Origin: Oceanomicrobium pacificus
Lineage (GTDB): Bacteria; Pseudomonadota; Alphaproteobacteria; Rhodobacterales; Rhodobacteraceae
Assembly: GCF_009833495.1 (NCBI RefSeq)
Contig: NZ_WUWG01000001.1
Span: forward strand, 992,001-1,056,000
Direction: 5' to 3'
Length of the DNA stretch: 64,000 nucleotides
In this document: piece by piece, positions 1 through 64,000 of the stretch
How the letters are laid out: each line of letters opens with the position of its first letter
How positions within the stretch are numbered: the stretch's first letter is position 1
The notes under the pieces: generated by a model
What the model saw: only the letters and a program-made list of their open reading frames with translations
Database searches by the model: none
Told to the model about the DNA's origin: nothing
Made by a program: the position numbers and the translations under genes

Positions 1-277
1 GCGCGCTCATCACATGGTTGAAATTGCCGAACCGCCCCATCAGAACCTTGGCGAGCGGTTTCACGTCGCGGCGCGGAATGGCGCGGAACAGCACCAGTTC
101 CAGAAGCTCGTAATCGGCAAGCGCCTCCGGCCCCGCACGCATCAGCTTGGCCCGCAACCGTTCTCGATGCTGCTGGTGCATCTGGGGGTCGGACGCAAAT
201 GATCCGGCAGCGCCGGTGTCGCTCAGACCGGGCAGGGGCGGGTCGGTCCTGTCTGATCCGGATCCGGAGCGGGCCAT
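1..277 (-). CDS. radC: RadC (JAB-domain) protein, N-terminal part, cut by window edge
   Basis: Reading from the ATG at 277 on the minus strand gives about 92 residues, open to the window edge. After a low-complexity Ser/Gly/Pro-rich leader comes HRERLRAKLMRAGPEALADYE and then ELLELVLFRAIPRRDVKP, the typical start of alphaproteobacterial RadC with its helix-hairpin-helix region. The JAB/MPN metalloprotease-like domain would lie outside the window. RadC was once called a DNA repair protein, but its biochemical role is unsettled. It lies downstream of map on the same strand, 182 bp away, a pairing common in Rhodobacterales. Identity is firm; function is not. Confidence 0.85.
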   Translation of the reverse strand, partial: MARSGSGSDRTDPPLPGLSDTGAAGSFASDPQMHQQHRERLRAKLMRAGPEALADYELLELVLFRAIPRRDVKPLAKVLMGRFGNFNHVMSA

Positions 278-420
278 CAGGCGGCATTCCAACTGTCAAA
301 CGAACGGGCAAACAATCAGGCATCACGACCGGGCGTGCGCAGTTCCGCAGCCGCGCTGATGCCAACGAGACATAAGCGGGACGCAGAGCGGCGCGTGGTG
401 CACAGGAATGGTGACCACCC

Positions 421-443
421 GGCCGCCACCCAGAGTGGCGGTC
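421..443 (-). terminator. stem-loop between map and radC
   Basis: A 7-bp perfect stem (CCGCCAC/GTGGCGG, loop CCAGA), extendable by a G-T and a G-C pair, lies 17 bp past the map stop. No T-run follows on the minus strand, so it may be a weak or Rho-assisted terminator, or a processing or attenuation hairpin. Confidence 0.4.
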
Positions 444-459
444 AGGGGTTAATCGGGGA

Positions 460-1275
460 TTAACCGCGTTTGGTCGGCTGGAAGAGATCGGCCGGAGACA
501 GGGTGAAGATCTCGCACCCGTCCTCGGTCACGCCGATCGAATGTTCGAACTGCGCCGACAGGGACCGGTCCTTGGTCACGGCGGTCCAGTCATCCGACAG
601 GACCTTGGTGTCGGGCCGGCCGAGATTGACCATCGGCTCGATGGTGAAGAACATGCCGGGTTCCAGTTCCGGACCGGTGCCCCAGCGCCCGTAATGCAGC
701 ACGTTGGGCGCGGCATGGAAGACGCGCCCGAGCCCGTGACCGCAGAAATCGCGCACGACAGACATGCCCTGCGCTTCGGCATAGCGCTGAATAGCCGCGC
801 CGATATCGCCGAACGTGTTGCCCGGGCGGACCTGCTCGATCCCCTTGAAGAGCGCGGCATGGGTCGCGTCGACCAGCCGTTCAGCCTTGCGGGACAGTTT
901 GCCGGCCACATACATGCGCGACGTGTCCCCGAACCAGCCATCGAGAATCACGGTCACGTCGATATTGAGGATGTCGCCATCCTTGAGCACCTTGGCCGAC
1001 GGGATACCGTGGCAGACCACATGGTTGATGGAGATGCAGCTCGAATGCGCATAGCCCTTGTAGCCGAGCGTGGCCGGAACCGCGCCGTGATCCTGAATGA
1101 AATCATGGCAGAGCTGGTCGAGATGCGCCGTGGTCACGCCCGGGCGCACATGATCGGCGATCATGTCGAGCACCTCTGCCGCCAGCTTGCCAGCGCGGCG
1201 CATACCCTCGAAATCCTCGGGGTCGTGCAGGGTGATCCCGTCCTTGTTCAGACGGCCATGAGACGGACCTTTCAC
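460..1275 (-). CDS. map: type I methionine aminopeptidase
   Basis: Removes the initiator methionine from nascent proteins in the cytoplasm. The 271-residue product shows the five metal ligands of the pita-bread fold: Asp in NIDVTV, Asp in FGDTSR, His in CGHGLGR, Glu in FTIEPM and Glu in QFEHS. The length is normal for the bacterial type I family. The start is a GTG at 1275, chosen because an AAGGAG Shine-Dalgarno sits 8 nt upstream. A divergent CinA-like gene begins about 100 bp away. Confidence 0.96.
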   Translation of the reverse strand: MKGPSHGRLNKDGITLHDPEDFEGMRRAGKLAAEVLDMIADHVRPGVTTAHLDQLCHDFIQDHGAVPATLGYKGYAHSSCISINHVVCHGIPSAKVLKDGDILNIDVTVILDGWFGDTSRMYVAGKLSRKAERLVDATHAALFKGIEQVRPGNTFGDIGAAIQRYAEAQGMSVVRDFCGHGLGRVFHAAPNVLHYGRWGTGPELEPGMFFTIEPMVNLGRPDTKVLSDDWTAVTKDRSLSAQFEHSIGVTEDGCEIFTLSPADLFQPTKRG

Positions 1276-1379
1276 GCGCGCTCTCCTTTTTGCGTTCCGG
1301 AAGCCTACATAATCCCCGCAGAGCGGTTTATCAAATGGGCATCATCGGGCTGCATGGCGGCCATGCGAAAGGGGCGGAC

Positions 1380-2126
1380 ATGACGGAAACGGGACAGAGC
1401 ATAGGCGGCACCAACCCGACCGCGGCCATGCTGGTGATCGGGGACGAGATCCTGTCGGGCCGCACGCGGGACGCGAACATGCACCATCTGGCGGGCCAGT
1501 TGACCGCAGCCGGCATCAGGCTGGCAGAGGTGCGGGTCGTCGCGGACGAGGAACCGGCGATCGTCGCGGCGGTGACGGCGCTGCGCGGGTCCTACGACTA
1601 TGTGTTCACCAGCGGCGGGATTGGCCCGACGCATGACGATATCACTGCGGATGCCATTGCGGCGGCCTTCGGTGTGGGCATCGATGTGCGCGAGGATGCG
1701 CGCGCGATCCTGGCCACCAACTATGCCGATCCGGAGCGCGACCTGAACCCGGCCCGGCTGCGCATGGCGCGCATTCCCGACGGGGCGACGCTGATCGACA
1801 ATCCGGTGTCGAAGGCGCCGGGGTTCCGGATCGGCAATGTGCATGTGATGGCCGGGGTGCCCAAGGTCTTCAACGCGATGCTCGATGCGGTGTTGCCGAC
1901 ATTGCGCCACGGGCAGGCGGTCGCGTCGCGTTCTGTCGACATCGCCCTGCCGGAGGGCGAACTGGCCGGCCCATTGGCGGAGGTGGCCGCGCGCCATCCG
2001 GCCCTGTCGATCGGGTCCTATCCTTATATCCGTGAGGGCAGCTACGGCGCAGTTGTCGTTGTGCGCGGCCTGCCAGAAGCCGCGGTGGAGGCCGCGGCGG
2101 CCGATGTTGCCGCGCTTGCCCCCTGA
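1380..2126 (+). CDS. CinA N-terminal/MoaB-like molybdopterin-binding domain protein
   Basis: A 248-residue protein of the MoCF-binding family annotated as competence/damage-inducible protein A. The start MLVIGDEILSGRTRDAN and the later FTSGGIGPTHDDITADA are the hallmark glycine-rich motifs that bind molybdopterin or nucleotide in MogA/MoaB/CinA. It lacks the C-terminal nicotinamide-deamidase (PncC) half of full CinA, so it is the stand-alone short form. The ATG at 1380 was preferred over in-frame starts at 1290 and 1335 because of the AAAGGGG Shine-Dalgarno just before it. The true substrate is unknown. Confidence 0.85.
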   Translation: MTETGQSIGGTNPTAAMLVIGDEILSGRTRDANMHHLAGQLTAAGIRLAEVRVVADEEPAIVAAVTALRGSYDYVFTSGGIGPTHDDITADAIAAAFGVGIDVREDARAILATNYADPERDLNPARLRMARIPDGATLIDNPVSKAPGFRIGNVHVMAGVPKVFNAMLDAVLPTLRHGQAVASRSVDIALPEGELAGPLAEVAARHPALSIGSYPYIREGSYGAVVVVRGLPEAAVEAAAADVAALAP

Positions 2127-2171
2127 CCCGCCACCGGCTAGGACACCAAGACACTGATCCGTCAGCGAAAG

Positions 2172-2257
2172 GCCCGCTTGGTGAAATTGGTAGACACAAG
2201 GGACTTAAAATCCCTCGACCTTCGGTCATGCCGGTTCGAGTCCGGCAGCGGGCACCA
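2172..2257 (+). tRNA. tRNA-Leu (anticodon UAA)
   Basis: The acceptor stem GCCCGCT (2172-2178) pairs with AGCGGGC (2247-2253), followed by discriminator A and an encoded CCA (2255-2257). The anticodon stem AGGGA/TCCCT closes the loop CTTAAAA, with anticodon TAA at 2206-2208. The T-loop GGTTCGAGTCC and a long variable arm make this an 86-nt class II tRNA, as expected for leucine. An open reading frame runs straight through the tRNA into the outer-membrane protein gene behind it. Confidence 0.97.
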
Positions 2258-2261
2258 ATTC

Positions 2262-3365
2262 CTGACGCGCCTGCTGGGCGCCGCGCTTCTGGCGCTTGGC
2301 ATTTCGGCGCCGGCGGCGCAGGCCAATGACGCGATCTACAATGCCACCCTGCCAACGGTGCGCAGTCTCGACGAAAGCCGGTACGGCTTCCGGCAGGGCG
2401 ACGTGATCGTCGCGCCGATCCCGATCAACAACCCGACCATCGGCACCGGTCTGGCCGGGGTGGTGGGGTATCTCTACCAACTCGACGCGGACTCGCCGAA
2501 ATCCTATCTCGGCATTGGCGGGTTCCGGACTAACAATGGCAGTCAGGGGTACGGGTTCGGCACCCAGACGGGGTTCGGAGACGGGCGCTGGCGGCTCGGC
2601 CTCCTGCTCGGGAAGGCCGAGGTCAACTATGATTTCTTCGGTATCGGGCGCAGTGACCTGCGGCTGCCGATCGCGCAGGATGCGCTCTTTGCCCAGGTGA
2701 CGGCGGCCTACGGATTTACCCCCGATATCCTTCTTGGCCTGAAGGCCCGCTATATTGACAGCGAGATCGACCTCGATCTCGGCAGCGGCCTGCCGCCCGA
2801 TCTGCGCCCGCGGGTGGAGAGCCTGCTGGCCGGGCCGACGGTGGAGCTTGATTTCCGCGACGATGATTTCTACCCGACCGACGGGTTCCATGCCGATCTG
2901 GAGCTGCTGCAAAGCGCGCCGCTCGAAAGCGACACGCTCGATTTCACCGTCGCCTCGGCGCGGATGGAAAACTACCTGCCATTCGGGCCGGACATGATGG
3001 TCGCCACACGCCTTGCGGCCTGCGGCGTCGACGGTGACGCGCCCTTCTACGAGCTTTGCACCATCGGCGGAACCGACGGGTTCCGCGGCTATCCGGTCGG
3101 CCAGTTCCGCGACTATGCGCTTCTGTCCGCGCAGGCCGAGTTCCGCAGCCGCCTGACCGAGCGGATCGGGTTCACAGCCTTTGTCGGCGCGGGCCAGACC
3201 GCGGCAGATTTTGGCAGTTTCGGGTCGCGTGATCCGGCGCTGGCGGGCGGCGCGGGTTTCCGCTTCCGCCTGTCCAAGGATTTCGGCCTCGATTTCTCCA
3301 TCGACGCGGCGGCCAATGTGGATGGCGACCTGACCACCTATGTCTATGTCGGGCAGCGGTTCTGA
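2262..3365 (+). CDS. Omp85/BamA-TamA-type outer-membrane beta-barrel, no POTRA
   Basis: About 367 residues. The N-terminus FLTRLLGAALLALGISAPA, followed by AQA and then ND, reads as a Sec signal peptide. The rest alternates polar and hydrophobic residues and ends in GQRF, a C-terminal Phe barrel signature. GGTDGFRGYPVGQFRDY resembles the conserved Omp85 G-x-RGY motif (loop 6). No POTRA repeats precede the barrel. The start is doubtful: between the tRNA CCA (2257) and the signal peptide there is no ATG, GTG or TTG, and 2262 is a CTG. The next in-frame GTG would delete the signal peptide, and the earlier TTG/GTG codons (2178, 2181, 2190) lie inside the tRNA. Function is not predictable; a passive barrel or lipase-like surface protein is possible. 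Confidence 0.75.
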   Translation: MTRLLGAALLALGISAPAAQANDAIYNATLPTVRSLDESRYGFRQGDVIVAPIPINNPTIGTGLAGVVGYLYQLDADSPKSYLGIGGFRTNNGSQGYGFGTQTGFGDGRWRLGLLLGKAEVNYDFFGIGRSDLRLPIAQDALFAQVTAAYGFTPDILLGLKARYIDSEIDLDLGSGLPPDLRPRVESLLAGPTVELDFRDDDFYPTDGFHADLELLQSAPLESDTLDFTVASARMENYLPFGPDMMVATRLAACGVDGDAPFYELCTIGGTDGFRGYPVGQFRDYALLSAQAEFRSRLTERIGFTAFVGAGQTAADFGSFGSRDPALAGGAGFRFRLSKDFGLDFSIDAAANVDGDLTTYVYVGQRF

Positions 3366-3380
3366 CGCCGCACAGGCAGG

Positions 3381-4382
3381 TCAGCCGGCCATCCGGCGGA
3401 TTTCATCCAGAAGCGCCCTGGGGACCTGAAGCCCGTTGCGGTCGGCATCCGTGCGTCCGTCCTGACGCCGCCGTCCGGGCAGGCGCGCGCCGTCCTGAGC
3501 GTCGATTTCTGCAAAGAGCGCGGTAATCCGGTCGAGCGCCTCGGGGCGCGATGCGCCGGGGTCTATCGCGATAAGGAACTGGCCGACGGCGGGCGCGGGA
3601 CCTTCCGCATCGAAGAAGGACGCGGCCTGATAACTGAAATGCGGACCGGCAAGTGCGCCTGCAAAAATCTCCACCATCAGCGCCAGCGCCGCGCCCTTGG
3701 CGCCGCCCGCGGGCAGCATCGCCCCGTCAAGCGCGGCCTTGGCATCCGTCGTGGGCCGGCCGTCCCGGTCCACCGCCCAGCCTTCTGGGATAGGCTTGCC
3801 AAGCTTCGCCGCCGCCATGATCTTTCCGCGTGCCACTTTCGAGAGCGACAGGTCGATCACCAGCGGCGCGCCGTTGTGGCGCGGGGCGGCAAAGGCGATC
3901 GGATTGGTCCCGAAGAGCGGCTCGCTGCCGCCCCAGGGCGGCATGGAGGCCGGCGCATTGGCCATCATCAGTCCGATCAGCCCGGCTTCGGCAAGCCGTT
4001 CAACCGGCTGGCCGAGCGCGCCGCAATGGTGCGAATTGACGATGGCCGCACAGGCTATGCCAAGCTCGCGCGCGGCAGACACAAGCGGATCATGCGCCGC
4101 GTCGAGCGCCGGATAGGCAAAACCGAGGCCGGCATCGACGCAGATCGTGCCGGGCCGGGGGCGCGTTACGGCGGGCGTGGCCTGCCCGCGCACCTTGCCC
4201 GCCCGGGCCTGCGCCGCATAGGCCGCCACACGGGCAAACCCGTGGCCTGACAGGCCCTCGGCCTCGGCCTGAACGAGCGCCTGCGCCACGCGGGCGGCAT
4301 TGGCGGGGCTTACATCATGGGCTACCAGCGTGCGGGCGATCAGCGCGCGGCCCTCGTCGGGAAAGATGGTCTCGGTGTCCAT
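3381..4382 (-). CDS. comC: (R)-sulfolactate dehydrogenase, ComC-type (LDH2/MDH2 family)
   Basis: A 333-residue member of the malate/L-lactate dehydrogenase-2 family, which is NAD(P)-dependent and unrelated to Rossmann LDH. Family features are SGHGFARV, the VNSHHCGALG catalytic His region, and GTNPIAFAAPR, with a late GAKGAALALMVEI. Known: ComC interconverts sulfopyruvate and (R)-sulfolactate, and in the two-dehydrogenase sulfolactate racemisation it partners SlcC. The call rests on sequence style plus position directly downstream (79 bp) of suyAB and near slcC. The ATG at 4382 is chosen over an upstream in-frame start (4433) because the family normally begins a few residues before the first helix. 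An ordinary malate/ureidoglycolate-type dehydrogenase is the alternative. Confidence 0.8.
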   Translation of the reverse strand: MDTETIFPDEGRALIARTLVAHDVSPANAARVAQALVQAEAEGLSGHGFARVAAYAAQARAGKVRGQATPAVTRPRPGTICVDAGLGFAYPALDAAHDPLVSAARELGIACAAIVNSHHCGALGQPVERLAEAGLIGLMMANAPASMPPWGGSEPLFGTNPIAFAAPRHNGAPLVIDLSLSKVARGKIMAAAKLGKPIPEGWAVDRDGRPTTDAKAALDGAMLPAGGAKGAALALMVEIFAGALAGPHFSYQAASFFDAEGPAPAVGQFLIAIDPGASRPEALDRITALFAEIDAQDGARLPGRRRQDGRTDADRNGLQVPRALLDEIRRMAG

Positions 4383-4461
4383 GCGTCTGCATCCGCCTTT
4401 CTGGTGATGCGCCCCGTCTTCTTCGGGGCGCATCCGCGTCGTAGCGGACCGGTCGAAATGG

Positions 4462-5637
4462 TCAAGCGCTGCGATAGAGCTTGGTCATCACAAACTCCCG
4501 GTGGCCCAGCGCTTCGGCGGCGGTATGGCGGCCATTCGCGGTGCGCCGGATCATGTCGATAAGCGCATCTCCGGCCTGATCGATCGTCTGTTCGCGGGTC
4601 AGCACGCCCGTCACATCCACGTCGATATGCTCGCCCATGGTGCGCAGGGTGCGCGGGTTGCCGGAAATCTTGATGACCGGAACAATCGGGTTGCCCACGA
4701 CATTGCCCTGACCGGTCGGGAACGTGTGGATCACATAACCTGCCGCCGCCATCAGGGTGACGCATTCCGCCGCCGCCGAGGAGGTGTCCATATAGTAGAG
4801 GCCCGGGCCCATGGCCGGTGCCTCTGCCGGTTCCAGCACGTCGATATAGCGCGAGGTCCGGCCGATCTTTTCCAGATTGCCGAGCGCCTTTTCCTCGATC
4901 GTCGTCAACCCGCCGAGGATATTGCCCTTGGTCGGCTGGCTGTCCGACAGGTCGGAGGTCTTGTGCGCCTCGATCACCTCGTCCTGATAGGCCTGGAAGG
5001 TCTTCATGAATTTCTCGGCCGCTTCGGGCGTGGCGGCGCGTTTGGCACAGATATGCTCGGCGCCCGTGATCTCGGAGGTCTCGCCGAAAACGCCCGTCAG
5101 GCCGTGCGGCAGCAGCTTGTCATACATGTTGCCGACCGTGGGGCAGGAACTGAGACCCGTGGTGGTGTCGCTTTCCCCGCATTTGGTGGACACCCACAGC
5201 TCCGACAGGTCGCAGCTTTCCTTCTGCAATTCCGTCGCCCAATGGACATATTCCTTGGCCTTCCAGCTCGCCTGCCGGATCGTCTCGAAATCGCCCTTCT
5301 GCTCGATGGAAAAGCCGGTCACGGGCTTGCCCGTCTCCGCGATCCCGTCGACGATCACCTGTGTCCAGTCCGGTTCGATCCCGATCACGATCACGGCGGC
5401 CACATTGGGGTTGGCGCCGGTGCCGATCATGGTGCGGAAATGCAGGTCCAGATCGGCGCCGAACTGGAGCCGCCCATAGGCATGGGGCAGGGCCATCGTG
5501 CCCTTCACATTGTTCGCCACCGCCTCGCAGGCTGCGTTGGAGATATCGTCCACCGGCAGGATGATGACATGGTTGCGCACGCCGACGCGGCCATTCTCGC
5601 GCCGCCAGGCCTGAATTTTCTGGTCCGAATTGCCCAT
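4462..5637 (-). CDS. suyB: (2R)-sulfolactate sulfo-lyase, large (beta) subunit
   Basis: A 391-residue UxaA/GarD C-terminal-domain protein. With SuyA it cleaves (R)-sulfolactate to pyruvate and bisulfite in the cytoplasm, probably using an iron centre as its dehydratase relatives do. Diagnostic stretches, matching SuyB as I remember it, are [38 protein letters not shown], the Cys-containing [29 protein letters not shown] and the C-terminus [14 protein letters not shown]. The AAGGGGGC Shine-Dalgarno 5 nt before ATG 5637 fixes the start over longer reading frames. It begins 10 nt after the suyA stop. Altronate or galactarate dehydratase is the fallback reading. Confidence 0.9.
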
Positions 5638-5647
5638 GATCGCCCCC

Positions 5648-5935
5648 TTACCAGCGCTTGGTCTTGAGATTGTGCGTATGCACGTGACTGCCTTTGGCGG
5701 CGGGGCCGACCATCCGGCCGATATCCGCGCCGTATTTGATAACCGTGTCGCCTTCGGACAGATCGCCCAGCGCGACCTTGTGGCCGATCGGCACATCGTC
5801 GGTAACGGTCAGGCGGAAGTCGGAATTGTCAGCGGTCACGACGCAGAGCATGTCGGTGCCGGCGGTCAGGCCTTCCACCACGACGACGCCCACATTGTCG
5901 TCGCGGTCATGGACCAGAAGTTGCGGATGGGTCAT
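5648..5935 (-). CDS. suyA: (2R)-sulfolactate sulfo-lyase, small (alpha) subunit
   Basis: A 95-residue SAF-domain protein, the separate small subunit that corresponds to the N-terminus of UxaA/GarD dehydratases. It opens [18 protein letters not shown] and ends with the histidine-rich [13 protein letters not shown], both typical of SuyA. The ATG at 5935 is favoured because upstream in-frame codons run into the AT-rich divergent promoter. It is first in suyA-suyB-comC, divergent from a GntR-family gene 80 bp away, and so probably controlled from that shared region. Confidence 0.9.
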
Positions 5936-5969
5936 CGTCACCTCCCGATTGTGATGATAGTTTTTATAT

Positions 5970-5979
5970 CTTATATAAG
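5970..5979. promoter_or_regulatory. candidate GntR operator in suyA/GntR divergent region
   Basis: The perfect 10-bp palindrome CTTATATAAG sits in the only strongly AT-rich patch here, between the divergent suyA (start 5935) and GntR gene (start 6016). HutC/UTRA-type GntR proteins often bind TATA-centred palindromes, so the adjacent regulator is the natural ligand. Inference from position and symmetry. Confidence 0.5.
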
Positions 5980-6015
5980 AAGTAGCGCAAAAGGCGCGCG
6001 CGGTCGAGAGGGTGC

Positions 6016-6768
6016 ATGGCAAACGGCGAAGGCAGCATGAAACTGGCGGCGGAACCGCTCTATCGGCAAGCGGCGGACTTGATGATCCGAAATATCGCTT
6101 CGGGGATCTGGGCGCCGGGGATGCGGTTGCCCAACGAGTTCGATCTGGCAGAGGAGTTCGGCGTCAGCCAGGGCACGATCCGCAAGGCGCTGGGCGCGCT
6201 CGAAGCGCGCGGGCTGCTGACCCGTGCACCCGGGCGCGGCACGGTCGTGGCCCGCACAACCGAGGAGGAGGCGCTTTTCGCCTTCTTCCGTATGCGCGAC
6301 GACAAGGGCCGGATGCTGGTGCCCGAACCGCTCAGCGAAACATTGGCCTTCAGCACGCCCACCGAAGCCGATCATGCGCTCTGGCCCGGTGAGGAGAGGC
6401 TCTTCCATATCCGCCGCGTGCGTCAGGCGCGTGGTGCACCGCTGGCGCTGGAACTGATCTGGCTGCCGGTCGGGCGGCTGGCCGGCGGCAGTCCGGGCGG
6501 TGCGTTCACGCTCCCCGAGGGACCGTTGCCCAATTCGCTCTACCCCTATTTCCAGGACCGGTTCGGGCTGTCGATCACCGCTATGGATGAAGCGCTCGCA
6601 GCGGTCTGCGCCACGTCCGAACAGGCGCAGGCGCTCGGTGTCGCGGCCGCCACGCCGCTTCTGGAAGTGCGGCGCACGAGTTTCGATCCGGCCGGCGATC
6701 CGGTGGAGCGGCGGCTCAGCTACTACCTGACGGATGCCGGGCGCTATGCGGTGAGCCTCAGCCGCTAG
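6016..6768 (+). CDS. GntR-family (HutC/UTRA) regulator, probably of suyAB-comC
   Basis: A 250-residue protein. Residues about 12-75 form a winged HTH (EPLYRQAADLMIRNIASG, then RLPNEFDLAEEFGVSQGTI, then GRGTVV). Residues about 95-245 form a UTRA effector domain, with the typical FHIRRVRQARGAPLALE and a LEVRRTSFDPAGDPVE strand pair. UTRA domains bind small metabolites such as sugar phosphates or carboxylates; here sulfolactate or a precursor is the obvious guess. The start at 6016 has a GAGAGG Shine-Dalgarno. Its stop overlaps the convergent slcC stop by 4 bp (CTAG). Confidence 0.88.
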   Translation: MANGEGSMKLAAEPLYRQAADLMIRNIASGIWAPGMRLPNEFDLAEEFGVSQGTIRKALGALEARGLLTRAPGRGTVVARTTEEEALFAFFRMRDDKGRMLVPEPLSETLAFSTPTEADHALWPGEERLFHIRRVRQARGAPLALELIWLPVGRLAGGSPGGAFTLPEGPLPNSLYPYFQDRFGLSITAMDEALAAVCATSEQAQALGVAAATPLLEVRRTSFDPAGDPVERRLSYYLTDAGRYAVSLSR

Positions 6769-7694
6769 TCCGGCAGCGCCGCCAGATGGTCGGCCACGCG
6801 GCGCGCGATCAGGTCGGAGACCCGCTTGTTCGACTGTTTGGTGACACCCGCAATATGCGGGGTCAGGATGAGGTTCGGCATGTCGGGAAAGCCCGCACCT
6901 GTCTCCGCGGTCATCGGTTCGGCCTCGAACACGTCGAGTGCAGCCCCGCCGAGCCGCCCGCTCCTGAGCCGCGCTACCAGCGCGTCCTCGTCGAGCACAC
7001 CGCCGCGCGCGGCGTTGATGACCACGGCCTGTGGCGGCAACCGGTCGAGCTTCGCCCCGTCGATCAGATGCCGCGTCCCGTCTGTCAGGGGCACGTGCAG
7101 GCTGAGCACATCGGCCCGGTGCAGAAGCGCATCGAGCGGCAGGGATGTCACCTGCGCCCAGGCCGGGTCCTCGGGCGCGACCATCGGATCGTGGGCAACC
7201 ACGGAAAAGCCGAGCGCCTGTGCCAGTGTCGCCGTGTCGCGCGCGATCGCACCGAAACCCACAAGGCCCATCGTCAGGCCCGCCACCTCGCGTCCCGCCG
7301 CCGTCCCGCGCGGCCAGTCACCAGCCCGCATCTCCGGCCCCATCATGTAAGCGCCGCGCAGGAGCATCATCGCGCTCGTCACCACATATTCGGAGACCGA
7401 CCGTGTATTGGCGCCCGTGGCAGGGAAGACAGCAATCCCGCGCGCGGCACAGGCGCTCTGGTCGATATTGTCGAGCCCGACGCCGAGCCGCCCGACGCAG
7501 GTCAGGTCCGGCGCCGCCTCAAGCAACGCCGGCGTCACCCGTGTCCGGTTGCGCACGATGAGCGCGCGGCATCCGGCCAGCCGGCCCGGAATCGCGGCCT
7601 GATCGTCGGCCAGTTCCGGCGCATAGTCGACGCTGTGCTGCTTGCGCAGCGCGGCAACGGCGCTGTCATCCATGAATTCGGTGATCAGGATCAT
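6765..7694 (-). CDS. slcC: (S)-sulfolactate dehydrogenase, SlcC-type (D-2-hydroxyacid DH family)
   Basis: A 309-residue NAD-dependent 2-hydroxyacid dehydrogenase. ITEFMDDSAV, ALIVRNRTRV, VGRLGVGLDNID and FPATGAN resemble SlcC closely as I recall it. The NAD fold shows GLVGFGAIARDT. The catalytic triad is Arg in NAARGGVLDEDAL, Glu in DVFEAEP and His in LTPHIAG. SlcC oxidises (S)-sulfolactate to sulfopyruvate, which ComC then reduces to the (R)-isomer used by SuyAB. The start overlaps the stop of the Gfo/Idh/MocA gene (ATGA), so it is the last cistron of the sulfosugar-type operon, not part of the suy operon. A 3-phosphoglycerate-type dehydrogenase is the weaker alternative. Confidence 0.82.
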   Translation of the reverse strand: MILITEFMDDSAVAALRKQHSVDYAPELADDQAAIPGRLAGCRALIVRNRTRVTPALLEAAPDLTCVGRLGVGLDNIDQSACAARGIAVFPATGANTRSVSEYVVTSAMMLLRGAYMMGPEMRAGDWPRGTAAGREVAGLTMGLVGFGAIARDTATLAQALGFSVVAHDPMVAPEDPAWAQVTSLPLDALLHRADVLSLHVPLTDGTRHLIDGAKLDRLPPQAVVINAARGGVLDEDALVARLRSGRLGGAALDVFEAEPMTAETGAGFPDMPNLILTPHIAGVTKQSNKRVSDLIARRVADHLAALPD

Positions 7695-8791
7695 GGGCCA
7701 CGCCCCTCCAGTGAAACGGCCTGTCCGGTGCGGGCGCTCTCCTCCGCCGCCTCGCCCACGAGCACCGACCAGAACCCGTCTTCCAGCCCGACCTCCGGCT
7801 GGCCGTCGCCCCGGCGGACCAGATCGGCAAACCGCTGATGCTGGTAGAAGGTGGAGCCGTGATGGTCACCCGCCTGCAGGATGCGCGGATCGACCTCGAT
7901 TACAGCTTTCTCCTGCCGTTTGGTTTGACGGTCTGAAAACTCGACCTCCGAGGCGCGCTCCTCCCCGTCGGCGGAAAAGCGCGCCGGTCCCGGCACACGG
8001 GCGTCGATCCGGCCCAAGGGCCCTGTGACGCTCACTTCCTCCTGCCAGTAGCTGCCTTCGCCGAACATGCACAGATCGAGCATCGCGCGGCTGCCATTGG
8101 CAAAGTCGAGCGTGACGAACCCGTTGTCGAGAATGTCCGGCCGCTGACCGTCATAGGATTCGTCGCGATGGTTCACATCCGCCCCGCCCGAGGCATAGAC
8201 CCGCACCGGATCGCTGCGCAGCACCAGCCGCATCAGGTCCCAGAAATGGCAGCATTTCTCCACCATCGTGCCGCCGGTGCGGGCGTTGAACCGGTTCCAG
8301 TCGCCGACCTTGGACAGGAAGGGAAAGCGGTGCTCGCGAATCGCCATCATCCGCGCGTCGCCGACCCGTCCGCGATGCACATCCGCGATCAGTTGGGCCA
8401 CCGGCGGCATGTAGCGATACTCCATCGCCACCCAGACCGGCGCCGTGCGCCCCACGGCAAGTTGAATCACGGTCCGGCAATCCTCCGACCGGATGGCGAG
8501 CGGTTTTTCCACCAGCACCGGCTTCGGCGTGGCGAGCACGTCGCGCAGGATCGGCAGGTGCAGGTCGTTGGGTGCGGCAATCAGGTAGGCATCGCAGACA
8601 TCCGCCGACAGGAGTGCGCGGTGGTCGGAAAAGGCGTCCGCCCCGCCAGCCAGATGGCGGGCCGCAGATCGCATGCCCGGGTCGGGGTCGGACACGGCCG
8701 AGATGGTGGCGCCTTCGAGCAGAGCGATGTTGCGGATATGCTCCTGCCCCATCATGCCTGCGCCGATGATCCCGTAGCGCAGCCCGCTCAT
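7691..8791 (-). CDS. Gfo/Idh/MocA-family protein, candidate NAD-dependent sulfoquinovosidase
   Basis: 366 residues. The N-terminal Rossmann domain opens YGIIGAGMMGQEHIRN, followed by LVEKPLAI (the EKP motif). The C-terminal substrate domain carries MVEKCCHFWDLMR, whose His is the usual catalytic position. Family members oxidise sugars or inositols; a branch described as GH188 (SqgA) instead hydrolyses sulfoquinovosides using a transient NAD redox cycle. Direct coupling to an isomerase, aldolase and YihV-like kinase makes the SqgA reading attractive, but a plain sugar dehydrogenase fits the sequence as well. Overlaps both neighbours by 4 nt. Confidence 0.8.
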   Translation of the reverse strand: MSGLRYGIIGAGMMGQEHIRNIALLEGATISAVSDPDPGMRSAARHLAGGADAFSDHRALLSADVCDAYLIAAPNDLHLPILRDVLATPKPVLVEKPLAIRSEDCRTVIQLAVGRTAPVWVAMEYRYMPPVAQLIADVHRGRVGDARMMAIREHRFPFLSKVGDWNRFNARTGGTMVEKCCHFWDLMRLVLRSDPVRVYASGGADVNHRDESYDGQRPDILDNGFVTLDFANGSRAMLDLCMFGEGSYWQEEVSVTGPLGRIDARVPGPARFSADGEERASEVEFSDRQTKRQEKAVIEVDPRILQAGDHHGSTFYQHQRFADLVRRGDGQPEVGLEDGFWSVLVGEAAEESARTGQAVSLEGRGP

Positions 8792-10176
8792 GGCCGGTGT
8801 CCCAGATAGGTCACCGGCAGGCCGAGTGCGGCGGCGATATGCTCAAGCGCCGCTGTATGATCGCCATAGGCAAAGGCCATGTGATGTTCGAGCCCGCTGT
8901 CCATCACGTCGGCCATGACTGCACCTGCAGGGGAATCGAAGCGCAGTGTGCCGGATGTGCCGGTGAAGGCCGGCGGGCGGTCGAGCATCTCCCCGCGCGC
9001 AAGGATAAGGCTCGTGCGGCCGCGTGCCTGGCTCAACCGGACACCGGTGACAGGGCCGGGTTTCAGCGCGAATTCGAAGAGGAGCGCCATCTTGCGATTT
9101 GTGTGCACGGTGGAGGAGACGCCGCCCGACGGCGCCGCCATGTCGCGCGGGGCCTGTCCGCAATGCCAGATGACCGCGCTGTCGTCGGCGGTGTCGACAT
9201 CCACCAGATCGGCAAGAAAGACCGGCGCGTCCGCCACATGCTGCAGGATGAGTTGCGTGACCGCGCCATAGACATCGGCCTCGCAGGCGCAGGGCAGACG
9301 GGCCTCCCCCATGAGCGCGGCCGGACCGCAGAGCGCCGCGCCATATTCGGTGAATGTCTCCGGCCAGCAGCGGATCGCCAGCGCGTCGAGGCGGCGGTCT
9401 TGCCCGAACCGGCGCAGGGCCTCTGCCAGACGCAGCGACCGGTCCAACTCACCGGCGTCGAGCGCGTCGAGACCGGTCGTGCCGTCCGCGGCGCGCGCCT
9501 GCATCCCGGCGGTCGCCTCCGGCGCGAGCGCCTTGGCGGCATCGAACAGCCCGTCGAGCGGAATCGGTTCCACCTCCGCCCCGATCAGGCTGCGCAGCGC
9601 ATCGGCATCGTAGGCACAGGTGTCGAACCCGTCGGGATGGGCGCCGATCCGCCCGATCCGCAGATTTTGAAGCTCTCGCGGCAATTCTCCGTCCGGCGGT
9701 GCTGCGTCGGCAAGCGCGCGCGGTTGCACCTGTCGCTCGCCTGCGAGCAGTTCGGCCAATGCGGCACCCGTGTCCGGCGCGTCCGGATCGGTGTAGAGCC
9801 AGGAAAAGCCGCGCTCGTTCCGTCCCAGCGCGTGGGACGCGAGGTTGAGGCCGCAAAAGGCATTGAGCCGCAGCCTGCCGCCCTGCCGCGGCTCTGGCAC
9901 GGCCCAGATCGCGAGCGGCCGGTCGGTGCGCGTCGCCACCTCCATCAGGAAAGCGGCATCGGTGAAGGTGACTTGCAGGACAAGGATCAGGTCTGGCGGA
10001 TCGGCCAAAAGCGCGTCGAGCGCGGCGCGGGACGCATCGGGCTCCATCAGAAGCGTACGTGATCCGGTCAACTCGTGATCAGTTCCATCCAGATGTGCCA
10101 GCATCGCGGCAAGACGGTCCTCGGCATAGGCGACATCGAAGGTCGATCGCGCGAGCGGCAGCACTCCGATCTTCAT
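8788..10176 (-). CDS. L-fucose/L-arabinose-isomerase-fold sugar isomerase
   Basis: A 462-residue protein. The first half is alpha/beta (MKIGVLPLARSTFDVAYAE, PPDLILVLQVTFTDAAF); the C-terminal half carries the isomerase-type ending LEHHMAFAYGDHTAALEHI, with paired His and Asp suitable for metal or substrate binding. This fold interconverts aldoses and ketoses. Within this operon the predicted reaction is sulfoquinovose to sulfofructose, a step performed by the unrelated YihS in E. coli and, as I remember, by fucose-isomerase-like SqvD/SftI proteins in other sulfoglycolytic bacteria. ATG 10176 is 1 nt beyond the aldolase stop, excluding the longer frame that begins inside that gene. Confidence 0.75.
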   Translation of the reverse strand: MKIGVLPLARSTFDVAYAEDRLAAMLAHLDGTDHELTGSRTLLMEPDASRAALDALLADPPDLILVLQVTFTDAAFLMEVATRTDRPLAIWAVPEPRQGGRLRLNAFCGLNLASHALGRNERGFSWLYTDPDAPDTGAALAELLAGERQVQPRALADAAPPDGELPRELQNLRIGRIGAHPDGFDTCAYDADALRSLIGAEVEPIPLDGLFDAAKALAPEATAGMQARAADGTTGLDALDAGELDRSLRLAEALRRFGQDRRLDALAIRCWPETFTEYGAALCGPAALMGEARLPCACEADVYGAVTQLILQHVADAPVFLADLVDVDTADDSAVIWHCGQAPRDMAAPSGGVSSTVHTNRKMALLFEFALKPGPVTGVRLSQARGRTSLILARGEMLDRPPAFTGTSGTLRFDSPAGAVMADVMDSGLEHHMAFAYGDHTAALEHIAAALGLPVTYLGHRP

Positions 10177-10177
10177 C

Positions 10178-11221
10178 TCAGGCCTCCGGATAGGTATGGC
10201 GGAAACTGGCATCCGCCGGGTGGAAGTCGAGCCCGGTGCCGCCGAAGCATGCATGCTTGTGCCACGGCGTGGCGTCCGCGCGGGTCAAAGCGGCGATTTC
10301 AGCGCAATAGGCGCGGCCGTCGGACTCCAGATCGCGGCGCATCGCCGCCCAGTCGGGAAAGGCGGCGAACGCGTCGAGCCAGATGGCGCGACCGGCCAGA
10401 TAGCCCGATGCGCCGGCCGCATAGGCGTGGGTCAGGATTTTCCGGAACGCCGCCTTGCCGGCCCCGGCCGACAGCATCACCCACGGCCGGCCCGCAAGCC
10501 GGCCCATCTCGTCGAAAAGCGCCTGATGGGCGCTGTCAGTCGCGCCGTCCGCAGCCAGAATATCATCTGCCGCCACCGGGCTTTCGAGCTTGAACACGTC
10601 GACGCCGAAATCGGGCGCGGCAAAGGTTTCGACCGACGCCAGAACATGCTCGGCGCGTTTTGAGCGCATCTCCACATAGTCGCCGGTCTGCTCTGCGTCG
10701 CTGGCGAGCGGATAGACGAGCAGTTCGAAGAGGAACGGAATGTCGTGGCGCGCGCAGGCATCCCCGATCCGGGCGACCATGTCGCGCTGATGTTGGTTGA
10801 TCCCCGGGTCCGCATCGGGGCGATACCAGGCGAGCACTTTCACCGCATCGCCGCCCATGCGCTTGATTTTGCCGACCGACCAATCGTCGATCTCGGCGCT
10901 CCGCCGCCCGCGGCCTGTATCCTCGAAGAGCGAATCTTCCAGCGTCACGATCAGCCCCTTGGCCGGCGACAGCGCCGGCAGTCCGCGCGGAATGGCGAAA
11001 TGCGGGTCGAGAAGCATGGCGCTGCTCTGGTCCTGCAGCGTCTCGATCAGGAGCCGTTTGAACCCGGCCACATCATCATAGGGGGCTTCCTCCTGACCGT
11101 AATGGACCGCAATCGGTCCCTTGATCGGCGGCCGCTGGTCCACGGCCGTCATCAGAAAGAAACCGTCGGCATCGGCCATGCGGCGCATGCCCCAGAGTTT
11201 GCCGGGCGAAAGATGGGTCAT
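10178..11221 (-). CDS. LacD/YihT-type class I aldolase, candidate sulfofructose-1-phosphate aldolase
   Basis: 347 residues, a TIM-barrel class I aldolase of the tagatose-bisphosphate aldolase group. Landmarks: FFLMTAVDQRPPIK near the start, MLLDPHF, KRMGGDAVKVLAWYRPD, the probable Schiff-base Lys in GVDVFKLESPV, and GASGYLAGRAIW as the C-terminal phosphate-binding turn. LacD and YihT (sulfofructose-1-phosphate aldolase) share these motifs, so sequence alone does not settle the substrate; the YihV-like kinase next to it favours YihT activity, giving DHAP and sulfolactaldehyde. ATG overlaps the kinase stop (ATGA). Confidence 0.78.
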   Translation of the reverse strand: MTHLSPGKLWGMRRMADADGFFLMTAVDQRPPIKGPIAVHYGQEEAPYDDVAGFKRLLIETLQDQSSAMLLDPHFAIPRGLPALSPAKGLIVTLEDSLFEDTGRGRRSAEIDDWSVGKIKRMGGDAVKVLAWYRPDADPGINQHQRDMVARIGDACARHDIPFLFELLVYPLASDAEQTGDYVEMRSKRAEHVLASVETFAAPDFGVDVFKLESPVAADDILAADGATDSAHQALFDEMGRLAGRPWVMLSAGAGKAAFRKILTHAYAAGASGYLAGRAIWLDAFAAFPDWAAMRRDLESDGRAYCAEIAALTRADATPWHKHACFGGTGLDFHPADASFRHTYPEA

Positions 11222-12105
11222 GTCATGTCCTTCAGGAACTGGAGGGTGCGGGCACGGTCGGGCGCAGCGGACCCGCCCCCGGTGCCCATGCATTTGAGAG
11301 CCGCTGCCGCGGAGGCAAAGCGCAGGGCGGCGTCGAGCGGCTGGCCCTCGCCGAGCGCAAGCGCGAAGGCGCCGTGCCAGACATCGCCCGCGCCGAGCGT
11401 GTCGCGCACATCCACGTCGAATGCGGGCATGTGGCGAACAGCGCGGCCATCGGTCCACCAGAGGCCGGCCTCCCCGTCCGTAACGATGAGTGTGGCATCA
11501 AGCGTGGCCGCGGCGGCTTCGAGCGCACGGTCCGGCGAGTCGATACCGGTAAATTCGGCCAGCCCGGCCCGGGCAAAGGCGACATGGGTCGCGGCCTCGG
11601 CCATGGCCCGCGGCACCGGCGCCTCCCCGTCGAGCACGGCGGGCAGTCCCGAAGAACGCGCGGCGGCCAGTGCCGCCAGACCTGCCTCGGGCCAGCGCGT
11701 ATCGGCGAGCACCGCGTTGATGCCGTCAAGCGACAGGGAGGCCGGGTCAGGCGTTTCCGACAGGCCCGCGCCGCGGAAATTGACGACCTGTCGCTGGCCG
11801 GCACTGTCGATCGGCACCGATGAGACGGGCATAAGCGCGCCCGGCGTGACATGGAGGCCGGACAGGTCGATCCCTTCCGCCCCGAGTGCTGCGCGGGCGG
11901 CGCCTGACAGCAGATCATCGCCCATCCGGCTGACGAGCCGCACCTGTCCGCCCAGACGCGCGGCGGCGACAGCGGCATTGGCCGCACAGCCGCCAAGCCG
12001 CAGCGCGGCATCCGTGGCGCGGTACTTGACCCCGGCGCGCGGCAGGTCGGGGACCTGCATCAACAGGTCCATGGCCGTCATGCCGGTGACGAGAAGTCCG
12101 GTCAT
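11218..12105 (-). CDS. PfkB-family sugar kinase, YihV-like (sulfofructose kinase)
   Basis: 295 residues with a ribokinase fold: LGGCAANAAVAAARLGGQV near the start and the PfkB-2 signature DTLGAGDVWHGAFA with catalytic Asp near the end. Similarity to E. coli YihV runs the whole length, including GMTAMD, VLADTRW, AVLDGE and FASAAAALKC. The residues I recall as sulfonate contacts in YihV (a Lys near 27, Asn 109, Arg 138) have counterparts here: Lys27 in VKYR, Asn109 in VVNFRG and Arg137 in ADTRW. The reaction would be ATP-dependent phosphorylation of sulfofructose at C1. Translationally coupled to the aldolase. A general fructose or tagatose kinase is the alternative. Confidence 0.82.
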   Translation of the reverse strand: MTGLLVTGMTAMDLLMQVPDLPRAGVKYRATDAALRLGGCAANAAVAAARLGGQVRLVSRMGDDLLSGAARAALGAEGIDLSGLHVTPGALMPVSSVPIDSAGQRQVVNFRGAGLSETPDPASLSLDGINAVLADTRWPEAGLAALAAARSSGLPAVLDGEAPVPRAMAEAATHVAFARAGLAEFTGIDSPDRALEAAAATLDATLIVTDGEAGLWWTDGRAVRHMPAFDVDVRDTLGAGDVWHGAFALALGEGQPLDAALRFASAAAALKCMGTGGGSAAPDRARTLQFLKDMT

Positions 12106-12216
12106 CGGTCCGGTCCTGCGGGCATGGTTGGTCCTGTGCGTCGTTGCGAAATACGCGGCACGCGAATCTTCTCCGGATGGTCTGGTTGGGTCGCCGCGCG
12201 GGGCGCAGCGGGACGG

Positions 12217-12252
12217 CCGGGGCGCGGCGGTGGTTGACCGCGCGCGCCCCGG
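12217..12252. terminator. strong GC hairpin between dctP and the kinase gene
   Basis: Outer stem CCGGGGCGCG/CGCGCCCCGG plus inner GCGGT/ACCGC gives 15 bp with a 1-nt bulge and the loop GGTTG. It lies 16 bp past the dctP stop, inside the transcription unit. It has no T-run, so partial termination or 3'-end protection of the transporter mRNA is more likely than full termination. Confidence 0.55.
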
Positions 12253-12268
12253 ACCTGAAGTCAGGCGG

Positions 12269-13333
12269 TCAGTTCAGGTCCTTGGCCAGATCCGCGTCGA
12301 TCTGCTCCTCGGCCGACGCGACGGCCTCGGTCAGCGCGTTGAAGATTTCCTCCCCGCCATCGACATTGGATTTGAACCATTCATAGACCGGTTCGGCCGC
12401 CGCCTTGAACGCGGCTTTCTCTTCAGGTGTCGGGACATAGAGGTCACCGCCACCGGCCACGAAATCCTCGTAAGCCTGGATCGACTTGCGCTTCGGCGAA
12501 GCAAAGGTCGCCTGCTGGAGCGCAACGAAACCATCCACCACGACACGTCGCATATCCTCGGGCATGGAGGTGAACTTCTCGTTGTTCATCCACCAGAGCG
12601 CACCCATATAGGCATGGCCGTCGAGGGTCACGTATTGCAGGCCCGCGTCGGGGAATTTCATGCCCATGATGTCGGTGATGCCGTTCTTCGACCCTTCAAC
12701 CACGCCGGTCTGGAAGGAGGTGAAAAGTTCCGGCCACGGGATCGGCGTCGGCGAGGCGCCAAGCGCTTTCACCAGTTCCTGCGGCAGGTCGGCGACCACG
12801 GTGCGGATCTTCAGGCCTTCCATGTCGGCCGGGGCTGCGATGCGCCGCTTGGTGTTGGCGAAATTGCGCCAGCCGCCGGTGTTACCGATGGTCATCAGGC
12901 GGATCGCACCGCCGGAACTTTCCAGCGCCATGTCGCGCATCTTGCGGGTGAAATCGCCCGACAGAACGGCCTCGGCCACGCGGTCGTCGCGCATCAGGTA
13001 GGGCAGGTCGAGCACCTGCACATAGGGGAAGATGCCCGCGGCCCCGCCGGAGGTGGAGATATAGACATCGATGGTGCCGTCGGCGACGCCTTGCAGACAT
13101 TCCGCCCCGTTGGCGCAGAGTTGGGTGCCGATGAAGAGTTCCACCTCGATCGCGCCGTTCGATGCGCTTTCGACGAAGTTCTTGAAGACGACGAGCCCGT
13201 CATAATCTTCGTCATTCTCGTTCGAGTTGGCCGTCGCGCGGACCGTGTAATCCGCCGCCGCCGCTGCCGTTGCCGCCGCACCGCCCAAGGCGGTGGCCAG
13301 CAGAACCGACCGCAGAATCCTGTTCAGTTTCAT
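12269..13333 (-). CDS. TRAP transporter substrate-binding protein (DctP family)
   Basis: A 354-residue periplasmic protein. Signal peptide MKLNRILRSVLLATALGGAA leads to an Ala-rich cleavage region before DYTVRA. The DctP fold is evident in LFIGTQLCANGAECLQGVAD, GLKIRTVVADLPQELVKALG and PIPWPELFTSFQTGVVEG; the Arg in LKIRTV is the position that usually contacts the ligand carboxylate (here possibly a sulfonate). The cluster suggests a sulfosugar, sulfoquinovosyl glycoside or C3-sulfonate as ligand. Gene order is dctQ-dctM-dctP, so the binding protein is the last transport gene, followed by a strong hairpin. Confidence 0.9.
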   Translation of the reverse strand: MKLNRILRSVLLATALGGAAATAAAAADYTVRATANSNENDEDYDGLVVFKNFVESASNGAIEVELFIGTQLCANGAECLQGVADGTIDVYISTSGGAAGIFPYVQVLDLPYLMRDDRVAEAVLSGDFTRKMRDMALESSGGAIRLMTIGNTGGWRNFANTKRRIAAPADMEGLKIRTVVADLPQELVKALGASPTPIPWPELFTSFQTGVVEGSKNGITDIMGMKFPDAGLQYVTLDGHAYMGALWWMNNEKFTSMPEDMRRVVVDGFVALQQATFASPKRKSIQAYEDFVAGGGDLYVPTPEEKAAFKAAAEPVYEWFKSNVDGGEEIFNALTEAVASAEEQIDADLAKDLN

Positions 13334-13364
13334 GGTCTTCTCCCTATGTTATCTGTTTCAGCGC

Positions 13365-14852
13365 TCATTGGATGAACCCTGTCAGGCGCGGCACGGTCAG
13401 CGACAGTGCCGGGACAAATGTGATCAGAAAGATCACCAGAACCTCCACGGCCAGAAATGGCAGAATGGCCTTGGAGATCGTCTCCACGCGTTCCCCGGAG
13501 ACCGAGGAGGCGACAAAGAGCACCAGACCCATCGGCGGCGTGGCCAGTCCGACGGTCAGGTTGACGCTCATGATGATGGCGAAATGCACCGGGTGCACGC
13601 CGATATCGACAAAGATCGGTCCGAGGATCGGCCCGAGGATGATGATCGCCGGTCCGGCATCGAGGAACATGCCGACGACGAAGAGCAGGATGTTGATGAG
13701 GAAGAGCAGCACCAGCGGATTGTCGGTCAGGCCGAGGATGAAATCCGCCATATGTTCGGGCGCATGGCTGAGCGACACGACGGTCTTGAAGGCGACCGCC
13801 GCGCCGACCAGAAGCAGGACGGTGGAGGAGGCCAGCGCCGATTTGGTCAGGATCGCGGGCAGGTCGCGCAGCGACATGGAGCGCAACAGCAGAAGCGAGA
13901 TCAGGAGCGCATAGGCCACCGCGATCACCGAGGCTTCGGTTGGGGTGAAGACACCGGCAAGGATGCCGCCGAGGATGATGATCGGCGTTTGCAGCGGCAC
14001 GACAGCGCGTTTGCAGACGATGCGCAACTCGGCGTCCATCCGCTGCCGCTGGCGGTAGAAAATCGCCTCGCTCACCAGCGCGAAAACGAGCAGAATGAGC
14101 CAGACCGGCAGGCTGTGGACCGCAGGCACCGCCAGACCGACGAGCAGCATCAGAAGCCAGAGCGCGCCGATCATGTTGATCCGCGCAAGGATGCGGGCGA
14201 GCATGTCTTCCACCCGGCCGAGGCTGTGCCCCTTGCGCACGATCCGCTCGGCCTTCGGCAGGTCGTAGCGGTCGGCCAGCAGGCGCACCATCAGCATCAG
14301 GCCGACGCCCACGAGGATGCCCGGCACAATGCCGGCAAGGAAGAGCGCCGCGACGCTTTCCCCCATCACATAGGCATAGATGATCATGATGCCCGAGGGC
14401 GGGATGATCGGCCCGATGACCGACGAAGCCGCGGTGATCGCGGCGGCGAATTTGCGCGAGTAGCCGTTCTTCTCCATCGCTGGGATTAGGGTCGAGCCAA
14501 GCGCCGACGTGTCGGCCACGGCCGAGCCCGACAGACCGGCAAAGAGGATCGAGGAGAGGATGTTCACATGCGCCAGCCCGCCGCGCAGGTGGCCCATCAT
14601 CGCCTGGCTGAATTCGACAAGCCGGAGCGTGATGCCACCACGGTTCATCAATTCGCCCGCGAGCATGAAGAAGGGCAGCGCCATCAGCGGGAAACTGTCC
14701 ATCCCGTTGTAGACATTGCGGTAGAGCACGGCGAGCTGCTTCTCCTGCCCGTCCATCCACAGGAGCAGTCCCGGTGCGGCCAGAAGCGCGAAGAAGACCG
14801 GCAGGCTGATCAGCAAGAGAAGCAGGAAGAGCGGGAGGAACCAGACCAGCAT
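13365..14852 (-). CDS. TRAP transporter large permease (DctM family)
   Basis: A 495-residue multispanning inner-membrane protein, about 12 hydrophobic segments. Family motifs: ALPFFMLAGELMNRGGI, LFAGLSGSAVADTSALGS, IIPPSGIMIIYAYVMGES and the C-terminal DAGPAIIILGPILGP. It couples substrate uptake to sodium. It is longer than the usual ~430 residues because of an inserted stretch around residues 215-285 (from AERIVRKGHS through RQRQRMDAEL) with two added hydrophobic segments. Start ATG 14852 overlaps the dctQ stop (TGATG). The insert is unusual and worth comparing across TRAP families. Confidence 0.92.
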   Translation of the reverse strand: MLVWFLPLFLLLLLISLPVFFALLAAPGLLLWMDGQEKQLAVLYRNVYNGMDSFPLMALPFFMLAGELMNRGGITLRLVEFSQAMMGHLRGGLAHVNILSSILFAGLSGSAVADTSALGSTLIPAMEKNGYSRKFAAAITAASSVIGPIIPPSGIMIIYAYVMGESVAALFLAGIVPGILVGVGLMLMVRLLADRYDLPKAERIVRKGHSLGRVEDMLARILARINMIGALWLLMLLVGLAVPAVHSLPVWLILLVFALVSEAIFYRQRQRMDAELRIVCKRAVVPLQTPIIILGGILAGVFTPTEASVIAVAYALLISLLLLRSMSLRDLPAILTKSALASSTVLLLVGAAVAFKTVVSLSHAPEHMADFILGLTDNPLVLLFLINILLFVVGMFLDAGPAIIILGPILGPIFVDIGVHPVHFAIIMSVNLTVGLATPPMGLVLFVASSVSGERVETISKAILPFLAVEVLVIFLITFVPALSLTVPRLTGFIQ

Positions 14853-15442
14853 CAATCCGTCTCCACCACACGGCGGTCCGGGTCCCAGACCGGATCGGCA
14901 TCCGCATCGAAGAGCGCCACGATCCGCGACAGGATCAACTCCAGTGTCACGAGCACCATCAGGACCATGCAGGTGAAAAGCGCTGCATGCATATAGGCCA
15001 GCTTGACCTTCACCGCCTCGCCGCCGACCAGATCGAGCGGCAGCCGCAGGCTGGAGGAATTGAACCGTCCGGCAAAGCCCGTCACATGGTCCCAGCCGAA
15101 ATAGACGCCGGTCAGGCAGACGGCGAGGCAGATCGCCAGAAGGAAAAGCTGCAGGATCAGGCCCGGGATGCGCGACAGGCTGGTCACGGCCATGTCGATG
15201 GCGACAAACCCGCCCCAGCGATAGGCGCTCGGCGCGGCAAGTCCCGTCATCCAGAGCATCAGGAACCGGGCGGCTTCTTCGGTCCAGTTCTGCGCGTCAC
15301 CGATCACATAGCGGAAGAAGATCTGCGCCAGGATGATCGCTACCATCAGGCCGAGCGCCACCCATGCCAGCGCGCGGCCCAGCCGCAAAAGCCAGGTGTT
15401 GAGGACCGACAAGGGCCGCAACAGGGCGGAAATCAGGGCCAA
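14852..15442 (-). CDS. TRAP transporter small permease (DctQ family)
   Basis: A 196-residue inner-membrane protein with four hydrophobic segments and the family motifs IILAQIFFRYVIGDAQNWTEE and WMTGLAAPSAYRWGGFVAID. It pairs with DctM. The start is set at TTG 15442 because a strong Shine-Dalgarno (GGGAGGA, 15449-15455) lies 6 nt upstream; the ATG at 15463 would place that site inside the gene and has no good ribosome-binding site itself. First gene of the transport-catabolic unit, preceded by candidate DeoR operators. Confidence 0.88.
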   Translation of the reverse strand: MALISALLRPLSVLNTWLLRLGRALAWVALGLMVAIILAQIFFRYVIGDAQNWTEEAARFLMLWMTGLAAPSAYRWGGFVAIDMAVTSLSRIPGLILQLFLLAICLAVCLTGVYFGWDHVTGFAGRFNSSSLRLPLDLVGGEAVKVKLAYMHAALFTCMVLMVLVTLELILSRIVALFDADADPVWDPDRRVVETD

Positions 15443-15526
15443 GACGGTTCCTCCCAAAACCATCGCCGCGGACGGGCCGCAGCCGGAACCGCCCCCATCC
15501 GCTCCTCTTGTCGGGTGCGGTATTTG

Positions 15527-15559
15527 CGAAACGGTTTCGTTACGTTTGAGAAAACGAAA
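15527..15559. promoter_or_regulatory. candidate DeoR-family operators upstream of dctQ
   Basis: Two overlapping symmetric elements: CGAAACGGTTTCG (15527-15539, perfect around one central base) and TTTCGTT-N11-AACGAAA (15535-15559). TTTCG-type boxes are common DeoR/GlpR-family targets, the DeoR gene is adjacent, and similar boxes recur at its own start. They lie 85-117 bp before the dctQ start. Inference. Confidence 0.6.
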
Positions 15560-15595
15560 GCACGAGTCAATCTTTTTCCCGCTGCCGGTGTCACA

Positions 15596-16357
15596 TCACC
15601 TGGCCTCGACAAGCGCGACGCCATGGTCGGCGCAGAGCTGGCGCAGGCCGGGATCTTGCAACCGGTCGGTCACGAAACTGTCCACCTGCGACAGGTGGCC
15701 GATGCGGATCGGGGCGGCGCGCCCGATCTTTGAACTGTCGGCGGCCAGAATGACATGGCGCGCATTGCCGGTTATCGCGCGCACGACCGCGGCCTCGCGG
15801 AAATCATAGTCCAGAAGCGTGCCGTCCGGATCGATGGAGGCCGCGCCGATGATCGCCAGATCGACCTTGAACTGCCGGATGAACTCGACCGCCTCCTCAC
15901 CCACGATGGCGCCGTCGGACGCGCGGACAACGCCGCCTGCCACGATCACCTCTAGCCCCGGATATGACCTTATTTCATTGGCTGTGTTGATATTGTCCGT
16001 GAAGAGTTTGATGCCGGAATGGCTGGTCAGGCGACGGGCGACCTCATCCGTCGTTGTGCCGGCGTTGATGAAGACCGAGGATTGGTTCGGGATGAGCGCG
16101 GCGACCGCCTGTCCGATCCGGGCTTTCTGCGCCCGCGCCAGATCGGCCCGCAACTCGTAGGGCATATATTCAGCGCGCAGCGCCGCCCGTGCGCCGCCGT
16201 GGAATCGCTCGACCAGTCCCGCATCCGCGAGCGACTGAAGATCCTTCCGGATCGTCTGCGGGGTTGTGTCGAACCGCTGGGCCAGCGCATCCACCGTGGC
16301 GCGCCCTGCGTTGAGCACATGGGCGTGTATCTGGGCCTGACGCGCGGAAAGGGACAT
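15596..16357 (-). CDS. DeoR/GlpR-family repressor, probable regulator of the sulfosugar operon
   Basis: 253 residues. N-terminal DeoR helix-turn-helix (VDALAQRFDTTPQTIRKDLQ, then LVERFHGGA). C-terminal DeoRC sensor domain with VFINAGTTTDEVARRL, GGVVRASDGAIVG, DLAIIGAASIDPDG and AADSSKIGR, the fold that senses sugar phosphates. E. coli controls its sulfoquinovose genes with the DeoR-family YihW/CsqR, which fits the neighbours. ATG 16357 is chosen over an in-frame ATG at 16378. It precedes dctQ on the same strand with 153 bp between, containing TTTCG boxes. Confidence 0.88.
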   Translation of the reverse strand: MSLSARQAQIHAHVLNAGRATVDALAQRFDTTPQTIRKDLQSLADAGLVERFHGGARAALRAEYMPYELRADLARAQKARIGQAVAALIPNQSSVFINAGTTTDEVARRLTSHSGIKLFTDNINTANEIRSYPGLEVIVAGGVVRASDGAIVGEEAVEFIRQFKVDLAIIGAASIDPDGTLLDYDFREAAVVRAITGNARHVILAADSSKIGRAAPIRIGHLSQVDSFVTDRLQDPGLRQLCADHGVALVEAR

Positions 16358-16411
16358 GGGCCTCGCCCTTCGGTTCACCTGAAACGAACCCGAACCCTAG
16401 CAGATTCGCGA

Positions 16412-16449
16412 CAAAACGAAAGAAATTTTAGTCCCACGCTTTCGTTTTG
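16412..16449. promoter_or_regulatory. candidate DeoR autoregulatory operator
   Basis: Inverted repeat CAAAACGAAAG (16412-16422) / CTTTCGTTTTG (16439-16449), 11-bp arms with no mismatch and a 16-bp spacer, 55-92 bp before the DeoR start. The AACGAAA half-site is the same as in the element upstream of dctQ. One arm overlaps the last codons of the NTF2-like gene (Lys-Thr-Lys-Ala), so part of the symmetry could be chance. Confidence 0.5.
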
Positions 16450-17486
16450 CCATAGCGCGCCCCGTAATCGGTCGGCAGGTCTGTCTGCGGATGCCCGGTC
16501 AGGTGGCGCATGCGGGCAAACACATCAAAGCCCATCTGCAGCGCCATGTGGATCACGTCGATCGGCACCCAGTTTTCTTCGATCACGCCGTCCGACAGGC
16601 GGTAGAAATCCATCACCCGCATGTCGATCGGGCGGCCGGTCGGCGGCAGGCCGAGCCATTCGCCCAGATGCGTGCCGCGGACCGACGGCCAGCCGCCGGT
16701 CACGACGAACGGCCCGTCGCCGATGCGGATATAGTGGCCGGTGCCGGTGCGGTCGGGAAAGCCGATCAGGAACGGGATCTGATGATGTGTGCGGAAACCG
16801 CCCATGCCGATCGTGGTTCCGATGCCCGCCGGTCCGTACCAGAGGAAATCCTCGCTCCAGTACCGGCCATGATCCATCGAGTCGAGGCTCCGCCCGTCAA
16901 AGGACAGGAGCGCGCCATGCATGTCCAGCACGGTCTGGTAGTTCCGGTCGCCGAGCGCGGCATTGATCTGCGAGGGCTCGAGCGCGCCGCGGGCGGGCGG
17001 CTGCCACGCACCCTCGGTCCCGAGCGAGGGTGCAAAGGGCCAGACCCCGGCCTGCCGCATCAGGTCGAGCAGATCCGGCAAGACCCAGCTTCGCATGATC
17101 CGGTCGCCCTGGAGCATGTGCACCTCGCAGACGCGGAGAGCGACGAGACCGCCGGTGGCGGGAATATCGCAGAACGGGGCGTCGAACCGCCCCTGATAGA
17201 CACCCATGCTCGCCACCAGTGCCTGGCCCTCGGAGCCCGGCGAAGTGCGCGCGTCGGGTTTTGAGATGCCTGCCGCCAGCAGATGGGTGCGCCGCTCCAG
17301 CTTCGGGAAGGCGGTGCGGATTTGGGACCAGACCTCGGCGATGGCGGCATGTCCGGTGCGCTCGTTGAACGGGTGCGCGCCGAACCAGAGCGCATCGGGG
17401 TGGTAGACCTCGTCAACCGCGGCCCCGCTGACGAGCGCATCGATCATGCCGTGAACCCGCGCCTTGTGATGTGCTGGATCGATCAT
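16428..17486 (-). CDS. tandem NTF2/SnoaL-like domain protein (paralogue A)
   Basis: 352 residues with two NTF2-like (SnoaL) cone domains, about 1-170 and 185-340. The second half shows YWSEDFLWYGPAGIGTT, GGFRTHHQIPFL, MRVMDFYRLSDGVIEENWV and GFDVFARMR. It is clearly paralogous to the gene at 24174-25232, with the same 352-residue length. NTF2-like pockets bind small polycyclic or sugar-like ligands and catalyse isomerisation, hydration or lactonisation; the substrate here is unknown. Divergent from the ABC transporter operon across two LacI-type operators, hence probably co-regulated with it. Start at ATG 17486. Confidence 0.75.
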   Translation of the reverse strand: MIDPAHHKARVHGMIDALVSGAAVDEVYHPDALWFGAHPFNERTGHAAIAEVWSQIRTAFPKLERRTHLLAAGISKPDARTSPGSEGQALVASMGVYQGRFDAPFCDIPATGGLVALRVCEVHMLQGDRIMRSWVLPDLLDLMRQAGVWPFAPSLGTEGAWQPPARGALEPSQINAALGDRNYQTVLDMHGALLSFDGRSLDSMDHGRYWSEDFLWYGPAGIGTTIGMGGFRTHHQIPFLIGFPDRTGTGHYIRIGDGPFVVTGGWPSVRGTHLGEWLGLPPTGRPIDMRVMDFYRLSDGVIEENWVPIDVIHMALQMGFDVFARMRHLTGHPQTDLPTDYGARYGKTKAWD

Positions 17487-17512
17487 TCTGTCCCCCGTCC
17501 GTCCGGTTGGTT

Positions 17513-17528
17513 TTGCAATCGTATGCAA
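17513..17528. promoter_or_regulatory. LacI-type operator, copy 1
   Basis: TTGCAATCGTATGCAA: two TTGCAAT-like half-sites around a central CG (one mismatch), the standard layout of LacI/GalR-family operators. It lies 27 bp before the divergent NTF2-like gene. Identical to copy 2 with the same AAA extension. Probable ligand: the LacI protein at 26002-27036. Confidence 0.75.
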
Positions 17529-17568
17529 AAATCCCTTGCCATAGCGTTTACCGCGAGTCTACGATTTG

Positions 17569-17584
17569 TTGCAATCGTATGCAA
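17569..17584. promoter_or_regulatory. LacI-type operator, copy 2
   Basis: An exact second copy of TTGCAATCGTATGCAA, same orientation, starting 56 bp after copy 1 and 73 bp before the transporter ATPase start. A pair at this distance suits cooperative binding or a small loop across the divergent promoters. Confidence 0.75.
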
Positions 17585-17656
17585 AAAGCGATTCCCCGGC
17601 GGCGTCAGGCGTCGGGAGCAACGGAAACAGGGACGGAAACGGGGGGCCTTCGCGCC

Positions 17657-18745
17657 ATGGCCGAGATTCAGTTGCGCAGCATTTCCAAGCGCTGGGGCAG
17701 TTTCGTCGGCGTCCACAAATTCGACCTGACCATTGCAGACCGCGAGTTTCTGGTGCTGCTCGGACCCTCGGGCTGCGGCAAGACCACCACCATGCGGATG
17801 ATCGCCGGGCTGGAGGATGTGACCGACGGCGAGATCGCGATTGACGGGCGCGTCGTCAACGATCTGGAACCCAAGGACCGCGACGTTGCGATGGTGTTCC
17901 AGTCCTATGCGCTCTACCCGAACATGAATGTCTACGAGAATATCCGCTTCCCGTTGAAGGTGCGCGGGGTCGATACGTCCACGCATGAAGAGAAGGTGCA
18001 GCGCGCCGCCCGGATGGTAGAGCTGACCGATTTCCTGCATCGCAAGCCAGCGGAACTGTCGGGCGGCCAGCGGCAGCGCGTGGCGCTGGCGCGCGCCATC
18101 GTCCGCGAGCCGAACGTCTTCCTGATGGACGAGCCGCTCTCCAACCTCGATGCGAAGCTGCGCGTCTCCACCCGCGCGCAGATCAAGAACCTGAGCCACG
18201 AACTGGCCGTGACGACGATCTATGTCACCCACGACCAGATCGAGGCGATGACACTGGCCGACCGGGTCGTGGTGATGAAACAGGGCCGGGTGCAACAGGT
18301 GGGGTCACCCACCGAGATCTACGACAATCCCGCCAACACGTTCGTGGCGTCTTTCATCGGATCGCCCGCGATGAACCTGATCGACGGGGACATGGCGGCG
18401 GGCCGGTTCACGGCACCTTCCACGGACATAGGCGGGCTGGATGTGCCCGACGGTCCCGTGACCCTCGGTTTCCGGGCCGAGGATGCGACGCTCGCGGCCG
18501 ATGGTGCAGGCGACATCACAGCGCCCATCTACACGCTGGAACTGCTCGGCGACGCGACCATGATCACCGTGCGCATCGCCGACGCGCTCGTCTCCGTCAA
18601 GGCGGACAAGAATTTCCGTGCCGAGATCGGCACGCCCGTCGGGATCTCGGTCCCGCCGGAGATCTGCCACCTGTTCGATCGGCAGAGTGGTGAACGACTG
18701 GGGGAAACCCCGCCACAAACGGCCATGCCGGGCATGGCCGGATAA
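17657..18745 (+). CDS. CUT1-type ABC transporter ATPase (UgpC/MalK-like)
   Basis: 362 residues. ATPase motifs in order: Walker A GPSGCGKTTT, Q-loop VFQSYALYPNM, signature LSGGQRQRVALARA, Walker B VFLMDEPLSNLD, H-loop YVTHDQIEA. The C-terminal TOBE-like regulatory domain (from about residue 235) is typical of carbohydrate and glycerol-phosphate importers. First gene of the run that follows the twin LacI operators; the binding-protein gene begins 49 nt after its stop. Start at ATG 17657, in line with the family N-terminus. Confidence 0.93.
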   Translation: MAEIQLRSISKRWGSFVGVHKFDLTIADREFLVLLGPSGCGKTTTMRMIAGLEDVTDGEIAIDGRVVNDLEPKDRDVAMVFQSYALYPNMNVYENIRFPLKVRGVDTSTHEEKVQRAARMVELTDFLHRKPAELSGGQRQRVALARAIVREPNVFLMDEPLSNLDAKLRVSTRAQIKNLSHELAVTTIYVTHDQIEAMTLADRVVVMKQGRVQQVGSPTEIYDNPANTFVASFIGSPAMNLIDGDMAAGRFTAPSTDIGGLDVPDGPVTLGFRAEDATLAADGAGDITAPIYTLELLGDATMITVRIADALVSVKADKNFRAEIGTPVGISVPPEICHLFDRQSGERLGETPPQTAMPGMAG

Positions 18746-18794
18746 TCGGTCCGGCCGTCGACGACGGACCGCAACGCAACAAGGAGGACGACCA

Positions 18795-20003
18795 ATGAAA
18801 CTCAAGACGATGCTTGCGGCCGGAGCCGTTTCGCTGATCTCGACCGGTGCTTGGGCCGGGTGTGCCTTTGAGAATGACGTGCCGATCAAATCCCTGTCGG
18901 CCGGATTCGAAGCCTGGAAGGCCGTGACCGATGCGATGGCCGAATGCGGAAATGTGGAAGCCGAGCTCGATCAGGAGTTCCGCGAGAAGCAGCCCTCCGC
19001 GTTCGAGGCCAATCCCTCGCTCTATCATATCGGTGGCGTGGCCAACTCCACGATGGTGCCGCTGCTCAATGCCGGCACGATCCGTCCGCTCGACGATCTG
19101 GTCGAGAAATACGGCCAGAACCTGACGCCGAACCAGCTCATCAAGGTGGACGGCCAGACCATGGCCATCGCGATGATGGTCAACACCCAGCACCTGATGT
19201 ACCGCGAGGATATCTTCAGCGATCTGGGGCTGGAAGTGCCGACCACCTATCAGGAGATGCTCGACGCCGCGGCCAAGATCCAGGAGGCCGGCGTGGTCGA
19301 ATATCCGATCGGCGGCACGTTCAAGTCGGGTTGGAACCTCGGCGAGGAATTCATCAACATGTATATCGGCGAGGGCGGGAGCTTCTTCGGCGAGGGCAAC
19401 ATGCCGGCCATCAACAACGAGCAGGGCGTTGCGTCGTTGGAGATGCTGAAGGCACTCACCGAATATATGGACCCGGAATATCTCGTGTCCGACAGCACCT
19501 ATGTCCAGCAGCAGTTCCAGCAGGGCAAGATCGCGATTGCCAACCTCTGGGCCAGCCGCGCAGGTGCCATGGATGACGAGGCTGAGAGCCAGGTCGTCGG
19601 CAAGGTGAAAATGGCGGCCGCCCCGATGGGCTCCGCCGCGCCGGCCACGACGCTCTGGTGGGACGGTCTCGTGTTCGCCACCAACATGACCGACGAGGAA
19701 GCCGACGCGGCCTTCCGTGTCGCCATGGAAGGCATCGACGAGGAAATGGTCAAAGCCAACAACGACACGGCTGTCTGGCTGATCAACGGCTACGAGCCGG
19801 GTGAGGTTGCCATGGGTGCCGCCGCCACGGCTGCGGCCGGTGCGCTGCCCTATCCGGCCAGCGGGCCGATGGGCATCATGCACACCGCGCTTGGCAATGG
19901 CGTCGCGGCCTTCCTGACCGGCGACAAGGATGCCGAAACGACGCTGGCCGATATCGAAGCCGAATATACGACCGCGGCCAAGGAGGCCGGACTGGTCCAG
20001 TAA
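18795..20003 (+). CDS. ABC transporter extracellular solute-binding protein (family 1)
   Basis: A 402-residue periplasmic binding protein of the carbohydrate cluster. Signal peptide MKLKTMLAAGAVSLISTGA ending at WAG. Typical elements: EFREKQPSAFEANPSLYHIGG, DLGLEVPTTYQEMLDAAAKI and the FQQGKIAIANLWASRAGAM lobe-crossing segment. The perfect AAGGAGGA Shine-Dalgarno indicates strong translation, as usual for binding proteins. Two identical hairpins follow its stop. The ligand is not deducible; the cognate genes suggest a polyhydroxylated or glycosidic compound. Confidence 0.9.
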   Translation: MKLKTMLAAGAVSLISTGAWAGCAFENDVPIKSLSAGFEAWKAVTDAMAECGNVEAELDQEFREKQPSAFEANPSLYHIGGVANSTMVPLLNAGTIRPLDDLVEKYGQNLTPNQLIKVDGQTMAIAMMVNTQHLMYREDIFSDLGLEVPTTYQEMLDAAAKIQEAGVVEYPIGGTFKSGWNLGEEFINMYIGEGGSFFGEGNMPAINNEQGVASLEMLKALTEYMDPEYLVSDSTYVQQQFQQGKIAIANLWASRAGAMDDEAESQVVGKVKMAAAPMGSAAPATTLWWDGLVFATNMTDEEADAAFRVAMEGIDEEMVKANNDTAVWLINGYEPGEVAMGAAATAAAGALPYPASGPMGIMHTALGNGVAAFLTGDKDAETTLADIEAEYTTAAKEAGLVQ

Positions 20004-20069
20004 CCCCTGGCGAGCCGGGCGGGCCTGGGCATCTGTCCCGGCCCGTCCTTCCCCGACACAGTTACCTCT

Positions 20070-20116
20070 ACCGCCCCGGGGCGGTTCCAACCGCACCTAC
20101 GCCCGCCCCGGGGCGG
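20070..20116. repeat. tandem identical GC palindromes between binding protein and permease genes
   Basis: CCGCCCCGGGGCGG occurs at 20071-20084 (16 bp symmetric with the flanking A and T) and again at 20103-20116, 32 bp apart, in the 136-nt gap. Each can fold on itself in RNA, or the two copies can pair with each other. Their position after a highly expressed gene fits mRNA stabilisation or partial termination that lowers permease output. Confidence 0.65.
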
Positions 20117-20139
20117 TGCATCCAACAGGGAGACCGCGC

Positions 20140-21162
20140 ATGAAGTTCCGCACCTTCGCCGCCTTTGTCGCGCCGTCGATCCTGATGATGCTCCTCTTTA
20201 TCGCCTTCCCGCTTGTCAGCGTGCTGAAACAGAGCTTCTACCTGACGCAGCCCGTCTACGAGATGGTCGAGGTCGAAACCTGCACGCCGGGTTTCCTGAC
20301 CCAGACCTGCGTGACCGAAACCAAGGCCCAGCCGCAGCTGGATGAGTTCGGCAAGATCGTCACGACAACAACATTCGTCGGCCTGCAATCCTACCAGAAC
20401 GTGCTGGAATTCGGGCGGGTCAAGGCCGCCTGGGCCAAGCGCAGCTGGTCGGAGTTCCAGACCATCGATTTCTGGAAAGCGCTGCGTTTCACGCTCACCT
20501 TCACCTTCATCACCCTGCCGCTGATCCTCGGCATGGGGCTTGGCATCGCGCTTGTGATCAACAATGCCACCCGCGCATTGCGGGGGCCGGTGATCTTCCT
20601 GTCGCTTCTGCCAATGATCATCACGCCGGTGATCGGCGCCCTGTCGATCCGCTGGCTCTTTATCGGAGACGGGATCCTGACCGCCGGTCTGGAATGGTGG
20701 CTGGAGCGTGACATCGCCATGTTCGCGCAGGCCTGGACGCTGGAACTGATGATGATGTTCTACCGCGTCTGGCATGTGGCGCCCTTTGCCGCGATCATCT
20801 TCTATGCCGGTCTGCAGACCGTGAACCAGGACAGTCTGGAAAGCGCGGTCATTGACGGGGCGAGCCGCTGGCAGCGCCTGCGCTACGTGATCGTGCCGCA
20901 TCTGATGCCGCTCATCGTCTTTGTGACGCTGATCCACCTGATGGATGCCTACCGCGTCTTCGAAGAGGTTGTCGGCTTTTCCTCGCAGGCGCATGTGATC
21001 TCGCTGCAATGGCTGACCTATGACTTCCTCGTGCCAGACCAGGCCGGGAACCGGTCGGTGAGCCGTGCCTCCGCCAGCGCCATGCTGACCATGATCGGCA
21101 TTGTCATCCTGCTCGTGCCCGTCCTGCGCCGGACCTGGCGCGACCATCGCGGAGGCCACTGA
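20140..21162 (+). CDS. ABC transporter permease 1 (MalF/UgpA-like)
   Basis: A 340-residue inner-membrane permease. After the first span (FVAPSILMMLLFIAFPLVSV) there is a periplasmic insertion with a Cys pair (TCTPGFLTQTC), then the core spans. The EAA loop is recognisable as QDSLESAVIDGASRWQRLRY, which docks on the ATPase. The second permease starts within its stop (TGATG). The Cys-containing loop of about 70 residues is longer than average and may form a disulfide in the periplasm. Confidence 0.92.
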   Translation: MKFRTFAAFVAPSILMMLLFIAFPLVSVLKQSFYLTQPVYEMVEVETCTPGFLTQTCVTETKAQPQLDEFGKIVTTTTFVGLQSYQNVLEFGRVKAAWAKRSWSEFQTIDFWKALRFTLTFTFITLPLILGMGLGIALVINNATRALRGPVIFLSLLPMIITPVIGALSIRWLFIGDGILTAGLEWWLERDIAMFAQAWTLELMMMFYRVWHVAPFAAIIFYAGLQTVNQDSLESAVIDGASRWQRLRYVIVPHLMPLIVFVTLIHLMDAYRVFEEVVGFSSQAHVISLQWLTYDFLVPDQAGNRSVSRASASAMLTMIGIVILLVPVLRRTWRDHRGGH

Positions 21163-22319
21163 TGTCCCAGCCACGCGCCCTGCGCCAGCCAGCGCTGCTC
21201 CGCATCTCCTCGGCCGCCTTTCTGGCCTTCTGGTGCCTCGTCGCGGCCTTCCCGATCTTCTGGATCACGGTGATGAGCTTCAAGGCCCCCGTCGATGCGT
21301 TCGACGCCAATCCGTTCAACGTGATCTTCGGGCCGGAAACACGGGCGCGCGGCAAGGGATTGTCGACCCTCGATATTCTTGCCGGGCTGACGCTCTTCTA
21401 CGCCACGTGGCGCATTGCCATCGGTCCGCTGCCGCGCGCGGTCCGGGAATGGTCTCCGGGCGGTCAGGTCTGGATCGGCTGGATCATCGGCGCTTTGGTG
21501 ACGGGGCTGGCCTTCGTGGTTGTGCTTTTCGGCGTGCTGCCGCCGGTCATGGATCTGCTGAACGGCATTGCCGGGCCGCTCGGGCGCGACGTGATCGGAC
21601 TGACGACCGAACATTATCACACGGTCTGGATCGAGCGCGGCTTTACCCGCAATTTCCAGAACTCGCTTCTGGTGACGACCGGCGTTGTCACGATTTCCCT
21701 GACGTTCGGCACACTGGCCGGTTACGGGCTGGCGCGGTCGGGCTCGTCGCTCGCCTTCTGGATCCTGATCATCGCGCTTATTTTCCGGGCCCTGCCCCAT
21801 GCGGTGCTCGTTGCCGGTTACCTTCCGGTCTTCATCAATTCGGCCGAGATCCTGCGCCCGATCCTTGGCGATGCCGCACCGACGCTCTACGGCAAGCCCG
21901 CTGCCACCATCGCGGTGCTCGTCGCGATCAACCAGCCCTTCACCATCTGGATGTTGCGGAGTTTCTTCCAGAATATCCCGGCCGACCTGGATGAAGCTGC
22001 GCGGGTGGACGGCTGCTCGCATTTTCAGGCGTTCCGGCGGGTCATCATGCCGGTCATGTGGCCCGGTGTGATCACCACCGGCCTTTTCAGCTTCCTGCTG
22101 GCCTATAATGACTTCCTTGTCACCTCGCTCCTGCTCGATGCGCAGAACCAGACGATGGTTCCGGCGATTGCGGGCATGTTCAACATGGAAACCACGACGA
22201 CAGATCAGGTTGTGGCCGTGGCCGCCGCCGTGTCGATCACGGCGCCGCTCTTCCTGCTGGTGATGATCTTCCAGCGCCAGATCGTGTCGGGCCTGACGGC
22301 CGGGGCGGTCAAGGGATGA
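21162..22319 (+). CDS. ABC transporter permease 2 (MalG/UgpE-like)
   Basis: A 385-residue inner-membrane permease, longer than the usual ~280. After the first span ([19 protein letters not shown]) an insert of about 100 residues carries two further hydrophobic stretches ([20 protein letters not shown] and [18 protein letters not shown]) before the conserved core. The EAA loop reads [20 protein letters not shown]. Overlaps both neighbours (TGATG before, ATGA after). The extended N-terminus separates this transporter from ordinary maltose or glycerol-phosphate systems. Confidence 0.92.
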
Positions 22320-22858
22320 AGGGCGCGCGACCGGAACAGGCAGCACTCAGCCGCGATACGGACCTGAGCAAGACAGACGAGACGCGGGCCGTGATCGAGG
22401 CGATGGTCGACGGGCTCAACGATCACCGGATCGACGATATCGGCGCATTCTTCGCCGACAGTTTCCGCTGGATGGGCAATCAGGGCTGCGGCACCAAGAT
22501 CGGGCTGCAGGCCTTTCAGGACAATTGGCAGCGCCCGTTCCAGGCGGCATTCAGCGACAAGGTCTGCATCGACGAGGCGCGGCTCTATATGGGCGAATGG
22601 GCGGCGGCCTTCGGGCGGCAGGAAGCGGTTCATTCCGGCCCGTTCATGGGCATTGCCGCGACCGGAAAGCGGGTCGAGATCCGCTACATGGATTTCTGGA
22701 AAGTGGTGGACGGCCGGATCGAAGACAATTGGGTGATGGTCGATTTCCCGCATGTTTTGGCCCAGCTCGGCGTGGACGTGTTCAACGGCGAGGGATGGGA
22801 GAATTTCGACAACGGGTCACGGGTGCCCCCGCGACCCGGCCAACCGGAGGCGCGCTGA
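22316..22858 (+). CDS. single-domain NTF2/SnoaL-like protein (paralogue B)
   Basis: 180 residues with one NTF2-like domain: [35 protein letters not shown], then [20 protein letters not shown] and [12 protein letters not shown]. It matches the second half of the tandem proteins A and C, where the DFxxxxDGxIxxNWV motif recurs. Probably a cytoplasmic hydratase, isomerase or cyclase of unknown substrate. Coupled to the permease stop (ATGA) and to the dehydrogenase start (TGATG), so it is made together with transport and oxidation steps. Confidence 0.75.
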
Positions 22859-24168
22859 TGGCGATCCAGAAATTGAAGAGCGGCCGGTCCGATGCCGACC
22901 GCTCCTCCGATGATAGCAAGATCCGCTCCATCGTGGAGGCGACGCTGGCCGATATCGAGACGCGACGCGATGCGGCGGTGCGCGACTATGCGCAGAAGTT
23001 CGACAATTACACGCCGGACAGTTTCCGCCTGTCGCAGGCCGAGATCGACGCGCTGATCGCGACCCTGCCCGACCGCGACATCGAGGATATCCGTTTCGCT
23101 CAGGAACAGGTGCGCAATTTCGCGAAAGCCCAGCGCGACTCGATGCAGGATATCGAGGTGGAAACGCTGCCCGGCATCGTGCTCGGACACCGTCATATTC
23201 CGGTGCAATCTGTCGGCTGCTATGTGCCGGGCGGCAAGTTCCCGATGGTCGCCGCGGCCCATATGTCTGTGCTGACGGCCGCGGTTGCCGGCGTGCCGCG
23301 GATCGTCGCCATGACCCCGCCGTTCGGCGGCAAGCCGAACGCGGCGGTGGTCGCGGCCATGCATATGGCCGGTGCGCATGAAATCTACATTCTTGGCGGC
23401 ATTCAGGCTGTCGGCGCCATGGCAATCGGGACCGAAACCATCGCGCCGGTCGACATGCTCGTCGGCCCCGGCAACGCTTTTGTGGCCGAGGCCAAGCGCC
23501 AGTTGTTCGGGCGTGTCGGCATCGACCTGTTTGCCGGCCCGACGGAGACCATGGTCATCGCCGACGATACGGTCGATGCCGAGTTGTGCGCGACTGACCT
23601 GCTCGGGCAGGCGGAGCACGGCTATGACAGTCCGGCGGTGCTCGTGACCAACTCCCGCAAGCTGGCGGAGGCCACACTGGCGGAAGTGGACCGGCTCCTG
23701 ACCATCCTGCCGACCGCCGAGACGGCAGGCGCAAGCTGGCGCGATTATGGCGAGGTGATCCTGTGCGACAGCTACGAGGAGATGCTGGAAGTCGCCAACG
23801 AGATTGCCAGCGAACATGTGCAGGTGATGACGGATCGTGACGACTGGTTTCTGGACAATATGACGGCCTATGGCGCGCTCTTCCTCGGCCCGCGCACCAA
23901 TGTGGCCAATGGCGACAAGGTGATCGGAACCAACCACACGCTGCCGACCAAACGGGCCGGCCGCTACACTGGTGGGCTCTGGGTCGGCAAGTTCCTGAAA
24001 ACCCACAGTTACCAGCGGATCACCAGCGACGAGGCCGCGGCCGATATGGGCGCCTATTGTTCGCGCCTCTGCCAGTTGGAAGGGTTCGTCGGCCATGCGG
24101 AGCAAGCCAACATTCGGGTCCGCCGCTATGGCAAGCGCAACGTGCCCTATGGCGGAACGGTGGAGTGA
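22858..24168 (+). CDS. histidinol-dehydrogenase-family enzyme, HpsN-like, catabolic
   Basis: 436 residues, HisD fold. The core catalytic and zinc positions of the family are present: Gln and His in [11 protein letters not shown], the Glu-His pair in ASEHVQVM, Asp in [14 protein letters not shown] and His in [11 protein letters not shown]. HisD-family enzymes carry out a four-electron NAD oxidation of a primary alcohol to the acid through a bound aldehyde. The best studied catabolic relative is HpsN (dihydroxypropanesulfonate to sulfolactate). Embedded in a transporter/NTF2 operon with no his genes, it is unlikely to be biosynthetic. Whether the substrate is a sulfonate is open. Confidence 0.8.
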
Positions 24169-24173
24169 CGCAG

Positions 24174-25232
24174 ATGACGGCCGATCCCCACAGCCGCCAC
24201 AAGGCGCTGATCGCCCCGCTGCGGGCCGCCATGTACGAGTTTGCGACCGAGACTGTGCGGGACCGCCTGTCCGAACTTGTCGCGCCCGATGCGCCGATGC
24301 ACCTGGCTTTCCCGTTCGAGACGCTTGACGGTCCCGCGGGCTGGCTTGGCGATGCGCTCGGCCCGCTCAAGACAGCGATGCCCGATCTGGAGCGGCGGGA
24401 CCATATCGTCATGGCCGGCGCGGATACGGACGGGGCGCAGTGGGTCGGGTGCGGCGGCTATTATTGCGGCACCTTCGCCGCGCCCTTCCTCGACATCCCG
24501 CCGACCGGTCACATGGCGCATATGCGTTTTCACGAGTTTTTCCGCTTCGAGGATAACCGTGTCGTGGAGATGCAGGCGCTTTGGGACATTCCGGAACTCA
24601 TCATGCAGGCGGGCGCCTGGCCGATGGGGCCGAGTCTCGGCCGCGAATGGCATATTCCGGGGCCCGCGACGCAGGACGGGCTGGTGCCCGGACCGCACGA
24701 CGAAGCGCGGTCCGTGCGAAGCCGCGACCGCGTGATCGACATGCTGGAGCATATGAAACGGCACCCGGCGCAGGGCGGACCGGACGTGATGGAAATGGAG
24801 CGGTTTTGGCACGAACGGATGAGCTGGTACGGGCCGAGCGGCATCGGCACCGGGCGCGGTATCGGCGGGTTCCGGCACTGGCACCAGATCCCGTTCCTTA
24901 ACGGCATGCCGGACCGTGGCCGCTATGTGGACGAGATCGACTATCATTTCTTCGGCGACGGCGACTATGTGGCGGTCACCGGCTGGCCCGACATGATCCA
25001 GACCGTGAGCGCGGGCGGCTGGCTCGGCATCGCGCCGTCTGACAAGCGGATCGAGATGCGGTCGCTCGATTTCTGGCGGCTCGAAGGCGACCGGATTCGC
25101 GAAAACTGGGTGATGGTCGATTTGTTGCACGCATTCGACCAGTTGGGCGTGGATGTGCTGGCACGGATGCGGGAATATGTCTCCGCCCGCCGGACGCCCG
25201 GCTTCACCCTGCCCGAAGGCCTTGCCCCATGA
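24174..25232 (+). CDS. tandem NTF2/SnoaL-like domain protein (paralogue C)
   Basis: 352 residues, two NTF2-like domains. Shared with paralogue A: RFWHERMSWYGPSGIGTG, GGFRHWHQIPFLNGMPDR, the W-G-x2-P block, MRSLDFWRLEGDRIRENWV and GVDVLARMR. The first domain also aligns, with LERRDHIVMAG here against LERRTHLLAAG in A. The aromatic/His-rich cavity motif HWHQ could form an active site. Function unknown. It starts 5 nt after the dehydrogenase stop and runs into the SDR start (ATGA). The longer frame upstream lies inside the dehydrogenase gene and was rejected. Confidence 0.75.
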   Translation: MTADPHSRHKALIAPLRAAMYEFATETVRDRLSELVAPDAPMHLAFPFETLDGPAGWLGDALGPLKTAMPDLERRDHIVMAGADTDGAQWVGCGGYYCGTFAAPFLDIPPTGHMAHMRFHEFFRFEDNRVVEMQALWDIPELIMQAGAWPMGPSLGREWHIPGPATQDGLVPGPHDEARSVRSRDRVIDMLEHMKRHPAQGGPDVMEMERFWHERMSWYGPSGIGTGRGIGGFRHWHQIPFLNGMPDRGRYVDEIDYHFFGDGDYVAVTGWPDMIQTVSAGGWLGIAPSDKRIEMRSLDFWRLEGDRIRENWVMVDLLHAFDQLGVDVLARMREYVSARRTPGFTLPEGLAP

Positions 25233-25996
25233 TCGACCTGCCCCGCACACCTTCCTTCCGCCTCGACGGCCGCCGCGCACTTGTGACAGGTGCAAGCTCC
25301 GGCATCGGTCTGGGCTGCGCCGCGGCGCTGGCGGAAGCAGGGGCGCAGGTTGTGCTGGCGGCGCGCGGCCGCGACAGGCTCGATGCCGTCGCGGGCGCTC
25401 TTGCCGGGGCCGGCCATTCGGTGGAGGCCTGCACGCTCGACATCACCGACCCGGACGCGATCGAGGCCTGTGTGGATGGTCTCGGCCCGCTCGACATTCT
25501 GGTGAACAGTGCCGGACTGGCCCGCCATGCGCCGGCGCTCGACGCCACCGTGGCCGATTTCGATGCGGTGATGGACGGCAATGTCCGCGGGGCTTTCTTT
25601 CTGACCCGCGCGGTGGCACGCGGACTGGCGGCCGCAGGCAAGGCCGGATCGCTGATCAACATTTCCAGTCAGATGGGCCATGTCGGCGGGATCGACCGGT
25701 CGGTCTATTGCGCCACCAAACATGCGGTCGAGGGCTTCACGAAAGCGATGGCGATCGAATGGGGCCCCTTGGGCATCCGCGTCAACACGATCTGCCCGAC
25801 CTTCATACGCACGCCGCTTGCTGCCGTGACGCTGGAAGACCCGGAGAAACGCGCCTGGGTCGAAGCCCGGATCAAGCTCGGCCGTGTGGGCGAGATCGAA
25901 GATGTGATGGGCGCCGTGACGTTTCTTGCCTCCGATGCGTCCGCGATGATCACAGGCTCGGCGCTGATGATCGACGGCGGCTGGACGGCGGAGTGA
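25229..25996 (+). CDS. short-chain dehydrogenase/reductase (classical SDR)
   Basis: 255 residues. Cofactor motif VTGASSGIG, NSAG at the end of strand 4, catalytic Ser in INISSQMG and the Tyr-x3-Lys of SVYCATKHAVEG, with the C-terminal ITGSALMIDGGWTAE. The Arg in AARGRDRLD after strand 2 would suit NADP, but the preference is uncertain. It oxidises or reduces a hydroxyl; in this operon probably a secondary alcohol complementing the HisD-like enzyme. Confidence 0.9.
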   Translation: MIDLPRTPSFRLDGRRALVTGASSGIGLGCAAALAEAGAQVVLAARGRDRLDAVAGALAGAGHSVEACTLDITDPDAIEACVDGLGPLDILVNSAGLARHAPALDATVADFDAVMDGNVRGAFFLTRAVARGLAAAGKAGSLINISSQMGHVGGIDRSVYCATKHAVEGFTKAMAIEWGPLGIRVNTICPTFIRTPLAAVTLEDPEKRAWVEARIKLGRVGEIEDVMGAVTFLASDASAMITGSALMIDGGWTAE

Positions 25997-26001
25997 GCGC
26001 C

Positions 26002-27036
26002 ATGGGGCAGGAGAAATCGACAGACCGCGTCACCTCGCTCGAAGTGGCCCGCCGCGCGGGCGTCAGCCAATCCGCCGTCAGCCGGGTGTTCACCCCCGGC
26101 GCGTCGGCCTCGCAGAAGACGATCGACAAGGTGCGCCGCGCGGCCTCCGAACTGGGCTACCGGCCGAACGTTCTGGCCCGGTCGCTGATCACCGGCCGGT
26201 CGCGGATCATCGGCGTGGTGGTCGGTTATCTGGAAAACCTCTTCTACCCCGAAGCGCTGGAAAACCTGTCGAACGCTCTGCAGGCCGAGGGCTACCATGT
26301 CCTTGTTTTCATGGCGTCCAACAGTTCCGATAATATCGAGACGGTCGTGCAGGAGATCCTCGACTATCAGGTGGACGGGATCGTGCTGGCCTCGGTCGGC
26401 CTGTCCTCCGACCTGGCAGGACGCTGCACGGATGCCGGCATACCCGTGGTGCTCTTCAACCGCAGTCAGGATGATGCCCGCCTCTCGGCGGTGACGTCGG
26501 ACAATGTGGAAGGCGGGCGCAAGCTGGCAGAGTTTTTGGTGGCCGGCGGTCACAGCCGGATCGCCTATATTGCCGGGTGGGAGGAAGCCTCCACCCAGCG
26601 CGACCGCGAAGCCGGTTTCCGGGCCGGGCTTGAGGCCGCTGGGCAGACACTCTGGGCGCGCGACTGCGGAGAATTCAGCTATCCCGCGGCCCAGGCGGCG
26701 GCACGGCGGATGTTCGCGGGCGCCGACCGGCCGGACGCGGTTTTTGTCGGCAATGACCATATGGCCTTCGCCGTCATGGACACGCTGCGTTTCGAGTTGG
26801 GCCTGTCGGTGCCGGACGACGTGTCGGTCGTCGGCTATGATGACGTGATGGCCTCTGCCTGGCCAAGCTTCGATCTGACAACCGTGCGCCAGCCGGCGCG
26901 GCGGATGGTTTCGGAAACCGTCCGCATGCTGCTCGGCCGGATCGACGGCGCGGCGAGCGCGCCGGAACGCACAACCATCGACGGGCCGCTCATCGTGCGC
27001 GGATCGGCCCGCAAACCGGAAGGGTGGACGCCATGA
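26002..27036 (+). CDS. LacI/GalR-family repressor of the ABC/NTF2 operon
   Basis: 344 residues. The N-terminal HTH is SLEVARRAGVSQSAVSRVFT with the hinge helix GYRPNVLARSLITGRS. The periplasmic-binding-protein-like sensor follows (GVVVGYLENLFYPEALENL, QVDGIVLAS, VFVGNDHMAFAVMDTLR, VVGYDD). The twin TTGCAATCGTATGCAA sites upstream of the operon are the likely targets, so the repressor gene lies inside its own regulon. ATG 26002 has a GGAG Shine-Dalgarno 8 nt upstream; an in-frame GTG at 25993 overlapping the SDR stop (GTGA) is an alternative adding three residues. Confidence 0.9.
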   Translation: MGQEKSTDRVTSLEVARRAGVSQSAVSRVFTPGASASQKTIDKVRRAASELGYRPNVLARSLITGRSRIIGVVVGYLENLFYPEALENLSNALQAEGYHVLVFMASNSSDNIETVVQEILDYQVDGIVLASVGLSSDLAGRCTDAGIPVVLFNRSQDDARLSAVTSDNVEGGRKLAEFLVAGGHSRIAYIAGWEEASTQRDREAGFRAGLEAAGQTLWARDCGEFSYPAAQAAARRMFAGADRPDAVFVGNDHMAFAVMDTLRFELGLSVPDDVSVVGYDDVMASAWPSFDLTTVRQPARRMVSETVRMLLGRIDGAASAPERTTIDGPLIVRGSARKPEGWTP

Positions 27037-28007
27037 AAGGGTTCGATCCGAAGTTCAGCGATTTCCCCGACTATATTATCGGGATCACCAAGGAGATCTG
27101 GGAGGACCGCCGGATCGCCACGCTGCATGACTATTACGCTCCCGATATCGTCGTGCGCTCGCCGGCTTCGGTGGTGGTCGGCAACCGCGACGTGATTGGC
27201 GCGACCATGGCGACCCTTGCGGAGTTTCCCGACCGGCGGCTCCTGGGGGAAGATGTGATCTGGTCCGGCGATCCGGAGGCGGGGATGCTTTCGTCCCACC
27301 GGATCATTTCCACGGCCACCCATAGCGGCGACGGGGTCTATGGCCGTGCCACCGGGAAGACGCTGCGTTATCGGATCATTGCCGACTGTCATGCGATTGC
27401 GAACCAGATCAACGATGAATGGCTGATCCGCGATCAGGGCGCGATCGTGCGCCAGCTTGGCCATGACCCGAAAGACTATGCCCGTGACCTGATCGCGCGC
27501 GAGGGCGGGCCGGAAGCCTGTGTGCACCCGTTCACACCCGACCGCGATGTTGCCGGACCCTATACGGGCAGCGGCAATGACAATGAATGGGGCCAGCGCT
27601 ACGCGGATATCCTGAACCGGATCATGGACGCCGATATGGGCGTGATCCCGGCGGAATATGACCGGGCCAGCCAACTCGCCTATCCGGGCGGGGTGGAGGC
27701 GCTCAGCCATGACGGGGCCGACCGGTTCTGGATGGGGCTGCGGGCGAGTTTTCCCGATGCGACGTTCACGATCCACCACCGGATCGGGCGGGACGACCCG
27801 ATGATGCCGCCGCGCGCCGCGCTGCGCTGGAGCCTGCAGGGCAGGCATTCCGGCTGGGGCATGTTCGGCGCACCGACGGGGGCGGAAGTGCATGTCATGG
27901 GTGCCGCTCATGCCGAGTTCGGCCCTTGGGGGCTGCGGCGCGAATATGCGCTCTTCGATGAAACCGCGATCTGGAAGCAGATTCTGCTCGCCACGGGGGA
28001 AGTCTGA
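27033..28007 (+). CDS. tandem NTF2/SnoaL-like protein (paralogue D)
   Basis: 324 residues, apparently two NTF2-like domains (about 1-145 and 180-320). Features: EIWEDRRIATLHDYYAPDIV, VVVGNRDVIGATMATLAEFP, and in the second half HDGADRFWMGLRASFPDATF followed by HHRIGRDD. More diverged from A-C than they are from each other. The internal AIANQINDEWLIRDQGAIVR matches many ester-cyclase/SnoaL entries. Substrate unknown. ATG overlaps the LacI stop (ATGA); the next gene begins in its stop (TGATG). Confidence 0.72.
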   Translation: MKGFDPKFSDFPDYIIGITKEIWEDRRIATLHDYYAPDIVVRSPASVVVGNRDVIGATMATLAEFPDRRLLGEDVIWSGDPEAGMLSSHRIISTATHSGDGVYGRATGKTLRYRIIADCHAIANQINDEWLIRDQGAIVRQLGHDPKDYARDLIAREGGPEACVHPFTPDRDVAGPYTGSGNDNEWGQRYADILNRIMDADMGVIPAEYDRASQLAYPGGVEALSHDGADRFWMGLRASFPDATFTIHHRIGRDDPMMPPRAALRWSLQGRHSGWGMFGAPTGAEVHVMGAAHAEFGPWGLRREYALFDETAIWKQILLATGEV

Positions 28008-28492
28008 TGCCCGCGCCGGCCCATGCGACGGTCACCGTCGCGCGCAATTTCGACCATCCGGTCGACAGGCTCTTTGCCCACTGGACCAGCCCCGCCACCC
28101 GCGCGCGCTGGGAAGCCGGACCGGACACGGGCATGCGATACGCCGGCTTCGACACCCGTCCGGGCGGGGTCGAGACCGTGCATATCACCCATGAGGGCAA
28201 GGGGGTCGGCCACATGGTCCAGCGGATCCATGTGGTGGACCCGCCGCGCCTTCTGGCCGTTTCGGTCGAAGGCCATTTCGGCGGCGCTGTCACGATGATG
28301 ATGCAACTCACCGTCCGGTTCAGCGCGCATAAGGGTGGCAGCCGGCTGGAGGCCGTCACCCAGGCGACCGATCTGGGCGGCCGTGACCCGGGCGAGCAGC
28401 AGGAACAGGGCTGGGCCTGGCTGCTCGACCGGTTCGAGGCCGACATTGCCGAACACGGGCTCGCGCCCGCCAATCCGGAGGACAGGACATGA
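28007..28492 (+). CDS. SRPBCC/START-fold protein, AHSA1-like
   Basis: 161 residues. TVARNFDHPVDRLFAHWTSP followed by ARWEAGPDTGMRYAGFDTRP is the standard entry of the Aha1/YndB-type SRPBCC superfamily; the C-terminal helix is EQQEQGWAWLLDRFEADI. The fold makes a deep hydrophobic ligand pocket and can act as a binding protein or cyclase. It is the fifth small-molecule-pocket protein of this locus. No catalytic residue can be assigned. Confidence 0.8.
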   Translation: MPAPAHATVTVARNFDHPVDRLFAHWTSPATRARWEAGPDTGMRYAGFDTRPGGVETVHITHEGKGVGHMVQRIHVVDPPRLLAVSVEGHFGGAVTMMMQLTVRFSAHKGGSRLEAVTQATDLGGRDPGEQQEQGWAWLLDRFEADIAEHGLAPANPEDRT

Positions 28493-29454
28493 CCCCGCAG
28501 GAGATGGAAACCCGCATCGTGCGCTATGGCGATCTGGTGCCCTGCAAGACGGCCTTCATCGACGCCCACACGCCGGGCTCGGACCAGAAGGAGAATTTCA
28601 CGATCATCGGCGGCGGTGTGTCGGAAAGCCCCGACCAGCATGTCCATATCAAGGACACGCCGGGCTTCAACATCGGCGCGGCGGGCCAGCCGCCCAAATG
28701 CCGCAACTCGCTCCATTCGCACCGCACGGCGGAAGTGTTCTTCGTCCTCAAGGGGCGCTGGCGCTTCTTCTGGGGGCGCTGGGGCACGGCTGGCGAGGTG
28801 GTGCTCGAAGAGGGCGACATTTTCAACATTCCGACCGGCATATTCCGCGGCTTCGAGAATATCGGCACCGACTACGGGATGATCATGGCGATCCTCGGCG
28901 GGGATGATGCGGGCGGCGGTGTGATCTGGGCGCCGCAGGTGATCGAGGATGCGCGCGACCACGGGCTGGTGCTGGGCGAGAATGGCAAGCTCTACGACAG
29001 CAAGAAGGGTGAAACCCTGCCGGACGGGGTCGGCCCGATGCCGCTCCTGTCGGAGGCTGAACTGGCAGGATTTCCCGAAACACCGGTGGAGGAGGTCGTC
29101 CGCGACTATGTCGCCCGCTATTGGGATCTGATGGCGCTGTCGGGCAAAAAACCGGCCAAGGTGATCGGCACGGATGCGCTATTGCGCGACCGGCCGGGCT
29201 TCGAGGTGGAGTTCCTCAGCCGTGACAGCATCGCTCCGTCAGCCTATGCGCTCGACCGGCACGAGATCCTGATGGTCATGCGCGGCCATTGGCGGCTGAC
29301 CTGGGACGGTGGCGCGGCGACGCTCGCGCCAGGGGACACCTGCGCCGTCCCGCCCGGTCTGACCCATACGCTGGCCCCCGCCATGACGGGCGAGGCGAGC
29401 CTCTACCGGGTGACGAACACGGCCGATGCGGCCGGCCCGACCTGGACCGGTTGA
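28489..29454 (+). CDS. bicupin domain protein
   Basis: 321 residues with two cupin barrels. In the first, RNSLHSHRTAEVFFVLKG followed by GDIFNIPTGIFRGFEN gives a His-x-His ... Glu metal set. In the second, YALDRHEILMVMRGHWRL and GDTCAVPPGLTHTLAP retain fewer ligands, so only the N-terminal barrel may bind metal. Gentisate-type dioxygenases and some isomerases share this layout. Coupled to the SRPBCC gene (ATGA). The reaction cannot be read from sequence. Confidence 0.8.
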   Translation: MTPQEMETRIVRYGDLVPCKTAFIDAHTPGSDQKENFTIIGGGVSESPDQHVHIKDTPGFNIGAAGQPPKCRNSLHSHRTAEVFFVLKGRWRFFWGRWGTAGEVVLEEGDIFNIPTGIFRGFENIGTDYGMIMAILGGDDAGGGVIWAPQVIEDARDHGLVLGENGKLYDSKKGETLPDGVGPMPLLSEAELAGFPETPVEEVVRDYVARYWDLMALSGKKPAKVIGTDALLRDRPGFEVEFLSRDSIAPSAYALDRHEILMVMRGHWRLTWDGGAATLAPGDTCAVPPGLTHTLAPAMTGEASLYRVTNTADAAGPTWTG

Positions 29455-29459
29455 CCGCG

Positions 29460-30509
29460 ATGGGCGTGCAGGACCCGCCCGTTTTCGACGGGCACAATGA
29501 CGTGCTCCTGCGGCTCTGGTCGGGCGGCGCAGACGGGGTCGAGGAGCGGTTCCGAGCGGCTGACGGCGGGCATCTGTCGCTGGAGCAGGCCCGCGTAGGC
29601 GGGTTCGCAGGCGGGCTCTTCGCGATCTTTGTGCCAAGCCCCGAAGGGCTCGATTTCGCGGCCTTCCTGCAGGAGGGCTATGACATTCCGCTGCCCGATC
29701 CGGTCGCGCAGGACGGCGCCCTGCGTGTCGCCACGGAACAGGCCGCGATCCTGCACCGGCTCGACCGCGCCGGGCTCCTGTCGCTCTGCCGCACCGCAGC
29801 CGAGATCGATGCCGCAATGGGCGCGGGCCGGCTGGCGGCCGTTATGCATATGGAGGGCGCGGAGGCGATCGATGCCGATCTGCTGGCGCTGGACACGCTT
29901 CATGCGGCGGGGTTGCGGTCGCTCGGGCCGGTCTGGAGCCGCCCGACGATCTTCGGCCATGGCGTGCCGCTGCGGTTTCCATCGGGCCCCGATACCGGTC
30001 CGGGGATGACCGAAGCCGGGCGCCGGCTGGTGGCGCGCTGCGCGGAGCTTCGGATCATCGTCGATCTCAGCCACCTCAATATGGCGGGGTTCGAAGATGT
30101 GGCCGATGCCGGACTGCCGCTTGTTGCCAGCCATTCGAACACTCATGCCCTGTCGCCCGGTGCGCGCAACCTGACGGATGATCAGTTGCGCGCAATCGGC
30201 CAGACCGGCGGGATTGTGGGACTCAATTTCGGGACGATCTTCCTGCGTGAGGACGGGCGCGCCGACCCGGCTGGCGGGATGGAAGCCGCGATGCGCCATC
30301 TCGACCGGATGGTGTCGCTCGCGGGGGACGACCATGTCGGACTCGGCTCCGATTTCGACGGGGCGCCGATGCCCGAGGGGCTTGGCTCCGCGGCGGACCT
30401 GCCGAACCTGCGCAGGGCGATGCGGGACCACGGGTTCGGCGAACCGCTCATCGAGAAGATTTGCAATGCGAACTGGCGGCGGCTCCTCCGCCGCGTCTGG
30501 GGGAACTGA
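29460..30509 (+). CDS. M19 membrane-dipeptidase-family amidohydrolase
   Basis: 349 residues. Binuclear zinc ligands of renal dipeptidases are visible: His and Asp in FDGHNDVLL, Glu in VMHMEGAEAI, His residues in ASHSNTHAL and Asp in GLGSDFDGA. No signal peptide, so it is cytoplasmic. Catabolic M19 members cleave dipeptides or amide/lactam bonds. Start ATG 29460; an in-frame TTG at 29451 overlapping the cupin stop is possible. The family is often found in opine or amino-acid conjugate loci, which hints that the substrate may contain an amide bond. Confidence 0.87.
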   Translation: MGVQDPPVFDGHNDVLLRLWSGGADGVEERFRAADGGHLSLEQARVGGFAGGLFAIFVPSPEGLDFAAFLQEGYDIPLPDPVAQDGALRVATEQAAILHRLDRAGLLSLCRTAAEIDAAMGAGRLAAVMHMEGAEAIDADLLALDTLHAAGLRSLGPVWSRPTIFGHGVPLRFPSGPDTGPGMTEAGRRLVARCAELRIIVDLSHLNMAGFEDVADAGLPLVASHSNTHALSPGARNLTDDQLRAIGQTGGIVGLNFGTIFLREDGRADPAGGMEAAMRHLDRMVSLAGDDHVGLGSDFDGAPMPEGLGSAADLPNLRRAMRDHGFGEPLIEKICNANWRRLLRRVWGN

Positions 30510-30511
30510 AC

Positions 30512-31645
30512 ATGACCAAATTTGCCGTGACCCATGTCGGCAGCCTGCCGCGCAGCCAGGAGGTGGTGGATTTCATCTTCGCGCGGGAACGAGGCGAAGA
30601 CTATGACGGGGCCGATTTCGACGCCTGCATGGCCCGCAACGTCGCCGCGACCGTCGCCCGCCAGAAGGAGGCCGGGGTCGATGTGGTCAGCGACGGGGAG
30701 ACATCGAAAATCTCCTACGCGACCTATGTGAAGGACCGCTATACGGGCTTCTCCGGTGACAGCCCCCGCAATGCGCCGGCCGATCTGAAGATGTTTCCCG
30801 GCTTTCTCGAGCGACTCGCCAACGATGGCGGCACGCCGAAATATGCCCGACCGATGTGCACGGGCGAGGTGCGCTCCAAGGGTCAGGGCGAATTGCAGAA
30901 GGATATCGACAATCTGAAAGCCGGAATGGCGGCGGCCGGGGTCGAGCGCGGCTTCATGAACGCGGCATCCCCGGGCGTGATCTCGCTCTTCCTGCAGAAC
31001 CAGCATTATCCCGACCGAGAGGCCTATCTGGCCGCGCTCGCCGACGCGATGCGCGACGAGTATGAGACGATCACCAGTGCCGGGCTCGACCTGCAACTCG
31101 ATTGTCCCGACCTCGCCCTGTCGCGTCACATGCTCTTTACCGATCTGTCCGATGATGAGTTCCTGAAGGTCGCCGAGATGCATGTCGAGGCGCTGAACCA
31201 TGCGCTGGCCAATGTCCCGCAAGACCGGGTGCGGGTGCATATCTGCTGGGGCAATTACGAGGGGCCGCATTGCTGCGATATCGATATGGCGAAAGTCTTT
31301 CCCATCCTGATGAAAGCGAAGGCGCGGTATCTTTTGTTCGAGACCTCGAACCCCCGTCACGCCCATGAGTGGACCGTGTTCCGTGACCGGCGGGCGGACA
31401 TTCCCGATGACCGCGTGCTGGTGCCCGGCGTCGTCGATACGACCACCAATTTCGTCGAACATCCCGAACTGGTGGCCGAGCGGCTGACCCGCTTTGGCGG
31501 AATTGTCGGAGCCGACCGCGTGATGGCAGGCACGGATTGCGGGTTCGGCACATTCGCGGGATTCGGCGCGGTCGATCCCGACATTGCCTATGCCAAACTG
31601 GCGACCCTGTCCGAAGGGGCGGCGCTGGCGCGAGATTGCGCATGA
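30512..31645 (+). CDS. MetE C-terminal-domain-like zinc protein (not full methionine synthase)
   Basis: 377 residues, matching only the C-terminal catalytic barrel of cobalamin-independent methionine synthase. It opens THVGSLPRSQEV. Zinc-ligand-like positions: His and Cys in RVHICWGNYEGPHC, Glu in LLFETSNPR and Cys in MAGTDCGFGTFAG. Free-standing proteins of this type include epoxyalkane:coenzyme M transferase and C-S or C-O bond-active enzymes. In a catabolic operon, a zinc-thiolate alkyl transfer or lyase reaction is more likely than methionine synthesis. Starts 2 nt after the dipeptidase stop. Confidence 0.82.
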   Translation: MTKFAVTHVGSLPRSQEVVDFIFARERGEDYDGADFDACMARNVAATVARQKEAGVDVVSDGETSKISYATYVKDRYTGFSGDSPRNAPADLKMFPGFLERLANDGGTPKYARPMCTGEVRSKGQGELQKDIDNLKAGMAAAGVERGFMNAASPGVISLFLQNQHYPDREAYLAALADAMRDEYETITSAGLDLQLDCPDLALSRHMLFTDLSDDEFLKVAEMHVEALNHALANVPQDRVRVHICWGNYEGPHCCDIDMAKVFPILMKAKARYLLFETSNPRHAHEWTVFRDRRADIPDDRVLVPGVVDTTTNFVEHPELVAERLTRFGGIVGADRVMAGTDCGFGTFAGFGAVDPDIAYAKLATLSEGAALARDCA

Positions 31646-32343
31646 CGCTGCCGCTCCTCCTCCTGCCCGGCATGATGTGCAATGCGCGGCTCTTCGCCCC
31701 GCAGGTGGCGGCCCTGTCGCCGTCGCGCACCGTATCGGTGCCGGGGATTGGCGGAGCGGACAATATGACGGAACTGGCGGCGGCCGTGCTTGCCGACGCG
31801 CCCGACCGGTTCGCGCTCGGCGGTGTCTCGATGGGCGGGATCGTCGCGATGGAGATCGTGCGTCAGGCGCCCGACCGAGTGGCCGGGCTGGCGCTTCTCA
31901 GCACCAATCCCCTGCCAGAGACGGACACAATCCGCCTCTGGCGGGAACCGCAGATCGAGGCCGTTCAGGCCGGGCATCTGCAACGGGTTATGCGGGACGA
32001 ACTGAAGCCCAATTACGTCTCGGACGTGCCGCACCGGCAGGAGGTGCTCGACACTTGCATGACCATGGCGGTGGAACTGGGCCCGGACGTGTTCGTACGC
32101 CAGTCGCGCGCGCTCCAGTCGCGGCCCGACCAGACAGAGACGCTCCGCGCGCTCGATGTGCCCGCGCTGGTGCTTTGCGGGTCGGAAGACCTGTTGTGCC
32201 CGGTGGCGCGGCACGAGATGATGCACGAACTCATCCCCGACAGCACGCTGACGATTCTGCCCGGCATCGGGCATCTTGCAACTCTGGAAGCGCCGGATGA
32301 TGTGACCGCGGCGCTGGAAGGCTGGCTTGCCCATGTCCATTGA
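31642..32343 (+). CDS. alpha/beta hydrolase
   Basis: 233 residues. Oxyanion region LLLLPGMMCNARLF, nucleophile elbow GGVSMGGIVA, acid GSEDLLCP and catalytic His in GIGHLATLE complete the triad. Closest style is that of small carboxylesterases and enol-lactone hydrolases. ATG 31642 overlaps the previous stop by 4 nt, and its own 3' end overlaps the RraA-like gene by 11 nt. Likely opens an ester or lactone late in the pathway. Confidence 0.88.
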   Translation: MTLPLLLLPGMMCNARLFAPQVAALSPSRTVSVPGIGGADNMTELAAAVLADAPDRFALGGVSMGGIVAMEIVRQAPDRVAGLALLSTNPLPETDTIRLWREPQIEAVQAGHLQRVMRDELKPNYVSDVPHRQEVLDTCMTMAVELGPDVFVRQSRALQSRPDQTETLRALDVPALVLCGSEDLLCPVARHEMMHELIPDSTLTILPGIGHLATLEAPDDVTAALEGWLAHVH

Positions 32344-33034
32344 TCCCGATCTGCTGGCGCTCCTGCGCAGCGTCGACACGCCAACGGTTTGCAACGCGAT
32401 CGAGACGGCAGAGGGGCGGCGCGGGTTCGACCGGTTCACCCGCGGCACGATGCTCTGCTCCGATCCCGTTGCACCGCCCATTGTCGGCTTCGCGCGCACC
32501 GCCCGCATCCGCGCGGCCGATCCGCCGGCCGAACCGGCGGACGTCCTGAAAGCGCGCCGGATGGACTATTACCGCTACATGGCGGGCGGCCCGGATCCGT
32601 CTGTCGCAGTGGTGGAGGATGAGGACGGCGCGGACGCTGTCGGCGCCTTCTGGGGGGAGATCAACACCACCGTTCACAAGGGGCTGGGCCTGAGCGGAGC
32701 GCTGACCAATGGTGTGATGCGGGACCTCGGCGACCTGCCCGACGGGTTTCCCGTGGTGGCCGGGTCGGTCGGCCCGAGCCATGCTTTCGTACACGTCACC
32801 GCGATCGACGAGCCGGTGCGGATTTTCGGGATGGAGGTCCGTCCGGGCGAGCTGGTCCATGCCGACCGCCACGGCGCGCTTATCATCCCGGCAGAGCTGA
32901 TCAACCGGATGGCCACGGCGATCCGGACCTTGCAGCAAGCCGAGGCTCTGATCCTGGAACCCGCCCGCAGGCCGGAGTTCGATATCGAGGCGTTTGCCGA
33001 AGCATGGGCCGCATTCGAGAAAGCGCGAACTTGA
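32333..33034 (+). CDS. RraA-like / HMG-CHA aldolase-family protein
   Basis: 233 residues. Motifs: LRSVDTPTVCNAIE near the start, GLSGALTNGVMRDLGDLPD in the middle (the Gly-Arg-Asp metal/substrate loop) and GELVHADRHGALIIPAE. Family members are divalent-metal aldolases or decarboxylases that yield pyruvate (4-hydroxy-4-methyl-2-oxoglutarate aldolase), while true RraA inhibits RNase E. The catabolic setting and the retained Arg-Asp pair favour an aldolase/decarboxylase as the last step. Start ATG 32333. Confidence 0.8.
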   Translation: MSIDPDLLALLRSVDTPTVCNAIETAEGRRGFDRFTRGTMLCSDPVAPPIVGFARTARIRAADPPAEPADVLKARRMDYYRYMAGGPDPSVAVVEDEDGADAVGAFWGEINTTVHKGLGLSGALTNGVMRDLGDLPDGFPVVAGSVGPSHAFVHVTAIDEPVRIFGMEVRPGELVHADRHGALIIPAELINRMATAIRTLQQAEALILEPARRPEFDIEAFAEAWAAFEKART

Positions 33035-33061
33035 TCCAGAGCGGGGTCTGTTGTTGGCTGA

Positions 33062-33835
33062 ATGCGCTTAGAAAATGCAACGATCAGGCCCCCGATGACC
33101 GCGATCCAACCGGGCGTTTGCCTGACATTCGACGATCTGTTTGTAGAGAACTGGCTGGCGGCGCGTCCGCTCTTTGACCGGTTTGATGCGCGTGTCACCT
33201 TTTGCGTGACGATGCTCCACATGGCGACCGAGGCGCAGCTTGACGGGCTGCACCAGCTTCAGAATGACGGGCACGAAATCGCGCTGCACAGCCGGACCCA
33301 CCCAAGGCTAAGGCCCTATCTCGAGCGCCATGGGATCGAGCATTGGCTGGCAGAAGAAGTGGATGCCGGCATCCGCGAGCATCGCGCTGCCGGGTTTCCG
33401 GCAACCAGCTTCGCCTGCCCCTATCACGCCTCGACCCATGACACGCGCCGCGCGCTGGGCACGCGGTTCGAGATTGTTCGGACCAAGGGGCCAAGAGGCC
33501 TGACGGCAGACCGTCTGCCCCGCCGCGTTTATCGGCAAACCGGTCGCCATCGGATGGTCCACAATATCGGATCGGTGGATTTCCGTCATGTCGGACAGGG
33601 TGGCACCGGGTGGTTTGCCACGATTCTGGACTCCATTGCCGACGGGGGCGGCGTCGGTATTTTCACCGGTCATGACATAAGGTTGCGCAATGACGGCCCG
33701 GGCCGCTACGCGACGCTTGAAGACCTCGAACGCGCGCTGGCCATGATCCGCAGGCGCGGTCTGAAGTTCCACACATTGACCGGTTTCGCGCGCGCCATGG
33801 CGTTGGAAAGTCAGGCAGATCTCGCCGGACCATAA
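33062..33835 (+). CDS. polysaccharide deacetylase (NodB-homology) family protein
   Basis: Up to 257 residues. The NodB motif 1 is CLTFDDLF (Asp-Asp), motif 2 is LHSRTHPRL (His-Ser-x2-His) and motif 3 is ACPYHAS. No signal peptide, so it is probably cytoplasmic, like the amidohydrolase-type members of the family. 27 nt separate it from the RraA-like gene with no overlap and no good Shine-Dalgarno; an in-frame ATG at 33095 would give 246 residues. It may be the last gene of the locus or a separate unit. Confidence 0.8.
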   Translation: MRLENATIRPPMTAIQPGVCLTFDDLFVENWLAARPLFDRFDARVTFCVTMLHMATEAQLDGLHQLQNDGHEIALHSRTHPRLRPYLERHGIEHWLAEEVDAGIREHRAAGFPATSFACPYHASTHDTRRALGTRFEIVRTKGPRGLTADRLPRRVYRQTGRHRMVHNIGSVDFRHVGQGGTGWFATILDSIADGGGVGIFTGHDIRLRNDGPGRYATLEDLERALAMIRRRGLKFHTLTGFARAMALESQADLAGP

Positions 33836-33865
33836 AGTCCGCTACTTAATACTTTCGGGAAAAAC

Positions 33866-33941
33866 TGGTGCCGCTGAGAGGACTCGAACCTCCGACCCCA
33901 TCATTACGAATGACGTGCTCTACCAGCTGAGCTACAGCGGC
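33866..33941 (-). tRNA. tRNA-Thr (anticodon CGU)
   Basis: On the minus strand the acceptor GCCGCTG pairs with CAGCGGC, followed by discriminator A and an encoded CCA. D-arm GTAGCTCAGCTGGTAGAGC, anticodon stem-loop CGTCA-TTCGTAA-TGATG with anticodon CGT, and T-arm GGAGGTTCGAGTCCTC. 76 nt with CCA, class I. It marks the border between the accessory locus and the hem/tsaD core region; no integrase is nearby. Confidence 0.96.
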
Positions 33942-33996
33942 CAACCGGGGCGGTTTCTATGCCAGTTCGCGGGGCGTGTCCAGCGGTTATGGCGGC

Positions 33997-35457
33997 TCAG
34001 CCGGTCGCCACTTCCTCTGCATCCTCGATTTCCTCTTCCGCACCCTCGCTGGCCATCGCATCCGCCGTGTCGGCATCCTGTTCGGACAGGAGCCCGACGA
34101 TCAGCGGCAGCATGGCCGAGCGGGCCTGTCCGTCCGCTTCCTGTTTCGGCAGCGCGGTCCAGCTCAGCGTGTCGAATGCCTCGCAACTGGCGCAGACCGG
34201 GTGCCACTGGGCGTGAATGGCGCGGCATTTGCTGCATACCCATTGCGGGCCGCGCGGCGCTTCGAGCGCCTTGGCGAGCCAGCCGCGCACCACGCGGTCC
34301 TCGGCGCCCGTGCCGCGTTCCGCCGCCGCCATGATGGCGAGGCTGCGGGCGGTCGGGTCTTCCTCTACCAGCGGGGCGATCGTGCTTCGGGCAGCGGGGA
34401 ATTCCTCTGCCGCCAGTTGTAGTTCGGCCTTCAGCATGACCGATTCGGGATGGTCGGGCGCGGCTTTGAACAGGGGCGCGAACCGGGTCAGCCTTTCCCC
34501 GGGCGTCTCTCCGGGTTCGAGCTGCGCATAGGCGGCTGCCAGATCCGGATGCGGGGTTGTCGCCCAGGCTTTCAGGATCGTCTTGCGGGCGGCACGGCTG
34601 TTGCCGCGGGCCACCTGCGCGCGGGCGGCCAGCGCTGCCGCCGGAACAAGCGTCGGGGCGAGCCGATTGGCCTCGATCGCCGCGCTGCGGGCCGCTTCGC
34701 TGTCGGGCGCTTGCTCCATGGCTTCGGCCAGGGACAGGACCGCGCTGCGCCGCGTGCCGACATCCTTCGGCAGACCGCCTGCGCGCACCTTGGCGTCGAG
34801 CGTCTGGCGGGCGCCGCCCCAATCCTGTTCCTGCGCCTGGATCTCGAAGAGCGTGTCGATCACTTCCAGATTCTTCGGCTTCACTTCCAGCGCCTTCTGG
34901 GCCAGCTTGGCGGCTGTTTCTGTGTCGCCTTCCTCCAGCTTCTGGCGCATCAGGCCGCGTATGCCGATGAACCGCGTCAGATCGTCCTGCAGCATCTCCT
35001 TGTAATAGCCCGTGGCCCGGACCGTGTTGCCGTCCATCTCGGCGGCCTGTGCGTTCAGGAGCCGGGTCATGCGCGGGTTCTGCAACAGCCGCTCGGCCTT
35101 GGTTGCCTGCGCCATCGCGGCACGGCTGTCGCCACTGGCCAGTGCGATCATCCCGTCCGACAGGGCGCGGTAGCCTTTCCGCTCGCGGCTCTTGTCGAAG
35201 AAACGCGACAGAGCGGTTTCATCGCCGGTCAGGAACCGGATCGTGGCGGTGACCAGACCGGCGAGCCGGATCAGCACCCAGACCAGAACGAAGACGAGAA
35301 TGCCGAGGATGACGAAGCCGAGCGGCGACAGGGTCCATTCCCGCCCCGCGAAGGCCAGCGAGATTTCCCCGGGCGCGTCCATGAGCCAGGCGGCGCCATA
35401 GGCCAGAACCGCGACGAGCGCGACATAGACAGTGACCTTGACGATCGACCAGAGCAT
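33997..35457 (-). CDS. HemY-like TPR membrane protein
   Basis: 486 residues. Two N-terminal membrane spans (VTVYVALVAVLAYGAAWLM; LGFVILGILVFVLVWVLIRL) frame the HemY_N domain, followed by TPR-like helices and an acidic tail. Near the C-terminus a CxxC...CxxC cluster (WVCSKCRAIHAQWHPVCASC) looks like a small zinc ribbon, usual in alphaproteobacterial versions. HemY is linked with hemD and haem synthesis by gene order, but its activity is not known. It follows the mitofilin-like gene by 16 nt. Confidence 0.88.
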   Translation of the reverse strand: MLWSIVKVTVYVALVAVLAYGAAWLMDAPGEISLAFAGREWTLSPLGFVILGILVFVLVWVLIRLAGLVTATIRFLTGDETALSRFFDKSRERKGYRALSDGMIALASGDSRAAMAQATKAERLLQNPRMTRLLNAQAAEMDGNTVRATGYYKEMLQDDLTRFIGIRGLMRQKLEEGDTETAAKLAQKALEVKPKNLEVIDTLFEIQAQEQDWGGARQTLDAKVRAGGLPKDVGTRRSAVLSLAEAMEQAPDSEAARSAAIEANRLAPTLVPAAALAARAQVARGNSRAARKTILKAWATTPHPDLAAAYAQLEPGETPGERLTRFAPLFKAAPDHPESVMLKAELQLAAEEFPAARSTIAPLVEEDPTARSLAIMAAAERGTGAEDRVVRGWLAKALEAPRGPQWVCSKCRAIHAQWHPVCASCEAFDTLSWTALPKQEADGQARSAMLPLIVGLLSEQDADTADAMASEGAEEEIEDAEEVATG

Positions 35458-35473
35458 CGGCCTTCCCCCTCGC

Positions 35474-37033
35474 TCAGTTCAAAGCGGCGGAGCGTTCAAG
35501 CTCCGCCAGTGCGGCCACGGCGGCCTGCCGCGCCCGTGCGCGGTCGAGCCAGCCCTGCATCGCGGCCTGCGCCTCGCTCGGCAGGTCGTCTGCCTCGTCG
35601 AGGGCCGCGGCCAGATTGTCCTGCCGCAGGTCATCCTCCATCCGCGACAGGATCGCATCCGGTGTCAGGCCCGATTGCGGCTCCAGCGAGCGGGAGGCCA
35701 TCTGCGCTTTCAGGAACGCGCCGAGTTTCGAAGCCGCCCCGTCGCCGGACCCGGCCCGTATCGAGGCCCGGATCGCATCATGAGCGGCCCCGCCGAAACT
35801 GGCGCGCAGGGCCGGCATGGTCGCCACGCCGCTGTCTGCCACGGATGTCAGGTCATCCGGCGCGTCCGTGCCTAGCGCCTCCTCGAGCCGCGACAGGTCG
35901 CTCGCAAACGGCTGTCCCGTCGTGATCGCAGCGGATACCGCGGCCAGTCCGGTGCGGATTTCGGCCGACTGGGAGGCCTGGGCGGCGCTTTCCTCCGCAG
36001 CTTCGGCCCGGTCGCTGGCGGTGGCCGCGATTTCCCCGATCCGGCGGTTCAGATCCTCGTTGCGCGAGAGGAGCGTCTCGATCTCTGCTTTCAGCCCGTC
36101 GACATTTGCGGCCATGGCGGCCAGTTGCGCGGAATTGATCGTGCCGCCTTCGGAGGCCGCGGCGTCCGTCAGTTGCTGTTCCAGCGACCCGAATGCCCCG
36201 ACGAGCCCGTCGATCCGGCTTTCCGCGGCCGCGATCCGGCTTTCCAGATCACCGGCGCCGCTCGATTGCAGCGCATCGCGCAACTGGTCAAGCTCGGCGC
36301 GCAGCGTTTCCACTTCCGCAGGCGTGCCCGTCTCGGGGGCCGGTGCCTCCTCCAGCGCGGCGATCCGGGCGGCGAGGGCGGCATTTTCTGCCTCCAGCCG
36401 TTCGGCAAGCTCCGCCTGACCTGGCGCCAACCACTCGGCGACTGGCGCCATGCCCGCGGGCAGGTTCTGCGCGATCTTCGGCGCGGCCCAAAGCGCGATC
36501 AGCGCGCCGATGAACAGAAGCGCGATGATCTGGAGCGCGCGGGCCGCAAGGCTTGTGGAATGGTCCTCTTCCGCCTCCAGCGCCGCGTCCGCGGCATGGT
36601 GCTCCTCGGCATAGGCGGTGGCGGCGAGGTCGGGCGCCTCTGAAGGTGTTTCAGCGGGAATATCGGCCAGTTCCGCTTCGGCAGGCGCCGCTTCTTCTGC
36701 CGGAGCCTCCACGGCATCCGTGAGCGGTTCCGTGTCCGGCGTGTCGGTGGACGCAGCGTCCGAGGCGCCGTTTTCGCCCTGCGCGAACGGATCGGCCGGT
36801 GCGGGTACCTTCTTGCGGCCCGTGCTGCTTTTCGACCGGCTGGACGCCGGTTTCTTGCGGGCTGGCTTCGGCGCTTTCTCAGCCGGCGCGTCCGATCCCG
36901 CATCGCTGGTATCTGTCACAGCCTCCCCGTCCGTGGCGTCGGCCGCGGTGTCGGGTGTCGATTTGCTGTCTTTCGGGTCCTTGAGCGCGTCCGGATCGGT
37001 CGCCTCTTCGGGCGTCTTGGGTGTTCTGGCCAT
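35474..37033 (-). CDS. mitofilin-like (COG4223) inner-membrane coiled-coil protein
   Basis: 519 residues. Residues 1-170 are low complexity, rich in Ala, Pro, Asp, Glu and Lys. One membrane span follows (ALQIIALLFIGALIALWAA), then a long coiled coil and a C-terminal helical domain ending DRARARQAAVAALAELE. Alphaproteobacterial relatives of mitochondrial Mic60/mitofilin have this design and lie between hemD and hemY. A role in shaping inner membranes is inferred from the mitochondrial homologue. ATG 37033 is used rather than the longer frame from 37072. Confidence 0.82.
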   Translation of the reverse strand: MARTPKTPEEATDPDALKDPKDSKSTPDTAADATDGEAVTDTSDAGSDAPAEKAPKPARKKPASSRSKSSTGRKKVPAPADPFAQGENGASDAASTDTPDTEPLTDAVEAPAEEAAPAEAELADIPAETPSEAPDLAATAYAEEHHAADAALEAEEDHSTSLAARALQIIALLFIGALIALWAAPKIAQNLPAGMAPVAEWLAPGQAELAERLEAENAALAARIAALEEAPAPETGTPAEVETLRAELDQLRDALQSSGAGDLESRIAAAESRIDGLVGAFGSLEQQLTDAAASEGGTINSAQLAAMAANVDGLKAEIETLLSRNEDLNRRIGEIAATASDRAEAAEESAAQASQSAEIRTGLAAVSAAITTGQPFASDLSRLEEALGTDAPDDLTSVADSGVATMPALRASFGGAAHDAIRASIRAGSGDGAASKLGAFLKAQMASRSLEPQSGLTPDAILSRMEDDLRQDNLAAALDEADDLPSEAQAAMQGWLDRARARQAAVAALAELERSAALN

Positions 37034-37132
37034 CAACCTGTCCTGAAGGCGTGCCTTGAAATACGCGGGCACGGTGCTTTTCGTTTAGAGTATGGACTCC
37101 CGAGGTCTATCTCAAGGTCAACTTGGCAAAGG

Positions 37133-37891
37133 TTAAAGCGGTTCCCCGCCAATCTGTTGGGCGAACTGACGCAGGGCGTCGAGCATGGAAGCTGCGTCGG
37201 GCCGCGCGGCGGTGTGGCGAGCACGGACCTGCAGGTCCGATAGAGGGTCCAGACAGGCGCTGCTCATCCCGATCAGGGTCAGGTCGTCTGTGGGCCAGTT
37301 TGCGGTGCGGGCTGCGTTGGCGAAGAGCGCCGCACTGCGTGGCGAGAAGAGCGGCAGAAGGTCCACGCGCCCGTTCCGCAAGGCGCGCTGCGCTGCATCC
37401 GAGAGCGGCACCTCCGGCTGATCATAGAGGATGATCCGGGATGCCGGTTGCCCGGCCGCCTGCAACCGTTCCACGATATCGCCGCGGTGGTGCGCGCCGC
37501 TCAGGTGGAGCATCGGGCGCGGCTCCGGTCCGGGATCGCGCAAGGCGGCCACCAGCGCGTCAGCATCGGGATAGGCAGCGCGAACCGCGATCCCGGCTCC
37601 GCGGGCCGCCTCCGCGGTCTTTTCCCCGACAGTGACGGCAGGCAGGTCGGGCAGGCCGGACAATGCGGCAGCGGCGGCCACCCCGTTGCGCGATGTCAGG
37701 ATGAGCGTGCCCGGACCGGACAGGTCCATGCCCGCCAGTGGGTCTGGTCGCGGGACGATCCGCTGCTGTGGCGCGATCAGGATCTCGAACCGGCCGGGGA
37801 GCGCGGCTTCGGTCGCGGCGGCAAACGCGTCAGCCGCCCGTTGCGGACGGGTCAGGAGCAGGCAGGGCCGGCGCGAGGATTGCGTGTTCAT
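37133..37891 (-). CDS. hemD: uroporphyrinogen-III synthase
   Basis: 252 residues. Cyclises hydroxymethylbilane to uroporphyrinogen III in tetrapyrrole synthesis. HemD sequences are very divergent, but [55 protein letters not shown] and [11 protein letters not shown] follow the two-domain pattern. ATG 37891 is preferred because the longer frame would invade the divergent tsaD gene. The 37892-37940 interval must hold both promoters. hemC is not in the window. Confidence 0.85.
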
Positions 37892-37940
37892 GACCATGGT
37901 GTTACCGCTCGCGGGGATGACAGGCAAACGGATCATAGAC

Positions 37941-39050
37941 ATGACAGGGCGCCCGCTGACGGTGCTCGGCGTGGAAAGCAGTTGCGATGACACGGCAGCG
38001 GCTGTGGTGACCGGCTGGCCGGGCGGCAACGACGCGCCGCGGATCCTGTCCTCTGTCGTGTCAGGCCAGACCGACCTTCATGCCGCCTTTGGTGGCGTCG
38101 TGCCGGAGATCGCCGCCCGCGCCCATGCGGAACAGCTCGACCTGTGCGTTGCGCGGGCCCTTGCCGACGCCGAGTGCAGCCTGTCCGATCTCGATGCGAT
38201 CGCGGTCACCGCCGGTCCGGGCCTGATCGGCGGCGTCCTGTCGGGTGTCATGTGCGCGCGCGGCCTTGCCGCCGGTGCTGACCTGCCGCTCGTCGGCGTG
38301 AACCATCTGGCCGGCCATGCGCTGACCCCGCGGCTCACCGATAGCGTGACCTATCCCTTTCTGATGCTGCTCGTCTCCGGCGGCCATTGCCAGTTTCTCG
38401 CGGTCGAGGGGCCGGACCGGTTCGCGCGTCTGGGCGGCTCGATCGATGACGCGCCGGGCGAGGCGTTCGACAAGACGGCGAAACTTCTCGGGCTCGGTTA
38501 TCCCGGCGGACCGTTGGTCGAGGCCGAGGCGCGCGACGGCGACCCCGAGCGGTTCGCCTTTCCGCGCCCCCTTCTGGACCGACCGGGCGCGGATATGAGC
38601 TTTTCAGGTCTGAAGACCGCCTTGCGCCGGGCCCGCGACGGGATCGTGGCCGAGAAGGGCGGGCTGACGCGGAGAGACAGGGCCGATCTGTGCGCGGGCT
38701 TTCAGGCCGCGGTGCGTGACGTTCTGGTGGAAAAGACCCGCCGTGCCATCGGCCTGTTTGCCGACCGGACAGGGCGGCGCGACGCGACACTTGCCGTGGC
38801 CGGCGGGGTGGCGGCGAACGGCGCAATCCGCGCCGGCCTCGAACAGGTGGCCGCCGATGCCGGTTTCGCCTTCACCGCACCGCCGCTTGCGCTTTGCACC
38901 GACAATGCGGCGATGATCGCATGGGCCGGGATCGAACGGATCGCCGACGGCGCGGCGCTTGACGCATCGATCACCGCCCGGCCGCGCTGGCCGCTCGACG
39001 CAGCCGCCCGGCCGCTCGTCGGGTCGGGCCGCAAGGGCGCGAAAGCATGA
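37941..39050 (+). CDS. tsaD: tRNA N6-adenosine threonylcarbamoyltransferase TsaD
   Basis: 369 residues. TsaD transfers the threonylcarbamoyl group to A37 of ANN-decoding tRNAs with TsaB/TsaE. ASKHA-fold markers: [14 protein letters not shown] at the start, the metal site [11 protein letters not shown] (His-x3-His), [19 protein letters not shown] and [10 protein letters not shown]. An ATG at 37917 in the same frame (adding MTGKRIID) is an alternative start; both lack a strong Shine-Dalgarno. Translationally coupled to gpsA (ATGA). Confidence 0.95.
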
Positions 39051-40018
39051 ACCGCATCGGCGTCATCGGGGCCGGGGCCTTCGGATCGGCACTGGCGATT
39101 GCGCTGGCCCGCGGCGGCGCGACAGTCACGCTCTGGGGTCGTGACGCGGACCAGGTCGCTGCCATGGACAGGACGCGGGAAAACGCGCGCTACCTGCCCG
39201 GCCTCCCCCTGCCCGAAGGGCTGGCCGTGACCGGAGCGCTCGATGCGCTCTCGGGCGCGGACCTGCTTTTGTGCGTGGTTCCCGCGCAGGCGACCCGACG
39301 TTTTCTGGAAGCGCATGCCGCAGCCCTGCCGAAGGTCCCGCTCGTCCTGTGCGCCAAAGGGATCGAGCGCGATACCGGTGCGCTCATGTCCGACATCGCC
39401 GCCGACCATTGGCCGAAGGACGGTATTGCCGTCCTGTCGGGCCCCGGTTTCGCGAGCGAGCTGGCGCGCGGGTTGCCGACCGCCCTGTCGCTCGCCGGCC
39501 ATGACGCGGCATGCGCCTCTATGCTCCAGCAGGCGCTGTCGACAGACCGTCTGCGGCTCTACCTCAGCGACGATCCGACCGGCGTGCAGTTGGGCGGCGC
39601 GCTGAAAAACGTGATCGCCATCGCTTGCGGGCTGGCGGTTGGCGCTGGGCTCGGGGAAAGCGCCCGTGCCGCGCTGATGACGCGGGGGTTCGCGGAGATG
39701 ACCCGGCTCGCAGCGGCGATGGGCGCACGGGCCGAGACGCTGACCGGCTTGTCGGGGCTTGGCGACCTTGCGCTCACCTGCACCTCGCGCCAGTCGCGCA
39801 ATTTCGCCGCTGGCATGGACCGCGCGTCGGGCGCCGTGCCGGCCGAGGGCCAGACTGTGGAGGGCGCGGCCACCGCCGCCGCCGCCGTTGCGCTGGCGCA
39901 GGCCCACGGGCAGGAGGCGCCGATTGCCGCCGCCGTTGCCGATGTGCTCGCCGGACACCTTTCCATTCACGAGGCGATGGACAGGCTACTGTCCCGCCCC
40001 CTTCGACAGGAGACCTGA
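39047..40018 (+). CDS. gpsA: NAD(P)-dependent glycerol-3-phosphate dehydrogenase
   Basis: 323 residues. Makes sn-glycerol-3-phosphate from DHAP for phospholipid synthesis. N-terminal [45 protein letters not shown], the catalytic Lys in [12 protein letters not shown] and the substrate Arg in [10 protein letters not shown] all fit. It would also be one of the sinks for DHAP released by the predicted sulfosugar aldolase, though it is a core gene. Followed after 4 nt by the YciI gene. Confidence 0.96.
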
Positions 40019-40022
40019 ACCC

Positions 40023-40295
40023 ATGCTCTATGCCCTCATCTGCCGCGACAAGCCCGGCGCCATTGAAACCCGCAAGGCCAACCGCGAGGCGCATCTGGAC
40101 CATATCCGCAGCTCGGGTGTCGTCCAGCAGGCCGGTCCGTTCCTTGATGCGGACGGGCAGATGTGCGGCTCGCTCCTGATCCTCGATGTCGAGACCCGCG
40201 CCGAGGCGGAAGCCTGGGCCGCCGCGGACCCCTATGCGAAGGCCGGTCTTTTCGAGAATGTGTCCATCGAGGCCTGGAACCGGGTGGTGGGGTAA
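40023..40295 (+). CDS. YciI-like protein
   Basis: A 90-residue ferredoxin-like alpha+beta protein of the YciI/YCII family: MLYALICRDKPGAIETRKA, HLDHIRSSG with the conserved His, AGPFLDADG and DPYAKAGLFENVSI with the Asp-Pro-Tyr signature. Small dimeric enzymes of uncertain reaction; the conserved His and Asp suggest a weak lyase or isomerase. Typical neighbour of gpsA and the EVE gene in this order. Confidence 0.9.
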   Translation: MLYALICRDKPGAIETRKANREAHLDHIRSSGVVQQAGPFLDADGQMCGSLLILDVETRAEAEAWAAADPYAKAGLFENVSIEAWNRVVG

Positions 40296-40302
40296 CGGGA
40301 CG

Positions 40303-40722
40303 ATGCGCTATTGGCTCTTCAAATCCGAACCGAACACCTGGGGCTGGGACGACCAGCTGGCCAAGGGCGACGCGGGCGAGGAATGGGACGGCGTCCGCAA
40401 CTATCAGGCGCGCAACAATATGCGGGAGATGTCGGTCGGCGACCTTGGTTTCTTCTACCATTCGGTGAACGAGAAGCGGATCGTCGGCGTGGTCGAGGTG
40501 ATCGCCGAGGCCCATCCCGACAGCACCACCGATGATGCACGTTGGGAATGTGTCGATATCCGCGCCGTCGGGTCTTTCCCGACACCGGTGACGCTGGACG
40601 ATTGCAAGGCGGAGCCGCGCCTGTCCGACATGGTGCTCGTCAACAATACGCGCCTGTCGGTGCAGCCGGTCACGGCCGAGGAATGGGCCATCGTCTGCGG
40701 GATGGGGGGCTACACGGGCTGA
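40303..40722 (+). CDS. EVE-domain protein
   Basis: 139 residues, entirely an EVE (PUA-like) domain: YWLFKSEPNTWGWDDQ, WDGVRNYQARNNMREM, VGDLGFFYHSVNEKRIVGVV. EVE domains bind modified nucleobases in DNA or RNA (compare THYN1). No companion restriction or endonuclease domain is fused or adjacent, so a housekeeping RNA-related role is more likely than defence. A terminator follows at 40764. Confidence 0.92.
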   Translation: MRYWLFKSEPNTWGWDDQLAKGDAGEEWDGVRNYQARNNMREMSVGDLGFFYHSVNEKRIVGVVEVIAEAHPDSTTDDARWECVDIRAVGSFPTPVTLDDCKAEPRLSDMVLVNNTRLSVQPVTAEEWAIVCGMGGYTG

Positions 40723-40763
40723 CGCCCGCGAGGCCGACTCAAACGCAGGACCCAACGAAAAAA

Positions 40764-40800
40764 GGGAACCCGGTTCAACACGGGTTCCCTTCTGTGTTTT
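40764..40800 (+). terminator. Rho-independent-type terminator after the EVE gene
   Basis: Perfect 9-bp stem GGGAACCCG/CGGGTTCCC with an 8-nt loop, preceded by AAAA and followed by TTCTGTGTTTT. Closes the tsaD-gpsA-YciI-EVE unit. The next 150 bp up to the ahcY terminator show nothing recognisable. Confidence 0.8.
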
Positions 40801-40952
40801 CGGCGGTCAGGTCACCTTGGATCGACCACCAGCCGGCCAGGATCTCGTTGACGCGTGGGGGCTTACAAATTCGATCCCGACCCTGAAACGATGCCAGAGC
40901 TGGGCGGGACGGGCAAACGCATAGTCCTTAAAATTCGGTTCGAAACCAACGA

Positions 40953-40977
40953 AAACGGCCCCGCGCGGGGGCCGTTT
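40953..40977 (-). terminator. terminator of ahcY
   Basis: Perfect 10-bp stem AAACGGCCCC/GGGGCCGTTT with loop GCGCG, 27 bp past the ahcY stop. On the minus strand it ends in TTTTCGTTGGTTT. Confidence 0.8.
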
Positions 40978-41003
40978 CCTGAAGGGGTTCTGCGCGTGCC
41001 GGA

Positions 41004-42398
41004 TCAGTAGCGGTAATGTTCCGGCTTGAACGGGCCCGCGGGCGTCACGCCGATATAGTCGGCCTGATCGTCGGACAGTTCGGTCAGCTTCACGCCGATC
41101 CGTTCCAGATGCAGGCGAGCGACCTTCTCGTCGAGATGTTTGGGCAGGATGTAGACCTTGTTCTCATAGGCATCCGCACGGGTCCAGAGCTCGATCTGCG
41201 CGAGCACCTGATTGGTGAAGGAGGCCGACATGACGAAGGACGGGTGTCCGGTCGCGTTGCCAAGGTTCAGGAGCCGCCCTTCGGAGAGCAGGATGATCCG
41301 GCTGCCCGACGGCATCTCGATCATGTCCACCTGGTCCTTGATGTTGGTCCATTTGTGGTTCTTCAGCGCGGCGACCTGAATTTCATTGTCGAAATGGCCG
41401 ATATTCCCGACGATCGCCATGTCCTTCATCTCGCGCATATGCTCGATGCGGATCACGTCCTTGTTGCCGGTCGTGGTGATGAAAATGTCGGCCGAGGACA
41501 CGGCATCCTCGAGCGTCACCACCTCGAACCCGTCCATCGCGGCCTGAAGCGCGCAGATCGGGTCGATCTCGGTGACTTTGACACGCGCACCCGCGCCACG
41601 CAGCGATGCAGCCGAGCCCTTGCCGACATCGCCATAGCCGCAGACGACCGCCGTCTTGCCGGCCATCATCGTGTCGGTCGCGCGGCGGATGCCGTCGACG
41701 AGCGATTCCTTGCAGCCATATTTGTTGTCGAATTTCGACTTGGTGACGCTGTCATTCACGTTGATCGCCGGGAAGGGCAGTTCGCCCCGCTCGACCAGCT
41801 TGTAGAGCCGGTTGACGCCGGTTGTCGTTTCCTCCGACACGCCCTGGATCGCGTCACGCTGCTTGGTGAACCAGCCCGGCGCGGCGGCGAGCCGTTTGCG
41901 GATCTGGGCGAAGAGCGCGACCTCTTCCTCGGAACCCGGCGTGTCGAGGAAGGCCGTGTCGCCGCCCTCTGCCCGTGCGCCGAGCAGGATGTACATGGTC
42001 GCGTCGCCGCCATCATCGAGGATCAGGTTCGCGGTGCCTTCGGGGAAATCGAAGATCTTGTCCGCATAGTCCCAATATTCCTCCAGCGTTTCGCCCTTGA
42101 TGGCGAAGACCGGAACGCCGGCCTCGGCAATGGCCGCCGCCGCGTGATCCTGCGTGGAAAAGATGTTGCACGAGGCCCAGCGCACTTCCGCGCCGAGCGC
42201 GACCAGCGTCTCGATCAGCACACCGGTCTGGATCGTCATGTGCAGCGACCCGGCGATCCGCGCGCCCTTCAGCGGCTTCTTGTCGCCATATTCGGCACGC
42301 AGCGCCATCAGGCCCGGCATTTCCGTTTCGGCAATGTCCAGTTCCTTGCGCCCGAAATCCGCCAGCGCGATATCCTTGACGATATAGTCGTTCGACAT
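41004..42398 (-). CDS. ahcY: S-adenosylhomocysteinase
   Basis: 464 residues. Hydrolyses SAH to adenosine and homocysteine, recycling methyl-transfer product. Markers: [20 protein letters not shown] at the start, the [15 protein letters not shown] substrate region, [21 protein letters not shown] with the NAD/Lys site, [13 protein letters not shown] as dinucleotide fold, and the C-terminal KPEHYRY. It carries the insertion common in alphaproteobacterial enzymes (around residue 150-190). Its leader (42399-42480) can fold into a GC hairpin, but I could not match it to a SAH riboswitch. Confidence 0.97.
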
Positions 42399-42517
42399 GG
42401 GCCAGGCCCCTTTCCCATTGGAAGTTACAGCAGCCCCCTTACCACCCGCCGCGCGGTATCGACAAGGGCTGCCCCGCGCGACTAGGTAAGGGGAGGTTCA
42501 CGAAGGAGTTGCCCGCC

Positions 42518-43105
42518 ATGCCACCTGCCCGCGCCTGGCAGCGGATGTTGTCCGGCCGACGGCTCGACCTGCTCGACCCGTCGCCGCTCGATATCGAGAT
42601 CGAGGATATCGCCCACGGATTGAGTTTCGTGGCGCGCTGGAACGGCCAGACGCGGGGCGATTTCCCCTATTCGGTCGCCGAACATTCGCTGTTGGTGGAG
42701 GAACTTTTCGGCCTGATCGCGCCGAAAGCCCCGGTCCGCTGGCGGCTCGCGGCGCTTCTCCACGATGCGCCGGAATATGTGATCGGGGACATGATCTCGC
42801 CGGTAAAGGCCGCTGTCGGACCGGGCTACAAGGCGATGGATGCGCGCCTGATGGCCGCCGTGCATCTGCGCTACGGTTTGCCGGCCGAGATCCCGGCGAC
42901 CGTCAAGCGCCAGATCAAGAAAGCCGACCGCATGTCCGCCTGGATGGAGGCCGTGCATATAGCCGGCTTCTCCGAGGCCGAGGCCGACAGGTTCTTCACC
43001 CGTCCGGTGGCACCGGTCGCCGACCGGATGCTGAGTGCGGCGCCGCCCGCCGATGTGCGCCGGGCGTTTCTTGACCGACATAGGGAGCTCCTGTCGGCGC
43101 TCTGA
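42518..43105 (+). CDS. HD-domain phosphohydrolase (YfbR/5'-nucleotidase-like)
   Basis: 195 residues. HD motifs: VAEHSLLVEELF (first His), LAALLHDAPEYVIGDMISP (His-Asp plus Glu) and KKADRMSAWMEAVH (distal Asp). Similar proteins dephosphorylate deoxynucleoside monophosphates. ATG 42518 is used, with a perfect AAGGAG 9 nt upstream; the apparent TTG at 42509 would abut that Shine-Dalgarno. Divergent from ahcY. Confidence 0.88.
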   Translation: MPPARAWQRMLSGRRLDLLDPSPLDIEIEDIAHGLSFVARWNGQTRGDFPYSVAEHSLLVEELFGLIAPKAPVRWRLAALLHDAPEYVIGDMISPVKAAVGPGYKAMDARLMAAVHLRYGLPAEIPATVKRQIKKADRMSAWMEAVHIAGFSEAEADRFFTRPVAPVADRMLSAAPPADVRRAFLDRHRELLSAL

Positions 43106-43213
43106 CGACGGCACGCATGGCCACGGGTTTAATTCGTGCCGTGCGCACCGTATATCTGCGGCAAGCATATGCCAGATGCGCGCCGAAGCGCCGCGCGGGA
43201 AAGGAACAGTAGG

Positions 43214-44125
43214 ATGTTGGAATTCGGACAGGGTGCCGCCGGGGGCGCGGCAGGGGCCGAGCTCGTCAAGGACAGCAGCGAAGCCACCTTCATGCAGGAT
43301 GTGATCGAAGCCTCGCGCGAGGTACCGGTCATCGTCGATTTCTGGGCGCCCTGGTGCGGCCCGTGCAAAACGCTCGGCCCGGCTCTGGAGAGCGCCGTGC
43401 AGGCCGCCGGCGGCAAGGTCCGCATGGTCAAGGTCAATGTCGACGAGAACCAGATGCTCGCCGGACAGATGCGGGTCCAGTCGATCCCGGCCGTTTTCGG
43501 TTTCGTCAACGGCCAGCCTGTCGACGGGTTCATGGGCGCGCAGGGTCCCGCCCAGATCAAGCAATTCATCGACGGTCTGATCGCACAGGGCGGCGGTGGC
43601 GGTCTCGACGAGGCGATCGAGATGGCCGAGGAAATGCTGGCGGAAGGCAATGCGACCGACGCGGCCCAGACCTTTGCCGCGATCCTTGCCGAGGACCGCG
43701 ACAATCTCAAGGCGCTGGGCGGCATGATCCGGGCGCAACTGGCTGTCGGTCAGGTTGAAGAGGCACAACAGCTCCGCGCGCTCGTTCCCGAAGGCAAGGA
43801 AGGCGATCCGGCTCTCGCAGCCGCGCTCGCGCAGCTCGATCTGGCCAGCGACAGCGCGGGCGCGGGCGAGGCTGGCGCGATCGAGGCGCAGGTGGCGGCT
43901 GACCCTGACAATATGCAGCTGCGACTCGATCTCGCGACGGCCTATATCTCCGACGGGCGCAATGCGGATGCGATCGACACGCTGCTCGATCTTTTCGCCC
44001 GCGACCGCGAGTGGAACGACGCGGCGGCCAAGACCCAATTGCTGAAACTTCTGGACTCGCTCGGTCCCAAGAATGAGGATGCCCAGAGGGGACGGCGGCG
44101 CCTGTCCTCCATGATTTTTGCCTGA
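43214..44125 (+). CDS. thioredoxin-TPR protein (CnoX/YbbN-like)
   Basis: 303 residues. The N-terminal thioredoxin domain has an intact active site, WAPWCGPCKT, and cis-Pro in IPAVFGF. From about residue 125 TPR-like helices follow (EAIEMAEEMLAEGNATDAAQ, AIDTLLDLFARDREWND). YbbN/CnoX proteins link thioredoxin chemistry to chaperones during oxidative stress; E. coli CnoX lacks the resolving Cys, while here both Cys are kept, so redox activity is likely. ATG 43214 is preceded by AAGGAA. Confidence 0.9.
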   Translation: MLEFGQGAAGGAAGAELVKDSSEATFMQDVIEASREVPVIVDFWAPWCGPCKTLGPALESAVQAAGGKVRMVKVNVDENQMLAGQMRVQSIPAVFGFVNGQPVDGFMGAQGPAQIKQFIDGLIAQGGGGGLDEAIEMAEEMLAEGNATDAAQTFAAILAEDRDNLKALGGMIRAQLAVGQVEEAQQLRALVPEGKEGDPALAAALAQLDLASDSAGAGEAGAIEAQVAADPDNMQLRLDLATAYISDGRNADAIDTLLDLFARDREWNDAAAKTQLLKLLDSLGPKNEDAQRGRRRLSSMIFA

Positions 44126-44159
44126 GCACGCGCGGCGCCGGGCCTGACGGGGGGAAGCG

Positions 44160-44819
44160 GTGAAGACGGACAGTCTTGCGGATCTGCCGGACATTGTTCC
44201 GGTCTTCCCCCTGCCCGGCGCGGTGCTTCTGCCGCGCACACGGCTGCCGCTGAACATTTTCGAACCCCGTTATCTGGCCATGCTCGACGATGTGCTGGCC
44301 AATCCGAGCCGGATGATCGGCATGGTCCAGCCGCGCTCCGGCCCGGGCGGCCAGCCAGGCGCACAGAGCTTCCATGCGATCGGCTGCGCAGGCCGGCTCG
44401 TCTCCTTCTCCGAGACCGAGGACGGGCGCTACATGATCACGCTGGCCGGCGTCAGCCGGTTTCGCATCCAGACGGTCGAGGAAGGGTTCACGCCCTATCT
44501 GAAGGCGCGGGTCGAATGGTCCGATTTTTCCGCTGACCTTGGCGGCAAGGAGCAGGATCCGGGCTTCGACCGCGCGGCTTTCTTCAGGGTGCTGGAGCAG
44601 TATTTCACCCAGTCGAACCTGACGTCCGACTGGGAAACGATGAAACAGGCCGACACCGAATTGCTCATCAATTCGCTCTCCATGCTCCTTCCGTTCGAGG
44701 AGGAGGAAAAACAGGCCCTGCTCGAAGCGCCGCATCTGACCGAGCGCCGGCAGACCCTGCAGGCGCTGATGGAATTTTCCATGGCGACCGGCGGCGGGGA
44801 TGAGGGGGCGCTCCAATGA
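44160..44819 (+). CDS. LON N-terminal-domain (LON substrate-binding) protein
   Basis: 219 residues, a free-standing Lon substrate-binding domain without ATPase or protease: [45 protein letters not shown] and a helical tail. Function is unclear, perhaps an adaptor. The GTG at 44160 is the start, with GGGGGGAA upstream; it overlaps the next gene by 4 nt. Confidence 0.9.
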
Positions 44820-45046
44820 GCCCGGCCGATCCGCCGGTCTCCGACCGGCATATGCTGGAACGGCTGGTCTGTCCGGTCACCCGTGCGACCCTGCGCTATG
44901 ACGCATCCAGACAGGAGCTGGTGTCAGCGGCGGCCGGTCTGGCCTTTCCGATCCGCAACGGTGTGCCGGTGATGCTGGTGGACGAGGCGCGACCGCTCGA
45001 TGCCGCACCGAACGGTGCGGCGCCGCCTCAGAGCGGCACGCCCTGA
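44816..45046 (+). CDS. Trm112-family (YcaR/UPF0434) protein
   Basis: 76 residues. [17 protein letters not shown], then [17 protein letters not shown], is the Trm112/YcaR pattern; of the zinc-ribbon cysteines only the first is visible, so metal binding may be lost. Eukaryotic Trm112 activates methyltransferases. Its 3' end overlaps the convergent UbiH-type gene by 19 bp. Confidence 0.88.
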
Positions 45047-46254
45047 AGCAGGCGCGGAAGGTCGCCGGTCAGGCCCGCGGCCTCCCGGATCAGGCCCCGC
45101 CGCAAGCCCGGGACGGCATTGACTGCCGCAAGGCCAAGGTCGCGGAGCGGCCTCAGGAGCGGATTGTCATTCGAGAAAAGCGCGTTGATCCCGTCGGTGG
45201 CGACCGCGAGAGCGGTTACGTCCACGCCGCGCCAGCGCTGGTAGCGGGCAAGCACGTCGCGCGCGCCGAAATCCTCCCCCCGCCGGGTCGCATCGACCAG
45301 CACTTCAGCCAGCGCTGCCACGTCCCGCAGCCCGAGGTTCAGCCCCTGTCCCGCCAGCGGGTGGACGCCGTGGGCCGCGTCGCCGGCGAGCGCAAGCCGT
45401 TCGCCTGTCAGGCTGTTTGCGATCGTCAGATCGAGCGGATAGGCAAACCGTTTTCCACACAGCGCAATCTCGCCCAGAAACGCGCCGATGCGCGGGCGCA
45501 GCTCGTCCATATAGCCTGCATCATCGAGCGCCATGATCTGCGCGGCCCGCTCTGTCGTTTCCGTCCAGACGAGCGAGGACATGTTGCCGGGCAATGGCAG
45601 GATGGCGAGCGGTCCCGAGGGCATGAAGAACTGGTGCGCCGCGCCGCCATGCGGGCGCTCATGCGCGATGGCGCAGACAAGGCTCGTCTGGGCGTAGCCC
45701 CAGCCGGTGCGCCGGATGCCCGCACGCTCTGCCGTGCCGCTGCGGCGTCCGTCACAGCCGACGAGCAGCCCGCCGCGCAAGGTCCGGCCGGAGGCCAAGG
45801 TTACCTCCGCCGTTTGCGGCGAGGTTGCCTGTGCGGTCACGGTCTCGTCGGTCAGGTGCGTGATGCCGGGCACGGCGCGCAGCGCGTCGAGCAGGACCGG
45901 GCGCAGATAACGGTCCTCCAGCACGTGGCCCATCGGTCCTTCTTCGATCTCGGCATGGTCGAAATGCAGGTGCCATGGCGATGCGCCCTCGCCCGCCCGT
46001 CCGTCGGAGACGACAATATCGAGGATCGGCTCGGCGCGGTCGGCCACCGCCTCCCACAGCCCCAGCGCCGTCAGCATCCGCACGGTCGTCAGCGACAGCG
46101 CGTAGCCGCGCCCGTCGAAATCGGCGTTGCGGTGCACCTGTGCCGGCTGGGCATCGATCACCGTGCTCGTCAGCCCCGCCTGCGCCAGCGCCAGCGCCAG
46201 AACCGGGCCGTTCAGCCCGCCACCCACGATCAGAATGTCACTGTCTCGATCCAT
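45028..46254 (-). CDS. UbiH/COQ6-family FAD monooxygenase
   Basis: 408 residues, the class that hydroxylates the aromatic ring during ubiquinone synthesis. FAD motifs: [21 protein letters not shown] (GxGxxG), [18 protein letters not shown] (GCDG) and [20 protein letters not shown] (GD, with the UbiH signature HPLAGQGLN). Which carbon (C5, C6 or C1) it modifies cannot be told. ATG 46254 fits the family N-terminus. Confidence 0.9.
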
Positions 46255-46338
46255 AGGCGCACTATGGATCGCGCAGAGCGATTGTCCAGACGCCATTCCG
46301 TCGCTACCGTGCGCGGCCAGACAGATGGAGGAGTTTCG

Positions 46339-47679
46339 ATGGCGTCAGACTGGCTCACCCGCACTGCGGTCGATATGGGCGATGCGATCGAGACCGGCCG
46401 GCTCGACCCGCGCGACCTGACGGAGGCGTTTCTCGACGCGGTTGCGGCGTCGGACGCCGGACCTGCCATTTATGCCCGCACGACGCCTGCCCGCGCCCGC
46501 GCCGAGGCCGGAGCAGCGGCTGCGCGCGCCAAAGCCGGGCTGCGCCGCTCGCCGCTCGACGGGGTGCCGATCAGCTGGAAGGACCTGTTCGATACGGCCG
46601 GATGCGCGACCGAAGCCGGATCGGCGCTTCTGCAAGGCCGCGTGCCGGACCGCGATGCGCGTGTGCTCGCAAACGCGACCCGCGCGGGGCTCGTGTGCCT
46701 CGGCAAGACCCATATGTCCGAATTGGCCTTCTCTGGCCTCGGGATCAACCCGGTCACCGCAACCCCGCCGAACCGGGCGGGGTTCGACCGCGCGCCGGGT
46801 GGATCTTCCTCCGGCGCGGCGGCATCGGTGGCCCACGGGCTGGCGGCGGCAGGCATCGGGTCGGACACGGGCGGGTCGGTGCGCATCCCCGCCGCCTGGA
46901 ACGATCTGGTCGGCCTGAAGACGAGCCACGGGCGGCTTTCGCTCGAGGGCGTGGTGCCGCTCTGCAAGCGGTTCGACACGGTCGGCCCCCTGACCCGCAG
47001 CGTGGCCGATGCCGCGCATCTGATGGCGGCGATGGAAGGGGTGGACCGGGCCCCCGATCTGGCGGGCAGCGCAATCGGGGGCGCGCGGCTTGCGATCTGC
47101 ACCCGCACCGCTTTTGACGATATCCGCCCCGAACCGGCGGCAGCTTTCGCGGACATAGCGGAGCGTCTGGGCGGCGCTGGCGCCCGCCTGTTCGACCTCG
47201 ACCTGCCGGAGGTGGAGGAGGCGATGCCGCTCTCTGCCTGCCTGTTCACGGCCGAAGCCTACGGGCTCTGGCGGGACCGGATCGAGGCCGCGCCGGAGAA
47301 GATGTACGCGCCCATCCGCGACCGGTTCCGCTCCGGCGCGGAACATTCGGGGCCGGATTATGTGGCCGCATGGGCGCGGCTCGACCGGTTGCGCGCGCGC
47401 CTTCATGCAAAGCTCGCCGGCGTGGATGCATTCATTCTGCCGACGGCGCCGAACCTGCCGCCCGACCGGGCGCGGCTCGAATCGGACGGGGCCTATTATG
47501 TGACCGAGAACCTGATGACGTTGCGCAACACGCGGATCGGCAACCTGTTCGACCTGTGTGGCCTGACCCTGCCGACCGGCCATCCGGGCTGCGGGCTGAT
47601 GCTGCTGGCCCTGCCCGGGCAGGAGGAGCGGCTCCTGCGGCTGGGTGTGGCGGTTGAGTCAGCCCTTCGCGCAACCTGA
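46339..47679 (+). CDS. amidase-signature-family hydrolase
   Basis: 446 residues. The Ser-cisSer-Lys triad is visible: Lys in ISWKDLFDTAG, cis-Ser in APGGSSSGAAA and nucleophile Ser in GSDTGGSVRIPAAW. No GatB or GatC gene adjoins and the C-terminus lacks the GatA pattern, so it is a stand-alone amidase of unknown substrate. ATG 46339 has the strong TGGAGGAG Shine-Dalgarno. Divergent from the UbiH-type gene. Confidence 0.92.
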   Translation: MASDWLTRTAVDMGDAIETGRLDPRDLTEAFLDAVAASDAGPAIYARTTPARARAEAGAAAARAKAGLRRSPLDGVPISWKDLFDTAGCATEAGSALLQGRVPDRDARVLANATRAGLVCLGKTHMSELAFSGLGINPVTATPPNRAGFDRAPGGSSSGAAASVAHGLAAAGIGSDTGGSVRIPAAWNDLVGLKTSHGRLSLEGVVPLCKRFDTVGPLTRSVADAAHLMAAMEGVDRAPDLAGSAIGGARLAICTRTAFDDIRPEPAAAFADIAERLGGAGARLFDLDLPEVEEAMPLSACLFTAEAYGLWRDRIEAAPEKMYAPIRDRFRSGAEHSGPDYVAAWARLDRLRARLHAKLAGVDAFILPTAPNLPPDRARLESDGAYYVTENLMTLRNTRIGNLFDLCGLTLPTGHPGCGLMLLALPGQEERLLRLGVAVESALRAT

Positions 47680-47763
47680 CCGGCGCCGCTGGACCGGTCT
47701 GCGCTGCGCGGCTAGTCTGGCGGATCAAGAGGGGCGACAGACCCCCAGATATTGAGGCCACCA

Positions 47764-48978
47764 ATGCAGAACCCCGCGCGGTTTTCGGATCTTCCGGAAT
47801 ACGCCTTTCCCCGCTTGCGCGCCCTGTTGGCGCCGATCCCGCCCGGCGGGCCGGAGCTTGCCATGTCGATCGGCGAGCCCAAGCATCCGTTTCCCGACTT
47901 CGTGCCCGACCTGATCGCGCAGCACAGCGCCGATTTCGGCGTCTACCCGTCGAACGAGGGGCTGCCGGAACTGCGCGAGGCGATTGCGGACTGGCTGGTG
48001 CGCCGCTACGGCGTCACGCTCGATCCGGAGCGGCAGATCCTGTCGCTGAACGGCACGCGGGAGGGGCTCTTCAACGCCGGAATTGCGCTCTGCCCCGAGG
48101 CAAAGTCCGGTGCGCGCCCGGTCGTGCTGATGCCCAATCCCTTCTACCAGTGCTATGCCGTGGCCGCCGCTGCCGTCGGGGCTGAGCCGGTGTTCGTGCC
48201 GGCAACCGAGGAGACGGGCTTCCTGCCCGATTTCGACGCGGTTCCGCGCGCGCTTCTTGACCGGACCGCGCTTGTCTACATGTGCTCGCCGAGCAACCCG
48301 CAGGGCGCTGTGGCCGACCGTGCCTACTGGCGGAACCTGCTTGCCCTCGCCGAGCGGCACGATTTCCGGGTGGTGGCCGACGAATGCTATTCCGAGATCT
48401 ACCGCACGACCGATCCGGACGCCGCGCCCGACGGCGCGCTGGCCGCGCTGGCGGACATGGGTGGCGACCCCGAACGGCTGGTCGTGTTCCATTCGCTGTC
48501 GAAAAGGTCGAACCTGCCGGGGTTGCGCTCGGGCTTCGCCGCCGGCGGACCGGGCGCGATTGCCGAGATGCGCCGCCTGCGGGCCTATAGCGGCGCGCCG
48601 GTGCCCAATGCGCTGCAGCGCGTGTCCGCCGCTGTTTGGGCCGAAGAGACACATGTGGCCGCGAACCGGGCGCTCTACCGTGAAAAATTTGACCTTGCGG
48701 ACCGGATTCTTGGTAACATGCCGGGATACAAGTCTCCGCAGGCCGGGTTTTTTCTCTGGTTGAATGTCGGGGACGGCGAGGCCGCCACAGTGCGTCTGTG
48801 GCGAGAGACAGGCATTCGAGTTCTGCCGGGGGCGTATCTGTCCCGGCCAGCAGATCCGGTGCTTGGGGGCAGTCATCCGGGAGCGCAATATATTCGCGTG
48901 GCGCTGGTTGCTGCCGCGCAAGACGTGGAACGCGGGCTTCTCGCCCTGCGGGACTGTCTTTACGGGAGCGTGGAGTAA
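47764..48978 (+). CDS. class I/II PLP aminotransferase (DapC-like)
   Basis: 404 residues, fold type I. The PLP lysine is in VFHSLSKRSNLPGLRSGF, with AMSIGEPKHPFPDF, MCSPSNPQGAVADR and VVADECYSEIYR (Asp/Tyr). The pattern resembles succinyldiaminopimelate aminotransferases of the DapC group, giving lysine and peptidoglycan precursors, but the assignment within class I is tentative. ftsK starts 3 nt after its stop. Confidence 0.85.
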   Translation: MQNPARFSDLPEYAFPRLRALLAPIPPGGPELAMSIGEPKHPFPDFVPDLIAQHSADFGVYPSNEGLPELREAIADWLVRRYGVTLDPERQILSLNGTREGLFNAGIALCPEAKSGARPVVLMPNPFYQCYAVAAAAVGAEPVFVPATEETGFLPDFDAVPRALLDRTALVYMCSPSNPQGAVADRAYWRNLLALAERHDFRVVADECYSEIYRTTDPDAAPDGALAALADMGGDPERLVVFHSLSKRSNLPGLRSGFAAGGPGAIAEMRRLRAYSGAPVPNALQRVSAAVWAEETHVAANRALYREKFDLADRILGNMPGYKSPQAGFFLWLNVGDGEAATVRLWRETGIRVLPGAYLSRPADPVLGGSHPGAQYIRVALVAAAQDVERGLLALRDCLYGSVE

Positions 48979-48981
48979 GGC

Positions 48982-51792
48982 ATGGTATCTCTGACGGCGC
49001 CGAAAAAGGCCAAACGGGCGAGCAAGAGCCGCAAGGCGCTTGTGGAATCGCAGACGAGCGAGGCGCTCCGCAAACGCGGCAGGGAGGCTCTGGGCCTTGC
49101 CTTTGTCGTTCTCGCAGGCGCGCTGGCCGCGATGATGTGGACCTACGACCCCACCGATCCGAGCTTCTTCAACGCGACGGGCGATGCGCCGAACAATGCG
49201 CTGGGCCTGCTCGGGGCGTCGCTGGCCGACCCGCTGCACCGTGTCATCGGCTGGGCGGCCTACGGGCTTCCGGTCATGTCCTTTGTCTGGGGCGGGCGGC
49301 TTATCCGCCATCGCGGCGAGGAACGGGTCCTGTCCCGCACCATTCTGGCCCCCATCGCATTCGCGGTGGCGTCGGTTTTTGCCGCCGCGCATGTGCCGCC
49401 GGCCGACTGGCCTTTCAGCTACGGTCTGGGCGGCATGTTCGGCGATTCGGTCCTTGGCATGATCCTGTCGCTCCTGCCGCTCGACACAGGCCTGTCGCTT
49501 CTGGTCGCGACGCTCGCGCTGGCGGTCGCCTTCATCGTCATTTCCGGCTACGCGCTCGGGCTCGACAAGGCGGAATGCGCAGCGCTCTGGCGCGGGTTCC
49601 GGCGCGGGCTTGGTATTGCCTGGTCCTGGATCCTGACTCTGCTGTCCCTGATGGGCGTCGGCGCCCGCCGCGCCGCCGTGAAAGCGGGCGAGGCGCGACA
49701 GGTCCAGAAAGCCAAGTCGGCCGAACGCCGCGCCGCCAAGGAAGCGGCGGTCAACAGCCGGTTCGACCAGTTGCGCGCGGGCGTCGAGGAGCCTGCCCCG
49801 CAGCGCCCGACCCATGATCCCCGCGTGGCGTCCGCCAACGAGGACCGCTTGATGGCGCGGATCAGCGCGGCTGTGCGGGCGCGCAAGGAAGAGAACATGG
49901 CGAACGGCACCTATGCGGACGGGACGGAGGATCACCTGATCGACCCGTCCGACCATGGTGCGCCTTATGATGACGGCCAACAGGGCCTGCCCGCGCTCGG
50001 CGGCGTGTCGCGCGACATGGATCCGCCGCTGACGGCGGACACTGGCGGCTATGGTGGTGGCGCAGGTTATGACGCAGGTTATGACGCAGCCGTGCCGGCC
50101 ATGGCGGATGCCCATGGCCACGGTGCCGCAGGAGGCGATCCTTATGGCGCGCCGGCTGCCGCGGCCCCCCCGCCGGAGCCCGCGCCGGCGCTGGTGCAGG
50201 GCAACGAGCCGCGCCGCGTGGCCAAGAGCCGCCGCGCCAAGGCCGATGAACAGCCGCAACTGGCGCTCGAGGATACTGGCGACCAGTACCAGATCCCGCC
50301 GCTCACGCTGCTCGAAAGTCCGACCGAGATCGTGCGCCAGACCATGAGCAACGATGCGCTCGCGGAAAATGCGCGGATGCTGGAAAGCGTGCTCGACGAT
50401 TATGGTGTGAAGGGCGAGATCGTGTCCGTGAAACCGGGCCCGGTCGTGACCATGTACGAACTCGAACCGGCGCCGGGCCTGAAAGCCAGCCGCGTGATCG
50501 GACTGGCCGACGATATCGCGCGCTCCATGTCGGCGCTGGCGGCGCGTGTGTCGACCGTGCCGGGCCGCTCTGTCATCGGTATCGAACTGCCCAACGAATC
50601 GCGCGAGAAGGTGCTCCTGCGCGAGATCCTGTCGGCCCGCGCCTATGGCGAGAGCAACCACAAGCTGCCTCTGGCGCTCGGCAAGGATATCGGCGGCGAG
50701 CCGGTCGTGGCCAACCTTGCCCGGATGCCGCACCTGCTGATCGCCGGGACCACCGGATCGGGCAAGTCGGTGGCGATCAACACGATGATCCTGTCGCTGC
50801 TCTATTCGCTCTCGCCCGAGGAATGCCGGCTGATCATGATCGACCCGAAGATGCTGGAACTCAGCGTCTATGACGGGATCCCCCACCTCCTGTCGCCGGT
50901 GGTGACCGACCCGAAAAAGGCGGTCGTTGCGCTCAAATGGACCGTGGCGGAGATGGAGGAGCGCTACCGGAAAATGTCCAAGATGGGCGTGCGCAACATC
51001 GACGGCTACAATGCCCGGGTCGAGGATGCGCTGCGCAAGGGCGAGGGGTTCACCCGCACGGTGCAGACCGGATTTGACGATGCGACCGGCGAGCCGATCT
51101 TCGAGACCGAGGAATTCACGCCGGAGAAAATGCCCTTCATCGTCGTAATCGTCGACGAGATGGCCGATCTGATGATGGTCGCGGGCAAGGAGATCGAGGC
51201 CTGCATCCAGCGGCTTGCACAGATGGCGCGGGCCTCGGGCATCCATATCGTCATGGCGACGCAGCGGCCCTCGGTCGATGTCATCACCGGCACGATCAAG
51301 GCCAACTTCCCGACCCGGATTTCCTTCTCTGTCACCTCGAAAGTCGACAGCCGGACGATTCTGGGAGAGATGGGCGCGGAACAGCTGCTCGGCATGGGCG
51401 ACATGCTCTACATGGCCGGCGGCGGGCGGATCACGCGTGTGCACGGGCCCTTCGTCTCCGACGAGGAGGTCGAGGAGGTCGTGACCTTCCTCAAGGGCCA
51501 GGGCGTGCCGGAATATGTGTCCGGCGTGGTCGAGGGGCCCGACGAGCAGGCCGAGAGCCAGATCGATCAGGTGCTCGGTCTTGGCGGCAACACCAATGGC
51601 GAGGATGCGCTCTACGATCAGGCGGTGGCCATCGTCGCGCGGGACCGCAAATGCTCCACCTCCTACATCCAGCGCAAACTGGCGATCGGCTACAACAAGG
51701 CCGCGCGGCTCGTCGAGCAGATGGAGGAGGAAGGCGTGGTCAGCGCGGCGGACCATGTCGGCAAGCGCGAGATCCTGCTGCCGGAACGCTGA
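48982..51792 (+). CDS. ftsK: FtsK-type DNA translocase
   Basis: 936 residues. N-terminal membrane region with four or five spans (about 35-205); a variable linker (about 235-420) with Gly/Ala/Pro-rich repeats ([16 protein letters not shown]); the motor with Walker [14 protein letters not shown] and Walker [15 protein letters not shown]; and the C-terminal gamma winged helix ([20 protein letters not shown]) that reads KOPS. It segregates the chromosome terminus at division and activates XerCD. A 12-bp repeat in the linker DNA (GACGCAGGTTAT twice) suggests length variability. Confidence 0.96.
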
Positions 51793-51806
51793 TCCGGCAT
51801 CCTTCG

Positions 51807-51831
51807 GACGGGCGGAAAATCGCCGCCCGTC
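51807..51831. terminator. stem-loop between ftsK and lolA
   Basis: Perfect 9-bp stem GACGGGCGG/CCGCCCGTC with loop AAAATCG, 15 bp after the ftsK stop. No T-run follows, so full termination is doubtful. Confidence 0.5.
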
Positions 51832-51887
51832 AGGGGCTTGCGCGGATGGGGGCTGGAACAGGTGCGCGGGTTCGCTACATCTAGGGC

Positions 51888-52499
51888 ATGAACAGACGCG
51901 ATCTTCTGGCGCTCGGCGCCCTTTCCCCGCTTCTCGGCCTGGCATGGCCGGCCGCAGCAGCGCCCGTCAACCGGACCCAGCTGTCCAACTACCTCAACAG
52001 CCTGCAGCGGGCCGAGGGGCGGTTCCGGCAGACCAATCCCGACGGCTCCCGCTCGTCTGGGCGGTTCCTGCTCGCCAAGCCGGGCCGCATCCGGTTCGAA
52101 TATGACGGGCAGCCGAAGGCGCTCGTCGTCGCGGATGGCGTGTCGATCGGGGTGATCGATGCCAAATCCAACACCGGCGCCCAGCGCTATCCGCTGCGCA
52201 GCTCGCCGCTGTCGGTGCTCCTGCGGAACAATGTGAACCTCAACAGTTCGGCGCTCGTGCGCAGTTTCGGCAGCAACGACCAGCGCACGCGCATCACGCT
52301 TGTCGATCCGTCGAGCCGAGAGATCGGTTCCATCACCATGCTGTTCCGCAACGACCCGCTGCTGCTCGACGGCTGGATCATCCGCGACAAGGCGGGCAAG
52401 GAGACGCAGATCTCGCTGACCGAGGTGCGGATCGGTGGCCAGATCGACATGGGGCTCTTCAACATCGATCTGGCGGCGCGGAACTACCAGAAAGGCTAG
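51888..52499 (+). CDS. lolA: LolA-family lipoprotein carrier protein
   Basis: 203 residues. Periplasmic carrier that takes lipoproteins from LolCDE to the outer membrane. Fold markers: AEGRFRQTNPDGSRSSGRF, LAKPGRIRFEYD, KALVVADGVSIGVID. The signal peptide MNRRDLLALGALSPLLGLAW, ending PAAAA, has a twin-arginine-like N-terminus (NRRDLLAL), unusual for LolA, though the Sec route is equally possible. The stop overlaps the convergent hydratase stop by 3 bp. Confidence 0.88.
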   Translation: MNRRDLLALGALSPLLGLAWPAAAAPVNRTQLSNYLNSLQRAEGRFRQTNPDGSRSSGRFLLAKPGRIRFEYDGQPKALVVADGVSIGVIDAKSNTGAQRYPLRSSPLSVLLRNNVNLNSSALVRSFGSNDQRTRITLVDPSSREIGSITMLFRNDPLLLDGWIIRDKAGKETQISLTEVRIGGQIDMGLFNIDLAARNYQKG

Positions 52500-53236
52500 C
52501 GCCCGGTGAAGCGCGGCGGGCGTTTCTCGCGCCGCGCCGCGCGGGCTTCGGCGTGATCTTCAGATGAGAAAGCCGCGCGGATGCGCGCCGGCGCGTCCGG
52601 ATCATCCACGCCCCGGTCGAGCGCGTTGAGGCTCTCTTTCATGCCGCGCACCGCCAGCGGCGCGAGCGTGACCGCATGGGCGAGCCAGTCCTCGCCCGCC
52701 CTGTCCAGATCCGCCTGCGACACCAGCCGGTCGACAAAACCCGTTGCTGCCAGCGCTGCGTCATCAAACCGCTCTGCCAGAAGAAAGAGCCGCCGCGTGG
52801 CCTGCGGTCCGATGATCCGGCGCACGCGCGCCATCCCCTCGGGGCTGTAGTGGATGCCAAGCTCGGCCGCCGGCACGAAGGCGCGCATCCCGTCCACGCC
52901 GATGCGCATGTCGCACGCAGCCGCCAGTTCGACCCCGCCGCCGTAGACCCCGCCGTTCAGGAGCGCCAGCGTCGGAGCCGGGAAATCCTGTAGCCGGTCG
53001 CACAGGGCCGTCAGCGGATTGTCGGCCCAGTCGGCACTGTCGAGTTCATCGAGCGACGCACCGGCGCAGAAGCTGCGGCCTGTTCCGGTGAGGCTGAGCG
53101 CCTTGACCCCGTCATCCGCCCACCGATCGAGGAGCGCCGACAGGTCCCGCATCGCGCCCTGGGTCAATGCATTGTGACGCTCCGGCGCGTCGAGCCGGAT
53201 ACGGCCGATCCCGTCCGCGGCCGCCGCAACGATCAC
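52496..53236 (-). CDS. enoyl-CoA hydratase/isomerase-family protein
   Basis: 246 residues, crotonase fold: RIRLDAPERHNALTQ, the oxyanion pieces GTGRSFCAGASL and LNGGVYGGGVELAAACDMRI, and the C-terminal PPRFTGR typical of hydratases. The usual catalytic Glu positions are not obvious (AAELGIHYSPEG keeps one), so hydratase versus isomerase is open. The GTG start at 53236 overlaps the xthA stop (GTGA), so it is translated from the xthA message. Confidence 0.87.
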   Translation of the reverse strand: MIVAAAADGIGRIRLDAPERHNALTQGAMRDLSALLDRWADDGVKALSLTGTGRSFCAGASLDELDSADWADNPLTALCDRLQDFPAPTLALLNGGVYGGGVELAAACDMRIGVDGMRAFVPAAELGIHYSPEGMARVRRIIGPQATRRLFLLAERFDDAALAATGFVDRLVSQADLDRAGEDWLAHAVTLAPLAVRGMKESLNALDRGVDDPDAPARIRAAFSSEDHAEARAARREKRPPRFTGR

Positions 53237-54030
53237 GGGTCGATGTCGAAGCTGGCAAAAACCGGCGCGTGGTCGGACGGCTTTTCCCAACCGCGCACAT
53301 CACGCGCGACGCGGCTTTGTCCGGTGGAGCGCGCTGCCAGATCTGGCGTGGCCCAGATATGGTCGAGCCGGCGGCCTTTGTCGGCCGCGTCCCAGTCCCG
53401 CGCCCGGTAGGACCACCAGCTGTAGAGCAGCCCCTCGGGAATGTCCTGCCGCGTGACATCAACCCAGTTTCCGGCATTCTGCGTGGCCGTCAGCCGTTCC
53501 ACTTCGATCGGCGTGTGCGACACGATCTTCAGAAGCTGCTTGTGCGACCAGACATCATCCTCGCGCGGGGCGATGTTGAGGTCGCCGACAAGGATCGACC
53601 GCTGCGGTTTCGCGGTGCGGCCCCAGTCGGCCATGCGGTCGAGAAAGTCGAGCTTGTGGGCGAATTTAGGGTTCTCCACCGGGTCGGGCACGTCGCCGCC
53701 GGCGGGCACGTAGAAATTGTGGATCTCGGTGCCGCCCGGCAGCTTTGCCGCGACATGGCGGGCGTGATCCTCGCGGCAAAAGGCATGGTCGGTCACGTCT
53801 TCCAGCGGCAGGCGCGACAGGATGGCAACGCCGTTATAGGCTTTCTGGCCGCGGGCGACCATGTGACCGTAGCCCAGCTCGGTGAAGGCCTCTGTCGGGA
53901 TTTTCTCGACCGGCGACTTGATCTCCTGCAGGCACAGGACATCGGGCGTCTCGCGGGCCAGCAGGTCGAGCACGATCGGCTCGCGCAGGCGGACGGAATT
54001 GATGTTCCAGGTGCAGACGGTCAGGGTCAT
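53233..54030 (-). CDS. xthA: exodeoxyribonuclease III (AP endonuclease)
   Basis: 265 residues of the EEP nuclease fold. VCTWNINSVRLR, the metal Glu in LCLQEIKS, ILVGDLNIAPREDDVW (Asp-Asn) and PSDHAPVFASFD (Asp-His) form the active site, and RLDHIWATPDL is also conserved. Repairs abasic sites and blocked 3' ends. Upstream, a long GC hairpin separates it from the response-regulator gene. Confidence 0.94.
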   Translation of the reverse strand: MTLTVCTWNINSVRLREPIVLDLLARETPDVLCLQEIKSPVEKIPTEAFTELGYGHMVARGQKAYNGVAILSRLPLEDVTDHAFCREDHARHVAAKLPGGTEIHNFYVPAGGDVPDPVENPKFAHKLDFLDRMADWGRTAKPQRSILVGDLNIAPREDDVWSHKQLLKIVSHTPIEVERLTATQNAGNWVDVTRQDIPEGLLYSWWSYRARDWDAADKGRRLDHIWATPDLAARSTGQSRVARDVRGWEKPSDHAPVFASFDIDP

Positions 54031-54066
54031 CGGGTGCTCCGGCAGGTTGGCTGCCAGACCCTAGAC

Positions 54067-54107
54067 CGCGGCGGGCGCGGGCCGCAACCCGCGAAACACC
54101 CGCCGCG
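54067..54107. terminator. long GC stem-loop between response regulator and xthA
   Basis: CGCGGCGGG (54067-54075) pairs with CCCGCCGCG (54099-54107), and CGCGGG (54076-54081) with CCCGCG (54088-54093), a 15-bp stem with one 5-nt bulge. It begins just after the regulator stop (54115). No T-run. Confidence 0.55.
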
Positions 54108-54114
54108 CAGACGG

Positions 54115-54801
54115 TCAGGCGACGAGCCGGTAGCCGCCCGATTCGGTCACCAGAATCCGCGCATTCGACGGATCGGGCTCGATCTTCTGGCGCAACCGGT
54201 AGATATGGGTCTCCAGCGTGTGGGTGGTCACACCGGCATTGTAGCCCCAGACCTCGTGCAGGAGCACATCACGCGCCACGACACCGTCCGTCGCGCGGTA
54301 AAGGAACTTCAGGATGTTGGTTTCCTTCTCCGTCAGGCGGATCTTGCGCTCGGTCTCGTCGAGCAGCATCTTCGCGGCGGGCTTGAACGTGTAGGGCCCG
54401 ATCGTGAAGACCGCGTCCTCGCTCTGTTCATGCTGGCGCAGCTGGGCGCGGATCCGTGCGAGCAGAACCGGAAATTTGAACGGTTTTGACACATAGTCGT
54501 TCGCGCCCGCATCGAGCCCGAGGATCGTGTCCGCATCCGTATTGTGACCGGTGAGCATGAGGATCGGGCATTTCACGCCCTGCTTGCGCATCAGGCGGCA
54601 CAGTTCGCGCCCGTCCATGTCCGGCAGGCCGACATCGAGGATGACGAGGTCGTAATGGCCCTGTTTGGCTTTCTCCAGCCCGTCTGCACCGTTTTCCCCC
54701 TCGAAAACGTCGAATTCCTCGGTCAGCACGAGTTGGTCGGCAAGCGCTTCCCGAAGGTCTCCGTCATCATCGACAAGCAAAATCTTCTTCAGTGCGTTCA
54801 T
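54115..54801 (-). CDS. OmpR-family response regulator
   Basis: 228 residues. Receiver domain with ILLVDDDGDLREAL, phospho-acceptor Asp56 in VILDVGLPD, and Lys in NDYVSKPFKFP. The C-terminal winged helix has IRLTEKETNILKFLY and HTLETHIYRLRQKI. No sensor kinase lies next to it, so it is an orphan by position. It may be an essential envelope regulator of the CenR type known from related bacteria, but I cannot prove this. Shares a 167-bp divergent region with ribA. Confidence 0.92.
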   Translation of the reverse strand: MNALKKILLVDDDGDLREALADQLVLTEEFDVFEGENGADGLEKAKQGHYDLVILDVGLPDMDGRELCRLMRKQGVKCPILMLTGHNTDADTILGLDAGANDYVSKPFKFPVLLARIRAQLRQHEQSEDAVFTIGPYTFKPAAKMLLDETERKIRLTEKETNILKFLYRATDGVVARDVLLHEVWGYNAGVTTHTLETHIYRLRQKIEPDPSNARILVTESGGYRLVA

Positions 54802-54874
54802 TGCGGGTCTCCTGTTTCACAATCCTTAGCTGAGAGCGCACTACGTTGTGAACAAGTGACCGGTGTCGTGAACT

Positions 54875-54888
54875 CACACAGCTGTGTG
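54875..54888. promoter_or_regulatory. 14-bp perfect palindrome between response regulator and ribA
   Basis: CACACAGCTGTGTG, fully symmetric, 74 bp before the regulator start and 81 bp before ribA. The position suits autoregulation or control of both genes; the bound protein is unknown. Confidence 0.5.
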
Positions 54889-54905
54889 GAGAATGCGCCA
54901 AATGT

Positions 54906-54934
54906 TTCACTTTTCCCTGACAGGGGCCTATAAG
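54906..54934 (+). promoter_or_regulatory. possible sigma70-type promoter of ribA
   Basis: TTCACT (54906-54911) and TATAAG (54929-54934) separated by 17 bp, 35 bp before the ribA start. A weak match, chosen mainly for spacing and location. Confidence 0.3.
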
Positions 54935-54968
54935 AGCGGCTGGGTTTGAAACAGATCGGGGCCCCGCT

Positions 54969-56063
54969 TTGCTGGCATTGAGCACGGAAGAACGGCTCGC
55001 GCGGTTGCGCGCGGACCTGCGCATGGGCGCGCCTGTGGTGCTGACCGACGGAGAGAGCGCAGCACTCGCTCTTGCGGTGGAAACGCTCGACGCCGTGCGG
55101 CTGGGCGATCTGCGCGACGGCGGCTGGCCGCTGCACGCGGCGGTCACCGCGCGGCGGGCCGAGACGTTGCACGCCCGTGTCTATGACGGTGATCTGGCGC
55201 GGATCGCATTGCCCGCCGATGCCGGGCTCGACTGGCTGAAGGCCACCGCCAACCCTGCCGACGATCTGCGCTATCCGATGAAAGGCCCCTATGCGAGCCT
55301 GCGCGGTGGCTCGCCGGCGCTCGACGCGGCGCTTCTTCTGCTGTGCAAGCAGGCGCATCTGCTGCCCGCAATCCTGATTGCCACCCTGCCCGCCGATGCC
55401 GCCCGCACTCTGGCACGTGACGCGGGCCTGTCGTGCGAATCGCTCGACGTGATCGGGCCGATCCTGCACCGCTCCAGCCCGCTTCTGGCCGTGTCCGCCG
55501 CCCGCGTGCCGCTTGATGTGAGCGAAGCCTCGCGCGTGCATGTGTTCCGGCCCCGCGACGGGGGCGAGGAACATTATGCGATCGAGATCGGCCAGCCGAA
55601 CCGGTCCGAGCCCGTGCTGTCGCGGCTCCATTCGGCCTGTTTCACCGGCGATCTGGCCGGTTCTCTGAAATGCGATTGCGGGCCGCAATTGCGCGCCGCA
55701 TTGGCCCAGATCGGGACCGAGGGCGCGGGCGTGCTCCTCTACCTCAACCAGGAGGGACGCGGCATCGGTCTGGCCAACAAGATGCGTGCCTACCAGTTGC
55801 AGGATGAGGGGTTCGACACGGTGGAAGCCAACCACCGGCTCGGCTTCGAGGATGACGAGCGCGATTTCAAGATCGGCGCGGAGATCCTGCGCAGCATGGG
55901 ATTCTCGTCCGTTCGGCTGATGACCAACAATCCCGCCAAGGTGCGGATGATGGAAACCTGCGGGGTCGCGGTGGCCGAACGCGTGCCGTTGCGGGTGGGT
56001 GAGACGCGGCACAACCGTGCCTATCTCGACACCAAGGCGCGCAAGAGCGGCCACCTTCTGTGA
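54969..56063 (+). CDS. ribA: GTP cyclohydrolase II with N-terminal extension
   Basis: 364 residues, first step of riboflavin synthesis. The catalytic domain spans about 190-364: SRLHSACFTGDLAGSLKCDCG carries the zinc Cys, then VLLYLNQEGRGIGLANKMRAY and LMTNNPAKV. Residues 1-185 form an extra domain not found in E. coli RibA (196 residues). It shows no DHBP-synthase motif, so it is not RibBA. The start is TTG 54969, 7 nt after GGGG; a TTG at 54978 is possible. Overlaps the next gene (GTGA). Confidence 0.92.
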   Translation: MLALSTEERLARLRADLRMGAPVVLTDGESAALALAVETLDAVRLGDLRDGGWPLHAAVTARRAETLHARVYDGDLARIALPADAGLDWLKATANPADDLRYPMKGPYASLRGGSPALDAALLLLCKQAHLLPAILIATLPADAARTLARDAGLSCESLDVIGPILHRSSPLLAVSAARVPLDVSEASRVHVFRPRDGGEEHYAIEIGQPNRSEPVLSRLHSACFTGDLAGSLKCDCGPQLRAALAQIGTEGAGVLLYLNQEGRGIGLANKMRAYQLQDEGFDTVEANHRLGFEDDERDFKIGAEILRSMGFSSVRLMTNNPAKVRMMETCGVAVAERVPLRVGETRHNRAYLDTKARKSGHLL

Positions 56064-56560
56064 CGCAGACCCGATTCGCGGACCTGACCGTCACCCGCTG
56101 GGGCGCGCTTTATCGCGGGCGGCGCTTTGCCTGTGCCATCGGGCGCGGCGGGATCGGGCATAAGCGGGGCGAGGGCGACAATGTCACGCCTGTCGGCACG
56201 CACCGGCTGACCGATGTCTATGTGCGCGGCGACAGGCTGCAGCTTCCCGGGGCAAGGGTAATCGGGCCGCGCGCCCTCTGGTGCGACGCGCCGGACCATC
56301 CGGACTACAATACCCAAGTGCAGGCGCCGTTCGGCGCGTCTGCCGAGCGAATGCACCGGCCCGACCCGCTCTACGACATTGTCGGTGTGCTCGATTTCAA
56401 CCGCGCGCCCGTGCGGCCGGGCAAGGGCAGCGCGATCTTCCTGCATGTCTGGCGCGGGCCGCGTGTGCCGACGGCGGGCTGCATCGCGTTCGCGCGGGTC
56501 GATCTGGTCTGGATTCTGGAGCGCTGGACCGAAGGGTCCCGCGTCGTCGTTCGAGGCTAG
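56060..56560 (+). CDS. YkuD-type L,D-transpeptidase-domain protein
   Basis: 166 residues, no signal peptide seen. The catalytic pair is in FLHVWRGPRVPTAGCIAFAR (His ... Gly-Cys). This short form (COG3786) occurs in many proteobacteria and may act on peptidoglycan-derived peptides; without a signal its site of action is unclear. GTG start, coupled to ribA. Confidence 0.85.
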   Translation: MTQTRFADLTVTRWGALYRGRRFACAIGRGGIGHKRGEGDNVTPVGTHRLTDVYVRGDRLQLPGARVIGPRALWCDAPDHPDYNTQVQAPFGASAERMHRPDPLYDIVGVLDFNRAPVRPGKGSAIFLHVWRGPRVPTAGCIAFARVDLVWILERWTEGSRVVVRG

Positions 56561-56564
56561 CGCG

Positions 56565-57221
56565 TCAGCCTGCGCTGCGCGCCCCGAAAAGCGCCGAGCC
56601 GACCCGCACATGGGTCGCACCAAGCGCAATTGCCGCCTCGAAATCGCCGCTCATCCCCATGGACAGGCCGCGCAGGCCGTTGCGCTCCGCCATGGTCCGC
56701 AACAGTGCGAAATGCAGGCTCGGATGCTCCTCGACCGGCGGGATGACCATCAGGCCCGATACCGGCAGGTCATAGTCTCGGCGGCAACTCTCCAGAAATG
56801 CGTCGAGTTCTTCGGGCAACACGCCGGCCTTCTGCGCCTCGCGACCCGTGTTGACCTGCACGAACAGGTCGGGACAGGTGCCGCGGGCCTGAACCTCTCG
56901 TGCAAGCCGCGCGGCGAGTTTCGGACGGTCGAGCGAATGGATCGCGTCAAACAGGTCAAGCGCCTGTTTGACCTTGTTGGTCTGCAACGGGCCGATCAGA
57001 TGCACCTGCGTATCGGGGAAGGCCGCGCGGAAGTCGGGCCATTTCGACGCCGCTTCTTGCACCCTGTTCTCGCCGAACAGGCGATGTCCGTCGCGCAACA
57101 CGGCTTCGACGCGCGCATTCGGCTGCACTTTCGAGACGGCAATCAAGTGGACGTCTTCAGGCGCGCGCCCGGCGGCACGGGCGGCGGCGTCGATGCGGGA
57201 CTGGATATCGGAAAGGGACAT
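56565..57221 (-). CDS. YggS/PROSC-family PLP homeostasis protein
   Basis: 218 residues. The PLP Lys is in LIAVSKVQPNARVEAVLRDG, with FGENRVQEAASKW, HLIGPLQTNKVKQAL, VQVNTGREAQKAG and GLSMGMSGDFEAAIALG. A TIM-barrel binder of pyridoxal phosphate without known catalysis; it maintains PLP levels. ATG 57221 has an AAAGGGAC leader. Convergent with the transpeptidase gene. Confidence 0.94.
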   Translation of the reverse strand: MSLSDIQSRIDAAARAAGRAPEDVHLIAVSKVQPNARVEAVLRDGHRLFGENRVQEAASKWPDFRAAFPDTQVHLIGPLQTNKVKQALDLFDAIHSLDRPKLAARLAREVQARGTCPDLFVQVNTGREAQKAGVLPEELDAFLESCRRDYDLPVSGLMVIPPVEEHPSLHFALLRTMAERNGLRGLSMGMSGDFEAAIALGATHVRVGSALFGARSAG

Positions 57222-57305
57222 GGGCGCGGTCGGGCCTTGGCATCGGTTTCGGTCGCCCACTTATGCCGTGAAGCCGAAGGGCCGAAAAGGGGCCGCGCAA
57301 AAGAA

Positions 57306-57330
57306 AAGAGCGGGCACTAGGCCCGCTCTT
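57306..57330 (-). terminator. terminator of the porin gene
   Basis: Perfect 10-bp stem AAGAGCGGGC/GCCCGCTCTT with loop ACTAG, 28 bp past the porin stop. On the minus strand it is followed by TTTCTTTTG. Confidence 0.85.
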
Positions 57331-57358
57331 CCCTGAATGGTCTTCTGATCCGTAAGGA

Positions 57359-58435
57359 TTAGAAGGACATCGACAGACCGGCACCGATACGGGTGACGTC
57401 GTCGACGGAGCTGTCGGAGGACTGAGCCTGACCGGCAGCAACGGAAGCCACGAGGCCGCCGCCGAGGTCGTAGTCAACCCACAGGCCGTAGCCGGTGCCG
57501 TCAGCGAACACGTTGCTGTCGGTCTTGTAGTGGGAGTACTGAGCACCGATGGTGGCAGCGCCGGTCGTGTAGGTGCCGGAGATGCCATAGGATTCACCGG
57601 ACTGATCCAGGAAGCCAGCGTCGGAGAAGTCAGCGTCACGCTTTTCGTAAGCTGCGTTCACGGTGAAGCCCGAGAAGCCAACGAAACCGGAGATACCGTA
57701 GACTTTCAGGGTCTCATCCAGAGCACCGCCAGCAGCGCCGGACAGGGTGGTGCCGCAGAGCGAGGAAGCAGCCGCGGTCGCGGAGCACTTCAGTTTACCC
57801 TGCTGGTAACCAGCGCCTACACCCCAGTCGACAGTGCCGGTGGAGGAAGCGTAGCCGAGGCCGACACCGAAGATTTCGTCGCCGTATGCGCCAGCGTCTT
57901 TGTTGATCTGGCCAGCGATTTCAGCGGACAGCGAGGCGGTGAAGCCGGCAGCCGAGAAGTCGTAACGCAGAACGCGCTCAGCGTCGCCCAGGCCGTCAAG
58001 ACCGGCATGGCCGTTTTCCCAGGAAGCTTCGTCGTCGATACCGCCACCAGCGATTTCGATCATGCCTTTGTCGTAAGCGCCGTCGGTGTCACCCAGGGTG
58101 ATCGTGCCGAAGCCGCCGGAAACGAAAGCGGAGACCGAGGAAGCAACGGTGTTGTTGTCCAGGTCGGCGTTGGCGCCGAAGGACAGGCCGTTGTCGGAGG
58201 TGCCGGAGTAGGCAACGTCGAAGTCGAAGTCTTTGACGAACTTCGTGCCTTTGGTGCCGGACACGGTGCGGTCGTCCGACGGACGGACACCAAGGCCGAG
58301 CGGCAGTACGTAGTCGCGGGAGTTGTTGGTGATACCCAGTTCAGCAGAACCGGAGAAGGAGATGCCCTGCGCGAACGCGGAGCCAGCAACGGAGGCTGCG
58401 AGCAGCGCGGACGTTGCGAAGAGAGCTTTTTTCAT
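57359..58435 (-). CDS. outer-membrane porin (Rhodobacter-type trimeric porin)
   Basis: 358 residues. Signal peptide MKKALFATSALLAASVAGSA-FA, then ISFSGSAELGITNNS. Beta-strand alternation continues to the C-terminal ...GLSMSF, where the final Phe is the barrel signal. Gram-negative porin-4/Omp-type domain, typical of Rhodobacterales. A Cys pair 13 residues apart (KLKCSATAAASSLCGTT) is unusual for porins and may form a loop disulfide. Strong GAGGGAAA Shine-Dalgarno and a sharp terminator suggest high expression as a single gene. Confidence 0.92.
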   Translation of the reverse strand: MKKALFATSALLAASVAGSAFAQGISFSGSAELGITNNSRDYVLPLGLGVRPSDDRTVSGTKGTKFVKDFDFDVAYSGTSDNGLSFGANADLDNNTVASSVSAFVSGGFGTITLGDTDGAYDKGMIEIAGGGIDDEASWENGHAGLDGLGDAERVLRYDFSAAGFTASLSAEIAGQINKDAGAYGDEIFGVGLGYASSTGTVDWGVGAGYQQGKLKCSATAAASSLCGTTLSGAAGGALDETLKVYGISGFVGFSGFTVNAAYEKRDADFSDAGFLDQSGESYGISGTYTTGAATIGAQYSHYKTDSNVFADGTGYGLWVDYDLGGGLVASVAAGQAQSSDSSVDDVTRIGAGLSMSF

Positions 58436-58698
58436 CGTTTTCCCTCGTGAGTGTTTAAGGTGCACCTCAACCCGGGGAAAACCGAATTGAGTGTGAGTGT
58501 GTTTTACTCCTGACCGATTCAAAGGCAACCGCGACCCGCCCCCCTTAAATAAAAGCGCATATCCGTGATGCAGACATGCCACAGTGGGATCAGGCGCCCG
58601 GATCGGCCCGCTGCGGGGCGGTTTCGCGCTTTTGGCTTGTCCCAAAGGGGGCGAGCCGATACTAGAATTTCGATCGCCAGTCTGCGGGAGGCCTTGTT

Positions 58699-59166
58699 TT
58701 GTCGAACTTGTTTCGGATTTTCGCCCTGATCCTGGCCGGCCTGCTGGCCGGTTGCGGCAGCACCTCGAGTGAGGCCCAGTTCCAGAATGCGCCCGAATGG
58801 GCGCAGGCACAGGATTCGGACACGCTGCTCGACCTGTTCAACTCGCCCGACCGCGACTCGACCATTCAGGTGAACCGCTATCTGTGGATCGCAACGCTCG
58901 ATGTGCTGAAATTCCTGCCGCTCGAAGGGGCCGATCCCTTCTCCGGCGTGATCGTGACCGGCTGGGGCCGCGTGGCGGGCACATCCGGCCTTTATCGCGC
59001 GACCGTGCTCATTCAGGACGGGGCGCTCGATGCCCGCTCGCTGCGCGTGGCGGCCTATCGCCAGTCGGGGTCGAGTTCGGTGCCGGTGCCGCCGCAGGCG
59101 GTGCGCCAGATCGAGGATGCGATCCTGACCCGGGCACGGCAGCTCAAGATCGCGGCCGAGGGCTGA
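58699..59166 (+). CDS. DUF3576-family lipoprotein
   Basis: 155 residues. Lipoprotein signal [18 protein letters not shown] with lipobox Leu-Ala-Gly-Cys at Cys19. The mature part has [20 protein letters not shown] and SGVIVTGWG, the DUF3576 pattern. No function known; always near leuS/lptE/holA in related genomes, so a link to envelope lipid transport is inferred. TTG 58699 is set by GGGAGG 7 nt upstream. Confidence 0.88.
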
Positions 59167-59231
59167 AACAACATCACGGCGCGGCGGCACGTCCGACCGG
59201 CGCCGGAGACCGAGAATACAAGGAATGGATT

Positions 59232-61787
59232 ATGTCTCGCTATAATGCGCGCACGGTCGAGCCGAAATGGCAGGCCGCGTGGGAAGAGGCCGGGATTTTC
59301 ACCGCCGCGCCCGATGCGGCGCGGGAGAAATACTATGTGCTGGAGATGTTCCCCTATCCGTCGGGGCGCATCCACATGGGCCACGTGCGCAACTATACGA
59401 TGGGCGACGTTGTGGCGCGCTACAAATCGTCCCGTGGTTTCAACGTGTTGCATCCGATGGGGTGGGACGCGTTCGGCATGCCCGCCGAAAATGCCGCGAT
59501 GGAAAAGAACGTCCACCCCGGCACCTGGACCTACCAGAATATCGAGGACATGAAGACTCAGATGAAGCCCTTGGGCTTCAGCCTCGACTGGACCCGCGAA
59601 TTCGCAACCTGCGACCCGGAATATTATGGCCAGCAGCAGGCCCTGTTCCTCGACATGCTGGAGGCCGGACTGGTCTATCGCAAGAATGCGGTCGTGAACT
59701 GGGATCCGGTCGACATGACCGTGCTCGCCAACGAGCAGGTGGAGAACGGCCGCGGCTGGCGCTCCGGTGCACTGGTCGAGCGCAAGGAACTGACCCAATG
59801 GTTCTTCCGCATCTCTGACATGTCGCAGGAGCTGCTGGACGCGATTGACGGCCTGACCGACTGGCCGGAAAAGGTCCGCCTGATGCAGCGCAACTGGATC
59901 GGGCGCAGCCAGGGCCTGCAATTCCGCTTCGCGCTGCACGGCGCGCCGGACGGGATCGACGAACTGGAAGTCTATACAACCCGGCCCGACACGCTTTTCG
60001 GCGCAAGTTTCGCCGCCATCTCCCCCGACCATCCGCTGGCGCGGCGGCTGGAGCAGGACAATGCCGATCTGGCCGCATTCAATTCGGAATGCCGGCGCAC
60101 GGGCACGTCCGAGGAAGATCTGGAGAAAGCCGAGAAGAAGGGATTCGACACCGGTCTGACCGTGACCCATCCGTTCGATGCGGATTGGACGCTGCCGGTC
60201 TATGTGGCGAATTTCATCCTGATGGATTACGGCACGGGCGCGATCTTCGGCTGCCCCGCGCATGACCAGCGAGACCTTGATTTCGCTCGGAAATACGGGC
60301 TCGACGTCACGCCGGTCGTGGCGCCCGCCGACGCGCTGGCCGCCACGTTCGAGATCGGCGCCGAGGCCTATACCGACCCCGGCCACCTGATCAATTCCAA
60401 GTTCCTCGACGGAATGAGCATCGAGGAGGCTAAAGCCGAGGTGATCCGCCGGATCGAGGCCGAGGGCGTGGGCGAGGGCGTGACCAAATACCGGCTGCGG
60501 GACTGGGGCGTCAGCCGCCAGCGCTACTGGGGCTGTCCGATTCCCATCGTCCACTGCCCGGATTGCGGCATCGTGCCGGAGAAGAAGGAAAACCTGCCCG
60601 TCGAACTGCCGCAGGATGTGAATTTCTCCCAGCCGGGCAATCCGCTCGACCGGCATCCGACGTGGCGCGACGTGGCCTGCCCGGCCTGCGGGGGTGCGGC
60701 ACGGCGCGAGACCGACACAATGGACACGTTCGTCGACAGTTCCTGGTATTTCGCCCGCTTCACCGCGCCGCGGGCGAACACGCCGACCGATGCCGAGGCC
60801 GCGGCCTACTGGATGAATGTCGACCAGTATATCGGTGGTGTGGAGCATGCGATTCTGCATCTGCTCTATTCGCGGTTCTTCGCCCGTGCGATGGCGAAGA
60901 CCGGGCACTTGCCGGACAGCGCGATCGAGCCGTTCAATGCGCTCTTCACGCAAGGCATGGTCACGCATGAAACCTATTCGACGCCGCATCCCGACGGCGG
61001 CGAGCGGGTGGTCTGGCACACGCCCGACGAGGTGCTGCGCAGCGAGAGCGGCGCGACCCTGCGCGACGGCGGTGGCGCCGTGACGGTCGGTCCGACCATC
61101 AAGATGTCGAAGTCGAAGAAGAATGTCGTCGACCCCGAGGACATCATCGACCAGTACGGGGCCGACACGGCGCGCTGGTTCGTCATGTCCGACAGCCCGC
61201 CCGAGCGGGACGTGGAGTGGACCGCATCCGGGGCCGAGGCCGCATGGCGGCACCTGCAGCGGGTCTGGCGACTGGCCTCCGAGGTGGCGGAGGCGGGCGG
61301 CGCGGATGCGACCGACGCCGATCTGGAGCGCGCGACTGCGCGGGCCATTCATGATGTGACCGAAGGGATCGAGAGCTTTGCCTTCAACAAGGCCGTGGCG
61401 AAACTCTACGAGTTCACGAACCTTCTCGCGAAATCCAAAGCGCCGGCCGGCGCCCGCCGCGTGGCGCTCCGGACCATGGCACAGCTGATGATGCCGATGA
61501 CCCCGCACCTGGCCGAAGAGGTCTGGACGCTGCTCGGCGGCGAAGGGCTCGTGAGCGCCGCGCCCTGGCCGAAAGCCGATCCCGCGCTTCTGGTTGAGGA
61601 CCAGCTGACCCTGCCTATTCAGGTGAACGGCAAGCGGCGGGCCGAAATCTCGGTCGCCCGCGATGCCGACAAGGCGGCGGTCGAGGCTCAGGCGCTTGCC
61701 GATCCGGCGGTGCAGCGGGTGCTCGACGGCGCGGTGCCCAAGAAGGTCATCGTGGTGCCGGGACGGATCGTCAATCTTGTCGTCTAG
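59232..61787 (+). CDS. leuS: leucyl-tRNA synthetase
   Basis: 851 residues, class Ia. HIGH-type motif [11 protein letters not shown], the CP1 editing domain with [12 protein letters not shown] and [16 protein letters not shown], catalytic [16 protein letters not shown], and the C-terminal [11 protein letters not shown]. Charges tRNA-Leu, including the UAA isoacceptor at 2172. An in-frame extension beginning upstream overlaps the lipoprotein gene and was rejected; ATG 59232 follows a GGAA-rich leader. Confidence 0.97.
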
Positions 61788-62286
61788 GCGCGGGCATCAG
61801 CCGCGCTTCGGGGCCGCGCCCGTCGCGGCCCTCCTGCTGTTTCTGCTCACCGCCTGCGGTTTCTCGCCTGTCTATCAGGACCGCGCTGCCGGAGAGGGGC
61901 TTGCCGGCCGCGTCGAGATCGCGCCCATCGACGGGCTGGCGGGGTTCACGTTCCGCGAACAGCTGATCCGGCAGTTCGGCCTGCCCTCGGGTGCCGAATA
62001 TGACCTGCGCGTCGACCTGACGGTCGAGCGTGAGGGGATCGGCATCACCCAGTCGAACGACATCACCCGCTACAACCTGACCGGTACGGCCACCTACAGG
62101 CTGACCGAACGGGCGACCGGAGCGGCGGCGGCCGAGGGGCAGGTGCGGACTTTCACCGCCTATTCGGCAACCTCGAGCGCCTATGCAACTCGTGTCGCAC
62201 GCCGCGATGCGGAGAAACGGCTGGCGATCAGCCTGGCCGACCAGCTTGCCGTCCGGCTCGCCGCCACGGTGGAGCGGCCGCGGTGA
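61777..62286 (+). CDS. lptE: LPS-assembly lipoprotein LptE
   Basis: 169 residues. Lipoprotein signal [18 protein letters not shown], with the lipobox Cys and the GFxPxY motif typical of LptE. LptE plugs LptD in the outer membrane. No ATG is present near the signal; the in-frame TTG at 61777, inside the last codons of leuS, is the only suitable start, making an 11-bp overlap. Its stop overlaps holA (GTGA). Confidence 0.87.
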
Positions 62287-63305
62287 AGCTGAACGGCGCA
62301 GATGCCGCGCGCTTCTTGCGCACGCCCGATCCCGCGACGCGTGCCGTGCTTCTGCATGGAGAAGACAAGGCGCGCACAGCGCTGAAGCGGCGCGAGCTTG
62401 TCGCCGCGCTTGGCGGCAAGGACGCGGAGGAGGAAATGCGGCTCGTGCGGCTCGGCGCCGACGAGGTCCGCCGCGATCCGGCATCGCTGCAGGATGCGCT
62501 GCGCGCACAGGGGTTCTTCCCCGGGCCCCGTGTTACGGTGGTCGAGGATGCAACCGACGGCATGCTCGCCATTTTCGAGGAAGCGCTCGGCAATGCATCG
62601 CCCGAGGATGCGACCCTTGTCGTGACCGCGGGACTGCTGCCTGCGCGGTCTAAACTGCGCAAGTTCTTCGAGGGCGCCGCGGCGGGCATCCTGTCGATTG
62701 CCGTCTACACGGACGCGCCAAGTGCGGCCGAGATCGACCAGTGGCTGGCCAGCCGCAAGATCGAGGTCGATCCGTCAGCCAAGCGGCGCCTGCAGGAGCT
62801 GGCGCAGGATCTGGAGCCGACGGACCTGGTCCAGATGCTGGAGAAACTGTCGCTCTACATGTGGAACGCGGATGCGGCGGCGGGGCTGGCGGATGTCGAG
62901 GCCTGCCTGCCGCGCACCATCGACAGCGACGCGGACGATCTGGCCGCCGCCGTGGCCGAAGGCAAGGTGGAGGAAACCTGCCGCCACCTGCACCGCCTGT
63001 CGGCGCGCGGCGTGCCGCCGACGACGCTCTGCATCGCGCTGGAACGCGCCTTCCGCCAGATTTACGGGATCGTGTTCCACCCCGGCGGCGTGGAGGCCGG
63101 CATCGGCGCCCTGCGCCCGCCGGTGTTCGGCCCGCGCAAGGCACGGTTGAAGGCCCAGGCCCAACGGTGGCGGCCGGCGAGCGTGGAGCGGGCGATCCGC
63201 GAACTGACGGACACGGACTTGACCCTGCGTTCATCGTCACGCGCGCCGGACATGGCGCTGATGGAACGCGCCCTCATCCGCATCGCGATGATGTCGGGAC
63301 GCTGA
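62283..63305 (+). CDS. holA: DNA polymerase III delta subunit
   Basis: 340 residues. RAVLLHGEDKARTALKRREL, LRAQGFFPGPRVTVVEDATD, LLPARSKLRKFFE and the helical C-domain (LARAFRQ-like ALERAFRQIYGIVF, WRPASVERAI) match HolA, the clamp-loader wrench that opens the beta clamp. GTG start coupled to lptE, the usual partner. Confidence 0.95.
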   Translation: MKLNGADAARFLRTPDPATRAVLLHGEDKARTALKRRELVAALGGKDAEEEMRLVRLGADEVRRDPASLQDALRAQGFFPGPRVTVVEDATDGMLAIFEEALGNASPEDATLVVTAGLLPARSKLRKFFEGAAAGILSIAVYTDAPSAAEIDQWLASRKIEVDPSAKRRLQELAQDLEPTDLVQMLEKLSLYMWNADAAAGLADVEACLPRTIDSDADDLAAAVAEGKVEETCRHLHRLSARGVPPTTLCIALERAFRQIYGIVFHPGGVEAGIGALRPPVFGPRKARLKAQAQRWRPASVERAIRELTDTDLTLRSSSRAPDMALMERALIRIAMMSGR

Positions 63306-63316
63306 AGGACCCGGAT

Positions 63317-63922
63317 ATGTACAAACTTGTCGGAACACCGCGCAGCCGCACCATACGTGTTGCCTGGGCGCTGGAGGAACTGGAACAGCCCTATGACTGG
63401 ATCCCGGCCGGGCCGCGGTCGGAAGAGGCCCGCGCGCTCAACGGCACCGGCAAGATCCCGGTGCTGGTGGCCGACGGCGAGGCGCTGAGCGACAGCGTGG
63501 CGATCATCCAGTTTCTTGCCGACGGCCATGGCGGTCTGACCCATGCGCCCGGCTCGATCGCGCGGGCGCGGCAGGATGCGATGACGCAATTTGCCTGTGA
63601 AGAGGTCGAGGGTCCGCTCTGGACCATGTCGAAGGCACGCTATGTCCACCCCGAGGAGATGCGGATGCCGGAAGTGGAGCCGGTGGCGCAGTATGAGTTC
63701 GGGCTGGCGATGAAGACGCTCGCGGCGCGCTTGGGCGACAAGGACTATGTGACGGGCGATGCACCGACCGTGCCGGACCTGATCCTAGGCCATTGCGGCG
63801 GCTGGGCCGTGAATGCCGTTTTTGCGGTGCCGGATGGCATCGTCGCGGATTATTTCAAACGGGTCCGGTCGCGTCCCGCGCTGGCCCGCGCAATGGAGCG
63901 CGCGGCGGCCTTTCAGAGCTAA
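63317..63922 (+). CDS. glutathione S-transferase family protein
   Basis: 201 residues. N-terminal thioredoxin-like half: YKLVGTPRSRTIRVAWALEE with the candidate catalytic Ser/Thr near residue 7-10, then NGTGKIPVLVADGEALSDSVAI (cis-Pro and the SNAIL-like Asp-Ser). C-terminal helical half with DKDYVTGDAPTVPDLILGH. Substrate unknown. ATG 63317, 11 nt after holA. Confidence 0.88.
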   Translation: MYKLVGTPRSRTIRVAWALEELEQPYDWIPAGPRSEEARALNGTGKIPVLVADGEALSDSVAIIQFLADGHGGLTHAPGSIARARQDAMTQFACEEVEGPLWTMSKARYVHPEEMRMPEVEPVAQYEFGLAMKTLAARLGDKDYVTGDAPTVPDLILGHCGGWAVNAVFAVPDGIVADYFKRVRSRPALARAMERAAAFQS

Positions 63923-64000
63923 TTCGGACCTGCATCGGGGCCGCGCTTCGCGGCATCGAGCCGCTTCAGTGCGCCGCGCGCCGCATGGCGCCCGGTCGCA
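63919..64000 (-). CDS. C-terminal end of an unidentified protein, cut by window edge
   Basis: A minus-strand frame ending at TAG (63919-63921) is open to the window edge and would encode GRHAARGALKRLDAAKRG followed by PDAGPN. The 3-4 bp stop overlap with the convergent GST matches the style of other gene pairs here. Too short to identify. Confidence 0.35.
   Translation of the reverse strand, partial: ATGRHAARGALKRLDAAKRGPDAGPN

Follow-up and report, generated by a model that had tools for sequence, protein, structure and literature searches.

In Oceanomicrobium pacificus, the gene of an outer-membrane beta-barrel protein lies directly 3' of a tRNA-Leu(UAA) gene, on the same strand, and from the end of the tRNA up to codon 33 its reading frame holds no standard start codon. 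The best explanation, in which we place moderate confidence, is that the two genes form a tRNA-mRNA co-transcript, that this transcript is cut after the encoded CCA, and that the resulting near-leaderless mRNA is translated weakly from a CUG. Each of these ingredients is known from related bacteria, and their combination is a variant.

The junction between the tRNA-Leu(UAA) gene and the barrel gene

The features of the locus are listed in Table 1 by their positions in the window, i.e. the whole 64-kb stretch of DNA that was analysed. An earlier note on this DNA had described a frame abutting the 3' end of the tRNA-Leu without a standard start codon, a signal peptide starting 5 nt past the CCA, and in-frame TTG and GTG codons that, upstream, are confined to the tRNA. 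ARAGORN and our own reading of the frame agree with it on these points. The junction, CCAATTCCTGACG in the single assembly (10 contigs), reads CACCA (ending at 2257), ATTC, CTG (2262-2264), ACG CGC CTG CTG GGC, which puts the CTG at +5, and no ATG, GTG or TTG is present in frame between the tRNA end and GTG 2358.

Table 1. Features of the tRNA-Leu(UAA)/barrel gene locus (a slash marks a cleavage site)
Feature	Position	Strand	Basis or remark
CinA-like molybdopterin-binding protein (MoCF_biosynth), upstream gene	1380..2126	+	Pfam PF00994, 6e-31
GAAAGG, Shine-Dalgarno-like, may be chance	2167..2172	+	5 nt 5' of TTG 2178, 8 nt 5' of GTG 2181
tRNA-Leu(UAA) with encoded CCA (2255-2257)	2172..2257	+	ARAGORN, tRNA-Leu(taa)
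In-frame TTG 2178, GTG 2181 and TTG 2187 inside the tRNA	2178..2189	+	Ordinary tRNA sequence
CA/AUU, putative RNase E-type cleavage directly 3' of the mature CCA	2256..2260	+	4 of 5 positions of the consensus RN/WUU, U at +2 (PMC5222698)
AUUC, 4-nt leader that a cut 3' of CCA would leave	2258..2261	+	Sequence
CTG, proposed start codon	2262..2264	+	First codon with a complete signal peptide, n-region Arg3; no standard start
Signal peptide (M/L)TRLLGAALLALGISAPAAQA, 21 residues, cleavage before ND	2262..2324	+	AxA motif aligned with relatives
Outer-membrane beta-barrel of the Omp85 superfamily, lacking POTRA domains, 367 codons and stop	2262..3365	+	PF01103, AlphaFold, Foldseek
GTG, next in-frame standard start downstream	2358..2360	+	Within the mature protein
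Malate/L-lactate dehydrogenase (Ldh_2), converging neighbour	3381..4433	-	PF02615, 1.8e-100

The frame is open from CTG 2262 to its stop (3363-3365) and continues upstream into the tRNA; on the 5' side of the tRNA a stop codon closes it, with no intervening start codon. With the in-tRNA codons judged unusable (see below), no standard start is left in frame 5' of the functional N-terminus, as befits a gene starting with CTG. No Shine-Dalgarno sequence precedes CTG 2262, and a consensus scan, which for promoters covered the sigma-70 type, revealed neither a terminator-like nor a promoter-like site on this strand from the tRNA to the barrel gene. The first 40 nt of the gene fold at -16.6 kcal/mol, against a mean of -11.3 kcal/mol, and are more structured than most of it.

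A standard start could be provided by initiation within the unprocessed tRNA, at GTG 2181 or TTG 2178, which would place an extension of 27-28 residues ahead of the signal peptide. Upstream of the junction standard in-frame starts are found only there, and we keep this reading as a minor rival because GAAAGG, suitably spaced, gives a plausible ribosome-binding site. However, on comparison with 33 other tRNA-Leu(UAA) genes, the in-tRNA codons and the open frame are by-products of the tRNA sequence and no evidence of initiation there, since they are common in that set: TTG occurs at tRNA position 7 in 12 and GTG at position 10 in 22 of the 33 genes, and the frame used by the barrel gene is open across 16. 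Initiation in the tRNA would presumably also be blocked by its folding and processing, and the extension would give an n-region of unusual length and mixed charge, so that we consider it quite improbable.

Frames beginning at the 3' end of this tRNA were observed elsewhere. At the cinA-tRNA-Leu(UAA) locus of a genome of the same class (L044:1586-2134), a lipoprotein-like frame starts either at an ATG sharing the A of CCA or at a second ATG, which lies 12 nt further downstream and is preceded by GGAGG. At another locus (L037:1588-2115), a frame of 175 codons with a hydrophobic tail at its end is opened by an ATG immediately 3' of the CCA of tRNA-Leu(UAA). Once the tRNA is processed, this frame would have no leader at all, unless its true start is a later ATG, which is possible. 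Genes beginning right after tRNA-Leu(UAA) are not unique, which speaks for the CTG-start reading, and what is special at the barrel gene is the lack of a standard start.

The barrel protein and its signal peptide

Translation from CTG 2262 would yield a complete 21-residue signal peptide, MTRLLGAALLALGISAPAAQA followed by ND, which has the form M-T-R, a hydrophobic stretch and APAAQA/ND. The protein matches the Pfam Omp85 family (PF01103) at 5.8e-9, with 36.3 bits against a gathering score of 24, and scores 61 bits with NCBIfam NF047779, far below the cut-off of 200. Its AlphaFold model comprises 16 strands at a mean pLDDT of 86.4, and the top Foldseek matches of this model are TamA and BamA. 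The N-terminal POTRA domains of BamA/TamA-type Omp85 proteins are absent, the barrel beginning at residue 42 of the predicted model. GC content by codon position (0.68/0.48/0.82) resembles that of the genes nearby, a pattern already present in the first 25 codons; together with the Pfam match and the predicted barrel, it marks the frame as truly coding. In the alignment with its relatives, the protein keeps 39 of the 40 residues conserved at 95% and 75 of the 85 conserved at 80%, which is within the relatives' range. Because the former are kept, the barrel gene is, as far as its sequence tells, intact and constrained, not decayed.

Three options for the start had been put forward in the earlier note. 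CTG 2262 is the best supported of them, by the complete signal peptide and by AQA/ND falling into the AxA column of the relatives, whereas the in-tRNA start is weakened by the generic nature of the tRNA-Leu codons and open frame; the third, a sequence error, is considered below. We regard as very improbable that another non-standard codon (ACG 2265, CTG 2271 or CTG 2274) is used, or that a protein without signal peptide is made from GTG 2358. ACG 2265 would likewise yield a plausible signal peptide, MRLLGAALLALG, but start codons are less often ACG than CTG, and from CTG 2271 or CTG 2274 the Arg of the n-region would be lost. A protein starting at GTG 2358, envisaged in the earlier note, is unlikely, as this codon lies inside the mature protein and an outer-membrane barrel would lose its signal peptide, preventing export.

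Relatives of the barrel gene and origin of the junction

Relatives were sought in a family-wide sample of 395 genomes, each from a different genus. Matches to the barrel protein, some of them weak, were obtained in 42 of these genera, the best being 41-45% identical, and the 29 relatives examined are 33-45% identical to it. A standard start lies within 25 codons 5' of the signal-peptide core in 28 of the 29 (ATG in 23, GTG in 2, TTG in 3), and in the remaining one (L025) an ATG is found further upstream. The signal-peptide cleavage sites of the relatives fall into one alignment column, together with AQA/ND of the barrel protein, and eight of 28 relatives have a Met-Thr N-terminus, with the same second residue as CTG-ACG would yield. 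None of the 29 is located at tRNA-Leu(UAA), and this absence of the tRNA-gene junction counts against the CTG-start reading.

The earlier note had looked to related genomes for an ATG conserved at the junction. Standard starts do precede the signal peptide in the relatives, but even the closest are too distant, and lie elsewhere in their genomes, to show the base at 2262. A search for closer ones in the genera of the best matches and in the genus of the closest CinA relative found none, and a scan of genome contigs together with plasmid searches returned distant Omp85 proteins only. One locus considered as a shared tRNA-Leu arrangement (L026:1132-1405) was rejected: there, on the same strand, a tRNA-Leu(CAA) precedes the barrel relative by about 190 nt, but a terminator-like hairpin separates the two and the relative has its own ATG. 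Two relatives are possibly broken, one (L017, G390) having a frame with one internal TAA and the other (L034, G179) matching in two separate pieces, which suggests occasional loss of the barrel gene in the family.

DNA matches of the CinA-like gene were to Methylobacterium, Sinorhizobium, Shinella and Sphingopyxis, in keeping with an alphaproteobacterial source. The CinA-like gene adjoins tRNA-Leu(UAA), without the barrel gene, in several other genomes of the same class (L038, L041, L042, L044, L049, L068, L078, L083 and L092). Because this linkage occurs without the barrel gene, and because no relative is found at tRNA-Leu(UAA), the tRNA-barrel junction is probably derived in the O. pacificus lineage. 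The tRNA-Leu(UAA) sequence is single-copy in the genome, and no repeat of the tRNA end (att repeat) was found in the window or the genome; a tRNA-targeted integrated element was rejected, the tRNA 3' end not being duplicated. The window contains a second tRNA gene, tRNA-Thr(CGT), at 33866-33941 on the minus strand.

The start may have been lost recently, either by mutation of the start codon or by a rearrangement that joined the 3' end of the tRNA to the gene, which thereby lost its promoter, its ribosome-binding site and one or more initial codons. The gene would then be a silent or nearly silent, young and undecayed pseudogene, which we regard as possible, though doubtful. The probably derived junction speaks for this loss, as do the occurrence in 42 of the 395 genera, from which frequent gain and loss are apparent, and the lack of a Shine-Dalgarno sequence before CTG 2262 and of a promoter-like site. 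On the other hand, the frame is intact over 367 codons with the conserved residues kept, a breakpoint placed at random would seldom hit the very beginning of a complete signal peptide, and the tRNA end shows no duplication that would point to integration.

A base or assembly error would mean that the true genome has an ATG at 2262 or 2265, or an extra segment between tRNA and gene. The sequence comes from one assembly, and a single substitution would restore a standard start. However, the tRNA being single-copy makes repeat-driven misjoining less likely, and CTG accounts for 0.7% of the mapped starts in Caulobacter crescentus (PMC4117421). The per-base error rates of assemblies lie far below this share, so that an error is a priori rarer than an alphaproteobacterial CTG start and, in our opinion, improbable. 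A frameshift or indel error was rejected, since from the tRNA to the cleavage site of the signal peptide none of the frames contains an ATG.

Proposed expression of the barrel gene

In the explanation that we prefer, translation from CUG 2262, the barrel gene would be the second cistron of the tRNA-Leu(UAA) transcript, with the polymerase reading through the tRNA into the gene seen to adjoin it. RNase E cleaves near tRNA 3' ends, and the precursor would be cut at or just 3' of the encoded CCA. The cut would release an mRNA with the 4-nt leader AUUC, and the leaderless mRNA foreseen in the earlier note can in this sense reasonably be inferred. Translation would start weakly at CUG 2262, decoded as fMet, and the preprotein, carrying a standard Sec signal peptide of 21 residues, would mature into a POTRA-less 16-strand Omp85-type barrel. 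Little of it would be made, and the amount would depend on the synthesis and processing of the tRNA.

Low output is expected because CUG is a poor start codon, leaderless starts prefer AUG and the local RNA is structured. The output of CUG is 0.86% of that of AUG, and CUG makes up 0.024% of bacterial initiation codons (PMC11497404). The leaderless starts of S. meliloti are all AUG (PMC3616915), in E. coli leaderless starts at codons other than AUG are inefficient, a trend that Caulobacter shows in similar form (PMC9031893), and a candidate CUG of Caulobacter dnaA is unused in vivo (PMC8443254). As low output is to be expected, the strongest rival remains that of a young pseudogene. Besides its CTG starts, Caulobacter has 9.6% of CDSs (375 mRNAs) leaderless, with a translation efficiency close to that of leadered ones (PMC4117421); a CTG start on a near-leaderless mRNA would therefore be unusual rather than new.

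More tentatively, the 5' end of the mRNA might be set solely by tRNA excision, followed by near-leaderless translation from CUG, such that the output of an envelope protein depends on the maturation of tRNA-Leu. This would be a bacterial form of tRNA punctuation, and we consider it speculative.

Discussion

Bacterial tRNA-mRNA co-transcripts exist, an example from E. coli being tufB, which follows tRNA genes. As in such co-transcripts, the barrel mRNA would lie directly 3' of a tRNA on the same strand and be freed by tRNA processing; but known cases have a spacer with a Shine-Dalgarno sequence and a standard start, whereas the barrel gene has 4 nt and a CTG, and its co-transcription is presumed. 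As in mitochondrial tRNA punctuation, excision of the flanking tRNA would set the 5' end of a near-leaderless mRNA, although here a single gene of a bacterial chromosome is concerned, 3' of a CCA-encoding tRNA and with a non-AUG start. The leaderless and CTG-start genes of Caulobacter crescentus, from the same class, resemble it by a short or missing leader and a CTG start; their starts were mapped experimentally and an origin from tRNA is not described in the part of the study cited (PMC4117421), whereas the start of the barrel gene is deduced from sequence. The protein, with its 16 predicted strands and PF01103 match, resembles the Omp85 barrels TamA and BamA but differs from them by the absence of POTRA domains and by its score with NF047779.

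Gene finders would either overlook the start of the barrel gene or carry the protein erroneously on into the tRNA. If the gene is translated, it would offer a natural test of how non-AUG, near-leaderless initiation works in alphaproteobacteria, and would exemplify a functional bacterial mRNA made by tRNA processing.
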